From positions 25,902,923 to 25,966,922 of the forward strand of contig CP099847.1 of assembly GCA_030062745.1 (NCBI GenBank): 64,000 nt of DNA. Reading direction: 5' to 3'. The DNA comes from Capitulum mitella (Eukaryota; Arthropoda; Thecostraca; Pollicipedomorpha; Pollicipedidae). The notes below the pieces were generated by a model, which saw only the letters and a program-made list of their open reading frames with translations, was not told where the DNA came from and did not search any database. The position numbers and the translations under genes are program-made. Position 1 is the first letter of the stretch. Each line of letters opens with the position of its first letter. Of this stretch, positions 1 to 64,000 are shown in pieces.

Positions 1-864
1 GTGCCGTCGTTTTACCTTGTAAGTAGCAAGAGAATGAGACCCTCGCTGGGGGCTGGTGGTGTTCCGTTTTGTTCGATAAGATCATGGCACTCAAGGGTGT
101 GTAACATAAGGAATCGTTTTCCTGGTATGCGGAGGTAACGCTCACTTTTAGCGTATTTCAGGCAATGGGGTTTCATTGCGTGAATAACACGCAGAAAAAA
201 AACACTTTCATGCCAAGGTCCGACCACTCAAACGCGTTTCCCCCGGCGGTGTTCTCAGAAATTTTCCTCTCAAGGGATTTTTCGCATGCTGTATTAAATG
301 TGTAAAACAACTTAACATTCTGTCCAACTGAAATGGACAGAGCCGGCCTGCAGAACCGCTGGCCGGTCGGCCAGTCTGCCGGTGTACGCCATTTTTGAGC
401 GCCGGGCGATCCGGTCGATTTTATCGAGCGGTCCGATCGGCCATTGATTTTCCGCCGCGCACCGTCACGCGGCCCCGGCGCTCCGTTTGCCGCGCGGCAA
501 AACCGGCGCACCGGCAGCTGCACTGTCCGGCGACATCGTCGCGTCGCGCCGGGTCGTCGTCAAAAAGCGGCCTCCTGTGCTGTCATCGCGTCGCTGATAT
601 ACTACCGCTGTTGTGTTGTTCCTTTGTAATGCTGGGACTGAGCCAAAGAGTTCAATGAAGTGTTTCGCGGTAACACCGGGCATTCCTGCCTTTAATAGGC
701 ATTCCAGACAAGTCATATTTTATGGAAAGAATGCTGTGCGCGCTTACGTTCTAGGATGTCACCAAGATCCTTTTTATCACTTTCGTGTGCGGGCACCGCT
801 GTCGACGAGTTTGGAATTTCATTAAGAGTCCACCAGCTGTCTCGAGCGCCGTCTTAGGATCTGG

Positions 865-1010
865 GGAGTCCGATGGTGGCCCTCTGATCGGGGCCACTTG
901 TGACAGATAAACATCTCGGTTCCTGTCCCGGTCCGGAGTCTCCGACAGTGGCCCTCCTCTGAGCGGGTCCGCTGGTGACAGATAGCCCTCTGCCAAGGAC
1001 GGGGTCTCGG
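865..1010. repeat. diverged tandem duplication, about 70-75 bp
   Basis: Two copies start with GGAGTC at 865 and at 935, and both run through a GTGGCCCTC block to GTGACAGATA (900 and 975). They differ by small insertions and substitutions, so the duplication is not recent. The copies create a repeated peptide in a minus-strand open frame, which is not evidence of coding. Confidence 0.6.
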
Positions 1011-1058
1011 ATTAAAGGCGCCCTCGCTGGTTCGAGCCGAAAGCCTCTTCGGCACACG

Positions 1059-1142
1059 CGAACTTTTCTGACGGCCGCCCGGGCTGTTCTGACGGCTGGC
1101 CGAACTGTACTGACGGCCGCCCGAGCTGTACTGACGGCGGTC
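1059..1142. repeat. 21-bp minisatellite, 4 copies
   Basis: The units begin at 1059, 1080, 1101 and 1122 and share a core CTGTNCTGACGGC. Because 21 is divisible by three, the array stays open and gives a 7-residue peptide repeat in one frame. It lies in intron. Confidence 0.7.
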
Positions 1143-1951
1143 CGCCGGACGGTTGTGGTTAATGGCAGCCGGCATTAAATGCTAGTTCAGATCGAGGCCG
1201 TTTTACCGTTATGCGAGGGCACACAACGTCGCGGAGAGGATCACTCGGCCGAGGCTGCTGAGTGACTGGCTTTGGAGAGTGCTTTGTTGCGGTTGTACAT
1301 GAACGAAAGGCATGTTCATGACATTTTTTGCGCATTTTCTGGTGTAGTGTTGTTCCGAGAACAGAGATTGCGGTTTCGTTTGTTGTGAGACAACGAGGAT
1401 TTCTAGAAAACGGAGGCTTATTAACGGGGTTGTTTCTTGAAAAACGAAGCTCATTAGTTCCAAAAGGGATTTTGAGTGTCGTAAACGATGCCGCCATGTT
1501 CATCAGGTCGATCAGGTCATCAGGTTCATCGTCTTGAACACGTAATCACCAAAAGTTCCCACCGAGTCGATAGCTGGTAGGTCGATGGGTCGAACCCCTT
1601 CCTCCGCAACAGCTGCTTTTTCTGGGCGCCTGTGAATATGACAGGGTACGTCGGGAGCGCAACGGCTGAATGACTTGGGAACCCGTATACCCACACGCCA
1701 TTGTTTGTTTTCGCTCCGCTTCAGAAGCACTGCGCAGACGGCCGAAACCCTAAGGCTGTGTAGGTGACGTGCGCCGGCTGCTACTGGAAAGTGTACCATT
1801 GAGAAAGCCGATCGGATACTGACACCACAGTAGGCACGGAAACGTGCGTTTTCGACGGGCGAAGCGTTTGCCCTGTACTCTGTGCCGCGCAGCGTAATGA
1901 AGTGCGGCGTTCGTGAGCTGACTCGGCTGACTCTGACTCTCCGTGTTGCAG

Positions 1952-2040
1952 ATAAAGACGTTCCAGGACGATGACTATCCCGAGGTCACGTACGGTGACC
2001 TCGCGGACGGCCCGTTCCTGCAGGACGTCATGCTGCAGAT
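1952..2040 (+). CDS. Girdin: girdin exon w1: first part of the Hook-type domain
   Basis: This 89-nt exon runs from the acceptor TTGCAG (ending 1951) to the donor GTGAGT at 2041. It starts in phase 0 and leaves two bases (AT) that join the A opening the next exon to make Ile. The peptide opens with IKTF and ends DGPFLQDVMLQ plus the split Ile. It aligns with the girdin segment VKTF ... DGVFLNQVMLQI about 20-50 residues from the N-terminus. In the Hook family this region forms the first helices of a calponin-homology-like fold, the N-terminal docking domain. The following intron is 15.4 kb. The start of the protein, normally ending ...VTW just before this exon, is not visible. The call rests on the good match, both consensus splice sites and phase agreement with w2. 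Confidence 0.9.
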
Positions 2041-2844
2041 GTGAGTAGCCCGCCGGGCCGCGGCAGTCAGCGTGAGCCGCACTGCGGGAGACGCTGCACG
2101 GAACTAGTGTGCGCGCCGCAGCGGAAAGGGCTGCTTGTAGTGGGTGTCCGCCGCGCAGCCTGCGAAACCACGTGCAATTGATCGGGTGTCGCTTTCTCAT
2201 GATAAATGGTCTGGGAAACCAGGAAAGTAATGGCTGAATGTGGTAATGGCATATGGCTCGCATTCAGCTTCTGACGCTCACAAAGAAACAAACATTGTGC
2301 TATTTGTTCTAAACGAATGCCGGTGTGCTGTAAATCACGTCTGGTTTACAATTAACAATACTATGCTATACATAATTAACAGTGACATGCTATGCTATGA
2401 TAATTAGTAACAAGTGAGCATTTGTTGCTGCGTAATTTTGCGCGACTTAAGAATTCTGGCCCTGCACGGAATCCACCGCCAGTTGCAGCGTCGATGACAC
2501 CCATCACTTATGGGATGTGGTTTACCTTTCCATTGATACCAGTGGCACAGAACCGCCAACATTTGTTCATTTCATCGTAACAGGTAAAGTCCACTTTCAG
2601 GCCGCAGATTCCTTAGAGCCCGTGGGTTTTCCGCATACTCGCGACGTCCCTGAAGGCTGCAGACTGCAGGCGATTTTTCCAGCGGCGGACGGGCGTGTGC
2701 TGGCAGTTCCTCGCTGGTACTGAATCACGTGACCGCCGCTACCGTCTTCCGTGTCAGGACGTTGTATGCAGCCCGGGGGAGGCGCCTGTATTGTGATCTC
2801 AGCCCACACAGAGACTGTTCTCCCGCCTCTTGTCACTGTGCGCG

Positions 2845-2858
2845 CCCCCCCCCCCCCC
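2845..2858. repeat. C tract, 14 bases
   Basis: An uninterrupted run of 14 C (G on the other strand) in intron. Similar tracts occur at 7380-7394, 12056-12067, 12262-12272, 28153-28165, 36592-36601, 47773-47783 and 57981-57993. Confidence 0.85.
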
Positions 2859-4214
2859 ACCCCACTTCACCGCCCAAACGGCGAAGGGGCACAGACAGCG
2901 TTCTGAAAACGGATGTTTGTAATGCAGGTGTATATTTGTCTCGGCGCCCCACAGAGGTCACCACTGACTGGCGAAACCCAGAGGGAGGTGTGAAATTAGG
3001 GAGCAGGTTGTAGGCGGCACCGATTAAAGCCTACCCTGAGTAATCAGAGTATCAAACACTTGTCTATTGGCTCATTGGAACAATTTTCGGACATTTTGGT
3101 AATCGAACGGCAGCCATTGCCAAATACAAAATTTAAGAAGAGAAAAATATAACGTTTTCTAACAGAAATCTGGTCGTCTTTACCCTGGCCTATTCTTGTG
3201 GAGCAGACCACGCATTACCGTCTTCGACTGAACTGAAAATTGACGGGGGCCCACCGGCTTCAGATCACATCTCTCCCCTCGTCACTCCCTACCTCGCCCA
3301 ACCGGCGCGCGCCCCAGAGCGGACACCTCAGGGACGCGCCCTGTCAACAGTCGGCCGGCCATGACCCGGCCGTGTCAGCGCCGACAACGGCCGCTCCCCT
3401 GCCGTCCGCCGCCGCCGCCGTCGCCGCCGCCCGTCACAAAGCAACGCGCGACAAAGGAGCGCGTCACGAGGGCGCGTCACGGCCGGGTCGGACGGACCGT
3501 CTCAGATCGATCGGCCGACCCGCGCGGCGGATGACGGCGATGCTTTTGAAGGCCGCGCCGGGCCCGGCGCAGCATTCCGCGGTCTTCCCGCGCTTTATGA
3601 CGGGTTCGTTAAACTCGCGTCGGCTTGGCGGCCGGGGCGAGCCGGCTAATGATGACGCGACTTCGTCAGATGGCTCGGTCGAACCGTTCAGAACGCATTA
3701 GGATTTCGCTCGCGGCGCGCACGCCGGGGCGGATTTCGCGACGCCGTCGTCTCGCGCGCCGCAATCGTCGGCCCGGCGCCGGCCGGAGTCACGTGACGCT
3801 GCGTGACTGTCTGCACGCTCCGGCGGCGTCACGACGCGCCGAGGCGACCTTTACGATCAGCCTGTGTGAAATGACCGGCCGATGTCTGGTGGTCGAGCCC
3901 GTAAACAGGGCTCGCTGCGGTTACTGGAGCGGCGCCGCGCGCGCAGGTACCGCACCTGCCATCGACGGTCGCAGTCGGCTATGTTTTCCTGAAACAGGCC
4001 GAGCTATAGTTACCAGGGTAACGCCATGCGCACACTTCCTGCTGCCGTGTTTCGCAGCAGGAGAGCGCTACACCGATTCCGTCAATAGATCCTGAATTCG
4101 GTGATAAGACTACGTCTCGGTGATCAGACCACCGCGTTTCCGGAGCGCGGCGTCTCACGTCCGTCACGGACAAGGTCCGTCACGGGACTCGGTCGCGGCC
4201 CGAACTCGGACTCA

Positions 4215-4265
4215 GATTGAGACTCGGACTCGGACTCGGACTGGGATTCGGACTCGAACTCGGAA
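4215..4265. repeat. CGGACT-type hexamer repeat
   Basis: Imperfect hexamer repeat (GACTCG / CGGACT) in intron, with substitutions in most units. It yields an Arg-Thr or Ser-Pro alternating open frame that should not be read as protein. Confidence 0.65.
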
Positions 4266-7200
4266 CGGATCGCAGTCCGAGCACGGCCAGGTGTGCAGCG
4301 GTGCGTCTCACGGCCTTCTTACACACAGACCCCGGCCCTGAGGTCCGCAGGCATGACGCGGGGCGCCGCGCGAGGCTCGGGCCGTCGCTGCACCGCCCGC
4401 CGCTTCCGTTTGCCGCCTGCCCTCCAGGCATGGCGCCGCCGTCGCCAGTGCTGGCGACGGCAGCGCGCTCAATAGAGGGCCAACTGACCGTCCGGTCTGG
4501 CGTCTTAGTCTCTAACGAGAGGTGCAGAGAGCGAACTCGTGACACCCGCACTGTTGGAGATTTTGGCGACGCCCATAGATAGAGTGAAATACTGGGTCGG
4601 CCCAGCAAAGCTTGCACCAGTCGCGGTCAGATTCATCACACGGCCCACGACGTATATTGTCCCGCGCCTTTCGAACAGGATGCTGCGAACACTGCAGACA
4701 CGTCGGCTTTCGTAGCGTTTCCTCGACATCGACGCGCCACGACGGAAGGAACGTCAGATTCGCGGACCGTCGGACATATTCTCCCTGTAGCACGTGAACT
4801 CTCCGTTCCCGGTCCGGCGAGCGGAGCGCTGGACGGGGCTCGGCCGCCGCGTGGCGCCCGCACCACCTGGGGCGAGGACGTCGAGGTGCGCTGTGACCCG
4901 CCGGCCGGACCGTCAGCTGCTGCCGCCGCGGCTGACCACCGGCTGCGGCCGCCGCCGCCGCGTCACGTGACAGCGCGGCGGCCGGCGCCGCGGTCGCCTG
5001 ACGTGACGTGACGCCACCGGCTGGCGAAGAAGCCGAGACCTGACCCGGGGCGGTCGAGACGACTGTCACGGGACCGGCGGCCGGCGGTCGCAGCGGTCAC
5101 TCGGAGACGTCCCGGGCCGACCGGCGGCCGCCGCGGTCTCTCGCTCACGTCACGTAACGCGGAGCCGAGCGGCGACTGTGTGACGGGCGGACCGCGGCGG
5201 CCGGACGCCGCGCCGGCGCGGTCTGGGCCGGCGCCGAGGCCGGGCCTGGACCGGTCTGACCCGCTGCCGGCCGGACGCCGTCTGCGGGGTCGCCGGATGA
5301 AGCCTGGCTGGCTCTGGAATGCCGCCGCGCAGCCGCTGCGTTGTGCAACCGACGGACGCCATGTCGCCGAGTCAGCTATGTGGGACAAACAGGCGGTGAG
5401 CGATGGCTCGTCGGTATGCGGTAAGCTCCTTTGAGGGCGCGGAGGGTCCCCGTGGACCGGTTGAAGGAGGTCGGCGTCGTTCCGGAAACTCCTTTTACCG
5501 GGTTTCCTGGGCACTCGTTAATCTTTTCTTACTGAACAGTTCATTTTCCATGGTGGCTGATTGCTTGACTGTCTTTTGTGACGCTGTCCAGTGTCTTCCA
5601 CGAAAAGGATGCTACCGCTGGGTTTAGTTTACCTGCACCGTTTTTGACCAATTATTAGCCATTTTCCCCGTTCTTCTCCGGATGTTCCCGCACTGCGTCC
5701 CTTCCGAAGCCGGCGAGCGGCGCGGGCCGCGTTCTGCCCGGCGGACGCGCCGCCAGCTGAGCGGCGATGACGTCATGTGCCGATGACGCCCGGTGGCGTG
5801 TGACGGCTGCGGCTCGCGGGAGCAGCGCGCCGTGTCGCGTGTCCGGGTGCGGCGCCGGCGCCGACTCGGCGCCGAGAGCGCGCCGCCCGGCCGCCGCGAC
5901 GACCGGGCACCTCTCGCCGGCCGGCGCGGCCCATTGTCCCGGCCGCTGTTTGTGGGCTTTCTGCATGGTGACCCAGGGGAGAAAGTGCCCCGAACTGGCG
6001 GAAGGCGCGCCGCAGACCAGTGCCGGCCCACTGCTCTCGCGCCTAGCTGTGTTTGGTAGCCGGCTGCCGCTGCGTGTCGCGCGTGACACACATTCACGAG
6101 CTGTTGACGTGCTGGCGTCAGATGTATCCGGCACGACGTCAGCTCGAATCAGGCCGGATTTGTGTTGGCGCGCTCAAGAGAAGCGTGCGGTACTCTTGTC
6201 GCGTATGTCGGGCAAGGTCAAGTCTGCGTGCACGCAGTGTGCCGCCGACGGCTCCGCTCGAACTCGTTCGGAGCGTGGAGTTGCGTCACATGCAGCTGGC
6301 GGCGTTGCCAGTTTGTTCCCTGATTGCGCGAAATCACGGTCGAGAGCGTATGGCTAGCCTTGTGGTGCAACGGCCAGAGGTCGGCGCCGTGGGGCCGTCT
6401 CGGCGGCCACTCGCTGCCGGCCGGCGCCTCATGCCGGCGCCTCATGCCGGACCGCCTCATGCCGGGGCGAGCGCCGCTATGTCGGCGCCCGGGGGCGGCG
6501 CTCTGCCTCTGTTCGGGCCGCTCGCGCCTCGACCCGCCGGTCTTCCGATCTGACTCTTCTGCTTGCGGCCGGAGACCGCAGCCTACTGATCCGATCACGG
6601 CCGCCGCCTGGGCCGCTTTCTCGCTAATCCGTGACGGGTGCGTGCTCGCCGAGGCCGGCCGCGCGGTGACGTCACAGGTCGTGTCACGTGCCGCTCCTGT
6701 GGCGTCACCGCTGCCCAATCGCACGCGCCGCCGTTTCCGGTTCGGCGGCCGCGCGAGAGCGGCCGGTCACGCGGGACGGAGATCCCCTCCCTGCCGCGTC
6801 CCGTCCGGCCGCGGCACGCGTCTCGAATTTCGGGCGCCGGCGCCGGCTCGGCGCGTGTCCTCACCCGAATCAGGACGCCCCTTCATCAGACCTTTCACCG
6901 CCCTTGCATCATTGCAGGCACGCCGGGCTGTGGCCGGTCGGCAGGGCGGGGGGAGGGGAGGCGGGGGTGAAGGTGGACGCGGGCCGCAGACGCCGCGGGG
7001 ACCCGGCGGCGGACAGGACGGCTGGGACCGCCGCAGGCTATCGGAAATCGGTGCCGTCCGACGACTAACCGCCCCTGATGACGGCCCGGAATTATCGGGT
7101 GCGTGTGAGGCGCTGCTCGCCGCGGGGGCCGCGTTGTCGGCCGGTAATGTGCCTGGTCGGAGCCTGTTCCGCTGGTCAGGTTTACCGCGCGGGCGTGATT

Positions 7201-7379
7201 TGGCCGCAGTGGGGGAGGGACGGCGTGCGCGCCGGCGCGTGCCTGGTGCACGTGCACCGCGCGCGGCGTCCGTCGGCCGGGGGACGCCTGCGCTGAGCGA
7301 TCACCGCCGGGAACACCTGGTTCGAATACCTGCGGGACGGTGGATCGATACCGGCCGGACGCCGCTACCCCTCCCCTCG

Positions 7380-7394
7380 CCCCCCCCCCCCCCC
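7380..7394. repeat. C tract, 15 bases
   Basis: The longest single-base run seen in the window, 15 C, in the w1-w2 intron. It is likely to be length-variable and prone to sequencing error. Confidence 0.85.
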
Positions 7395-7839
7395 GGCAGC
7401 CCCGCGGCGGCCGGCGGACGCCTGTTTGCCGAGCTGGGCCCGTTCCCATTGGACGGAAATGCCGGCCGGACAACCGTCGCCTCTACGCGAGAGCCGTGAA
7501 TGGGGCGGCCTTTTCCTCCGCTACCGTCGACGACAAACCGGCCAGCCTGGAGGCCACGGCTTGTGTAGTTTGTCTCATGTTGTTTTCTCGAAACACGTCA
7601 TGCTGGCCTTGGCAAGCTCAGGCGATAAATTTTGTCGTAGATGGTACGTGTGTCCTTGCATGCGATCAGCATAGATTAAACAACCCTGGCAATGTCATTA
7701 GGACTACTGACGTGTTCCTGCGATTGTCAGCTGCTCACAGATCCGTTGCATGTTGTGTATTGAGAGGGGCCACGCTCCCCTTTCGCCGTATGGGGTACTC
7801 GGCCCAGTCGTCTCGCGCCCATCGGTCTCCTCTTTTTCG

Positions 7840-8125
7840 TCCCGTTTCCGTTCTGTCACGGTCTCCTCTCCATCCCGTCTCCGTCCCGCCCCCGTCCCGC
7901 CTCGGTCCCGCCTCGCTGTACATCCGGCAGTGCCCGTCTCCGTCCCGTCTCCGTCCCACCCCGTCCTACCACCGTCCCGTCTCGGCTCCGTCACCGTCCC
8001 AGTCCCCGTCCGTCTCGGTCCCGCCTCGCTGTACATCCGGCAGTGCCCGTCTCCGTCCCGTCTCCGTCCCATCCCGTCCTACCACCGTCCCGTCTCGGTC
8101 CCGTCTGGCGGTACATCCGGCCGAG
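7840..8125. repeat. pyrimidine-rich CCGTCTC repeat with an embedded 113-bp duplication
   Basis: Short CCGTCTC/CCGTCCC words are repeated throughout. A larger block containing CCTCGCTGTACATCCGGCAG starts at 7911 and again at 8024, 113 bp later, and a third partial copy of GTACATCCGG appears at 8111. One strand is almost free of A. Both strands remain open over long distances because of this composition. Confidence 0.7.
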
Positions 8126-9181
8126 TCTGTCTCGGGCCGGTGGCGCTGCAGCCGGCGGCGCGGTCGGCGGCCGCCGCCCGGCCCGCTCGGTCACCTGCCG
8201 GCCCGCTGCCGGCCGCCGGCCGCGGCTGGCTGCCCCGCACCTGTGGCCGCCGCCTTCCGGTGCATTCTGCCGGCCCGGGCCCCCGCCGGGCGCCGTATTG
8301 TCGCCCGAGGTGCAGCGCGCAGTTACGGGACGGACGGAACGGACGTCTGGGTCGGCGCTGTGAGACGTTGCCGGGGCCGCCCGGAGAATGAAGAGGGATC
8401 GCTTCCTTGTTCGTGACGCCGTCCGGTCGAGGTGTGAGTCTCTTTGTGTCACATCTGTTTGAATTTGCGCCTCAGTGAAGTCTGGAAGTAATTGTGCCGT
8501 CCAGAGGACGTTCGAACCGCGAATCAAAACTGTCGCGGGGTCATGCTTCAGCTGCAGACCGACACGACCTGTCGACGATTGCTTTTCGATGTGAACGCTG
8601 GCCGCTGGAAGAAACGATTTGTTTGCGGAGCTGTAGCGGGCCAGGCCTAACTGGCTGGTGGTTCCACTCAGCCGAGAGGTTCCATTTCGTGAACTCTGGA
8701 CGGTTCATAAATCGTTGACCGGGCTTGCTTCACGCGGGCGATATCCAATTATCACGGTTCACGCAGATGTCAGAGTCCTTTAAAGTCCCATGACCGATAG
8801 GGAAGAACGACGCTCGCGTTTCAAAGCGATTTCTGCTCGGTGGCAGCTGCCGTTTGCGAGGCGTCAGCAGTCTTTGGACGTCTCCGACCTGTGTGTATGG
8901 CCCCTGCCAGGGAGGGACAGTGCTCTTTTGGATCTAATCGGGCATGTTTGTTATTCGCAATGGGTTGAACCATCGCAAAATGGCAGCTACCAAAAAGGAG
9001 TGGTTGTTTGTCGGCCACTCTTGGCAAACTTCTTTTCGTGGACTTTGTACAACCTGGAAACGCGTCAACACTGCTGCCACCGGATGACGCAAGACATTTT
9101 GATTCTGATGTGATTGACGTTCTGATTCTGACAACGCTGATTCTATTGAGATTCTGCCATCGGATGATGACGTTTTCTTCC

Positions 9182-9407
9182 ATTCTGCCGCCGCCGGCTG
9201 ACTTAGGATTTCTGCCGTCTCTGCGGCCGGCTGCCGACGTCAGATTTCTGCCGTTTCTGCTGCCGCTGGCCGACATCAGATCTCTGTCGTCTCCGCCGTC
9301 GCCGGCCGACGTCAGATTTCTGCCGTTTGTGCCGCCACTGGCCAACGTCTTATTTCAGTTGTCTCTGCCGCCTCCGGTCGACGTTTCAGCCGTCTCTGCC
9401 GCCGCCG
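9182..9407. repeat. 36-bp minisatellite, about 6 copies
   Basis: Units begin at 9182 (short first unit), 9208, 9244, 9280, 9316 and 9352, each with ATTTCTGCCGT near the start and a CCGACGTCAG-like end. The period of 36 keeps the frame open and gives a 12-residue repeat on the minus strand. The array sits in the w1-w2 intron. Confidence 0.75.
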
Positions 9408-11078
9408 CGTGCCGCCGTCCGTGTCCGCTCCGGTCACTGCCGGTGGTGGTCGGGCCCGGCCGGCCGCCACCACCCTTGGCTGGCCACCCGCGTCTGCAGC
9501 GCACCCGCGGCCGAGCCGCCACCGCGGCAAACATGGCCGCCGCCTCGCCACGACCGCCGCAAACAAGCCGGGAACGCCGCGACCCCGCCGCCGGCCTCTG
9601 AAAGGACGCGAACGGGACGAGCCGCAGCAGATTCAGAACGTGTTGGCCTTTGAAAAGCTGTGACCCTGGCGACCAGGCTTACATCATTGTGGAGATGTCT
9701 GGTGGACAGTTTTGATGTTCCGCTGCCGGTCCGCCCATTGTTCTTGCTCCTGGCTGCTTGGCAGAATATTTAGCTCGCAGAATATTTAGATCGGCAGTGA
9801 TGCAACAACCCGAGGACGCACGCAACGGCGAAAGTGCGGCGTCGCCTTTCGAAACGGCATTGTCCATTCGTGCATTCAGACTGCTCGGTCAACAAAGGAA
9901 AATTACGAAAATGGAGACACGTCTTTCTCCTGGTCGCCCACACGAAAGGTTTCGTTTCTTTGCATTTGCTTCTGTCTGTTTGCGGGAAGTTCAAGATGGT
10001 CTTCCAGGCCTCTGCGCAATATTTCCGGCCGGCTTGTTCCGCCAGAGAAATTGTTTTCCCGTGGCTCACGTTAGTTCTAGAAGGAGGAGCTTGCTTTCAT
10101 GCTTGCCGCATAATTGACAGTTAAATCAGTAATGTTTGGCGAAAGTGTCGAACGTTGCAGCGAAATTCCCAGGGTGAATAACACCGAAATCGTTCCGGTT
10201 GATGTTGTCGGCGACATTCTGTCAAGTTGCTGGTATGCGGTCTTAACATTGAAGGTAGCAATGCCTCTTCATGTAAGGTAGCAACGGACTCGTGACTCTT
10301 AGGACGGCGGGGACGTACCAGTTATTGACGACACGCATGTCCATATTTCCACTTTGTCGCCGCAGTTTGCGTTGGATCTAAAACGTCTTACGTCATAAGA
10401 TTTTTTGAGGTTGGTTGGGATGTACTAGCTAAGCCTAAAATGTGACACTCAGTTGATGTGGGGTCACGTATTTTTGGCAGGTGGTCGATGGCACTGTGTG
10501 TGTGCCGTCCCGTGAGTTCAAGCGCCATCTCCTGTTATCGACGACACTGTCGGGCTTGACACACGACGACCGCGGGCGGGATCAGATAAAGGATGCCGTG
10601 CCCAAATGGGCAGAGTCGTATCACCGCCGGCCACGGGTGCCGTCTGGCGTCCGAGATGCATATCGATTCCCCGCTACTAATACAGCCGCATGGACGACTA
10701 CCAGCCGAGACAAAAAGGAACTCGACACTTACGAAACACAGCTCTCTCAGAGCATCGAGAACGAGCGCGGCGCGGAGAAGAACATCACAGTCTGATCCGA
10801 ACACCTCGCGTCGTCAGCGGCACCCTGGCTGGCGAAGCCTGGCCTCCTAACGAGGCGTCTCGGGCGGCGCCCGGCCGAAGCGGACCCGCCCGCGCTCTCG
10901 GCGCCCGGTAACGGCGGTAACGAGCCGGCGGCCCGGCGGCCCGGCGGCCCGGCGGCCTCTCCGGCCGGCTGTTGTTCCGCCGACGGCGCCGCGCCGTCGC
11001 CGGGCGTCGCCCGCGGCCAGGCGTCGGCTCGTTACCGCCGGCCATTAGAGCCGGCCCGGCCACCCTCCCGGCGGCGCC

Positions 11079-11580
11079 GGTCATCTGTCAGCTGTGGCGG
11101 TCATCTGGCAGCTTCAGAGGTCGTCTGTCAGCTGCGGAGGTCACCTGGCAGCTGTGGAGGTCATCTGTCGGCTGCGGAGGCCACCTGGCAGGTATGGAGG
11201 TCATCTGTCGGCTGTGGCGGTCATCTGGCAGCTATGGAAGGTCATGTGGACAGCTCTGGCGTCCATCTGTCGGCTGTGGCGGTCATCTGGCAGTTATGGA
11301 GGTCATCTGTCGGCTGTGGATGTCACGTGGCAACTCTGGTGGTCATCCGGCAGCTCTCTTGGTCACCTGGCTCTTCTGGCGACCATCAAGTAGATGTGAC
11401 GGTCATCTGGCAGCTCTGGAGGTCATCTGACAGCGTTACGGTCATATGGTAGTCGTGGTAGTCATCTGGTGGGCCGCACCGTCACTTTGCACCTATGATG
11501 GTCACCTGGTAACTATGGCGGTCATCTGACGGCTCTTTTGGTCGTCTTCAGCGGGGGCCGTCATCAGGCAGTCCTGGTGG
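11079..11580. repeat. 20-bp minisatellite, about 25 diverged copies
   Basis: The unit consensus is GGTCATCTGGCAGCTNTGGA. Copies run head to tail for about 500 bp and become more diverged towards the 3' end. Most units carry one or two CANNTG words (CATCTG, CAGCTG). There are no unique spacers between units, so it is not a CRISPR-type array. Three units make 60 bp, which gives a pseudo-coding 20-residue period. Confidence 0.8.
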
Positions 11581-12055
11581 CCTTGTGGAATGCTTGGTGA
11601 TATGAAGAGGTTAGTGGTCATTCGGCAACAGTGCAGGGTATCAGCTGTGGAAAGCGTCTCCATTATGAGGACACGTCTCCATCAACGTGCCGAGGCCAGC
11701 GGGTGCGGCCGTGCTGTGGCTGCCGACTTCAGTTCCGCGTGGCGTTGGAGTCTTCTCCGGGCTCCGTCTCTGACATCCGTTTTGCTTCCCGTCAGCTGAT
11801 GGCCGACACCCCTCTGTTCAGTGCCAGCTGGCAGTTGATGCCAGCAGAGTCTCATCAGGCTTCGTTCAGCTGTGCTAACGAGCAGACTTGTTTGATGGAT
11901 TCAGTGTCGAGATTCGCACGTGTTTTTTTTCGCTCAGGTGTTGGCATTGCAGTTGGAAGAGCTTCACTGCTTTAGTCGATACGCTAATCAGCTGTGAATA
12001 GATTCGAGGCTGGGCACTCAAGTGGTCGCAGGGGTGTTGTTTTGTGTAAATCATT

Positions 12056-12272
12056 GGGGGGGGGGGGCCAAGGGGCCGACAGCCCATCCTCTTCCTCAGT
12101 GTGTTTCAGAACAGATTTGGTCCATTTTATTTGGGCCGACGGCAATTTTTGGGTAAAATTTTTGGTTACCATGTGCCAAATAACAAACCTGGTTTCCCCC
12201 TTTCAACCTGGAAGAAAATATTGATGGGACAAAGTTACCTTTGGAGAGGCAAGATTCACATGGGGGGGGGGG
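12056..12272. repeat. AT-richer island bounded by two G tracts
   Basis: A 12-G tract (12056-12067) and an 11-G tract (12262-12272) bracket about 200 bp of much lower GC content. The segment has no convincing open frame and no clear terminal inverted repeat. A decayed mobile element is possible but cannot be shown from this copy alone. Confidence 0.35.
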
Positions 12273-14189
12273 CATGGCCCCTGCAAAGGGATACAAGTCA
12301 ACACCTCTGAGTGGTTGTATTACGATGCATCCAAAAATGAAAAAAGCCGCCTACGACTATCATCATACTCGTGCATTTTTACCTTCACGCGCCTTGCCAT
12401 GCCTTTGGCCAGACTCCATTATACAGTGAGCGCTGTGACGCCGAGTTGGACGTCATTCAAGAAAACCTGGGACTGCGGACAGCTGAGGCCTGACGCCAAC
12501 AGCTGTCGTCCGACGCCTGTCGGCCGGCCCCAATCTGCCGTGATGGCTTCAGCCGATAGTCCTGATCGGAGCCGATGGTGTCGCCGCCGTCACACGAGGC
12601 CGTGTCGCCTGTCCGAGCCCCGACCGCGCCGGGCCGGGCCGTCGTTCGCGTCTCTGTCGTCTGAAGGGGAGGGCCCAGCGGTGCGGTCGCCGCCCACACT
12701 GTCGAGGCGACGTTTTTACTGCGGAATATAACAGCGTCGCACGGCGGACGCCCACGACTCGGCCGCATTCCGTCGCCTCCTCTCGTCGCGTCGACGGCGA
12801 CGCGGCGGCGTCAATACCGGCTCCGTCGGCGGCGACGTTGCCGCTCCGCGTCCGGCGCGCCGCGGCCGTCGATCGTCGCCGGCGTCGGTCGCCCGCGGCG
12901 GCGGCTGATTGGATCTGCGCTGGCGTCGGGCGGCTGGCGGTGTCGCTGGCCGGCGCCGGTGGTGCCGGGGGACGGCCGCGCCGCCGCCGCCGGCGACGCC
13001 GCGGGACACGCCTCCTGACTCACAGCCGTCTCAGGTGGCCGCCCGCGCCGGGGGGAGGGGGCGCTGGCTCCGAGCCGGCCAGGCTTAGCGAGGAGACGAA
13101 GAACACCTGCCACCGACCGGGGCAGCCGTCCAGGAAATGCAGCTGCAGCCACGGGGCTGTGGCGCCAGCGCGACAATGGCACGCAGCGCGCGGCGGGGTC
13201 CGAATGAATGTCGCCACCACGTTTGTGTGTGCTCTTACAAGTCATTCTGGAGCTGGTCCACGGTGGAGGTCGAATTGTCAAGAGCACGAGCCGGCATTTC
13301 CATAGACAGGAAACCTAACTTTTCTTTCGGTGTTCATGGCCGAATGCCGAACCGTCAGTCTGATCTGCATTGTGTCGGGCTTCCGCTGTGCATCCCAATA
13401 TTCCGTGGTTGTTTTTGCACGCCGTGCTCACGGACAAACGGCACAGTGTACCGCATACGTCGGGTCGACTTTCGCCTGAGGCACATTTCCAATGAAAGCT
13501 GCACGGAGCTCGATGAAACACTATTTTTACCGCATTGAACGCGGCCGCTTTCTTTAAGCTGTCGTCTGTCGAGCTCTAGTTGCGGTCGCGCCGTGAACAC
13601 TTGCGTTGCGCTCTGAAAGCAGGGCCAATCGCCAAGTCCGCGGGTTGAGCCACGCGGCGAGACGGGTCCTGCACGAGCGACGACGAGGCCGCGGGCTCTG
13701 CGGCGGCGCCGTGCCCCGGCGACAGGCCGGACCCGGCCGAACGACACTCGCCAGACCTCAGGGCGGCCCGCCCCGCGCCAGGTCGGCCTGTCACTCGCAC
13801 GCCGCCGCGGTCTGCCGGTGTGCGCCGCCGGTACGGCCGCGGCCGCCGCGTGGAAAGTCGGACGCAATATAGGGGACACGGCGCGCCATTATCGGGCGTT
13901 TCCGAGCTCCGGTTTCGACAGTCGGCGGCGCCGCGGCATGCAATCGAGAACATTACCGGCATTACGTTGATTGCCGTCTTTGTTGTGCTGCGTGGCGTGA
14001 CCGAGCCGGCCGGAGCGGTCGCCCTCGGACAGAGGTGGCGCCGGCTGGATGGGCACGTTTTTAGGCGCCATCTCCCACAAACAACACGCTGCGAGGCGCG
14101 CTCGTACGACACGTACGTCTCTGTTCGTGACGTGGACAAGGAAATGTCAGGAGGGTCAGGGGAACACGCTTGACATGGATTTGTTTCGT

Positions 14190-14209
14190 TCTTTTGCGAT
14201 TAGGTGAGT
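14190..14209 (+). promoter_or_regulatory. candidate recursive (ratchet) splice site
   Basis: A T-rich stretch (14181-14195) leads to TTAG at 14200-14203, followed at once by GTGAGT at 14204-14209. This juxtaposes an acceptor and a strong donor with no exon between. It would split the 15.4-kb intron into about 12.2 kb and 3.3 kb. Recursive splicing at such sites is known in long introns of flies and vertebrates; use here is inference. Confidence 0.35.
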
Positions 14210-15509
14210 TCTGCGATGTGGCCGCTCCGGATGGGAAGATACCCTCGCTACGGTCTCCCCTACCGCAGGTGCTGGACGTGCCTCTGCCATCGGCCAAAAG
14301 CCGGAAGTGTTCCGGCTCGCCTCGCGGCCGGCCGCCGGGCCTCGAAGGCCGAGCCGGCAGGTCGCGACCCGTTCCTGCGCCTAGCTCTGGACTGTGCGTC
14401 TCCACCTGGCGTCCCCCGGGCGGCGCCTCAGCGGCACAAAGACTGCAATCAGAGCAGCTTACCACGTCAAGAAAAAGCTCTGGGGAGCCGGACAAGCAAG
14501 GCCGGCCGCTGCATTGTGAGCCGGTCGTTCGGACACGTTGTCGAGGCCCCAGGTGGCGCCAAGTCGCAAACAATGTGACCAGCGCCTTGAGCCGAATGCT
14601 CCCCTTCACCGAAATTCCGCCGTTATCTCTTGACATCTCCATTTGCATGGGCCGAATGGCGTCATTTACCTCCACAATGCAAAAAATCCATAAATTTTCT
14701 GGCCGTCGTCCAGTTAATTAGCTGCGCCCGCTGCGTGAAAGGATGGGACGGTCGGGTGGGCCGGGCCGGACCATGCGGCGCGTGCCCGCGCTCTCTGAAG
14801 CTGCCCCCTCTCCCTGGCCCTGAGACTCTCGCCTCAGACTGCTGACTGATCTGCTTGTTTGTTGCTGTCCGGGGCGCGAGGCGGCTGAGATGGACGGATC
14901 CGATGACCTCCCTCAACACCGAAGAGAATCATTCACGGCCATTGTCCGGTGCCTTTGGTTGTTTTGGCACCGGTCGGAACCTCAGCAATTTCCGAGAACG
15001 CTGTCCCTACACATGGATCGCCCATAATCTCTGTGATGTCGGCTGGTCTAAGCCCCTTCGGCTAGGATCAAACTCAAAAGTATCGCCAGCCACCATCCTT
15101 ATGGCAGGCCGCCACCGTCACTGTGAGCGTGTGTGGACGGAGGTAAGCTCCCCTGCGATTGCCTGTAAGTGTCGGCGTCCTCCGTTCAGACGCCGCTCGC
15201 CGACCGCACTCTCCGCCGGTGCCGAGTCTGTTGGCTGTAACAAATTGGCCGCGCCGTAATGAGGCCTTCCGTCCTGTAACGGAGTCGGCCGCGCCAGTTC
15301 ATCGCCGCGTCGGCCGCTCGTGCCGACGACCCTGGCCGTCCTGAGCCGGTCTGGCGCCACGCCCTGAGCGGGTAATGAGCGCGCCATGCACGCTGATGAG
15401 CGTGGGAGACTGCAGTTGTCTCCGGTTGGCCGACGCTGGGGGGGACGCTTGGCACGGCCGCCTCCGGGCGTCGCCCGCGGCGGGGACGCTGACCCGGCTG
15501 ACGCGGGCA

Positions 15510-15680
15510 GTCCGGGTCCGTCTGTCCCTGCTCGGCCGTCCTCAGTCCGTCGGTCCCTGCTTGGCCAGCATCGGTCCGCCCGTCCTGCTGGGTTGTCCTC
15601 AGTGCGTCTGTCCGTGCTTGGCCAGCGTCGGTCCGTCTGTCCCTACTCGTTCCGTCTGCCCGTGCTCTGCCGCGTCGGCT
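15510..15680. repeat. diverged CCGTCTGTCC-type tandem repeat
   Basis: Repeated blocks of GTCCGTCTGTCC followed by CTGCTTGGCCAGC recur at roughly 35-65 bp spacing with many substitutions. It produces a Cys/Pro-rich pseudo-peptide in one frame and lies in intron. Confidence 0.55.
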
Positions 15681-16371
15681 GGTTGTCCGCCGGTTGGCGG
15701 CCGGCGCTGTTTTGTGCCGCCACGGCTGATGTGTTGTTGGCCGCCGCTCAGGCCGCGGTCACGGCCGGCGGCCGCTGCATGCCGCGCGAGCTGCACGCGG
15801 CGTGACGACACTGATTGACCTGGCGAGATCCGATTAGTGATCTGAGGCGGCGGCGAGGTCGGACCTTCACTGGGTCGGAGCCGCGTGCGGGCAGGAGAGG
15901 CGGTCTCAGAAACCAGCGCCGGGAGCGTGCTCGTGAGAGACTCCGGCGGCTGGAGTCCTGGCCGCGACTCGTGGGGTGGCAGAGCGTTGAGCTTGTTTTC
16001 CGTCTCGCCATTCTGTCGAACCAGCCGCTGATGCATATCGCGATGACTGCTGACCGCCCGAGACGTGCTGAAGCTCGGACCGGTCTTTCCGGGGTTACCG
16101 TGTCAGCCGGCGGCGCGCTGCCGTCCGGCGGCCGGGCCGCGACCTCGGTCCGCACGGGGCGGCGGCGGCGGCTCCGCCGTCAGCGCGTCGCAGCGCGGCC
16201 CGGCCGGCCGCCGCGTAACGGGCCGGTCCCATTCGGGGCCGATCGCATTCGGAGCCGATCAATGGGCCACAATGGGCGGCAAGGACGCGGCGACGCCGGC
16301 GGCGCGCCGGACCTGCCGTCCGAGCCCGGCCGCATGGACGAGAAGAATGGAATGGACCGGGGCAGGGCGGG

Positions 16372-16606
16372 GACGGTCAGAGCAGAGACACACAGACCGG
16401 GGTAGAGGGGGATGGTCAGAACAGAGGCACACAGACCGGGGCAGAGGGGGATGGTCAGAACAGAGACACACAGACCGGGGCAGAGGGGGGACGGTCAGAG
16501 CAGAGACACACAGACCGGGGTAGAGGGGGATGGTCAGAACAGAGACACACAGGACGGGACAGGGTGGGAACAGTCAGAGCAGAGACACACAGAACGGGGC
16601 AGAACA
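16372..16606. repeat. 39-bp minisatellite, 6 copies
   Basis: Units start at 16372, 16411, 16450, 16490, 16529 and 16568. Each contains GGTCAGAACAGAGACACACA followed by a GACCGGGG and purine-rich tail. The first five copies differ at only a few positions, so this array is younger than the 20-bp array. A period divisible by three gives a repeated 13-residue pseudo-peptide. Confidence 0.85.
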
Positions 16607-17407
16607 GGACAGGTGATACAAAGCGCAGCAGAGGTTCAGGTCTGTTCGATTTGGGCAGAGTCAGGCCGGTCTGATTTGCGGAGAGCTGTTGGTGGAATAA
16701 ACGTGTGCCTCTGCTGCAGACATGTCTAGAAGGGACTACCGACGCCTGCTCATGTTGAGTGGCCGTGTGGAAATTAGGGACAGTACGGAGGAAACGGCTG
16801 TCTTGCGTGTGAGATTAATTTAGGAAATGATCATCAAGGAACATTGGAGATCCAGCAAAGCTTTGCATAGGTACTACTGTGGTGTTTGTGGTCTTTTCGT
16901 TGACCTGCCTCGGAATAATTATTCTAGTCACAAGGACGATGCAACGATTTTTTTCGTAGCGTTAAACACAGTGCCAAAGAGGTCTCTTGTAAACCACGAG
17001 CCACTTAACATCGGGAAAATTCACCACATTATCCTGGACGTGTTATCATCGGCATGCCATCAAACGATGACTTAACATAAAATAATAAATAAATCAAACC
17101 TGACGACTCACTTGCAGTGGCGTGGGAAGTACAAGGTCCATTCGTCGGGCCTCGCTTCCGAGCGGCGGTCTGCTCCCGTAATTCAGTCCCGACCCAGGAG
17201 TCACGACTGCCGCCGAAAGGCGCACACACAACACGAACCAAACCACGAAACGCCCCACCTTTGACCCGGCAGTTGATGCACCTCGGTCCCGTGCCGGCCA
17301 CTCCGGTGTCAGGCTGCGAACCCTGACCGCAGCGGGATATGACCGCTGGCCGGTGTCGGCGGCGCTCGGCCGGGTGTGGGACTGCAGGCGCCGCCCCGGC
17401 CGCCGGT

Positions 17408-17445
17408 CCGTGACCTGACCTCTTGCCCGTGACCTGACCTCCGAC
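17408..17445 (+). repeat. 19-bp duplication over the likely branch-point region of exon w2
   Basis: CCGTGACCTGACCT occurs at 17408 and again at 17427, 16-53 bases before the exon w2 acceptor AG. Each copy carries CTGAC, a good animal branch-point core. The duplication therefore offers two equivalent branch-point candidates for the same acceptor. Their function is inferred from position. Confidence 0.55.
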
Positions 17446-17460
17446 CCCGTCTGTCGGCAG

Positions 17461-17566
17461 ACACCCGGACGTGCCGCATCGGGGCATGACGCGCAAGCCG
17501 GGAGACGCCAGCGCGCGCATCAGGAACCTGGCCATCGTGCTCAAGAACATCAAGCACTTCTACGAG
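17461..17566 (+). CDS. Girdin: girdin exon w2: Hook-type domain, middle helices
   Basis: This 106-nt exon starts after CGGCAG and ends GAG before GTGGGT. Its first base completes the Ile codon split from w1, and it ends in phase 0. The peptide begins HPDVPHRGM and ends NLAIVLKNIKHFYE, matching girdin INPK...ASLRIHNLSILVRQIKFYYQE. The pattern of Arg-Ile-x-Asn-Leu followed by a helix ending Phe-Tyr is shared by girdins and HOOKs and forms part of the calponin-homology-like core. The segment between HPD and the Ala-Ser-Arg-Ile motif differs in sequence from vertebrates, as is usual for that loop. It lies between the 15.4-kb and 29.05-kb introns, so it depends on accurate long-range splicing. Confidence 0.95.
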
Positions 17567-20500
17567 GTGGGTGCGGAGTGGCCATTGCCGCTCTGTGAAT
17601 GTCGCCGCCTTGTGTCACGTGCTGTCGCGTGGAGGAGAGGCGAGGCCGGTTCGACCATCCCTGTTTCAAATGTCAGTTTCCTGTGACCTGCTTGGAATGT
17701 CGTTTCTTCAGTAACGTCTGCCACGCGTGCGCTGAGACAGCCCTGTTCTTGGCCTTAATTAGCCAGTCCGCTAATGGTGAACCTTATGTCGACTTGTTCA
17801 CCGTCCGTGATTTAAATCGGCACGACCGCGTTTTTCCACCTATCCACGTAATTATGCCACAGTTTGATCTAGGCCGTGCTGCGTATTCGTAACCGATAGC
17901 GTGTGCCCCTGGGCGACCGAGGAGACTTCTCCGGCGGACCCCACCCCGGTCGATAACAGGATCAGAGCCCCTGATGTCGTCTGCCGCTGGACGGAGGGGC
18001 CTGCCCGGCGGCCCAGCGCTGTGGCGGCATCCCCGGCGGCCAGGACCTGTCTGAACGTTCAGGCGGCCGGGTCAGAGTTGTTCTGCGGTCGGATAACGCA
18101 GGTGGTCGGATGGCGACTGCAGTCATATGTGACCGGCAGCCAGATGAAACAGGTGGCCAGCGGCCGACTGCATGGCAAGATGTGGTTCCTGGTCACGGGA
18201 GACATATGTGAGACAGGTGTCGACCCGGAGAGTGACCAAGACTTGGACTGTCTTGAGCTGCGGCAGCAGGTTTTGGCTCGCAGTGCGGCCAGTAGTCACT
18301 TGGTGCTTCATGCAGGCGAAGTACCCGTCCGACGATTTCATCGCATTGGACCGCACTTCATGATGTGGAATTTGCAATCAGCTGCGCTTAAGCGGAGTCG
18401 GTGATCATGTCTTCGATTGAATCCTCGACCGCTGCCAATTGTCTACACGGGCTTGCTATGGGAAGGCTTGATGGCATGAGACATAGCTAAAGAGATTGGA
18501 ATTCTTGTTACTGGGACAAAGCCTCTGTTCTTGCCTGTGGCCTTGGCTCTTGTGGTTTAAGACAGAATATTAATTCCTTGCAGAAGACATTCTCCTTGAC
18601 TTCACTGCAACAGATTTCACTTTTGAATGGCTACGATTAATTTGATGCGCGCCTGATTGTGGGAATCTAAGTCTGGTATGCCGGAAGAGCTATTGCGTTA
18701 AAATTGCGCCTGGATGCTTGTGTTTCCAGGAAGTTTTTACGTGCAATATTTTCCAACTCACTTCTCTTGAAAATTGTCGCGGTCGCTATACCAAGAACAC
18801 ACCCCTCTTTCATACGATTGTCGTTCCGTTGCCGATGGTACCATGGCCTTTTGTACCTCATCAGAGTCAAAAAGCAAGTTATGTCCTTTCACTCGAACAA
18901 AAACCGGAATTTACGGCGACACCCTTCAATCAATTGAATTCCTGGCGGCAGAATCCGGGAGAAGTGTGCCACTTCCTGACGTGCGTGTCGAGGCGCTGCC
19001 TCCCCGTCCGCTCGTGGGCATTCGTCCATCACGCGGGGTCCCTCACGCAGCGAAGCGCCGCTCTCTTCCGAGCGCGTGTGCTCAGTCAAAGCTCGCGCCA
19101 GTTTTTGCAGCCGGCTTTGTTCAGCGCGGCGCCCGGGCCCCGGCGTCGCTCCCACAGGGGGTGGACCGCCGGCGAGCCGCAGCCCCTGGCGGTGGTCGGG
19201 GAGCCGGAGCCAATTACGGGCGGCCAGTCCGGCCCTAATGCGGCCGCCGGCCGGCTAATTCCGTGACGGCTCGGCGTCCGGCCCGTGACGGATGTGCGAG
19301 CCGCCCGACCCGGCCGACCTGGCCGACCCGCGGGTCGCCGGGTCGGCCGGCCACTGGCCAGACGGCGGCGGCGGCGGCGGCCGTGCCGGTGAGCAGGGTT
19401 CGCCGGCCGCGGCCGCCGCGGAGCTGGACGCGCCGGCCCGTGCCTCCGGCCGCGCTGACTCGGCGTGTCCGGAGCGCTGTCCGGGCCTTTCCCGGGGCGA
19501 CTTTGGCCCAGAGTGGTCGGGCTGGGGACAGAGGCTGGACCAGGGTCCCGCTCCCGGTCCAGCGTGCCGCCCTGGCCGTCCCCGTCGTTCCGCGACACCA
19601 CGTCCGTCCTTTCAGCCGGAAATCTCGCCGCCCGCCGAAAAATCCGCCGATCGTCGGACGCGGGACGCCATCATTGGCCGTCAGCCAGCCGACAGTAATC
19701 TCGCCTTCTTTGTCGCGTGACCTGGGGCTCAAAGAGCCGCCTCTTTCACCGACGGCGGTCGTCTCCGACCCCACCGTCGGCGACTGTTTGGACACAGCCA
19801 TCCGCGCTTTGCGACCCGAGCCGGGCTCATCCTGCGAGCACACGGAGCTCATAAGTTCAGTGACACGCCCGAAAACAATCGCCGTGTTTGCCTGTTTGCC
19901 GAGCTCGCCCGGCGACGCACTCGCGCGGTTCAGTAGGCCGAGCGGCATGTCAACAAAGGTGCCGGCGGGAGGCTGGAGTGTGGGCGAGCGCGTCCTCCGC
20001 TCAGACGTGCTGATCCGAGCCCGGGCTCGTGCGCGGAACCCTGGAGCCCTGCCGCCTGCGGTGCGGCGGGTGTTCCGGGGCCGCCAGCCTCCTGCATCAT
20101 GTCCTCTGGCTCTGGAGACAGCACAAAGAGCTGAGCCGCCTGATGCTCGGGAGACAACGTAGAGAACCGGGAAGGTTAACTTCTGAGAAAACGCGTAAAG
20201 TCGAGAAACGCACCCGATATGTCTCGTCTGTCGTTCGGGCCGCCGCCGGCGGACTCGAGACGCCTCGTGCCTCTGATTGCTCCGCGCTCTGTGCCCGCTG
20301 CGGGTCCGTCTCGGCGAGAAGAGAACTCCCTCCGCCCGGCGCCGGCTCGGCCCGGGACCTCGCCGCTGTCGCGACGCGGAGCACGCGGCGACCGTCCGCG
20401 GCCGGCCGGCGGCCATTGTTTCCGGCCGCGGCGGTCGCGCGGTATTTACAAGCCGGGCAGCGGCGATCGGCGGCGCGGCCGGCTCGTTTGTAGCGCACCT

Positions 20501-23500
20501 GGCGGCGCGGCGGCGCGCCGGTCACGCCGCGCGCCGCCGCGGCGTCACGGCGTCACGCGTCACGGAGACGCTGCGGCGATCCGAGCCGTTGATCCGCCTC
20601 GCGAGGGTGCGACTGCCGGCGAGGGAGTCGGCGCGGGAAGCGCCTGAACACCGCCTCGGCCGCCGCAGAGTCGGCTGACCGTCGTGACTGGCCGGACCGG
20701 CGCCACTTCCGCCTGGGTATGGCTGCTCGGTTCCACGCGGCGTGACCTTGCCTTTCCAGTGGAGGACGCCTCTGCTTGACGGCTCTGTACGGCGGCGCAA
20801 AACCTCCGGCCTGCCGCTCAGGACACCAAAGATAGCCTTCCGTCCAGCGCGCGGGCCCGTAGCCGCCAACTGGCTTAGCCGGCGCGCGGCTGACCCGAAT
20901 TGACGTCTGTTCGGACGGCTTCGCCCGGCCGAGCCTCTATGGCTGCCCGGGCGGCGGCGGCGGCCGCCGCGGACGCGGCCAGCGCCCGGCCCCGGAGCCG
21001 GAACCGGAGCCGGAGCCAGAGCGGGAGCGGCGGCGGCTCTCTTTCTTGCGGCTCGCTCCGGCGCCGGCCGGGCCGCTCGCCCCCAGAAAGCGTGAGCGGC
21101 GGCTGCATGTTTTTCCGACGGACAAGTCGCCGAACTGGGGCGTGAAATCGCCCGGCGCAGAGCGCGCCTCCCGCTGTTCGGGCCCGACAGGCAGATGGCA
21201 CTTCGGCCGGGCCGGCGCCCGGCGCAATCACTCCTGCACTGTGCGGGACGGCGCCCGGCCGCCGCGACGGCCGAGCGACGATCCGCTGTGTCGCCAGTCC
21301 GCTCATGCAACGCGAACATGACGGGAAAGTAGACTCGTGACCATGTGTAATAAAAAGCCGCGGCTGTGACTTTCCAAAGATGTTGACTTTCATTTGACGG
21401 CGCTGCGCGGTACTTGACAGTTTCTCAAGTTTGGGTGCGTCACGGCTTGATTTAGCAACGTAGCAAATCCTTTTGATGGATCTGCGGTTTCATTTATTTC
21501 GCGTATCGCCGGCGTGCGTGGGAACAGTTCCTGGCGTGCTCGCCGCCCGCCGGGGCCGTCATGGTGTCCGGCGCCGGCGTCCCAGACACGCGGCGCTCCC
21601 CGGCGCCAGCTCGACTAAGCCGAGGCGCATCCCCGGCACGTCCGAGCACTTCTGACGAGCCGGCGGCACGCGGGCCATGTCGGGAGCCGCGACCTCTCCT
21701 GACGACACCGGCCGGCCCGGCGACCGTCACGTCTCCGTGACGTAACGCCGCGGTCTGGCCGGGTCGTGACGCAGGGCGTGGCCCGGTCGCCGCCGAGGAA
21801 GCGGACCGGCCTGCGCGGCGGAACGCGTCGTTAAAACGCGGCACCGTTCCGAGGGGCGGTGGTCGCGGCAGGTTACGCCTTACGCTGGGATGGAGCATCC
21901 CCGTTGGCCGGCACGTCTCAGTTAGTCCGGACAAAAAGCCGCGTTTCTCGGAGGGGCGCGGCTGGGCGTGAGCCGGTGCGTGCTGGCGCTGACGCGCTCA
22001 GCGCCGCTGCCGCAGCTCCAGCTCCAGCCCGGCCGAGGAATGCGGCGCCGCCAGGTCATTAGTGCAGCCGGCGAGCCGCACGCGCCGCGCGGGCCGGCTG
22101 AGGCTCCGACTGACGCGACCAGGCCCCGCGACGCGCTGACAAATTGGCCGGGCCGTGCCGGGGTCTGCAGGTGAAGAGGCCGCCCGATCCGTGTCACGCT
22201 TCCGCGGGTATAGAGGCCGCGGGTCGGCCTCCGTGGTGGATGGGTTGACGGCGTGCGATCAAGACGTCGATTTCTCCCGTCGCGGAGGTCGTTCACCCGG
22301 TGGGCACGTGAATGCAGTGAACTCTCTGGGGCCCGCGGGCCAGCTGTTGCATGATGCAGCTCCTGGCGGGCGCTTCCAGGAGTTCTGGCCGCGTTTCTCC
22401 AAGCTCGTGGCGCGAAGTGTTCGTGGAGGGCCGCGCTACCGATCCAGCGTTCTCCATCTTGGTTACTGAGGGCCTCGTTGGCAAATATGACGGGCGTTTA
22501 GTCGCCGGCACGCAACGTGGGGGAGCCGGCTCGGCGCACGCGAATCCAGCGGCCGCGCGATCGGAGGGGCCGGCAACGGTGGAGCGCGAGCGACAAAGCT
22601 GGAGGCTCAGGAAGCCTTGTGATCGGCTTTGTTTCCGAAGAGGTGCACTTCCTCGACGAGGAGCCACGCGAGCCAGACATCCTGCCGACCGGCGGGGAGC
22701 CACGTGGCGGGAGCACCAGGGTCGGACCGGTGTCTCGTGCCCCGCTCGCGACCCGTGGACGGCTGGTTCCGTGATCGAGAGGACACCCGCCGTGCGGAGC
22801 CCGTGGTCCGGCGGGCGGCGGCGCGGCGGCGCGTCCTTGCCGCGCGTTTTAACGACGCACGTCCGGACGGTAAGTGGTTCCAGATTACGCGTAATGACGG
22901 GCCGTACCGAGCGCGCGGCCGCCGGCGGCGGCGCCCGCCGGCCGGCTCCCAGGCCTGCCGCCGCCGGCGACGGCCGGACGCGCCGCCGAGTCGCGCGCCG
23001 CCGCCGCCGACACCGGGGTGTCGACCGGTCGCCGAGCGAGTCCGCCGGCCGGGCTGGCCGGCCGCCGGCGGCCCGCGGCGCGCTCCGGACCGTTCCTGAC
23101 GACGACGCTGCCGACGCCGTTCAGAGCAGCCGGCCCGTGAGGCGGACAGGCAGCGGAGGCCGCTGACGGTCCTTTGCGCCCGCCCTGAACGGTCGCTACC
23201 CGTTCATGAGCCCCCTCGCGTGCCGCGCCGCCGCCCCGCCGCCGCGCACGAGTGGCGCGCCGGACCGCGGCGCGTGAGGCGCCGGACCCGCCCCGCATTC
23301 CTGCCGGCCGGGCGGCGCGGCGCATCGCGACGCGGCGCGGCGCGGCTGGCGTCGGATCCGGCGGGGCGTTTTTGCGCGGCGGCAGGCGCGGAATCGTCGT
23401 CCCCGCGTGGTTCTTCCGCCGAACGGTCCCCCGCGACCGCTCCGTCGGCGGCGACGCTGCCGGGTCCGAGGCTGTCGCTGGGCGGGCCGTTCAGTCGTCG

Positions 23501-23984
23501 TAAAGGCGTGCTCGGCCGACTGGGATCGACCGGCGGACGTTCGCGCCCTCGTAAAGACGCGGCACGCGGCTACCAGCGCCCCGGTCACGGCCGCCGAGCG
23601 CACGCGGCCCGCCCACGAGCGGCAGCGTCAGGGGAGAGCGGTTCCGCGCGTGCGCCGGCGCTGTCCGGGTCGTCATCTGGCCGGCCCGCCGCCCGCCGCC
23701 GCTTCCGGCCGGCCGTCACGGCTGTCGGCGCGCACTGCATCACGGCGGCAATCGAGAGCGAACAAACACCGACGCCGCCGCCGACGCGTGATTACCCGGC
23801 GTCGGTGTCGACGGCCCGACGAGTGTTTGTGGTCGTGCGTCGAGCCAGGCCGAGGAGCGCGCGGGGGCGGACGGGCCGGCGGCGGCGGCCGGCAGCGCAG
23901 CGGTGCGGACCACAGACCCCGGGCTGGGCTGATGCGATCCGCGTGCGTAAACCGGAAGAGAGAGGGAACGTGGAGTTGGAGCGA

Positions 23985-24055
23985 GAGGATGGAGAGAGAG
24001 AGTCGAAGATAGTGCCGGATGTATAAAGGAAGAGAGATAGAGAGGGAGGGAGGGG
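23985..24055. repeat. GA-rich microsatellite
   Basis: A purine-rich strand of GAGA and GGGA words, interrupted once by a short mixed segment. It lies in intron. Confidence 0.6.
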
Positions 24056-24313
24056 GCGTTATTGTGGAAGTTGCTGCGCAAGAAGACAAATGGCCAGTGC
24101 AGACTGTTCCAGTGGCCAACCCGTCCACGGCCTCTTCCACTACCCGCCGCTTATTCATCCTTGATCGCGCTAGTTCTCCGCAGTTCTCTCACGCCTTTGT
24201 GGTATTTCTCATTCCATTTGTCTCCGCCGGTCCACACCGGTTTTCCCTCTCCTTCTGTCGTAGTCCGAGGCGGTTGCCGGTCTATGTCCATGAGACAGAG
24301 CCGTGTCTCAGTA

Positions 24314-24625
24314 GTCTGACCACACCTCGCTACGGCCGTCTGACGACGCCACGTGACGTCCGTCTGACCACACCACGTAACGTCCGGCTGACCACACCAC
24401 GTGACGTCCGTCTGACCACACCACGTAACGTCCGTCTGACCACACCACGTGACGTCCGTCTGACCACACCACGTAACGTCCGTCTGACCACACCACGTGA
24501 CGTCCGTCTGACCACACCACGTGACGCCCGTCTGACCACACCACGTGACGTCCGTCTGACCACACCACGTGACGTCCGTCTGACCACACCACGTGACGGC
24601 CATCTGACCACACCACGTGACGGCC
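24314..24625. repeat. 24-bp minisatellite, 13 copies, each with an E-box/CRE-like motif
   Basis: Thirteen exact-length units run from 24314; the typical unit begins GTCTGACCACACCACGTGAC and ends GTCC. Most contain the palindrome CACGTG overlapping TGACGTC. In units 3-8 the copies alternate between CACGTAACG and CACGTGACG, showing that a 48-bp dimer was amplified. The 24-bp period keeps several frames open on both strands, which explains the repetitive peptides predicted here. There is no evidence of translation. Confidence 0.9.
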
Positions 24626-24725
24626 GTCCGACGGACGTGTCCGCCACCGCTGCTGCCGCCGCCGATCGGTAATGAAGCGAGCTGTGGCGGTTCAGTGTGC
24701 GGGCGGGGGCTGCCGGCAGTACCAT

Positions 24726-24842
24726 AACGTCGCCCCTGGTCAGCAGGTCCGGCAGCTCTGCAACGTCGCCCCCGGTCACTGTCAGCAGGCCCGGCAGCTC
24801 CGTGACGTCGCCCCCGGTCACTGTCAGTAGGTTCGGCAGCTG
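24726..24842. repeat. about 40-bp tandem repeat, 3 copies
   Basis: Blocks starting ACGTCGCCCC and containing GGTCACTGTCAGCAGG then CGGCAGCTC are repeated three times. The first copy is about 6 bp shorter. The repeat begins 100 bp after the 24-bp array, in the same intron. Confidence 0.65.
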
Positions 24843-27800
24843 CCGCCGCGGTCTGAGAAGCTCCAGAGCGTGCAGCTCGCGGTCGGCGGAGCTCGCCGGC
24901 CGCCCTCGAGAGCCTGCGGTCCGCTCTCACGGAGCGCGGGGTCGCGCGGCGGCCGCGCGGAGGTCGCCGTGGCGACGGCGAAACGCGGCCGGCTGGCGTC
25001 GCGTCGCGTCGCGGCGGTGGCGGCCGGCGAGAGCGCGCTGTCGAGGGCGCCGGGCCGTGCTGTTTGCTCGGGCGCTTCCGTGTGGGTTGGCCGGTGTTTG
25101 CAGTCTTGGCGGTGGGCTCGCCGGCGCTGGTAATCTTCGTGAGAGGGGTTGGGGAGGCAGGGGCCAGCAGGCGTCGGCGAAGGAGGCGAACTCTGCTCTG
25201 GTAGCTCCTGCTGCCGAGTTCGAATGACCTCCATTTACAAGAAGACCCGGCTGCCGAGCCGGCCGGTGGTCAAGACAAAATGTTGACATGTCTGGGTCAC
25301 CACGACGCCGACTGGGCCGCTAACGAGAGCTCATTAACAGCGACCCACGCGGCAGTAGGCTTTCCCGATCTGGCGCCCGTAGCAAGCGGGCGGTGACCTG
25401 CCAACTGCTCCTCACCCCGGCATCGCTGATACGGATCGAAGTCAACGTCGACCCGACTCGTCAGTGTGTCAGTGGGCGAGCGGGCGGCGCACGGTTGACT
25501 GCTTTCACTGCAAAGCAACGGGGATGACGCCGAACGGTCGGTCATAGTTTGGGCGTTACCGCTTGGGCGTGGCGGCTTCTGGCTGCGGAAAGCGGTTTTG
25601 AGGCTCTGTGGCACGTCGCTACCTCGTGCTTTGTTCTTAAGACGATTATTTGCAGGTCTGTCGTAATTGGCTGCGGCTTCTGCTGCATTCTTCATTTTAA
25701 ATCCCATCTGATACACCCCGTTTGATGATGGGATCCTGCTCTGCGCAAAATCACGCCATGCTCCTGGTCGCGAGGAGTACCTGTACCGCTGAGAGCCGCC
25801 TCTCCTTCACGCTCGGTCCGATCCGTCTCGAGCCGTTGTTTTGTAACATGACGTCACCGTCCGGAGATTGATATCCGTGCGTGCCAGCCTCGCTCGCGGC
25901 ACTTTCATTCCATTAGCGGACGGTTCACACTCGGAGCCGGGCGGCAACGGCGCGTTAGCGTCGCTGTATCGGCGGCGAGCGCGTCAAAGGCTCCGGACCG
26001 CCGGCCGGCTCCTGCCGTGCAGGCGGCCGCTTAGAGCGTCGTCGGTTGTGCGGGCAGGCGACGCGTAATTAGCTCCGGCGGTGAAGAGTTAATGGTGTCG
26101 GCACCTCAGACCTCCGCCCGTGCATGCACGCGCGGTGGACGTTTTTGCCGCGGTGCTGTGACACGGTGAAACGTCGGCAGCGCGGTGTTTAACGCGTTTC
26201 GCCGTCTGCGACCGGCAGCCTCGACCGTGACGCGCCGCGATTTCTCGAGGAGCGGCAAAAAGCAATCACGGCCGCCCGGCACACGTCATTTCCAGGTCGT
26301 CACGAAAATCCCTTCCCGTCGTTAGGCGACAGCCCGTCTTTAATCCGGGAACAAAGCGCTGCAGTATGACTCTGCCTAATGCGCTCGCCTTTGTTCGGTG
26401 GGCGGCCGTCCCTCGGCGCGCCGAATCGGCCGTCGACGATTCGCGAGCGCCGCGGCGTGACGTGACGGTGACGCGGAGCAGGTGGCCGCGGCGCCGGCGC
26501 TGATGGGCGGAGACGGCGCGCCGCCGGCGGCGACGCCGCGGAAAAACACGCAGATGACGCCGGCCGGCCGGCCGACGCGTGTAATCCCTGATGCCGGACG
26601 ACGGCGCATGGCGCCGGCGCGTGGCGGCGGCTCCGAGCCGGCGGCCGGCCGGCTGGCGGGACGAATTCCCGGCTGCCGGGCGGCTGGCGGCCACGTGAGC
26701 GGGGCGGCGGCGTCCGGTGACGGCGCCCAGGAGACGGCCTCCCGGCTGTGGCCGGACCGGGCCGCCGACAGCAGCGTCTGTTTGTCGGAGCCGAGATCGT
26801 CAGGCCGAGATGCGTTTCAGCTGCGGTCGCCGCCGTCCGCGGCCGCCGCCCGGTGTGACCGCCGCCTGATGAGGTCGCTGATGAGGTCGCCGATGAGGTC
26901 GCGGCCCCGGCGGGCGTCGTGCCGGCGCCGCGGCCGACTCTGATTGGCATTCCTGCGGCGCGGTCGGGCTCGGGGACGGCGCGTGCGATGCGCCCGGCCG
27001 ACAGGACACGGCCGGGCCGCGCCTCTGAGCAGCGACAACAGACGGCGAGGGTGACCGCGCCGCCCTCTGCGGACCCCGCAGGCCGGGCCGTGGGAAGACC
27101 TGGTCTTTACCGTCTGCCGTGACACCCGTATTACGCTCCGAAAACGCCCGCCGAACGACTCGGAACTCTTGTTGGAGGCCGATATGGGTGGTTCTTTGTC
27201 GGACCGCAGTAGTCCCTGGTTTTTATGGCCGTGCCCTTTCCCAGTTTCTTCAGTCTTGCCCTTCGGTGAAGTCTGTGGAACTTGCCGTCGGGCCCTGCGC
27301 GGGAATTTTCGTCAAAGCGTACCATTAGCAATGTGAGAAGTTCACGTGTTTACCGCGGCTGCGCGAGATTTCTGGGCATTAGTATCTGGTTCCGGCCAGC
27401 CTCGGGCTCCCGCGTGCTCGAGTTGTTCCCGGACCGAACCAATAATTTCCCAGGCGTTCAATTTAGCAGCCTCGACCCTGGCCGGAGCGGGAACGGCGCG
27501 CCCGTCGATCACAGCTATTTTGAGGCGAATTTCCATACTTCCTCCCGCTCGAGTGCGGGCGGTACCGGGCGCGGGATGAAGGCCGTTCGTCAGCGCGCGC
27601 CCGCGAATGGCCGGCCGTGTCGGCGGCGACAAGGGAGCGGCCATCGGCGACCGCGCAGTGCTGGTCACCGTCTGCTGTCTCTGCGTCCGTCTGGCAACGC
27701 GGACGGACCAGGTGGAGGATTTCTAGCGGCCGGCGCCCTCAGCTTCCGCTGCCCTTCCGAACTGGAGTGGCTTCTGTGTGCCGTCGATTGCGGGCGGAAA

Positions 27801-28152
27801 ATGATGCTGGCTTCCAGCAGCCTGGAAGCCGACGGGTCGTCGATGTCTCCCTTCTGCCGACGTTTCGCATTCCCATCGCGCCTCCGGGCGGCCGCGATCT
27901 GCCACCAAGAACGCAGTCATCGGACGACACAGAGCGCCGTCGAGGAGAAGTCCATTTTCTCGCTTGGTCCGGAGCCGGCGGCAGCAATATGCGTGCGTTC
28001 CGCCCCCGAACAGCCGCGCGGTCGCCGGGCCATCAATCGTGGCGACGACTCCGGTCCGCCCGGGTCCGGCCCGGGTCCGGTGAGTGACCCCCGGCGGCTG
28101 GAGCGGCTCGTCCACGACACGGGAGCCTGACGGATGGACCAACCGGATACGT

Positions 28153-28165
28153 GGGGGGGGGGGGG
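28153..28165. repeat. G tract, 13 bases
   Basis: Uninterrupted run of 13 G in the w2-w3 intron. Confidence 0.85.
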
Positions 28166-29477
28166 CGACAGCCGCGGCCCGTCTCCCGTCCAGCGGAACC
28201 CACCCCTTCGCGTCTCCAAACAATGCGTCGGACTGGTGCAGCGGAGGGGCGGGACGGGAGAGGGGAGGGGGTTCTTGCCAGGTGCCGAGGAGGTGAGGCC
28301 GGGCCGGCCGGGCGGCCTGCCACAACACATAAACACGCACCCCCGCGGCCGGCACACGGCCAGGCGCGCTCTCCTGTCGAGAACGACGAGAGGCTGGGGG
28401 TCGCAGAACTCCATTTGACATCGCAGTTTGTCAGCGAATCGACGTATTGCCGGCGGATGATGAAGTTTGGGAGTAGGAACACTTCAACCTACATGCAAAC
28501 GTAAGCGAACAAATTATTCAGCTCGGTAATTGAACTCTGTTTTGCAGCTGCTCGCTAGAGCTGGTTATTGCATTTTGTGCCTTTAATCAATGCACCGTGC
28601 TTGTCCGGAAGCAGTTACGCTATCGCTTTCCGCATAGCTTGAATACCTGAATCTGGCGCCTAGTTTTGCCGCTGTTTTGTGCGAGAACAGGGTGCCCAGA
28701 ACCCGAGACGCCAAGGCCGCCGTTCTCTCTGTTTCCACGCTCGAACGTGACGTCACAGGCGGACTCCGTCCCGCCCCGGCACGGACGCTCGGCAGACCTG
28801 GCCGTCTGGTGCGCGGGGCCCAGGCGGGCCGGCTGGCTGCACGGGCACCGACGGCGCCAGCACAGTTACAGCGCGCGGATTGTGAGGAGATAGTGCGGGG
28901 CACCCGGTCCACCTCCGCCCGCCCTTGCGTTCTCCGGGCAGCGATGCTTCGTTCGGGACGGACAGAGGGCGGCGCGGGTCGCTGTTTCGTGGCCTCGCCG
29001 CCGGCGCCGCGCCCGGTCCTGTCGCAACGCCGGCTGGAGTCCCGCGGAGATGGCCCAGCTGTCGCCGCGCTCTGCCAGCGGCGAGGAGGTCCGCTGGCGG
29101 CAGCATCACGTGCAGGTGCAGGTCCTGGTAGTGAGACATTATGCGCGCCCCGCGTGGAGAGGGTCCTGCTTAGTCGTCTTGTCGTCAAGCGAGGTCTGAA
29201 GAATGTTCTGGCCCCCCGGCGACGGGGCCCCCTACCGTCGCCCGACGCCGGAACCTCCCTCCGACTGCCTCGGCTGCGGGAGCACGATCAGGTGCTGCTC
29301 GTGCCTGTCCCGCTGCCAGGACCTCGCGCCACCCCGGGCGGCCGGCGCCGGTCGGGTCGTGGCGGTCGGCGCGGCGATGACGTATGGTCGGCGCCGGCGC
29401 CGCGCAGCAGCCGTCCTCGCCGGCTGTCGGACTCTGATGGAGCCTTTCGTCATGATGGATCGCGCGCCGTTCTGATA

Positions 29478-29503
29478 CAAATTTACTTTTGTTCCAGGTA
29501 AGC
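29478..29503 (+). promoter_or_regulatory. candidate recursive (ratchet) splice site in the 29-kb intron
   Basis: The pyrimidine-rich sequence TTTACTTTTGTTCC leads to CAG ending at 29497, immediately followed by the donor GTAAGC at 29498. This is the zero-length-exon layout of known recursive splice sites. It would cut the 29.05-kb intron into about 11.9 kb and 17.1 kb. By eye, this and 14203 are the only places in the introns where a pyrimidine, AG and GTRAG are directly joined. Function is inferred. Confidence 0.45.
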
Positions 29504-30988
29504 GCACGCGGCGCGCGGCGCCGAGCCGTTGACCTTTCCCAGGGTCGGTATCGTACCGTCTGGCGGGCCGTCGGCCGCGCGAGGCTCCAGTCTATTATCA
29601 TAATAGAGGGTCGTTTCGTTGGCATTAAGCGAAGTGGTTTTTATCGGCGGCGGTCGATCTGCCGTGCTCCTCGCGCCGGGGCCCATGTACTTTGGCAGCC
29701 GCGTCGGTTTGCGGTCGAGGAGACGAAGCGTTCTTTGATTGACCCGAGATGATCGGTTCCGCTGGCGGGTCTATCACGGAATTTCGACGATCGCCGCGGC
29801 AAAAACGACGCGATCGTCGACCTCAGAGGCGCTTCTCGGACTGGGCGATATTCGGCGTGAGAGGTACCGTGCTGAATGTGTTATTAGCTGTCTTTTCCCT
29901 GGCCATTTGCTGTCATGACGTTATCAGATGGCCGACGGCTATGCGTGAACGCTGTTCGCAGGACGTTACCTCCGGCCCACCCAGGAAATAGCATGCAATC
30001 AAAGAGGATGCACGATTTTCCCACGATTGCTTTTTTGATGTGCGAACTGTATGGGGCGTGCAGCGCGAGCGTCTTGCGGTACCCCGGAATGGCGGCCAAT
30101 TGCTTCTTTGAAAGACGTGAGGGCCTCGCACCACAGACGATTCAGGCGTCGAGTGCGCCGCGGCTCCTGAGCGTTGTCCGGCCGCGGGACGCAATCGTGA
30201 TTCACGCCGGAAACTTCCGTCAAACGCCCGCCCGTCCTTTGTCCCGGCGACAGAGTGGTCCGCTCCCGCGTGCGGTGTTCCCATGGCCCGAGCGGCGCCG
30301 CCCGGCCGCGCTATTTTCGCGTCGGCCGGTCGCGTTTGTTTATCGTGTCGATGCGCGTGTCTATCAGCGCCCATGTGCCCAGACATTCCCCCTCATTTGC
30401 CGGGCGATAACCATTCCGTCGCGTCACTCGCGCCGCGTTCGCCGCCTCCGCGCCGCGTCCGCCGCGTCCGTCAGCGCGCGGCGGGTGCGCGTGACGGCGC
30501 CGCCCCCGCCCGGCCGGCGGCTGGCGGCGTCGGTGTCCGTCGCCACCGACTCCGCCGCGGGCCCGCAGACGCCGCCTGGTGCGGGACTCCCGGAGCCGTG
30601 GAGACGAATCTGCGGCGGAGGTGGCGACTCACGGACATACAAGTTGTTGTCGTCGTACTAAGACTGTAGTGTAACATCCCGGTAGTTATTTGGGACGTGC
30701 ACGTTGTTTTATGCAAGCTTGGTCCACGAAACGTAGAAAGTGCAATGCTGTTTCCGGATGAACTAGGTAATGCAGCTGTATCACATGAAAGCATTGACTT
30801 GGACCAGCGGAGGTCGTTGTGGGGACTCACGGCTGCCAGGACCGTCGTCAGCGACGTTTCCCCTGAGGCCAGGGAGACACAGGCGGCTTTGGTGGGAGGA
30901 ATGCGGTGCCATGGTGACTGGGCGTCACTCGGTCACCGCGCGGCTGTGACCCGGTCCCGCCCGGTCACGGTCCACCGCGTCCCGACCC

Positions 30989-31100
30989 GTGCTTTCCCAG
31001 CCCGGCCCAGCCCGGCCCGGCCCGTGCTACCTCAGCCCGGCCCAGCCCAGCCCGGCCCGGCTCGTGCTATCTCAGCCCGGTCCGGCCCGGCCCGGTCTGA
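30989..31100. repeat. 35-40 bp CAGCCCGGCC tandem repeat, 3 copies
   Basis: Units starting GTGCT at 30989, 31024 and 31064 each contain runs of CAGCCCGGCC words. It is intronic and GC-rich. Confidence 0.65.
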
Positions 31101-32437
31101 GCAGTGTTCAAGAGTGTCCGCCATCCGGGGCTGGCTCCGGGAGACACGGCCCTGCACGACGGACGAAACGGTCGGTCCGTTCGTGCACAAAATCGTTGTC
31201 GCGGAGGTGTTCGTTGACTTTTCGCGACTCGCTCGACACTCATCCTGAGGCGGTGACGAGCGCCGTGACTGTCGTCAGGGAAGGTCGTGAGAAACTCGGC
31301 AACGGCCACCCGTTCCTGCCGGCTCCCGGGAATGCGGGAAACCCGTCGCGTCCGCTCGTAAGCTGGCCGAGCACATTCGAGGGCACTGGTGATCACACTG
31401 CAGCTCCTGAGAGGCCCATTCGCGTCATCCGTTTCCCGCTCCGCGAGTCGGGCGGCAGGCTCTCACGAGGTGTATATCTCACCTGGCGACAGGCTCGTCT
31501 CCTCTCGACGCCACGAGAACTGCCGTGCCGACGCGCGGGGAGCACGCGGCGCGCCGGCGGCACACGTGGCTGGTCTCGCGGCCACGCGGACGGCGCGCGG
31601 CCCGGCGCGCCGGCGGGGTGTGTGTTTTTGTCCCGTCCGCCGCCAGCCGAACACCTGCCTCCGACTGGCGGGCTCCGATAATGGGATCGAGGACCGGCCG
31701 AGGGTGTCCGCCGCGCCGCCGCATCCCAGGGGACGTCTGGTTCACGGAGCGGGCTGTTTGTGATGCGTGTTTTGATGTTCGGTCCGCTCGCGGAAGATTT
31801 CCCGTGCGGACGCTTCAGGGAGACGCGTCTGAGCCCGCCTCGGCGTCGTTCAGACGGGTCCGATGAGGGCTGATCTGGTCATGCAAGTTTTTGAGCTGTT
31901 CCCCATTCCTCTGCGTGGTCTCGACGTCGTCCTCGGCGTCCTCTCCTGCGGTCGGGACCGCTGGCTCCTCTCATTGTCCGCGGTCGGCCCGCGTCGTCCT
32001 GTTGTGCGTCCGGCGGGCACCGTTCTTTACCGGCGCTGTCTCTGTGCTCTGGTTCCCGCGGCCGGCGGCGGCGGAGACGGCGGCCTGTATTGTTTACTGC
32101 GCCGATACCATCGGCCGATGGAGGTGCCTCCGGAGTCGGCCGGAGCGGCTCACCGGGGCAGGGGCGGCTCCAGCGCAGCCACCGGAGGAGGCGGCGAGAT
32201 CCGTCCACTCCGCACGCCTCCGCGACTGGTTGGACTAAACAGCTGTCGCCGGCCGACTGTGGCGGCGTCTCGCGCGTTGACCGCCGGCCGGGGTCGGTGT
32301 CTCGGCGGTCGCGGCCCGCGCGGCGGCGGCGGCTGGCGGCGCCGCTGCGGTCTTACCCCGCACACACCGTTAGAAGCGTGCGCGGCGGCCGGACGGCCGG
32401 CACGACCGCCGGCCGAACCGCGCGACGTCCGGGGCTG

Positions 32438-32680
32438 GGCCGAGCCGAGTCCGAGCCGACCGGACCCAGGAGTGCCGAGGACGAGCCGACCGAGTCCGGG
32501 CCGGCCAAGTCCAAGTCTCGTTCGAGTCCGAGTCTTGTTCGAGTCCGAGCTTCGGCCGAGTCCGCGCCACGACCGAGTTTGAGCCTCGGCCGTGCCCGAA
32601 CTGTCGGAGTCAGAGCCACCTCCGTATACGAGCCGCGGCCGAGCCCGAGCCTGGGGCGAATCCGAGCCTTGGCCGCCGGC
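32438..32680. repeat. diverged GAGTCC/GAGCC hexamer repeat
   Basis: About 240 bp are built from imperfect CCGAGTCCGAGC words. All three frames are biased to Ser, Pro, Glu and Arg codons, producing overlapping open frames with no domain. Confidence 0.6.
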
Positions 32681-33980
32681 GTCGGGAGAGGGGGTCGGCC
32701 GCGCTGCTCTCACGGGTCTCCCGTGGCGGCCTGTGGCGTGAGCCGCCCTCGGTGGGCGCCGGCGTATCGTGTTCGACTCGACGTCTGGCCGGCTTTTTTC
32801 TGGCAGCTAGCCGTGGCGGAAGCCAACTCCGAGGACTTAATCGGGTTTCCGCCTTCCTTGCGTCGGGGCTGCGCCAAATGACGCTGCAGGCTTGCGGCGA
32901 TCTGGTGTCTGCAGTTCTCAGGCTCCACTCTTTCTAACTGGCCTTCTGTATCCGTACCCTTATCCTTACCCTGTATCCTTTGTCCTGGGTTGCGCTTGGG
33001 TGTTTCCTTCACCTGTGCTGTCGGTTTTCCTCAACATTTTTCCCATCAGCCGTGAGTATTGGAGAGTTTCGGTCGGACGGTTGGGGCGCCTCCGTTTGCG
33101 ATGATCGTGTCATCCATAGTCCAGTGGCATCCGGCTCAGCTAATTCGAAAGGATTGGAAGACGAGAAAACTTCCGTGCAGGTTTTTTCTGTAGACGCAAA
33201 AACAGCGTGTTCCGTCGGTCGTCGAGTAACAAAAGAATGCCGGGCTATAATCCATTCTGACCGAACGAATTGCCTCCAGAAGATTGCGCGTGAGCAAATC
33301 ATTTTATGAACACAAATTGCCCATGCTAGCCATTTGGCATTAGTTTGGTTTCATCAAACATCATTGGTCCGATTACTCAGCGTTTATGAGCCAATTTTCC
33401 GAAGCTATGTGATTGGCCAACGCCAGCACCTGACTTACCGGCGATTTTTTGTTGCGTTTACTGTCATACCGGCGTGCCGTTACGTTGACCAGCGAATAGT
33501 GACGGCGACTGTTGTCTTTTGGAGCTCTGCTCCGCTCTGCTCTACTTATCAACGGCGGGGTACAGTCAGACAGAAGACAGAAGGCAGAACGGAACCAGTT
33601 GCGTGGCTAGAGCATGTAGCTTTACTAACAAGTAAAAAGGAATGGTAGGCATTCATGCTACACAGGCTGAAGATCATGGGAAATTTAACTATATTAAATG
33701 CCGTGATTCATTTATTGGCATCACACTAGTTCAACACCCAACCCCGGCGGAGGGCCTGAGCGCCTGACTGCCGGCGGTGACGCCCTGAGCCGGCGCCGTC
33801 GGGGCGGCAGCAGCGGCCGGCTGGCCGGCGCCGCGGGCCAGCCGGCCTGACGGAGGGCTGACGCAGCCTAATGGCCGCCCGACGCCGGGTCGTCGCCGGA
33901 CCACCAGCTGTCGGAGTGGCCGACAATCTGGCGAGGTCGGCCGCCGGCCCGCCGTCGCCCCGCAGACGAGTCGGTATCGA

Positions 33981-34033
33981 CCGGGCTCGGCCCGGCCCCG
34001 GCCCCGGCCCCGGCCCAGGCCCCGGCCCGCCGG
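33981..34033. repeat. GGCCCC microsatellite
   Basis: CCCCGG/GGCCCC hexamers are repeated with one interruption (CCCAGG). It lies in intron. Confidence 0.7.
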
Positions 34034-35218
34034 GAAGTCGGACCACGGACTGCGGCCAGTGGCTCAGCGATGATGATCTGGGTGTTGATGACGGCGGCAG
34101 CCGCTCGACGGCGCCGCCCACGGGATGGCGGATTGTTAAACGGCGACAGCTGGGAAGTGGCCCGTCGTCCGGGCGCCATTTGCCGGTGTCGGTGGCTGCG
34201 TTTTACAACAGATGAACTTTCCCCGCCCTACAGTTAATAACTCATCGAGTACTCATCGTGGCGACAGTATCTTAATTTACATTAATTAGGTGCGAAACGT
34301 CTAAAAGTTATCTGTTAAGGCTTTTTAGAGTGCTGTGATCTTGAAATTCGGTATGAACCGTAAGAGCACACTTGTGTTTCATTTACCGATGCATGAAGGT
34401 TGCGTGCAAGAATCCCTTTATACCATTGTCACGCGACCAGGTGCTTTTGAATTCGTTAAAACGAGCCGGCTAATGGTTGCTTCTTCTCTGCACGACAACA
34501 CGCGGTCGCGCCCTTGCTCTGACAAGGCGGCCGCGCCTCCGACAAGCCGACATCATCGCCGCCCGGCGCGGCGTTCGCGCCGGCCGAACCGCTACTCACG
34601 CCGGCGTAGTGGGCCTCCTCTCCGTCAACGTCGGCCCGCTCCCAGGCGACGCCCGAGCGGCGCGAAACCGGGCCGTCATGCCCCGTCATACGGCGCCCGG
34701 TACCCGGCGCCCGGCGGCGGCGGCGCGGCCGACGCCGAGCGGAGCCGGCGGCGGGCAGGCGGCGCCGGCCGGCCAACGTCGGCTGGTCGGGAGACCGAGA
34801 CCGGGACGGGGGAAGCGCTGTCGGCGACCGAGCGCCGGCGTGCGCCGCTGTTGAAGAGGTGTTCGCGGGTCGAGGTGGGGTCGCCCACCGGTCGTGGCAG
34901 AGCTGGCCTGGACTGCAGGGTAACTCCGCTCTGAGGCTGAGCGGACCCGCTCGTCGGCTCAGCGGGTCCGCGGGTACGGCCGCGGGGCCGCGCCCGGCCC
35001 GCGCCGCCGGCCTTGGCGTGCTAGCGCCTAATGCGATATTGCAGTCACGGCGGCGCCGGCCGGCCCTGCGCGGCGTCCCGGCCGGCCCTGACGGCGGCCT
35101 CCAGCGCCGCGGCCCGCGACCTGAGCCGGCCGGCCGCCGCCGGACCGTCCCGTCCATCACGAGCCGTCCCGGGAGGTCGGCCGCCACGCCCTCCGCCGGC
35201 GCAGCCTTTCTCCGGGCG

Positions 35219-35221
35219 GCA

Positions 35222-35255
<34 letters not shown>

Positions 35256-35258
35256 GGT
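35219..35258. repeat. GGC trinucleotide repeat
   Basis: About 12 nearly uninterrupted CGG/GGC units in the w2-w3 intron. Shorter GGC/CCG runs occur at about 60364, 61310, 62365 and 63726. Confidence 0.8.
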
Positions 35259-37158
35259 GACGGGCGGCGGGCGGCGGCCGGGGGAGGTGGCGGTGAGTCA
35301 CCGGCGCCGGGCGCCCCTCCCCGGCCGGGCGGCGGGGTTGGCGGCCGAACGCTGACCCCGCCACCTCCCCCGGCCGTGTGCGTGGCCGCATTGTCGGCGG
35401 CCCTCCGGCCGGCCTCCCGCAGCGTACCGTGGCGAATGTCTCTCTTCCTGTGCCGCTCGTGACGGGGAACGCGGAGCGACGAGGCGGCGCTGCAGGTGCT
35501 CCAGACGACCCTGCCTCCAGACGCAGGGCCTCCAGACGGCGGGACATAGTCAGACGGAGGGACGTTCAGACGGCGACGCCGGCTCTGCTTGGGCGGTGGG
35601 TTGCCAGCACAGCCCGCGGAGTTCGAGATGGCCCCGCTGAGCGCCGGGATGGTGCCCCTTACATGGGTGTCCGGTATTCATTCAGCCCTCCGAGGCCTCT
35701 CGGTGCTCCCCATGCTCGAGAGATGGGCCCTCAGCTGACCGGCTGGCGGCACTGGGTCCCTGACTGACCGGCTGAATGTCTCAGGGTCCACACCTGACAG
35801 GCTGGACGGAGCTGGGTTCACACCTGACCGGTTTGACGGCGCGGGGCCCACAGTGGTCGGTTTTTGCTCGCTGCGTTTCATTTGTCGGCTGTCGCCGTCG
35901 GCTAAGTTCGGATCTCGGCTGCAATTTGGCCGACACAGAATAATTAAGCGGTCTTCCTATCTGGAATATGTAAAAACGCCTCCTCAGGCGTCGGTGGTGA
36001 AAAATGGACATCTTGATTTCGCGTGTCTGGCCCGTGGAAGGCCAGAGCCTGCGCTCGCCGTATCTGAGCACACATGTCTGGAGCTCACCTACGGAGCCCC
36101 GCTCCTCCAAATAATCGGCCTGCGCTGTATCGCTCGCTGATCGCGGAGGCGACCGCCCATGGCGCTGGCCTAAATTTTAGACCATCGTCCCACGGGACAA
36201 TTAATGGTCATATCTTAATGACCCGGCCGCCGATGGTCCAAACTAGCTCTATCGGACATCAACAGCCCTGGGCGACGGATAGCATCCGAGGCGGCGGCGC
36301 CGGGGCCTGTGGGCCGGTGTCGGGGCCTCGGCGTGGCCCTCGGCGGGCCACGGGGCCCCATCGGGCCTCCGGCCGGGCCTCCGGCGGGGCCGGCTCACCG
36401 CGCCGCAGATGTCGGCCTGGGGACGGCGCCGCCCGGCACGGACAAAGGCGCTCGTTAACGGTGCGGTGTCGAACTCGTCAGACGCGGCGGGCGGCGGCAG
36501 CGGCGACGACGGCGGCGGTGATGGCGACGGGCACGGGCCGGCCGTCTGGGCTTCTGCTTCGCCTCCGCCGGCGCCCGCCAGCCGCCTGTCGCCCCCCCCC
36601 CTTCCCCCCTTCAGCTCTCCGTCCCGACTCCGCCAGTGGCCGGCAGCCGCGGCGGCGGAGCGCGGCCGCTTTGTTCCCGCTGTCCCGGTCCGGTCACGCA
36701 TCGCACTGCGGCGTAAATACCGGGCGAATTACGGCACCGCCAGTGGGGCCGGCTCCCGCGCCGCCGGTGTCGACGCGCATCCCACCGTCCCCGGCGAGAT
36801 GGGTCAGAGGCAGCGGTGGGACGCCGCCGAGGGCGTGGCGGGACGTCCCGGGACGCCCGGTGGAATGGTAACGGCCACGGAGGAAGGTGGCGAGAATGTT
36901 GGAGGTCGTGGCTCATCAGCCTGGGAGGGGAGGCTGCCGCTACGCCGTGTAATGTTTCCGCCGTCGTTTACACCGTAACCAATTGATGGGCTGCAAACAA
37001 ATACGGAATGAAAGCATCATTACCGTTATGAAAAGCCCGTTCCTGTTCTGTTCATTTAGTATGTGTCTGAACTGTGTCTGGCATTGCACGCTTCGGGAGG
37101 CATTTCATGTGCGGTAGGAGCTGGGGGCCTTGCATATCCCCAGGAAACAAACGGCACG

Positions 37159-37187
37159 TCTCGTTCAGCGCTGCTCGCTGAACGAGA
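37159..37187. other. perfect hairpin, 12-bp stem with 5-base loop
   Basis: TCTCGTTCAGCG (37159-37170) and its exact reverse complement (37176-37187) are separated by CTGCT. It stands alone in an intron and is not followed by a T run. Its function is unknown; it could fold in pre-mRNA or be the footprint of a short mobile element. Confidence 0.7.
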
Positions 37188-37366
37188 GGTCACGTGATGC
37201 TCGGAGCCACGTGATACCGGGACAGAAGCTGCACGCTATCCGGGACAATGGCCGGATGCCACGGTCCGGGTCGGCTCGGTCGGGCTGACGCTCTGTGAGT
37301 GACGTCAGATGCCGTGCCGCCGGCACCGCTCTTTGGCCCGGCGCGGGTCCGCACGTCGCAGGGGTG

Positions 37367-37456
37367 CACTCTGAAAGTCTGCTGAGGAGGCCGCTCCACT
37401 CTGAAAGTCTTCTGAGGAGGCCGCTCCACTCTGAAAGTCTGCTGAGGAGGGCGCCC
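37367..37456. repeat. 30-bp minisatellite, 3 copies
   Basis: Units start at 37367, 37397 and 37427, each with CACTCTGAAAGTCTGCTGAG followed by GAGG and a variable end. The second copy has one substitution (TTCTGAG). The near-identity implies a recent origin. Confidence 0.85.
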
Positions 37457-40400
37457 CGCCAGATTTACCCGCTCAGAGCCGGGGCTGGAGTGACAAAAGG
37501 CCGTAAATGGACTGGCGGACGTCTTGAAACAAGCCACCGTGGAGCGGAGTTCATGAAAGGGCCGTTCGAGCGTGACTGGTCCAACAAAACACGTGTAATC
37601 ATCCCCGTGTCCCGCCATACATAGCGCGTCTGACGCTGCAGATTCTAAGGTTTCGACTGGGCGCGACCCGTCTGCCGGCTCCCGACGGCTCGTCAAAGCT
37701 GCCGGTTTTTTTACACCGTTCGTTCGCAGTCTGAGGCGCCGACGCCCCGAGCGACGGCTCCGTGCTCCCGCCGTCCGCAGGCGTCTCCATCAGCCCGATA
37801 AATATTCAGTCGGCGGCTGCCCGGGAGCGTGGTGCGGCGTCTGAAGGCGGGCAGGCGGGCAGGCGGGCAGACGGGCAGGCGGTCGGGCAGCCGCTCGCCG
37901 CCCGCTGCCGTTCGCACCGGCCTCGCCGCCGTCTTTTTGTGGGCGCCGGCCGTGTAGCTCTGCTCGGGTCGCGTAAAGAACCGCTATCTGCGCCGGATCG
38001 CGACAAGTTAAGGCCGTTCGGGGTATCTGGAGCCGGCGGTGCCCCTCGCGGGACGGCCGGCTAACCTATGGGCTGGTCCGCGGTCTGATAACGAGGCCGT
38101 CCGCTGATGGAGGCCGGTCTGGAACCCCCGCCGGGGACGCCGCGCAGGGCGGGGGGCTGTCAGCGATTCAATCACTCTCCGTCTCGATAGGGCGCCATTA
38201 AAGCCGGCGAAATGATCCGATATGAATTGGTCGTTTTACGTTGAGCGCGTTAACCTCGTCGATGCGGTCGTTGGACTCCAGCGTGGCCGTTTCGCACGCT
38301 AAGTTCGGAAGCTTGAATTAGCCTCCTGTCAAGTACGGGTTTTGCGCGCCGGTTCTCGTCGCGTTGATCGATGGCTGTCATCAGTTTCTTCTCCAAATTA
38401 GCACTTGGCTAATGAATTTCGCTCCAGACCTTTCCGGTCTGATTATGAGAGTCGTCGACATTTTAAGTTGTTGGTGTCAGTTTAATACGCATTTTCCAGT
38501 GTTTTGAGGCAGTGCTTGACGATGGAAATTTGCTTTTGCAGGGCACAATTGGGGTCGAAACTTCTCCACGTTGTTTCTTCATTTGCAGCTTTGCCTCAAA
38601 CCATTTTGTGCTGCTTTATTACACAGGACTGCTGCGCCGCAGTGCGTAAAATTGCTTAACTTTGACGTAATCTTGTCTTCAGCCTTTGTGCGGCTCTCTG
38701 GATTCTCTCGGATGTGCGTCATCCTTTTTAACTGCTCACGTCACAGTGATGTGCCCATGCTGCTTGAAATCGTGCTTCCTCGCCCTTTCATCAGCGGTGG
38801 GCTCGCGATGTTTTACGCCCCCACCTGTCTCTCCTTTTTACAGACGCCGACGGTTTTCGTGGTTTTTCATACGACATCATTATTTCGTTATTCGTCTCCA
38901 GTTGTGAGCGGAGACGACCTTGGCGTGCGCGCGGCCCTAAAACCCAGTCAGGCCGATCTCTGGGCCGTCCGCCGGCCGCCGTCCGCCCGACGCAGAGACC
39001 ACCTGCCGCCGGCCGCTGAGGGGGCGTGCTGACTGGTCCCCGGCCCCGTGTCCGTCACGGGCCAGCGCTCGCGAGCACTAAAGACGCCGACTGGCTGGCG
39101 GAGGGTCTGTTTGGCCGACGAGGCGGAGAGGTTCGTTCAAGGCCCGGGACGGTGATCAGCGGCCGCCTGGTCCTCTGTGGTGCCATATCGGCTTAGGCTG
39201 TTTGGAGGCTTCGAAATAAATATCTGCTGGCGTTCTGCTGGCTGTCACCGCTTACTACTCACAGCACTCGCTGTGTAATAGTAAGCGTAATGAGTAAAGA
39301 GTAACCAAAAGAGTAATGGGGGGTGGCGCTCAGTTTCTTAGAGCTTTGTACTGCTCAGAGCCATAGGGTGACATATCGATTGAGGCCCTCTTAAAAGGTT
39401 GTAGATTCTTTGTTATGGTTGTTTGTGGCAGACGAAAAGCGTTGTTGTAAAAAGACTGGTCAACATTGCCTTTGTAGTATCGGGCGGATTTTTGCGTTTG
39501 CGGAAGGATCTGCGTTAGCAGTTACATAACAAAATTCGTAAAATCGGAGTTTTTCACTGCGCATTTCACCATATCTCCGCCGTTCTAGGTGCATCACATT
39601 TTCCTTCGCAAATGTATTCGGCAGCGGGATCGTCAGAAAAGAGAAAAAAGAGTTTAAAAGGAGCACCTGCAAAACGACCTCATTCATTTCAAATTCCTTC
39701 GCGCTGCACGGCGAATCATCGCCGGGTAAGCCTAACGCGACCCCGTGCCCTGCATGGCGCCGGGCCGCGAACCTCTTCAGGACCGGTACTGTGACGGGCA
39801 GAACAGCGGGCGGCTACCCGGCCCGGGCCGGCGCGACGTCGTCAGGCCGTCATTTCCATGTGTAATGAGCGCGTGCCCCTCTAATCTGAAAGGCCCGAGA
39901 CCCGGCACGCGCCCGCCTGTACCGCCGCTCGGGTGGACCGGCGTCACCGCTGCCGGCCGGGCGCCGCGTCGTCTGCGGAGCGGGTCGCTCGTGGGCGGCG
40001 CGCTGCCGGCGCCGCGCGCGGACCGTTCCCGCGACCTCGCAGCATCTCGTTGCACTCGGCTGCCCTATATACCGGCTGCCCGGCTGCAGCCTGCAGCCGG
40101 CCGGCCCATATACGAGCAGGCGCCGCCGCGCGGGCCGCACGTGACCGGTTCAGGCGGGCGCTCGCGTGGCTCGCGCCAATCGGCCCATTGAGTCGGCCGG
40201 GGCTGGCCGCGCGGTTTCCCGTCGCGATAGATTAGGTCGATCACCGCATCGATCGGTGGTCAGTGCCGGACTCACGCGGGCCCGAGGCACCTCCCGCCGA
40301 CAGCGGGCCGGGCTGGGCTCGATCGCTGCCGTTGGGCAGCCGGTCACGGCAGCGCCCGCTGCTCCTGCGCCTGTTCTCCGGACCGGCCCCCGGCGCTCGG

Positions 40401-40620
40401 CTCCAGGCGCGGCTCTCGGGGTGTTTTGTTATCTGCCTTCCCGTCGACTGTGCCAGTAGGCCACCACTTTGCTTTCCTCCATGTTAGAGAATCAGCTCTC
40501 AGGACGGTTTTCCGTTGTTCGTTTCCCGCTCTTCTGTTCCCCTTGGCCTTCCGCTCGTCTCTTCATTCTCCGCTCCACACTGGTCTCTCCGTTCTCCTCT
40601 CTGCACGTCTCTCCGCTGTT

Positions 40621-40795
40621 CGTCTTTCCGCCGATCGTCTCTCTGTTTGCCCGTCTCTCCGCCGATCGTCTCTCTGTTTGCCCGTCTCTCCGCCGATCGT
40701 CTCTCTGTTTGCCCGTCTCTCCGCCGATCGTCTCTCTGTTGGCCCGTCTCTCCGCCGGTCGTCTCTCTGTTGGCCCGTCTCTCCGCCGGTCGTCC
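40621..40795. repeat. 31-bp minisatellite, about 6 copies
   Basis: Units of 31 bp begin at 40621, 40652, 40683, 40714, 40745 and 40776 (last one partial), with CGTCTCTCCGCCGATCGTCT then CTCTGTTTGCC. Later copies share GTTGGCC and GCCGGTC variants, which records the order of duplication. Because 31 is not divisible by three, overlapping frames show the same peptide shifted along. Confidence 0.85.
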
Positions 40796-42699
40796 CTCCA
40801 CTCGCTTCTCCGGCCGGCTGTACCGGCCTCTCGGTCCGGCAGATGACTGATGAAGGCGGCCGATTTTCTGCAGGTTCATGCTTCCCGCTTCATTTGCGGC
40901 GCGTCCGGCGCTGGCCTCGGCCGCGCCGGCGGCCGGCGGCGCTCCTGGCGCCGTCTGGCGGCGGCGGCGGCGGCGGCGGGGCGGGAGGGCGTCGGAACCC
41001 TTCCCAGGGCCGGCCGGCGGCACTCCTGGCGGCGGCCGCCGTGGGAAGCGGTCGGCCGAGTGTCGGCGTAATGGACGGGCCGGCCACAGGGGACGTACAG
41101 CGGCCGCCGAGCCGCCGCCGGCGCCGGCGCCGCGCCCGTGAGTCAACCGGCCGCCTTTGTCGTCTTGTCTGAGCAGGTGGACTCCTGCCGCCGTTGCCGT
41201 GCCGCATCGGAAGGCGTTCTGAGTAAAGCCGACCTTCTGGGAACTGGAAGTGCATGCACTCGCGCCGCGCCCGTGTGCCGCGACCGGGCGTCGAAGTCGA
41301 CGGCGCGCGATCGTTTCGGTCGGCTGCTGAACTCTCCTGGCGCAGTGACCTTGTGGAAACGACGGGACGCGGTCGTCGCTGGTTTCGGCATTCTCGACCG
41401 CCGGCGGCCGGAAATACCTGCCTGGATTCGCCCGGCCCTGCCGGACTGCGAGGCTGTTCGACACAGCCGCAGCAGGTTGCACGCCCGCTGCGCAAACTTG
41501 CCGTCAAAACTAGGTATTCGTCATGCGTGGTGATTTTGGCACACGTGGCGGCGACGATTGAGCGTGGAAATTCGTTTGATTAGTGAAATGATGACGGACA
41601 GTCCATTAACGGTGGCTGGCGTTATTTGATTTGGTTGGGCGTCGGTGAAAGGCCAATCGCGGTGGACCGATTCTGCGAGCAACCTGGTTGATTAAGTGCT
41701 GTGTTGCAACAGCAAGTCACGCACACTCTTGGCACGTTCGAGATGAGCGTTCTGCTGCAGATGTGATGATGCCCTAAATATGTTGCTCTGCTGGACTGGG
41801 ATATGGGCCCCACGTGCGAAATGCAGCATTAATGAAATAGTGTGTATATTTAATGAGGATAAGTTGACCGTGTTAACTTGCGGGAACCATGCTCTTTTTT
41901 CCCGAGCGATCTCGACGATGAAATAATGGGACGAAATCCTTAGTTATCGAGACGCTACCACTGGGCAGATGCCACCAGAAAACAAAGTTGGGTCGTTTCA
42001 GAAACTCGCGCCAGATCAGCGAATCTGCAGTGTTAACTGTTCAATACTCAGATGCCTGGAGCAGCACGGAGCTGTTCATCCGCCAAACCTCATTACCGCT
42101 TGCTGACGAAATCCGTTTCTCAAGGCTTGCGCACGCACTTTCGAGAGGATTATTAGCCGCAATCTCCGAAATGACTGCGGGGCATGCGTAGTGTTGTGAA
42201 AGATCATTACCATTGTGAGATGGCCTTCGTCACCTTTAGGAAACTACCCACAGTTTTTTTTCTGCCTGTTCATTTGCAATTAACCTTTGCATGCTATGGT
42301 TCGGTTTTGTCTGTAGTTTTGAAACTAGCCCCAACTGTGACAATGCGCCTCATTGGAATGCAGTAGGTGTTCTGTGACCGGAAGTTACTGCCCGTTGCCC
42401 CACCGCTAATCCTATTTCCAGCATCATCTATCGGACTTCCCAGCGTTCAGACCGAATTGCCAGCCGTATGCCGGGGGAGGGAGAGGGAGAGGGGGCGGCG
42501 GAGACGGGCCCCGGTCGAGGTCAGCGGGCCGCGCCGGCGTCTGCTGCCGGCCCAGGTCACTGGGCCGCGTAATCGTGACGACCCCACTCGAGCCGCGGCC
42601 GCGGTGGAGACCAGGCGCCGTCCGGACAGCTTCCCTGTTTGCCTAACGAATCATCTCATCCGGACGGGTCGATTTGATTTGAATGAGCCGTGCAAACAG

Positions 42700-42782
42700 A
42701 GAGAAAAAATAGGCGAAGCGTGGAGAAGGAGAGCGGAGAGAGAGAGGAAGAGAGAGAGAGGGGGAGAGAGAGGGGAAGGGTG
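42700..42782. repeat. GA-rich microsatellite
   Basis: Purine-only stretches of GAGA, GGAA and GGGG words. A related GGGAGA stretch lies at about 42474-42500. It lies in intron. Confidence 0.7.
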
Positions 42783-43640
42783 GGGATTAGTGGGCGGTAC
42801 GAGGGGAAGACAGCGGGGTTCATTATGGGCCTGAACCGGCGCGCGTACGTCCTTGACTGGCCCACCCGAACCCGCGTTATATATGGGGGCGTGACTCACC
42901 GGTCACGCTGGATGCCCCCCTCCCCTCGCACTGTCCACTTTTCAAAACCACTTCCTACCGCCGGCTGGCTGCCTGCGGCGTCGGCGCAGTGGGGCTGATC
43001 CACACATGCCAGCGCTGCGTTGCGCGGCGATCCAGCGCTGATTTTTTGCGACCTTGACCGCACCGTCCGCTGAATCACGTCCCTTCATTTGCCTGTCGGT
43101 CGGGCGGGCAATACGCCGCTCGCGGCCGCACACAGCGCCGCACGAGCGCGTGCCAGGCACGGACACGTCCCAGCACGGTCGGCGGGCGGTTCTGCTCCAG
43201 CTCCGCCGCATAGCCGGCCGACAGCCAGCCCGGAAAGCACATCCCTGGCGGCCGCCCGGCGCCCCGTCCCCCGGGGCGGTGCCAGGCGGCACGGACGGCG
43301 ATGAGTCACCGCGCCGTGCGGGCCCCGGCTCCCCAGCGAGATGAATCGCCCGTTTTGTGGACGGGTTGAAATGACGTCATTGGCAGCCAGCCGCCGCGTC
43401 GGATTGTCGGTTCTCTCCCTCCTCTCCTGCGACGCCACCGGGCGCTGGTGACGAAGGCCTCCCGCCGAGCGCCGTGTGTGTGAGGCGCGCGCGCCGGGCG
43501 GGACCGCCACCGACCGCTATCGTCGGCCTCCGCCGCCCGGCCGGCCTGTTTTCCGGCCGACGGCCGGGAGCAGGTGCGCTGTGGATGGGCGACGGCCGAC
43601 GGCCGGCGCCCATCGGCGCGCGGCTCCCCGCCCGGCCGCT

Positions 43641-43852
43641 GGGTCGCCGAGTCGTGGGGTCGCCGAGTCGCCGAGTCGCCAGGTGACGGGGCCATCGGGC
43701 TGCGGAGTCGTTGGGTCGCCGGTCCAGAGTCCGTTGCTCGCGAAGGCACAGAGTCGCGGATGGCGAGTCATCAAGCGGGTGAATGGTCGAGTCGCCGAGT
43801 CGCCGAGTCGCTGAGTCGCCAGGTCGCCGGGCCACCGAGTCGCCGTCGTGTC
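43641..43852. repeat. GTCGCCGAG 9-bp repeat in two blocks
   Basis: GTCGCCGAG and variants (GTCGCCAG, GTCGCTGAG) are repeated at 43641-43690 and again at about 43785-43852. A less repetitive segment lies between them. The array is intronic. Confidence 0.65.
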
Positions 43853-46329
43853 GCCGGCGGCACGCGCTCCGCGGCGTCGGCGCGCGGGTGGCCGGCCGTC
43901 TGGGGTCGGCCGCGTGATCAGTCTGCGTGCGTCCCGTGCGCTGCGGCCGCGCCACCACGGCCGGCCGGCACGCACGGCGCCGGTCCCGCGGCCGCGCCGG
44001 CGGGCGCCGCCGGACCTGCTCAGATAAGAGCAGCGATTTGTTTGGCGGACCCGGTGGCGTCGGTCGGGCGGCTGCCCGCCAGGCGCGCCTCCCGGGCCGC
44101 ATTAGCGACAAGGCCTGCCGGCGGCACGTCCGCGGCGTCGCCTGAGGAAAACAGCCTCCCGAGTGGAGTGGTCGAGGCGTGTGGTCGTCGGCGCGATGTC
44201 CCGGTCGGCCTTCTCCCGGAGCAGGCGGATCTCGGCTGTCCGAACGAGACACGTGACGTCCCTGTAGGAGTGCAGCTTTATCCCCGCACATTAGGCCCCT
44301 CTCGCCCGTGTCACGTGGTGCAACGCCGGGACGGACAATGCGACCCGGCGTCACAATAAACCGTCACGGGTGTCCGGGACGCCCGGCGACGGCTGATGCA
44401 CGCTTGACTTAAAAACGCCCATTAAAAAGCGGGGCCCGCCGGCGCGCGGATTGTCGGCGATCGGCCGGCTGTGACGTTACGTTACGTCACGGCCGGGCCG
44501 GCTCTCGCGCGGCGCTCTCCCTCGACGAGCCGAATTACACAACGCTCCAGCGTCCTCAAATCGCGGCTTTCCGCCATCTATCTTGGCGCGGGCTATCAGG
44601 ACGGAATCTGCCCCGGAAGCGGCCGGAATTAGGCCCCTGTTTTCGGCGAAACGACCGAAACGGAAACCGCACGGCGGCGCGTCGTGACCGGCGCCGTGGG
44701 ACCGGCGCGATGGCCGCCCATAGCCCCCGCCCGGCGGCCCCGGCCGGCCGGGCGGGACTCGAGCGGTCCCCGCGGCGGCCGCCGGACAGCGCCGGCCGAG
44801 AGGGCCGCCTCCTCCGCGGCCGGCCGGGCCTCCGCCGCCGCCGTCGGCCGCGCGGCGACGGGCCCGTTCCCTGGCGGCGCGCGGCCGCCGGCGGGCGCGT
44901 ATCGGCGCCGACGCCGGCCAACGGTCGCCCGATTACGGCCGCGCAGATGCACGCTCGGCCGGCGGCCGGCCGTCACGGCGCCGTCACCGTGACGGCCGGG
45001 GCCGTGACGGCGGCGGCGGCGGTCGCGGCGCGCCGGCCGGGATGGCGCGCCCCGGTGGCGCCTAGCGGTCTGCGGCCGCGCCCATGGGTGGCTCCCACGT
45101 TTTGTCCTGGCACGCCATTGCCGGCCGATTTGATTACGGATTAAATGGAAGTAATGGTCTCGGCTCGGGCGGCCGTCCTAATGGTGGTGGGAGAATCGAT
45201 GTTGATCGGTGTCGGAATGGGTTTTCCGCGTCCAAGACGGCTCCGGCGCCGGTCAGTATCTACGCCCAGCTACTAGCGCACAATTAACGCCTTTTGCATG
45301 CATATTTCATGATGAATATTCATGTAAGCGGCCTATTCGTTGGTGGAAGTCGTTCGACACGGGGCGTGAACTCGAAGCCAACGGTCCCTTTCCTCATGCT
45401 TGTTGTTTCGAGCCATACACGCCAGGTCTCACTTTGATTCAGAACGGGCTCGGTCATTTACCTCTGGTTGCATGTCGTGATTCAGTCGTACACTTGTGTT
45501 CGTGTTTCGCATTCGTGCTTTGGTCGCGTTAGAAAAGGATAGTATCAGATATTGATCTATTCCTCATTGCGGTCGGGAAACTGTAAGGAGGAAATCTGTC
45601 AAAATGCAGACATGTTTTGTCAAAAATATCCGTGGAAATCGGATTTAAACATCGACGGAACGTGCATGATAAATGAAGCTAGACCGAATCTACAAAGGCA
45701 ACATCTTTCTTTAAATTCGTCGAACATGCTTGCAGCTCAGTGGTCGTGTTCTAATCCAGTAGCAATGGTTGATTTTCCTTGGCCCGAAAATAAAGGTTGT
45801 CTCCGCCATTTTCCAAAGGCTTGTTCTTTTTGTTAAAGCCTCTTTTACCAAACTACGACCAACATTGACACCCCATGCATAAATTATGCGATTTGCTACT
45901 CACGACAGCCATCACTGTCTGAGCTTCGCGGTAAGCTTCGATCAGTACAGATGACGCTATCTCAGACGCCATTCAGCAGCGTTGCTCGCCATTGACCGTT
46001 AGTTCTGGTCGAGCCTGAGCAAATTTCCTCAGATCGGATGATCCATAAGCCGGCCGGGTGCCTTATCCGAGCCGGCAGACTGGGGCCGCCTGTTGAACAA
46101 GTGCCGCCTCCATCACGCCCGTGACACCCCAGTTACGGCGGGTGCTCTCCGAGCAGTGCGCCATGATCGGCGTCGGACGCCGGGCAGTCGGCGGGGCGTC
46201 GGCGGCCCGCTTCACATGATAACGGTCATCACGGTCATCAGGCCGGGTCCCGGCAGCGGTCAGACGCGGCGCGTGTGTGGTACAGTGCCGGCGTCCTCTG
46301 GGATCCACCAGCGGCGCCCGGCCGACCCA

Positions 46330-46616
46330 ACCGCGTGGCCACGGCCCTTTGGTGATCCCCAACCGTGTTTCGTCAGGTGGTGCTGGGTCAGACGGTGTTG
46401 ACCCTATGACGACCTCCGTCCGTCAGGTGGCCTGACAGGGGTCGTGCCCTGCGTCAGACGGCCGTGACCCTTTGGTGATCCCCAGCCGTGTTTCCTCAGG
46501 TGGTGCTGGGTCAGACGGTGGTGACCCTATGACGTCCTCCGTCCGTGTTCCCGCCAGGGGTGGTGCTGGGTCAGACGGTGGCGACCCTCTGACGACCTCC
46601 GTCCGTGTTTCCTCAG
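46330..46616 (+). repeat. about 60-bp tandem array carrying copies of the exon w3 acceptor and first codons
   Basis: The sequence around the true acceptor (CAG at 46616 and GTGGTGCTGGGTCAG after it) is repeated upstream. Copy A joins at 46376/46377, copy B at 46499/46500 and copy C at 46557/46558 (with two extra G); a worn copy lies near 46437. Copy B matches the first 26 bases of the exon exactly, and A and C differ at one base each. Spacing is about 123, 60 and 57 bp, so the unit is about 60 bp. Each unit keeps its own pyrimidine stretch and CAG. Use of A or B would reach TGA after ten codons; use of C would shift the frame and reach TGA inside the start of w3. Confidence 0.85.
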
Positions 46617-46823
46617 GTGGTGCTGGGTCAGACGGTGGTGACGCGGCTGCCGGACGTGGTTCGTCTGGCCTCGGATGTCGAGGGGGCCACGGACGAGATG
46701 CGTCGCCTGCTGCTGCTGGTGCTGGGCTGCGCCGTCCAGTGCAGCTGCAAGCAGAAGGTGGTGGACAACATCAAGCTGATGGACTACCAGACGCAGCACG
46801 CCATTGTCGAGTGCATCCAGCAG
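46617..46823 (+). CDS. Girdin: girdin exon w3: Hook-type domain signature
   Basis: This 207-nt exon (69 codons, phase 0 to 0) lies between CCTCAG and GTCAGT. The peptide begins VVLGQTVVTRLPDV and carries the family hallmark LLLLVLGCAVQC, then MDYQTQHAIVECIQQ. Vertebrate girdin reads LPNV ... LLLLLLGCAVQC ... IQGLDFDTKAAVAAHIQEV at the same place, so this is the most diagnostic exon. The Gly-Cys-Ala-Val-x-Cys helix is the conserved core of the Hook domain; in HOOK proteins the following helices contact the dynein light intermediate chain, and the same role here is inference. Its first 26 bases also exist as tandem copies in the upstream intron. The 46616 acceptor was chosen because only it gives an open frame. 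Exon skipping would keep frame but remove the domain core. Confidence 0.97.
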
Positions 46824-47772
46824 GTCAGTGTAGAGGAGCTGTGGCTGTTCAGTAAGAAGGTCACGACCTCCGTGGGTCCGTGGTATTATCGCCTAATGGT
46901 GCGAGGACAATGCTGATGCGTAGGCGTCGCAATGGGATGCTGGACATCATTTCGTATGCTAGCGTTGTTTCGCAAAAATACCACGTCGTACGTAAGATCA
47001 GGGATGGTTACGAAATTCCGATCTGATATGATCCGATACGAAAATCGAACTGATCTTCAAAAGTCTGCGCTGGGTTTTGACTAGTTGAAGAAGTGTCATA
47101 TTCTGCCACATGTGTGTTGCACGTAATGTGTCAGGCTTGCAGCAAGGACCCCTGTTTTTCGGGTATCGTATGTCCCACCATGTAAAAATGCTTGCCTGAT
47201 AAATACCTCGCCTATACGTAAACGAGCAAGTTTTTTTTAATACATGGCGTCTACCAACATTTTTCATGCTCTGTGTGCAACAGCAAGACCATTGCAAAAT
47301 TTCACGCGAGGTCTTGTTTATTTTGCGCGAGCTACATTCCTTCCTTTTTCCTTCCCCTTACCTCCGACCACCTGGAATTTTTCCTGTCGAAGTTTTCTCC
47401 CCACTGAGCGCCACCCACCTCCCCTGCTTTCCCAGCTCACGGCGCCGAAGCCGCCGTAATCCTCGGAGGCTGGCGAATCGCAGCTCGTATTGAGCAGGGG
47501 GATCTGGGGCTGTCCCGGCCGGCACTGTATCTCCCGGACGTGTCCGCGAGGACGGTGCCCGCGGCCAGGACGGGACGGCTACCGGCCCGCCCTTCTGGCA
47601 AACTCCGGGACATTGCCTCCATCAAGGAAAGATCTGCCGCACTGGCGCCGTGCGGATAAATTGGGTCCTTGAAGGACAAAGCCGAGACGGCGAACCGGTC
47701 CACCGTCTCCAAAACAGCGATTGCAAAACGGAGGTGTCCTGGCCCGCATGGGTGTAGCCCCGTTTCAGAAAT

Positions 47773-47783
47773 GGGGGGGGGGG
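47773..47783. repeat. G tract next to an AT-richer island
   Basis: Eleven G directly precede about 200 bp of lower-GC sequence (47784-47990). The arrangement resembles the G-tract-bounded island at 12056-12272, but no clear sequence identity between the two was seen. Confidence 0.5.
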
Positions 47784-49614
47784 ACAAGCTGAATAAATGC
47801 TACCAAAAATAGGTTGGATGGGAGCGAAAATCACTTCTTCAGGCAGACAAACTACGGTTAAAATCCATTCTGTTGGGTTTCAAAATCCAAAAAACTGTGT
47901 CGCCAGTGGGAAATACCTATCTGATACCTTGAAAATTAGGAGGGACAAATCACCACTTCTTGGAACAGCAGCCCCCTCAGAGATCACACCTATGTTGGCT
48001 CGGGCTTCTCCCACGGAACCTCCGGTGACCACCCTCGGCTCTCCGTCCGGCGCGCGGCGTGGCCGCGGGGGGCGGGCGGGCTGCGCTCGGAATGGGGTGG
48101 ACAGGTGCCAGCTCTCCGGCCGGCCGAGATCCCCCGGGGCGGTGGGTCGCGCGCTCCCGCCGTGCGGTCCGGGTCATTTGTCGCCCTGGGCTGCTGTTTG
48201 TGCGCGCCGCCGCGTCGCACGGATTAGTGACGCATTTGCCGCAGCCGTCGGGCGGCGGACGGCCGGAGTGTGGGTACGTGACCGGGGGCGCAGAGCCGGC
48301 CGATGTGGCCGGTGTTGTGTGTCTTACACAATACCGCGCTACACACGTCTGCTCAGACGTTCCGTGGCCCTGAATGTCCCATTCTTGTCCGTCCCGGTGC
48401 GCTTGCGTTTTGTAACGTTAGCATTCATCTTCGAGTGATCTTAGCATGCGTCATTGTTGTATTCAGTCCTGTATCTTGTTTATCTAGACCATTCCGACGT
48501 CGCGCACCTTGACATGTTCTCTGTGCCCAGGTAATCAGAACCCCGCTTTGCCGTGAGCGGTATTTTGGCCGGGTCTGTCGACATGTTCCCGGATAATCCG
48601 CCGGTGGCGTTTTCCTCTCCCGTGCTCCCGTGTCCCGTGAGTCACCGGGTTGGCCCTCATCAGTCCAGGTCACGGCAGGTGACGACGTGGTAAATGGCCC
48701 ATTGCGACGGCCCCTGGGGGCCAGCTGAACGACTGTCGGTCGGAAAAGAGCCCACGAAATGGAGCGAAACCAATCAATTTATTTTTTCTCCGCCTTTCTC
48801 GTCCTTTTCGTGTCGTTTCTCTCCTCGGCTTCAGATCGTAATGCTCTTCTCTTTTTCCCTCGTTCTGTTTTTCATCTCTGACCTCTCGCATTTACCCCAT
48901 TTTTCCCTCTCCTGCTTCCTCGTCGCTCTCATGGTCTAACAAGCCCGTCTTTCCTCCGCCCTCTGTTTGTCTTCCTGCCGACCCTATCGCCATCTTCATC
49001 TCCGTCTGGCTGCGCCGACTGACCGTTTGAAGAGCGGCGTCCATTCAGGGCGTCCGGCGGCCGACGATCGTTCCGGCTACGACTGGCTGGAGTGTAGTCG
49101 GACGCCGCTCGGCCTGCCGGGGACCATTACCTGCCCGTACCGCCGGCCAGGGCTGGGCAGTGGGAGAGGTGCTGGCGGCGGCGGTTCACAGGCACGATGG
49201 AACGCAGGACGCTCCGTGACGGCCGCACTGTCGTGGGAGGCCCAGGTACTTTTGAGAGATGCTGTCTACAGACGAGGTATTACGGGGTGGTTAGACGATC
49301 GTTCTGGGATAATGGTTGGGACAGGGGAGAAAAATGAGGATTATTGAATGATGTTCAGTTGGTAACCATGTAGGGTGCCTTCATTGGGTTTGGTACGTTG
49401 ACACCGCGTTTTGTCTAAGGAAATATTTCCTGGACCGTTGTAAGCTTTTTGGAAGATTAAAAGCCGATGCTCTCTGGAGTATCTCATTTATCAAGGGCTG
49501 TTACTTGGAGAGTTTTAAAGCTGTTCGGGGAGGTGACGAAGTGCGCAGACATCGCCGTGTGCCAGACTTTTCCCCACAGTTTCCTGGCTTATTCACACCC
49601 AAACACTGATGCAG

Positions 49615-49702
49615 GCACCGACATCAGGTACACTAGGCTCCGACATCAGGCGCATTAGGCGCCGACACCAGGCGCACTGGGCGCCAACATCAGGTGCACC
49701 AG
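49615..49702. repeat. 22-bp minisatellite, 4 copies
   Basis: Four exact-length units start at 49615, 49637, 49659 and 49681 with consensus GCNCCGACATCAGGYGCAYT plus two bases. The array lies in the w3-w4 intron. Confidence 0.85.
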
Positions 49703-50194
49703 AAGCCGGACAGTGGTCCCAGCGGCGGCCAGGGCTGATTCCGACGCCTGGGCGCCCGTCGTCCCAGTCGGCGCCGCCGGGCGCGTCCTCGGAGAGCGTG
49801 GCGCGGTTGCCGGCCGCCACCTGCGGACGACGAGCCGGCGCCGGCGCGGCGGCCGCGCGATATTGGCCGGCCGGCCGGCGCCTTTCCAGCAGCAATCGAG
49901 AGTAATTTCGCCGCGCCGCCGGCCGGGTTCCCGCCGTGACTCAGACGGCGCGTTCGGCGCAAAATGAACGGCCCGGAAGGTCCTGTTTCCGCCGGCGACC
50001 GTGGCCGCGGCCAGACTGACGCACCTGTCGACGGCCGATCCAGCCGTGGGATTCATGGCCAGTGTGTCGGGTGTTATCTCTGCCTATCATTTGTCGGGTC
50101 AGTCACATGACATTACAGGGCGAGGGTGGTCTTCTGCCTGCCCAGACAGCTGTTATTCCCACGATATCGACTGGGTCGGGCCATAGCGGCCGCT

Positions 50195-50410
50195 GGGCCC
50201 GCTCCTGGCCGCCTCTGGGTCCGCTCCTTGGTCTGCTCCTGGGTCGGCTCCTGAGTCCGCTCATTGGTTCGCTCCCGCCTCCTCTGGGTTCGTTCCTGAG
50301 TTCGCTCCTCGCTGTTGCGGGGTTCGCTCTCGGCCGCCGCTCTGTCCGCTCCTGGCCGCTCCTGAGCCGCTCCTCTGGGTCCGCTCCTGGCTCCGCTCCT
50401 GGCCGCCATT
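50195..50410. repeat. CCGCTCCTGG-type 10-15 bp repeat
   Basis: About fifteen imperfect GGTCCGCTCCTGGG words follow head to tail with variable spacing. The non-transcribed strand gives a Gln/Glu/Arg/Thr-rich pseudo-peptide. It is intronic. Confidence 0.65.
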
Positions 50411-52287
50411 TGGACGTCCCTGTTCGTCGTGCTGACGCCGTCTGGGACAGTGGGAACTATCTCGCGCTGCCGCCGCTGCCGGACGGGCGACGTTTTTATG
50501 AACACACGGACCATTCGGCCGATCGGAGGCGACCCTGGCGGCGGCCCGGCGCGAGCGCGCCGGCACGCCGCCCGGCCGTCGCTAACGGTGCCGTGTCGTC
50601 GGATTTACGACGGCGGCGGCGGCCCGGCCGTGTTTGTGGCGCGGTCCGCGGGCCAGGTCAGGTCGACCGCGGCGGACGGTCCGGTCCGACGGCTGCGGTC
50701 CTGGCGCCGGTCTGCCGGCCGGTCCGCCGGTCCGCCGGGACCGAGTGGCCGTCCGATGAGAGCGTGCTGATGCGGTCTGCGACGGGCGCTCGTGACGTGC
50801 TCATGGCGTCAGACGTGTCGTCTGCCGTGTTCGTCCGGTTTTTGCCACGCCTCGCACGCCGGTGACAGGTGCGTCCGGCGCTGACGGAACCGGGCCGCCC
50901 GGCCCAGCCCTTTGCCGCAATCACGCGGAAGATCCCAAACGAAAGTGATGACGTTTATGACCACCGTTTCTCGCGCACGACCAGGCCGCCTCGCGAACTC
51001 GCCGCCGTGCACTTACAGCACCGTGTGGCGCGACTGGTCCCTGGATCGAAAGCCTCCGTACCGCTGATCCTAGTCGGGGCCGCCCTTCATAGAAAGCCGG
51101 CTGGCGTATGACGCCGGAGCCTGGCCGTGATCGGGTGGGTGTGAACCAGGCGGCCGGTGCGTGGGGCGCGTGCCGCCGCACGTCCCACGCGCACGCCGGA
51201 CCAGCACAGCGCGTGCCTGCAGCGTGAGAACGGGCCGCGCCGGCGGCACCGTGGCCGCGGCCTGGGACAGTGCACTGGTGGAGGTGCTGACTGAGTAGAA
51301 CGCGTGTTGCAGACTTCAGTACACCCTGTGTGTATGTGCATACGTGGCCGCACCAAGTGCGCATAATGAGAAATAGCGTTATTGAGAACGTAGGTTGTTC
51401 CCACATGTCGCCCTAGTGTTACGTTCTCTGGCATTTCGCTGTTTTGATATGGGACCGTTATGGCATGAGGATGTAAAACACTCGCCATTGTATCTGCGAT
51501 AATCACGTGGTCACAGCAGGCATTACGTTGCATGTATTTTTTTCTCGGAATTATGAATGGGTGTAGTGGGATCCTGACTTCCCCGAACATCGGCAAGTTT
51601 TCCCTCAGCCCGCGTAGAGTACCAGAGCTGCTCCGCTTGTATTTTGTATTGGCATGATTGAAACCGGACGTGAAATTGAATGTTGACTTTGGCCGTCAAT
51701 GTGGGTTTCATCGTGCTCAGTCCAGCAACACGTCTTCAGCTGATTCAGTGAGAAAGCACCACAGCCGGCGTTTACGTTACGCACGGTGCCGAGCAAGATG
51801 TTCCGTGCGCTAGGTGGCTGGAGCCTCTTCCTGCCACTCGCTGGAGTTGTGGGTATTTTCGAGGCATCGCTCAGAACTTCGAGCCACCGTGCCTGGGGCG
51901 CCCGGTACTTGTTCGTTCGTTTGTTTGTTTTCGGTTCGGAGGTAGCGCGAACGCGCAGACGGAGCTCCCCGACTTTCGAGAGTTAATGGGATCGTAAAGG
52001 CGCCCAGCGAGCTTGCGCACAGGGAAGAATGACCTCATTTGGTCGACGGTGGGAAGATGTCGAAACGAGCTCACACAGCAAGAACATTGCAGGCACGGCG
52101 TATAATGCGGCTGTATTTATGTGTAAGGACGTTAAGTGTGTGTGTGAGGGGGGAGCCGTGGGTAGTTGTGCAAGTACTCTGTCTTGTCGTTGGGCATTAG
52201 CCGCGTGGTTGGTTTTAATCCATGGCCTGCCATACCATTTTCTACACACATTTACTTTCTAAGGGATCTCATTTTTAGATCAAATTG

Positions 52288-52520
52288 AAGTTACTTGGCC
52301 TCTGCAACACATTTTCTGCGCAACAACAGTGGAGGGACGGACAAAATTTTTCATACGCTTGGACATCACTTTCGAGACGATTTTCTAGACATACATACCG
52401 CTTCAAGTTCTTCTTTTTATATCAGATTGGAGTTCTTGAATCCGCGCAACACATTCATGCACGGGAACAATGCAGGAGCTGGCGAAATTTGTCACACATC
52501 TTGAATACATTTGAAACCTG
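52288..52520. repeat. old tandem pair, unit about 140 bp, AT-richer
   Basis: Two segments starting AGTTACTTGG (about 52289) and AGTTCTTGAA (about 52431) share GCAACACATT, then a CAAAATTT or CGAAATTT block and a CATCTTG/CATCACTT block. Matches are spread over about 90 bp with many differences. It may be the remains of a duplicated mobile element. Similar words (GCAACAGCAAGACCATTG) occur near 47277, but the relation is weak. Confidence 0.35.
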
Positions 52521-54042
52521 TTGGCAGCACTGCGAACAGAAGGCCTGGATTAAGGCGCAGCGGTACTCCGTCTGCGTAAAAGCCCTGAAGAATTAGTCTT
52601 CCGATGGCCAAATCTTAGGACTCCGTGAAATGAAAAGCATTTTACGATCCGCCTGTGCGATCTGAACAGTGTTTCTTTTCAGGGCGCCGTGATTGCAGGG
52701 GCCCCAAGAAAGACCACTGATGCTCCCAGTGATTATGTGAAGGTGACCTCTTCAAAACACTTCGTGGTTTCAGCGTCATGGCTCATTCAGAAAACCCCAT
52801 TGTTACGCACTCAAACAAAGCTCGTTAAAATCGTCCATTTCAGTGCCCGCCTTGCGCACTTGAAAAGCGTAGCGGTGAAACGAATGAACGAATTTGAAAT
52901 CCCCTTGAGAAGCAATTAGACGCTTTCCGCTTGCACTGCACGGAGACGCGGAACGGACGTTCTCGTCCTTGGACGCAGATCGCAGCGCTCACCTTGCCTC
53001 GTCACACAGAGGCTGTTTGCTCCGGTCGGCGCCGACGCCGCCTGTCACCGAGACAAGACCAGTCAGTCGTGCTCAGGCGGCGGCTGCGCCCGTTACACGC
53101 TCGCCGCGCGAGCCTCGGCGTGACGTTAATCCGCGTCACGGCCGGCTCCGTCACCCCGGACTGGTTCGCCTTCAGACGGCCCCCGTCGTGTGCGTACAGG
53201 CACCCACAGAGCAAGCCGAGCCAGTGCCCTGCCAGTCTCGACTTTGGTGGGACGGGGTCCTTAATAACTCCGAGAAACGGCACGCTGAACGAAAATCATG
53301 CCTAAATTCGGATATAAATGTTGCACAATGTGGCTGCAAAGTTGCAGGATGCCGAATGTAAGGTGGCCAAATTAGGTCAGGGAAATGAAGTTGGGCTGGG
53401 ATATTTATTCTGCTGAGTTGACTTCCTAATGTTCTGGATGGTCCTAAACCTGGCTGTACAAATCTGATAAGCCCTCTCATACAATACCATGGTCTCCGTG
53501 TTTATTGCGACACCGGCCGTCCCTGTCTCCGCCGCTGTACCCACCTGCTGCCGGCCTGCCGGCGGCTGACCCCTCACCTGCCGGCGGTCCGCCGGAACTG
53601 AAGGCCGTCTGCCGGGCTGTCGACTGTCGAGCGGCCCGACAGTCCGACAGTCCGCCCGGCAGTCAGTCGGCTCCTGCGGAGGTCGGCTGCGGTCCGGCGC
53701 TGCGCCCCTTCCGCAAGGTCAAAGGCCCCCTCCCGCAAGGTCGGCCCCCCTGTGGGCGCGAGTACCGGACGGCAACACCCGCGGTGTGCGGGCCCGAGAT
53801 GAGAAGTTCACACGGTTTTCACGTGCGACTGACCCACAGCGCCCGCCGCCACGGCCGCGGTCCGGGGTACGGGAACGGGACGCGGAAGTGTGCGATGCCC
53901 GAACGCACACGTACCAGGCATCAGGCTTGGACCGCCCTGACAGCGTCACCGGCCTTCGTCTGCAGACAGCACGGCAGCTGACGTGACATTACACGACCGC
54001 GCGGAACGTCACGCACGTCATCTGACACCACCCTGCCGGCAG

Positions 54043-54177
54043 GTCACGGACAACCCGGAGACGGTGTGGACGCAGGAGTGGAGCGAGCAGCAGGCAGAGT
54101 CGGACGATGACCCCAACGTCCAGCTGCTGGTGGGGCACGTGCGCCGACTGGTGCGCGAGAGAGACGACCTGAGCATG
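54043..54177 (+). CDS. Girdin: girdin exon w4: end of the Hook-type domain and exit helix
   Basis: This 135-nt exon (45 codons, phase 0 to 0) lies between CCGGCAG and GTGAGA. The peptide starts VTDNPETVWTQEW and ends GHVRRLVRERDDLSM. Girdin of vertebrates has VTHNQENVFDLQW and LKRLIDERDEHSE in the same order, with an acidic segment between; here that segment is ESDDDPNVQ. This part distinguishes girdin from HOOK proteins, which lack the Asn-x-Glu-x-Val-x-x-x-x-Trp motif. The closing helix leads out of the globular domain towards the coiled coil. The exon is flanked by 7.2-kb and 4.9-kb introns and, like w3, could be skipped without a frameshift. Confidence 0.96.
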
Positions 54178-55040
54178 GTGAGAAACCGAGCCGGCAACGT
54201 CCTCCCGGCTACAAGTCATGCAGACTGGAGAGGTAGTTTGTCAGGCTCAACGTGAAGGTGTTGGCTAACCGTGTTATGCAAACGGGGGCTCCCGCGGTAT
54301 TAACTTTGCGAGGGTCGGCAAAGTTCAGAGTTGAAGCCTGGCACGGCATGGTGAAAGTGCTCCCTGATGTCTCGTATGTACTGTGAGTGTAAAGAGTAGG
54401 AATTACGATGTCACGATATGATGAAGGGGGACGTTGCCCATGCGTAACGTATCACCAACTGCTTGGACCACTTTGTCTTAGCGTTATCGTTGACGTCACG
54501 TTGTTTAGTACTGCTGTAAAAGTTGCCGCTGCTTCAGATACTTCCTTTTTGACAAATCTGCGCTGGTTTGGGTATACTATTCTGTTCCAAAGATAGAGGG
54601 ACCGTTGTATGTAAGCACACCACTCTAAGATACTCGTGTGATCCGTCTATTGCCCCTCCCCTCCCTCTCCTGGTGAGCCTCCTGCGGACAGACCTGGTGT
54701 TTCTGGCGCCCGCCGTCGTCCGGTCCCGGACCCAGAGCCGGGCCAATCATCTCCGAGCCAGCTGCGGCCACCGGCTGCCCCGAGCAGCACGCTCCGTGAC
54801 GTTGCTCCGTGACTGTTCTGTGAATACAGCGTGACGCCGCTCCGTGACCGTCCTGCGGCCGGTCCGTGACCCTCCACGGCCTCGCCGCGCCACGTTCTGT
54901 CGCTGCCGTGACCAACTGGTGATCAGTCTTTGATTGCTCCGTGACTATCTGGCGTGACTACTTGGCGGACTCGCTCCGTGGCCGTTTCGTGACCGTTCCG
55001 TGGTTTCCTCGTGTTTTTTTTCTGCGACTCCGGCCGACCT

Positions 55041-55328
55041 CTCCGCAACGGCTCCGTGACGGCTCCGTGACGGCCCTGCGACGACTTTGTGACAGCTCCG
55101 TGACGGCTCTCTGACGGCTCCGTAACGGCTCTGTGATGGCTCCGTAACGGCCCCGTGACGGCCCTGCGACGGCTCTGTGACGGCTCTGTGACGGCCCTGC
55201 GACGGCTTTGTGACAGCTCCGTGGCGGCTCCGTGACGGCTCCGTAAAGGCTCTGTGGCGGTTCTGTGACGGCTCTGTGACGGCCTTGTGACGGCTCCTTG
55301 ACGGCTCCGTGACGCCGCTCCGTGACGC
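55041..55328. repeat. 11-bp minisatellite, about 26 copies
   Basis: Units of 11 bp with consensus CTCCGTGACGG, with variants such as CTCTGTGACGG and CCCTGCGACGG. Looser copies extend upstream to about 54790. The repeat makes Ser/Arg/His/Glu-rich open frames on the minus strand, which are not coding. The interleaving of variants suggests that several-unit blocks were duplicated. Confidence 0.8.
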
Positions 55329-56298
55329 GGCCGGCTGAACCGGGCGGCCTTGGCGGCGCCGTCGCTCGGAGCGGCGTCGCTGATCGGATCTCGGCCGCGG
55401 ACGACAGCGCCGGCAGCCGGCTCTGATCAGACGCCAGCGATGTGTCGCGCCGGATGCTAATTGCCGGCGACAGGCGGGCGCGCGCCGGCAGGTGCGGCCC
55501 ATCCCGGCGACTTCTGGTCGGCCGTTCTCGGGGGAGGGGGCTCGGAGGCAGGTCCCGTTAGAGACAGTACTGCCGGAATTCTTGCAAAGGTTTTTGGGTG
55601 CCTGGTTGGTTGTTGGGTTATGAACGGGGTTTGAAATTTGGTTTTTGTTCTTGGTACCGGAGTATAATTCTTGTTTTGGAGGATAAAATTTTGCAAAGAG
55701 TAATATTGGTTTAGGTCAGCGTTCATTGTGTAAGGCAGTTATAACATCATAAGCTACTTTTTACTGAATGGAGGCAGAGTCATTTTCTTCCTGAATTGGA
55801 AATTTGTCAATGTGCTTATAGTGTAACTTTTTGATGGAGGCACAATATCAAACTTTTTGAGTATAAGAAATGTTTTCGGAGCACATATTTTCTGCTGTTC
55901 TTCAGCACCAAGAAACAGTCCTTTTCCAACCTTGGTTGTGAGTTCAACACAGAGTTGAGCTCAGAGCACAAATTTTGCTCGGTTTCTCGCCATGGCGCAA
56001 AATTTTGGCTTCCTATGCGCACAGTCTGAATAAAGATTAGGAAAGAGCAACCCTTTTAAGTTTTAACCGTAAATCGTAATTTTAAGATGTCGACTTATGC
56101 GAGTAGCACCGTACTATTAGCAGTGATGTTTGGATTAGGTTTTTCATAATGATTTGTATTATGCTTTCTTGTGGCCGAACTCCTCTCACATCTTTGTAAC
56201 GGCCCGATAGGCATCCGCAGCAATTTTTGAAAATGTTGCGCTTCACCCCGGGTCGACTTTTGTACACTTTCACTCAGCGTCACCGGCTGATCGCCGGC

Positions 56299-56324
56299 TT
56301 TCGGCGATCACAAGATCGCCGAAA
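56299..56324. other. perfect hairpin, 11-bp stem with 4-base loop
   Basis: TTTCGGCGATC (56299-56309) and its reverse complement (56314-56324) flank ACAA. A third partial copy, GATCGCCGG, lies just upstream at 56289. There is no downstream T run and no gene end nearby, so a bacterial-type terminator is not implied. Confidence 0.7.
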
Positions 56325-57980
56325 ACCCTACACGATCACGGCCCGTGGCCGGAAGAAGTTCGCCTCCGACGGCGCCGCCTCCGCGAACCAGACGCGATCC
56401 CGTCAGACTTCAGACGTCAGACCGGCCAGAATTCGAACAATCGAATCTGTCGCGACGGCGGCGTCGCCGCCAACTTCGCCGGTGGCGGCCGACGCGTCCC
56501 GAGCACGGCGTCCGGCGCCGAGACGGCGGCCGCCCGGCGTCGGAGCGGGGTCAGCAGTGTCGCCGGAACGGGTCCGGAGCCGAGACTGGCGACCGAGCGG
56601 CGTCGGCCGCGTCCACGGAGCGGGTCCGGCGCCGCGGCGGACGGCCGCCTGGAGCCGATCTGCTTATGCAGCCGGCGCGGCCCTGCGCGGGCCAATCTCC
56701 TCGGGCAATCTGTCGCCGACGCCTGGGTCGTCCGAGCCGGAATCGCGTCATCAGGGGCGCGGCCGGAGTCGGGGATGGGACCGCGTCATCACGGCGGGGT
56801 CTGGCGCGGACCATCTCATCAGGGCGTGGCCCGAGACGGGACCGTTTCGTCAGGATATGACACCAGCTGGGACCACCTGGGGGGGCCGAACTGGAGTCGG
56901 ACTGCCTGTGGACACGGTTAGATTCACTTTCTCAGACAGCGCCCGAGCGTGTTTGGTACTCAAGAGCCTGCATACCTCTGCCATTGCATGCATAGCGTCC
57001 AAGGAGTGCAGAGCTTAAGTCTTGAGAAAAGAGATTGCACACCACCAGCAGCAGGGAATCACGCTGCTTACGTGCGGTATGCTATTCCAGAAATGGGCAT
57101 CTCTTTTGCACATGCTTCCCTCACCCCACGCGCGTGGGAACACCGGGGCGTGGAAAAGTCGCTCCAGTGCTTCATCCACACTCGCCCCAGGCATTGCTGG
57201 CGTGCGGACACACCTCGGTTATGAGCCTGCGACGAGCGGACGCTTTCCATCGTGCAGCCACTTTCTACCGCGATCGTGTCGCTTTCATTCGACCCTGGAA
57301 ACCTGCGAGTGCCTAAGTGGTCAGCGTAGCGGGACTTTCTTCCGCTGCCGCACCCATCTGGCTGAGACTCCCGCGGACTCGGCCGTTGTGTGAAGGCTGG
57401 CGGGCTTTTTGTCGAGGTCGTTCCGTTCAGTAGATCCTGGTGCTGTTGACTCGCGATGGAGATCTCGAAAAGTCGCGACCGCTTTTGATCCCAGCTTTGC
57501 TTTCACACGCAGGAAGATAGTGTAGGTCGTTTTTAAACTCGGTCGGGTCATTCATTTGGGTCACACCGTTTTCAGGCACATTCCCTCCATGCGGCACCGT
57601 GAACGTTATTCGGAGTTTCCGAACTTGTATCCCGTTAGCCTTACATGCCCCGCGAGCTGTTACATCCCCATAACTCTTTGTTTAATCCCACTTGAACGTC
57701 TGATGTGGATGCATCAGGCTTTGTGCTGGAAACGATTCCCTGAAGGTTACATGCTGCCGGTGTATCCCAGGCGTTTTGGACGACATTACCTTCATCCCAG
57801 CGTAAACGCCGAGCGGCGCGCGCTGGCCGCGGCGTCACTATTTTCGGCCGCTCCGTGACCCGGCTCCGGCCCGCCGGCGTGGCACGTGCCCGACTGGCCG
57901 GCGCCGCCGGCCGTGTCGCGGGCAAAACTCGGCCCGCCTCCGCCGCGGCCGGCCGTTCAGTCAGCGGGATCGACCGGCTA

Positions 57981-57993
57981 CCCCCCCCCCCCC
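57981..57993. repeat. C tract, 13 bases
   Basis: Uninterrupted run of 13 C followed by GGG, in the w4-w5 intron. Confidence 0.85.
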
Positions 57994-58815
57994 GGGTCCG
58001 GCGGGCCCGCTGTCGCCGTCGGGGACAGTGAGCAGATCCCGCGCCACCCCGTCGTCCCGCGCCTGCGGCTGGCCGGCGAGGCTGAAAACACTCAGGGCGG
58101 CCGCGCGCTGAAAGCCTGTCCCCGCTCTGTTATGCACGCGAAACGCATTCCGACTGTTTGGTATTCCGGCCAGCCTGCGTTCGTTCACTTTGCATGAAGC
58201 CGGCGTGGCCGTTCAATTTGGCAAGAATTTTCTGGCCGTGGGCCGTCTTTGGTGGTTTCTGCGGAAACAATCGGTGATATGCTGTCACTGGAGGACACTT
58301 TTAATTTTCCCGAATTGGGTTCCCCGCGTTCGGGCCGCAGTCGCTGTCGTGTTAAAGTCAATCGGGCGAGAGGCGGCCGTGGCGACGCACCGGGGACTGA
58401 CGAGATCAGGCTGAGATGAAATCTTATTTCGGTGCCGAAGTTTGTCGCCTTTCGGGACGATCCAAAAATTTCCTTTGATATGGCTTTGTCGAATTGGATT
58501 GTTAGCGTAGTGTGTTGAGAGCCTGCTCTATCGCAAACGTATAAACGAGTACGAATACTGTTCTCTACAAAGTGACATTGGTTATTACAAGATTTGTCGA
58601 TTTATCTCAATTTCAGTTCCATGCGGGTCAATTTCACGTGTACCAGTCTGGCCCTCTGGAAGTACCCGACCATTTACACAAAATTCACCGTCTCCCCCCG
58701 AACTAACATATATTATGTTCGTTTTACAGCCCTCCATGTGGCATTGTTGCTATATATGTTTTTTTTGTCTCCGTCGAAGTTGACCCGTTTACCGGGATTA
58801 TGAATCTCCTCTCTA

Positions 58816-59062
58816 GTGTCCACCTCTGTCTCGGCAGCGTCTGAGGAGCTGATACTGCAGGAGTATCTCCGCCCCCTTTGAGTGTCCACCGCCGTCCCCT
58901 CTGTGTGTCCACCTCTGTCCCCTCCGAGTGTCCACCTCTGTCCCTTCTGAGTGTCCACCTCTGTCCCCTCTGAGTGACCTCTTCTGTCCCGGCACCGTCT
59001 GATGGAGATGTTTCTGAAGGAACACCTCTGTCCCCTCTGAGTGTTCTCCTCTGTCCCGGCAG
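58816..59062 (+). repeat. exon w5-head copies embedded in a 23-bp GTGTCCACCTCTGTCCC array
   Basis: A 23-bp pyrimidine-rich unit (GAGTGTCCACCTCTGTCCCC plus 3) is repeated several times up to the true acceptor. Two blocks also carry the start of exon w5. Copy 1 follows an intact CGGCAG at 58832-58837 and matches about 27 of the first 33 exon bases with one deletion. Copy 2 starts at 58996, matches 27 of 33 without indels, but its acceptor reads GGCAC instead of GGCAG. Copy 2 would encode RLMEMFLKEHL against RLVELVLQEHL in the exon, then stops. Copy 1 stops after four codons in the w5 frame. Neither has a donor, so both look like decayed duplicates. Confidence 0.8.
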
Positions 59063-59235
59063 CGTCTGGTGGAGCTGGTGCTGCAGGAGCACCTCTCGGA
59101 GAAGGGCGGCCGGCCGCCGGACAGCCCCGGCCAGACGCCCCGCTCCCGCCAAGGCTCCGGACAGACCGGCAGCCACCACCTGCAGGTCGAGCTGGCCGAC
59201 TGCAAGGCCCGGCTGCGCAAGGTCAAACAAGAGCT
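59063..59235 (+). CDS. Girdin: girdin exon w5: linker and start of the coiled coil
   Basis: This 173-nt exon runs from CCGGCAG to GTAAGT, starts in phase 0 and leaves CT to be completed by the A of w6 (Leu). Residues 1-11 (RLVELVLQEHL) continue the exit helix. Residues 13-37 form a Gly/Pro/Ser/Gln-rich linker with the family SPG motif. From residue 39, HLQVELADCKARLRKVKQE opens the long coiled coil and matches girdin HLSVELADAKAKIRRLRQE. In the family this coiled coil drives parallel dimerisation. The exon's first 33 bases have two decayed copies within the upstream 230 bp of intron. Confidence 0.96.
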
Positions 59236-59886
59236 GTAAGTAGGCCCCGGCCTTCCGTGTCCGGCGGCCCCGAGGCCCCCCGCGGGGCCGTCCCCGGGGA
59301 ACGTGCTGACGAGCGAGAAATGATGGCATTGTGTGCACCAGGGGACACATCGTGAGCTGAGATTTGTTGGACACCACGTTTTTATGTGCTTCGCTGGTTT
59401 ATGGATGTCACGATGGATAGTTTCCGTGGCAGAGCTCGGCCTGGCGCGGTCGTGGGAGCCGTTTGCCGCGGAAGGGCGACGAGAGCGGGCGATAAGACCT
59501 TTCATGTCCGGGCCGTGCCGCCCACGAGGCCGAGATTGGACCACCTGCAGTATCGGGCTCATCCGTCGGCTTTATGGTCATGACTCGGCCAACGCGAGAC
59601 CGGGCTGAGGCCAAATTGGCCGGCGCGTCCGGGAATGGCATCCGGGCGGGCTGCACGCGGACCTCGCGGGCCCGTCTGGCCGGCCGGCGGCGCCCGGCTC
59701 ACGCGCGGGCGTCGCCCTGCGTTCTCAGCCCTCCTCGCTATGCGCTTTTGGCGCGAAAAGTGCCAGCGGTCGGCGCGGAATCTGCCAGCTGGCGCCGGTC
59801 TGGGCCGCGGGTCGGCTGACGCCGGGACGCACAGGGCAGCGGCCCGCGCCGCCGGGACGGGAGGTCGGAGCGGGACGGCCGGCCCT

Positions 59887-59925
59887 CCGGGACCTCTGGG
59901 ACCTCCGGGACCTCTGGGACCTCTG
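59887..59925. repeat. 9-bp GGGACCTCT repeat, 4 copies
   Basis: GGGACCTCT and GGGACCTCC alternate head to tail. It lies in intron. Confidence 0.75.
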
Positions 59926-60623
59926 AGGCCCAGCCGGCCCGGCCCCAGAGGAGAGAACCGGCGGCGACGGACGGCGGCCGGGCTGTCCAGTAGGCCGGTG
60001 GCGGTCAAAGTTTGATGCTCTCTCAGAGGGCTGGTCACTTGAGCGCCGTAAGTATGGTTTGTTTTCGCAGCTAGTTGAATGCAGGTCGTGCACATGCGAA
60101 ACAATTTTAAGTCTTGCAGTCAGGCATCCCCGTCGCGTACGGTGCAAAACAAGACGAAAGGCGTTCGACCGTACTCCGTCCAAATTTCGCCCGGTTTCGA
60201 CCCTCCCGTACTCCGACCAACAGCCAGCCCCGGATGCAGGAGCCGGTTATGCCCAGCGTCGGGGCTCCGTTCCGTCCGGGAGCAGCCGACCTGGTCCGAA
60301 CTGGGTCGTCGGCTGTTGTTGATCCGGCCTGCAGCGGCCGCTCGGGCGGCTGAACCGGTCCGCGGCGGCGGCGGCGGCGGCGCCAACCTCCCGCCGCCAT
60401 CGATCGGCCCACAGACCCCGTTCGACGGCGCGCCGTGCGGGCCTGGTACCGGCGCCCGCAGCGGCCGGCCGCGGGCGGGTCAGGGTCCCCGGACTCGGGC
60501 CCGGTCACGGACGGTCCCAAGTTCAGGGTTCCTCGGTCAGCTTTGCCTCGTGAGGTTGGTCGGTAGGACCGCCACCCGGCTGTCGTTGGTCCCACCGGGG
60601 GCTTGACCTGACTTGACACAGCC

Positions 60624-60750
60624 TCCAGCCGGCCCCAGTTCGGCCCCAGCGGAGCCCCAGTCGGGCTTTAGTTAGACTGGGGCCCCAGTCCAGCCCCAGT
60701 CCAGCCCTAGTACAACCCCAGTACGGTCTCAGTCCGGCACCAGTCCTGTC
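60624..60750. repeat. CCCCAGTCCAG-type 11-bp repeat
   Basis: About ten imperfect units of CCAGTCCAGCC and CCCCAGTACGG follow each other. It lies in intron and is diverged. Confidence 0.6.
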
Positions 60751-61454
60751 TAATCCTGCTCCTCTGCCGACCCCATCCAGTCCCCATCCGACCCTCAACT
60801 ATCCCCATCCGCCTCGCCCTGACCCCGTCCGGCCGCCGGCGGTCGGCCCAGATCTACTTCAGCCGGCCGGGGCCGTGGCGGCGCCCTAAGTGGCCGGAAG
60901 TGAGTCGGCCGCCCTGGCCCGGTCGTGACGAACAGGAGCGGCGCGCCGGATACGTGCGATCACCGTCGACGGGCGCGACCCGCGCTGACCGCCGCGGCCG
61001 GCGGCGGCGGCTGCCGGCTGTTTTACGGCCCTCGAGGCGGGGCGGCGGCGAGTTCCGGCGGGCGGCGCCGCGTTTACCGTGCGAAAGGTGCGGCGGGGCG
61101 GCGACGGATTGGGAGCGCGGCCCGCCGCCGCTTCAGTGGCCCGGTGATCCCGGGGCACGGTTTCCGGGGTGACGTCCGTCCTGCCGATGTCGCTCTGCCC
61201 CGGGCGTGCCCGCGCCGGCCTCCGCCTGCGGCTCCGCGGTCCGCCGTCCCGCACGGCGAGGCCTCGGCTGGCGGCCGCGAACACCGGCAGCTCCGCCCGC
61301 CGGCGGGCGCCGCCGCCGCCGCCGCCGCCTCCGCGAGCCGATCTCGAATTCGGCCGGCGCGCTAACGTGCCGCCGAAGCCGGGAGGTGACCGATCACTGG
61401 CGGCCGGGCGGCCGGCGCGCCGAGTTCGCCGCCGTGCGCCGCGAGTGCCGCCGG

Positions 61455-61528
61455 CCGCTGATTTACGGCGGCGAGAGCGGCCCCGGGCGGCGCGGCAGCC
61501 AAATCAATCGGCCGCTGTAAATCAGCGG
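61455..61528. repeat. 12-bp perfect inverted repeat 50 bp apart
   Basis: CCGCTGATTTAC (61455-61466) and GTAAATCAGCGG (61517-61528) are exact reverse complements separated by a GC-rich 50-bp segment. This could be the ends of a very short non-autonomous element or a stable stem in the pre-mRNA. No target-site duplication was evident. Confidence 0.5.
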
Positions 61529-62362
61529 AGCTTCACGGCTGACTCACGGGCTGATCGGCGGCCGGCACGAGGAAGTGCCGAGCGCGCGCACTCAAATGGA
61601 TTCCGGCTCCCCGGCGCGGTCACAAAAACCGGATGGAAATGAGCGCGGCGGCGGCGGCGAGCCTGCTGTGGGAGAACAACCGCTAGATAGTCGGGAACGG
61701 TGAGCCAAGTAGAGGTTTGGGCAGCGTTAACGTGCAAGGGCTCTGTTTCAAATGGCGTCGGAAGGCCTGTTAACTTTAAATGCTCATACACCCATGATGT
61801 TGCAGTTGGGTGCTTATGGATGGTGCTCATAATACAGCGAAACCCTGAAGCCGTGGAAAGTCTGTATCCGTGAGAAATTGTCTGCGGTCAGTAGCGGATC
61901 AAACACCCGTAAAACATCCTGGCTTCAAGCCCGTTCCCGGCAGTAAATATTGGAAAGCTCCGGACAGACCATCGATTCACTTAACGTTTGGCGCGATGGC
62001 CGCCTCCGTTCATTTCGCCGTGTTTTCGGCAAGAGTGGCTCGCAAAAAGCGGCGGCCTTCTCGATATTCCTCGTCGTTTTTCAGCACTCAAAGCTCCGAA
62101 ACCGGCTCGAGACGAGCTGAGCCGAGTTCACCAGGACTGAGCGGAACGAACCAAGTAATGGCAGATTTGCTTCGAGTCGGACGGAGCAAATCGAACCCAA
62201 TACCAGTCAGACCAGTTGCCGTGAGCCTCTCCACGTCAGTAAGCGGTGTTCTGAGCATTCCGACCCCTCCCCGCCCACCCCTTCTCTGCTCCGTCCGCGT
62301 CAGGCCTCGCCGACTCGGGCCTCGCCCGGCCGGGCCTCGCCTGGCTGAGCCTAGCTGGGCCG

Positions 62363-62393
<31 letters not shown>

Positions 62394-62539
62394 TTGACTC
62401 CCTGGGTACGACGGCGGCGGCCGCGGCGCGCGACACCGCTGAGAACGCAGGCCGACACGGCGCCGGCCGCCGCCGCTAATTGTTTGTGACCGCCATTGTT
62501 CGTCGCCGGCCCGGCGCGGCCCGCACGGGACGGCCCGGC

Positions 62540-62750
62540 GAGGCCTTCTGATCTCGGGACAAGCTGGCGGGACGGGCCTCTGATCCCGGGGCGGGATTCT
62601 GATCCCGGGACAAAAAGGCTGGGACAGCCGTATGTTCCCGGGACAAGGACGGCGGGAACGGTGTTCTGACCCCGAGACAGGTCGGTGGGATGAGCCCGTG
62701 ATCACGGGACACAGTGGTGAGACACGAGTCTTCAATTCTGGACAAGCTAG
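62540..62750. repeat. diverged 30-35 bp TGATCCCGGGAC repeat
   Basis: About six units share a TGATCCCGGGACA-type core (also TGTTCCCGGGACA, TGATCACGGGACA) with changing spacers. It is intronic, and the minus-strand pseudo-peptide repeats Ser-Arg-Asp. Confidence 0.65.
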
Positions 62751-63440
62751 ATATGTAAATTTCTGAGGCCTTGGCAAGGGAGGACAAACGTGGGACCCGT
62801 TCGAAGGCTAGCGGGACAGGTTTTTGGTCATGGCGTTACGTTATGGGGCCGCTCCTGCTGCCGGGACCACGTGATGAGATCCCACACGACTGTGTCCTGG
62901 CCTCTTCCGGCGGGCCAGGCCTGCGGCTGCAAGACGGCGAATCGACGGTCTATGAGTCACGTCTTGAGAAGGACTTTTCTCACGAAAGAAGGCGTGTGGT
63001 ACCGAGGTTAATGTCGAGATCATCATTGTTGTGGTATAGCGGCCTGCTGTTTAACAAACCTATTATCCAATGGCAGGCTCTTTGTGCGGGAAGAACCGCT
63101 GATATAAGGCACCTTGTACTTCATCTTTACAACACGGAGTTGTAATGCCTGCATTGTCGCAATCCCTCGCAGGGGTGCGCCTTTGGCGTGCCAGTGACTA
63201 GTCCGGAAGACAGTTTCTAAATGGGGCTTCCTTATCGGGCAAGTTTTCCACGACGCGAAAGGAATTATGTCATTTTATGCGTTGCTGATTAGTTACTGTG
63301 CCACGTATTCAGAACTGAATCGTCTCTGCCGACCCAGCACCGCATGGTAATGCAATTTAACGATGCCTTGACTCCTAATGGGCGGAAACCCACCAGCACT
63401 TGTCGCGCTCTCTTTAATAAGTCCGTTTATTTGTTTCCAG

Positions 63441-63522
63441 AGAGGAGAAGACAGAGCAGCTGCTGGAGCTGCGGGAGGAGCTGGAGACCAATAAGCAGAC
63501 CCTCAGCAAGCTGCGAGCCGAG
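63441..63522 (+). CDS. Girdin: girdin exon w6: coiled coil
   Basis: This 82-nt exon lies between TTTCCAG and GTGGGT. Its first A completes the split Leu codon, and the exon ends in phase 0 with GAG. The peptide EEKTEQLLELREELETNKQ continues with TLSKLRAE. Vertebrate girdin has EEKTEQLLDCKQELEQ at the same point, so the match is close for the first eight residues and keeps the heptad pattern (Leu at core positions) after that. It is the last exon in the window; the rest of the coiled coil and the C-terminal signalling region must lie beyond 64000. Confidence 0.95.
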
Positions 63523-64000
63523 GTGGGTGCACGGTTCCGGACCAGCCGTCTTCCCACGTCAGCCGCAGCACGCACGCCTCGCTGCAGCCGGGCTCCCTGG
63601 CGCCGCGGTCACCGGAGCGGGGCGGCAGCGGCGCCACCTCATCACTGCCGACCGGCGCCGGTGCTCGGGGAGGTCTCCTATTACCTGCGGGCAGGCCGGG
63701 CCGGCCGACCGCAGACCGCCGTCCACGGCGGCGGCGGCGGCGGCGGGCCCGCTGACCCCTGCCCCTGCGCCGCCGCCCCCGGCACCCCGGGCCGCCGCTG
63801 TATGGCTCGTTTGTCCATTGTCTGGCGGGCCGGCCGTTTGTTAGCGGGCCGGCCGGGACGGACCGGGTCGGCGGGTCGCCGGGCCGCGGCGGCGGCCGCA
63901 GCTCGCCGGCCACCCGGCCGGCCGGGCGGCGTGACGGGACGACACCGAAGTCGTGACCGAGCCGCCCCCGATCGGCGGCGCGGGCGGCCGGTTTCCGGGC
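63523..64000 (+). other. start of the intron after exon w6
   Basis: Donor GTGGGT at 63523. The remaining 478 bp are GC-rich intron with a GGC run near 63726; no acceptor followed by girdin-like coding sequence was seen before the window ends. Confidence 0.75.

Follow-up and report, generated by a model that had tools for sequence, protein, structure and literature searches.

The HOOK-domain gene and its exons

The window considered here, a stretch of 64,000 nucleotides from contig CP099847.1 of the Capitulum mitella assembly GCA_030062745.1, holds part of a HOOK-domain gene on the + strand, of which six exons (w1 to w6) were placed (Table 1); w1 is not necessarily the first exon of the gene, nor w6 the last. 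When joined, the six exons form a single open frame of 264 codons, the product of which matches the Pfam family HOOK_N (PF19047) over residues 8–134 with an E value of 6e-19 and a bit score of 68.7 (cutoff 23.5), the domain being spread over exons w1 to w3. The joined product also aligns with the solved structure of Hook3 (query residues 2–135, E 1.5e-12). The gene may be of the girdin/CCDC88 or of the Hook type: the name girdin is presumed from the start of its coiled coil, and the HOOK matches among solved structures are Hook3 and Hook1.

Exon w3 is preceded by an intron of 29,050 nt (17567–46616), at the end of which lies the array that is the subject of this analysis. Both the HOOK_N and the Hook3 matches cross the w2/w3 junction with no inserted copy of the repeated sequence, the query reading ..HFYE/VVLGQTVVTRLPDV against ..YNHEILGQQINDFTLPDV in Hook3, with one single-residue gap shortly past the junction (a slash marks the junction here and below). 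It follows that the first codons of w3 are old, ancestral coding sequence and that 46617 is the exon start whose acceptor gives the normal domain.

Table 1. Positions of the exons, array units and other features within the window
Feature	Positions	Strand	Remarks
Exon w1	1952–2040	+	Six-exon model
Exon w2	17461–17566	+	Donor GAG/GTGGGT
Unit u1	46348–46403	+	Exon copy 25/26; decoy acceptor, exon start 46377
Unit u2, degenerate	46404–46468	+	Acceptor-like CAGs, exon starts 46427 and 46439
Unit u3	46469–46525	+	Exon copy 26/26; decoy acceptor, exon start 46500
Unit u4	46526–46585	+	Exon copy 25/26; decoy acceptor, exon start 46558, frame-shifted
Unit u5, last	46586–46642	+	Putative functional 3' splice site and first 26 nt of w3
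Likely branch point (CTGAC) of the real site	46589–46593	+	A 25 nt ahead of the exon, AG-free between
Exon w3, HOOK domain	46617–46823	+	HOOK_N E 1.9e-12 for w3 alone
Exon w4	54043–54177	+	Six-exon model
w5 exon-start copy	58838–58870	+	Follows an intact CAG acceptor; lacks one base; would reach a stop after 4 codons
w5 exon-start copy	58996–59029	+	AC replaces the acceptor AG
Exon w5	59063–59235	+	Also preceded by duplicates of its acceptor and exon start
Exon w6	63441–63522	+	Six-exon model

A minisatellite across the w3 acceptor

The array is a minisatellite with a unit of 57–60 bp repeated head to tail, and it stands far above chance: Tandem Repeats Finder (TRF) described it both as a repeat of period 57 (46363–46642, score 312) and as one of period 117 (46357–46642, 2.4 copies, score 391), compared with a best score of 45 in 200 dinucleotide shuffles of 46001–47000. 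Five units of 56–65 bases can be aligned, four of them clear and one degenerate, each consisting of a 3' splice-site region followed by the first coding bases of w3, with the real exon start as the last member. In that last unit, taken as the reference, 31 bases are intron-derived and 26 are exon-derived, so that the end of the intron and the start of the exon both fall inside the repeat unit.

The first 26 bases of w3 recur without a mismatch at 46500 and with one mismatch each at 46377 and 46560. TCAG directly precedes the copies at 46377 and 46500, and the exon start of u4 is set at 46558 because the copy at 46560 is preceded by CCAG and two extra G. The initial annotation had described at least three upstream copies of the CAG acceptor and the 26 coding bases, one of them exact, in a unit of about 60 bp whose final member is the real exon start, and this description is borne out, u5 running directly into w3. 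A higher-order spacing of 117–123 bp is also apparent within the array. When 46330–46642 was compared with the whole window by blastn (E up to 0.01), no match was found outside 46330–46642 itself, and the unit is therefore not a dispersed repeat within the window.

Reading frames and splice signals of the decoys

The upstream acceptors at 46377 and 46500 lie 240 and 117 nt ahead of the real start and in frame with it, and each would lead to a TGA after ten codons; that at 46558, 59 nt ahead, is frame-shifted and would reach a TGA after 27 codons. The retention of AG at all three, the two stops after ten codons, and the frameshift followed by a TGA had been predicted correctly by the initial annotation. 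The degenerate unit u2, the spacing of 117–123 bp, and, as described below, the branch-point difference and the array at w5 are additions to that annotation.

A branch-point signal was defined as CTGAC with its A 15–45 nt ahead of the exon and without an intervening AG. This signal is present at four of the six true acceptors (w1–w4) compared with 1.8% of the 1,106 other + strand CAGs in the window (binomial P 1.6e-6). None of the four decoys scored (46377, 46427, 46500, and 46558) carries it; 46439 was outside this set. Between 46300 and 46617, CTGAC occurs only at 46432, too near to 46439 to count, and at 46589. The true acceptors of w5 and w6 lack the signal, and the motif is therefore not essential in this gene. 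The looser motif YTNAY is found at 4/6 true acceptors, 10.4% of background CAGs, and one of the four decoys, 46427, where the match is the weaker TTGAC. The corresponding region reads CCTCTGACG in u5, CTATGACG in u2 and u4, and CTTTGGTGAT in u1 and u3, the real site and u4 being a single motif base apart. As a separate observation, the intron ends before w1 (1902–1951) and w2 (17411–17460) contain three and two CTGAC motifs resembling branch points, respectively, in short local repeats.

Other features also distinguish the sites. A second AG lies 12 bases ahead of the AG of the 46500 decoy itself. The real site has the highest pyrimidine count, 14/17, against 12, 11, 13, and 13 at 46377, 46427, 46500, and 46558, these differences being small. 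Behind the clear decoys, 26 exon-like bases give way to intron, as opposed to a complete exon with its donor behind the real site. Concealment of the decoys by RNA structure was considered as well and set aside: across three folded spans, the mean unpaired probability was predicted to be 0.38–0.49 at the real site and 0.28–0.45 at the four decoys, and is not decisive, as in one span 46500 was slightly more open than the real site (0.39 vs 0.38).

A second array at exon w5

Upstream of exon w5, too, lie duplicates of its acceptor and exon start. Within 58838–59096, the upstream copies take in the acceptor and about 34 exon bases, and an expanded 23-base repeat (58873–58990) occupies the space between the two. 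CTGAC is absent from the real w5 site and its copies alike and does not help to tell that site from the copy at 58838.

Arrays crossing an exon edge are accordingly found at two of the six acceptors (w3 and w5) and at none of the six donors. The acceptors of w1, w2, w4, and w6 gave local copy scores of 17, 22, 26, and 16, and the six donors gave scores of at most 18, against a background median of 20; no edge-crossing array was detected at any of these ten edges. The copy score of 70 at w5 was reached by 37 of 1,565 sampled positions. Depending on how the background is defined, the probability of at least two hits among six acceptors is 0.008, 0.012, or 0.038, and over all 12 edges it becomes 0.03, 0.05, or 0.13. 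The enrichment at acceptors is modest and was noticed post hoc; it is suggestive only, and a hot spot is not claimed. Tandem arrays are abundant in the window, 71 TRF rows accounting for 7.6% of its bases.

Divergence among the copies and the order of duplication

Gapped matches inside the w3 array show 83, 86, 94, and 95% identity over 141, 181, 48, and 40 nt, respectively; the lower ungapped identities of 62 and 64% partly reflect register shifts, and the comparison with the last copy overruns the array. Given this divergence between copies, the earlier suggestion of a recent expansion is unsupported, the array being undated.

The two halves of the unit have not changed to the same extent. 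Among u1, u3, and u4, 2/78 exon-derived sites are altered compared with 19/91 intron-derived sites (gaps uncounted and the poorly aligning u2 omitted), for which the Fisher P of 0.0003 is too small, as u1 and u3 share changes and the counts are not independent. The exon-derived halves of these non-coding copies are nevertheless better kept than the intron-derived halves, a pattern that plain neutral drift would not lead one to expect. It could be explained by conversion with the selected exon or by one event that replaced the variable block; gene conversion, as raised in the initial annotation, is thus possible, as is such a block replacement. The intron-derived part exists in two versions, one common to u1 and u3 and the other to u2, u4, and u5, and this, together with the spacing of 117–123 bases, suggests the duplication of a two-unit block. 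Since the start of w3 is ancestral coding sequence, the exon itself is most likely the source of the copies.

The favoured explanation and its alternatives

Taking the array, its units, their frames, the branch-point difference, and the exon homology as observed, the explanation that we favour, with a probability of roughly 0.8, is that of an intronic minisatellite derived from a tandem duplication across the exon boundary, in which the last acceptor wins and the upstream copies are drifting decoys. A segment running from the branch-point region through the pyrimidine tract and the AG to base 26 of the exon would have been duplicated in tandem, most likely by slippage, which would have been tolerated since the last copy retains the best signals. 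A later duplication, probably of a two-unit block, may then have brought the array to five units, with the final unit staying joined to the intact exon, so that the protein would be unharmed provided that the last acceptor wins. The initial annotation had envisaged near-identical acceptors among which the spliceosome would have to discriminate; they are not, however, of equal standing. Among the sites tested, only the real one has an AG-free CTGAC, which would serve as its branch point, and it has the best pyrimidine tract and a complete exon with a donor behind it, for which reasons the last acceptor most likely wins. The remaining upstream copies would presumably go unused and drift. The wealth of arrays in the window and the second case at w5, where one copy has lost the AG to AC, favour this explanation. 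Against it count the true acceptors of w5 and w6 that lack CTGAC, the TTGAC at 46427, the slight pyrimidine differences, the better-kept exon-derived halves, and a predicted RNA accessibility that was not highest at the real site in all spans.

Of the alternatives, leaky use of the decoys fares best, though it is unlikely: stop-bearing mRNA would be produced and destroyed, and this unproductive splicing would set the level of the protein. Stops well ahead of the next exon junction usually invite nonsense-mediated decay, and those reached from 46377, 46427, 46500, and 46558 lie 417, 391, 294, and 185 nt upstream of that junction, although the stop reached from 46439 lies 65 nt past it. The AG kept in u1, u3, and u4 and the acceptable pyrimidine tracts of the decoys are also in keeping with such leakage. 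Early stops are usual in intronic sequence, however, so that their presence here does not point to design, and the lack of CTGAC at all four decoys tested counts against leaky use. Markedly less probable is a wider reading in which a module combining the branch point with the acceptor and the start of the exon has been repeatedly amplified at 3' splice sites in this genome, the copies at exons that start with GT acting as a self-correcting ladder and the arrays being tolerated or even useful.

It is more improbable still that splicing at w3 proceeds by self-correcting steps. Exon w3 begins with GT, and each CAG/GTGG copy can therefore be regarded as both an acceptor and a donor; splicing to an upstream copy would be followed by a second, scarless step to the real site. 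CAG/GT is found at four exon starts (46377, 46427, 46500, and 46617), the pairing of CAG/GTGGTG with U1 (-8.2 kcal/mol) surpasses that of 3/6 real donors, though in one case by just 0.1, and the intron, at 29 kb, is of the long kind in which Drosophila ratchet points are predominantly found (PMC8605326). The donor regenerated after the first step, however, would be GAG/GTGGTG, at -6.8 kcal/mol, or -5.9 if the copy at 46427 were used. The real donors range from -7.0 to -11.1, which places GAG/GTGGTG below all six but only 0.2 under the weakest, albeit by duplex energy, a crude measure, and with a bulge in the pairing. Moreover, the same donor would be regenerated at the real junction too, the w5 copies start with CG rather than GT, and the copies sit at the extreme end of the intron. 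Least probable of all is the multiplication of a single real copy during assembly, for although tandem arrays are error-prone in genome assemblies, near-exact copies would be expected from such an error, and the present copies, varying by substitutions and small indels at 83–95% gapped identity, are not exact echoes.

Relation to known systems

On the favoured explanation, a minisatellite with the last acceptor in use, the array adds to the known cases of duplication across an intron–exon boundary; it extends to five units, and the gene holds a further case at w5. The literature searched, which leaves out most subscription journals, showed no minisatellite in which an acceptor and exon start are multiplied like this, and is weak evidence of absence. 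The closest published case found is that of a potato RdRp gene (Ma, Lan, Niu 2016, PMC4974935), in which a tandem duplication across an intron–exon boundary, with ten nucleotide differences between its two copies, made a new intron; RNA reads confirm this intron, whose donor lies in formerly exonic sequence. In both cases the duplicated unit straddles such a boundary; the potato gene has two copies and a new intron, whereas the array reported here has five units, protein homology that fits the last acceptor without an extra piece of exon, and a description drawn from sequence alone. Intron gain in Drosophila via tandem duplication of AG/GY proto-splice sites (Lehmann et al. 2010, PMC2891723) likewise involves tandem copies of the AG/GT type, but these arise inside a reading frame and create an intron, whereas the present copies lie inside an existing one. 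The Drosophila ratchet points of Joseph et al. (2021, PMC8605326) are tandem acceptor–donor pairs, predominantly in long introns. They resemble the w3 array in having an acceptor followed immediately by GT within a long intron, and differ from it in that the donor half here (GTGGTG) appears weak and the sites are clustered at the end of the intron.

The occurrence of two affected acceptors in one gene raises the question of whether duplications across exon boundaries are concentrated at 3' splice sites, which could in that case give rise to new introns and to alternative acceptors. The w3 array may also be seen as a natural competition assay, in which related 3' splice sites with similar tracts and exon starts are set within 240 bases of one another. 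Reed and Maniatis in 1986 reportedly used laboratory transcripts carrying duplicated splice sites, which are similar in presenting tandem 3' splice sites with differing lengths of exon behind them; the array at w3 is natural, diverged, and composed of five units. Its competing sites differ in branch point and in the amount of exon that follows, and thereby offer a test of splice-site choice.
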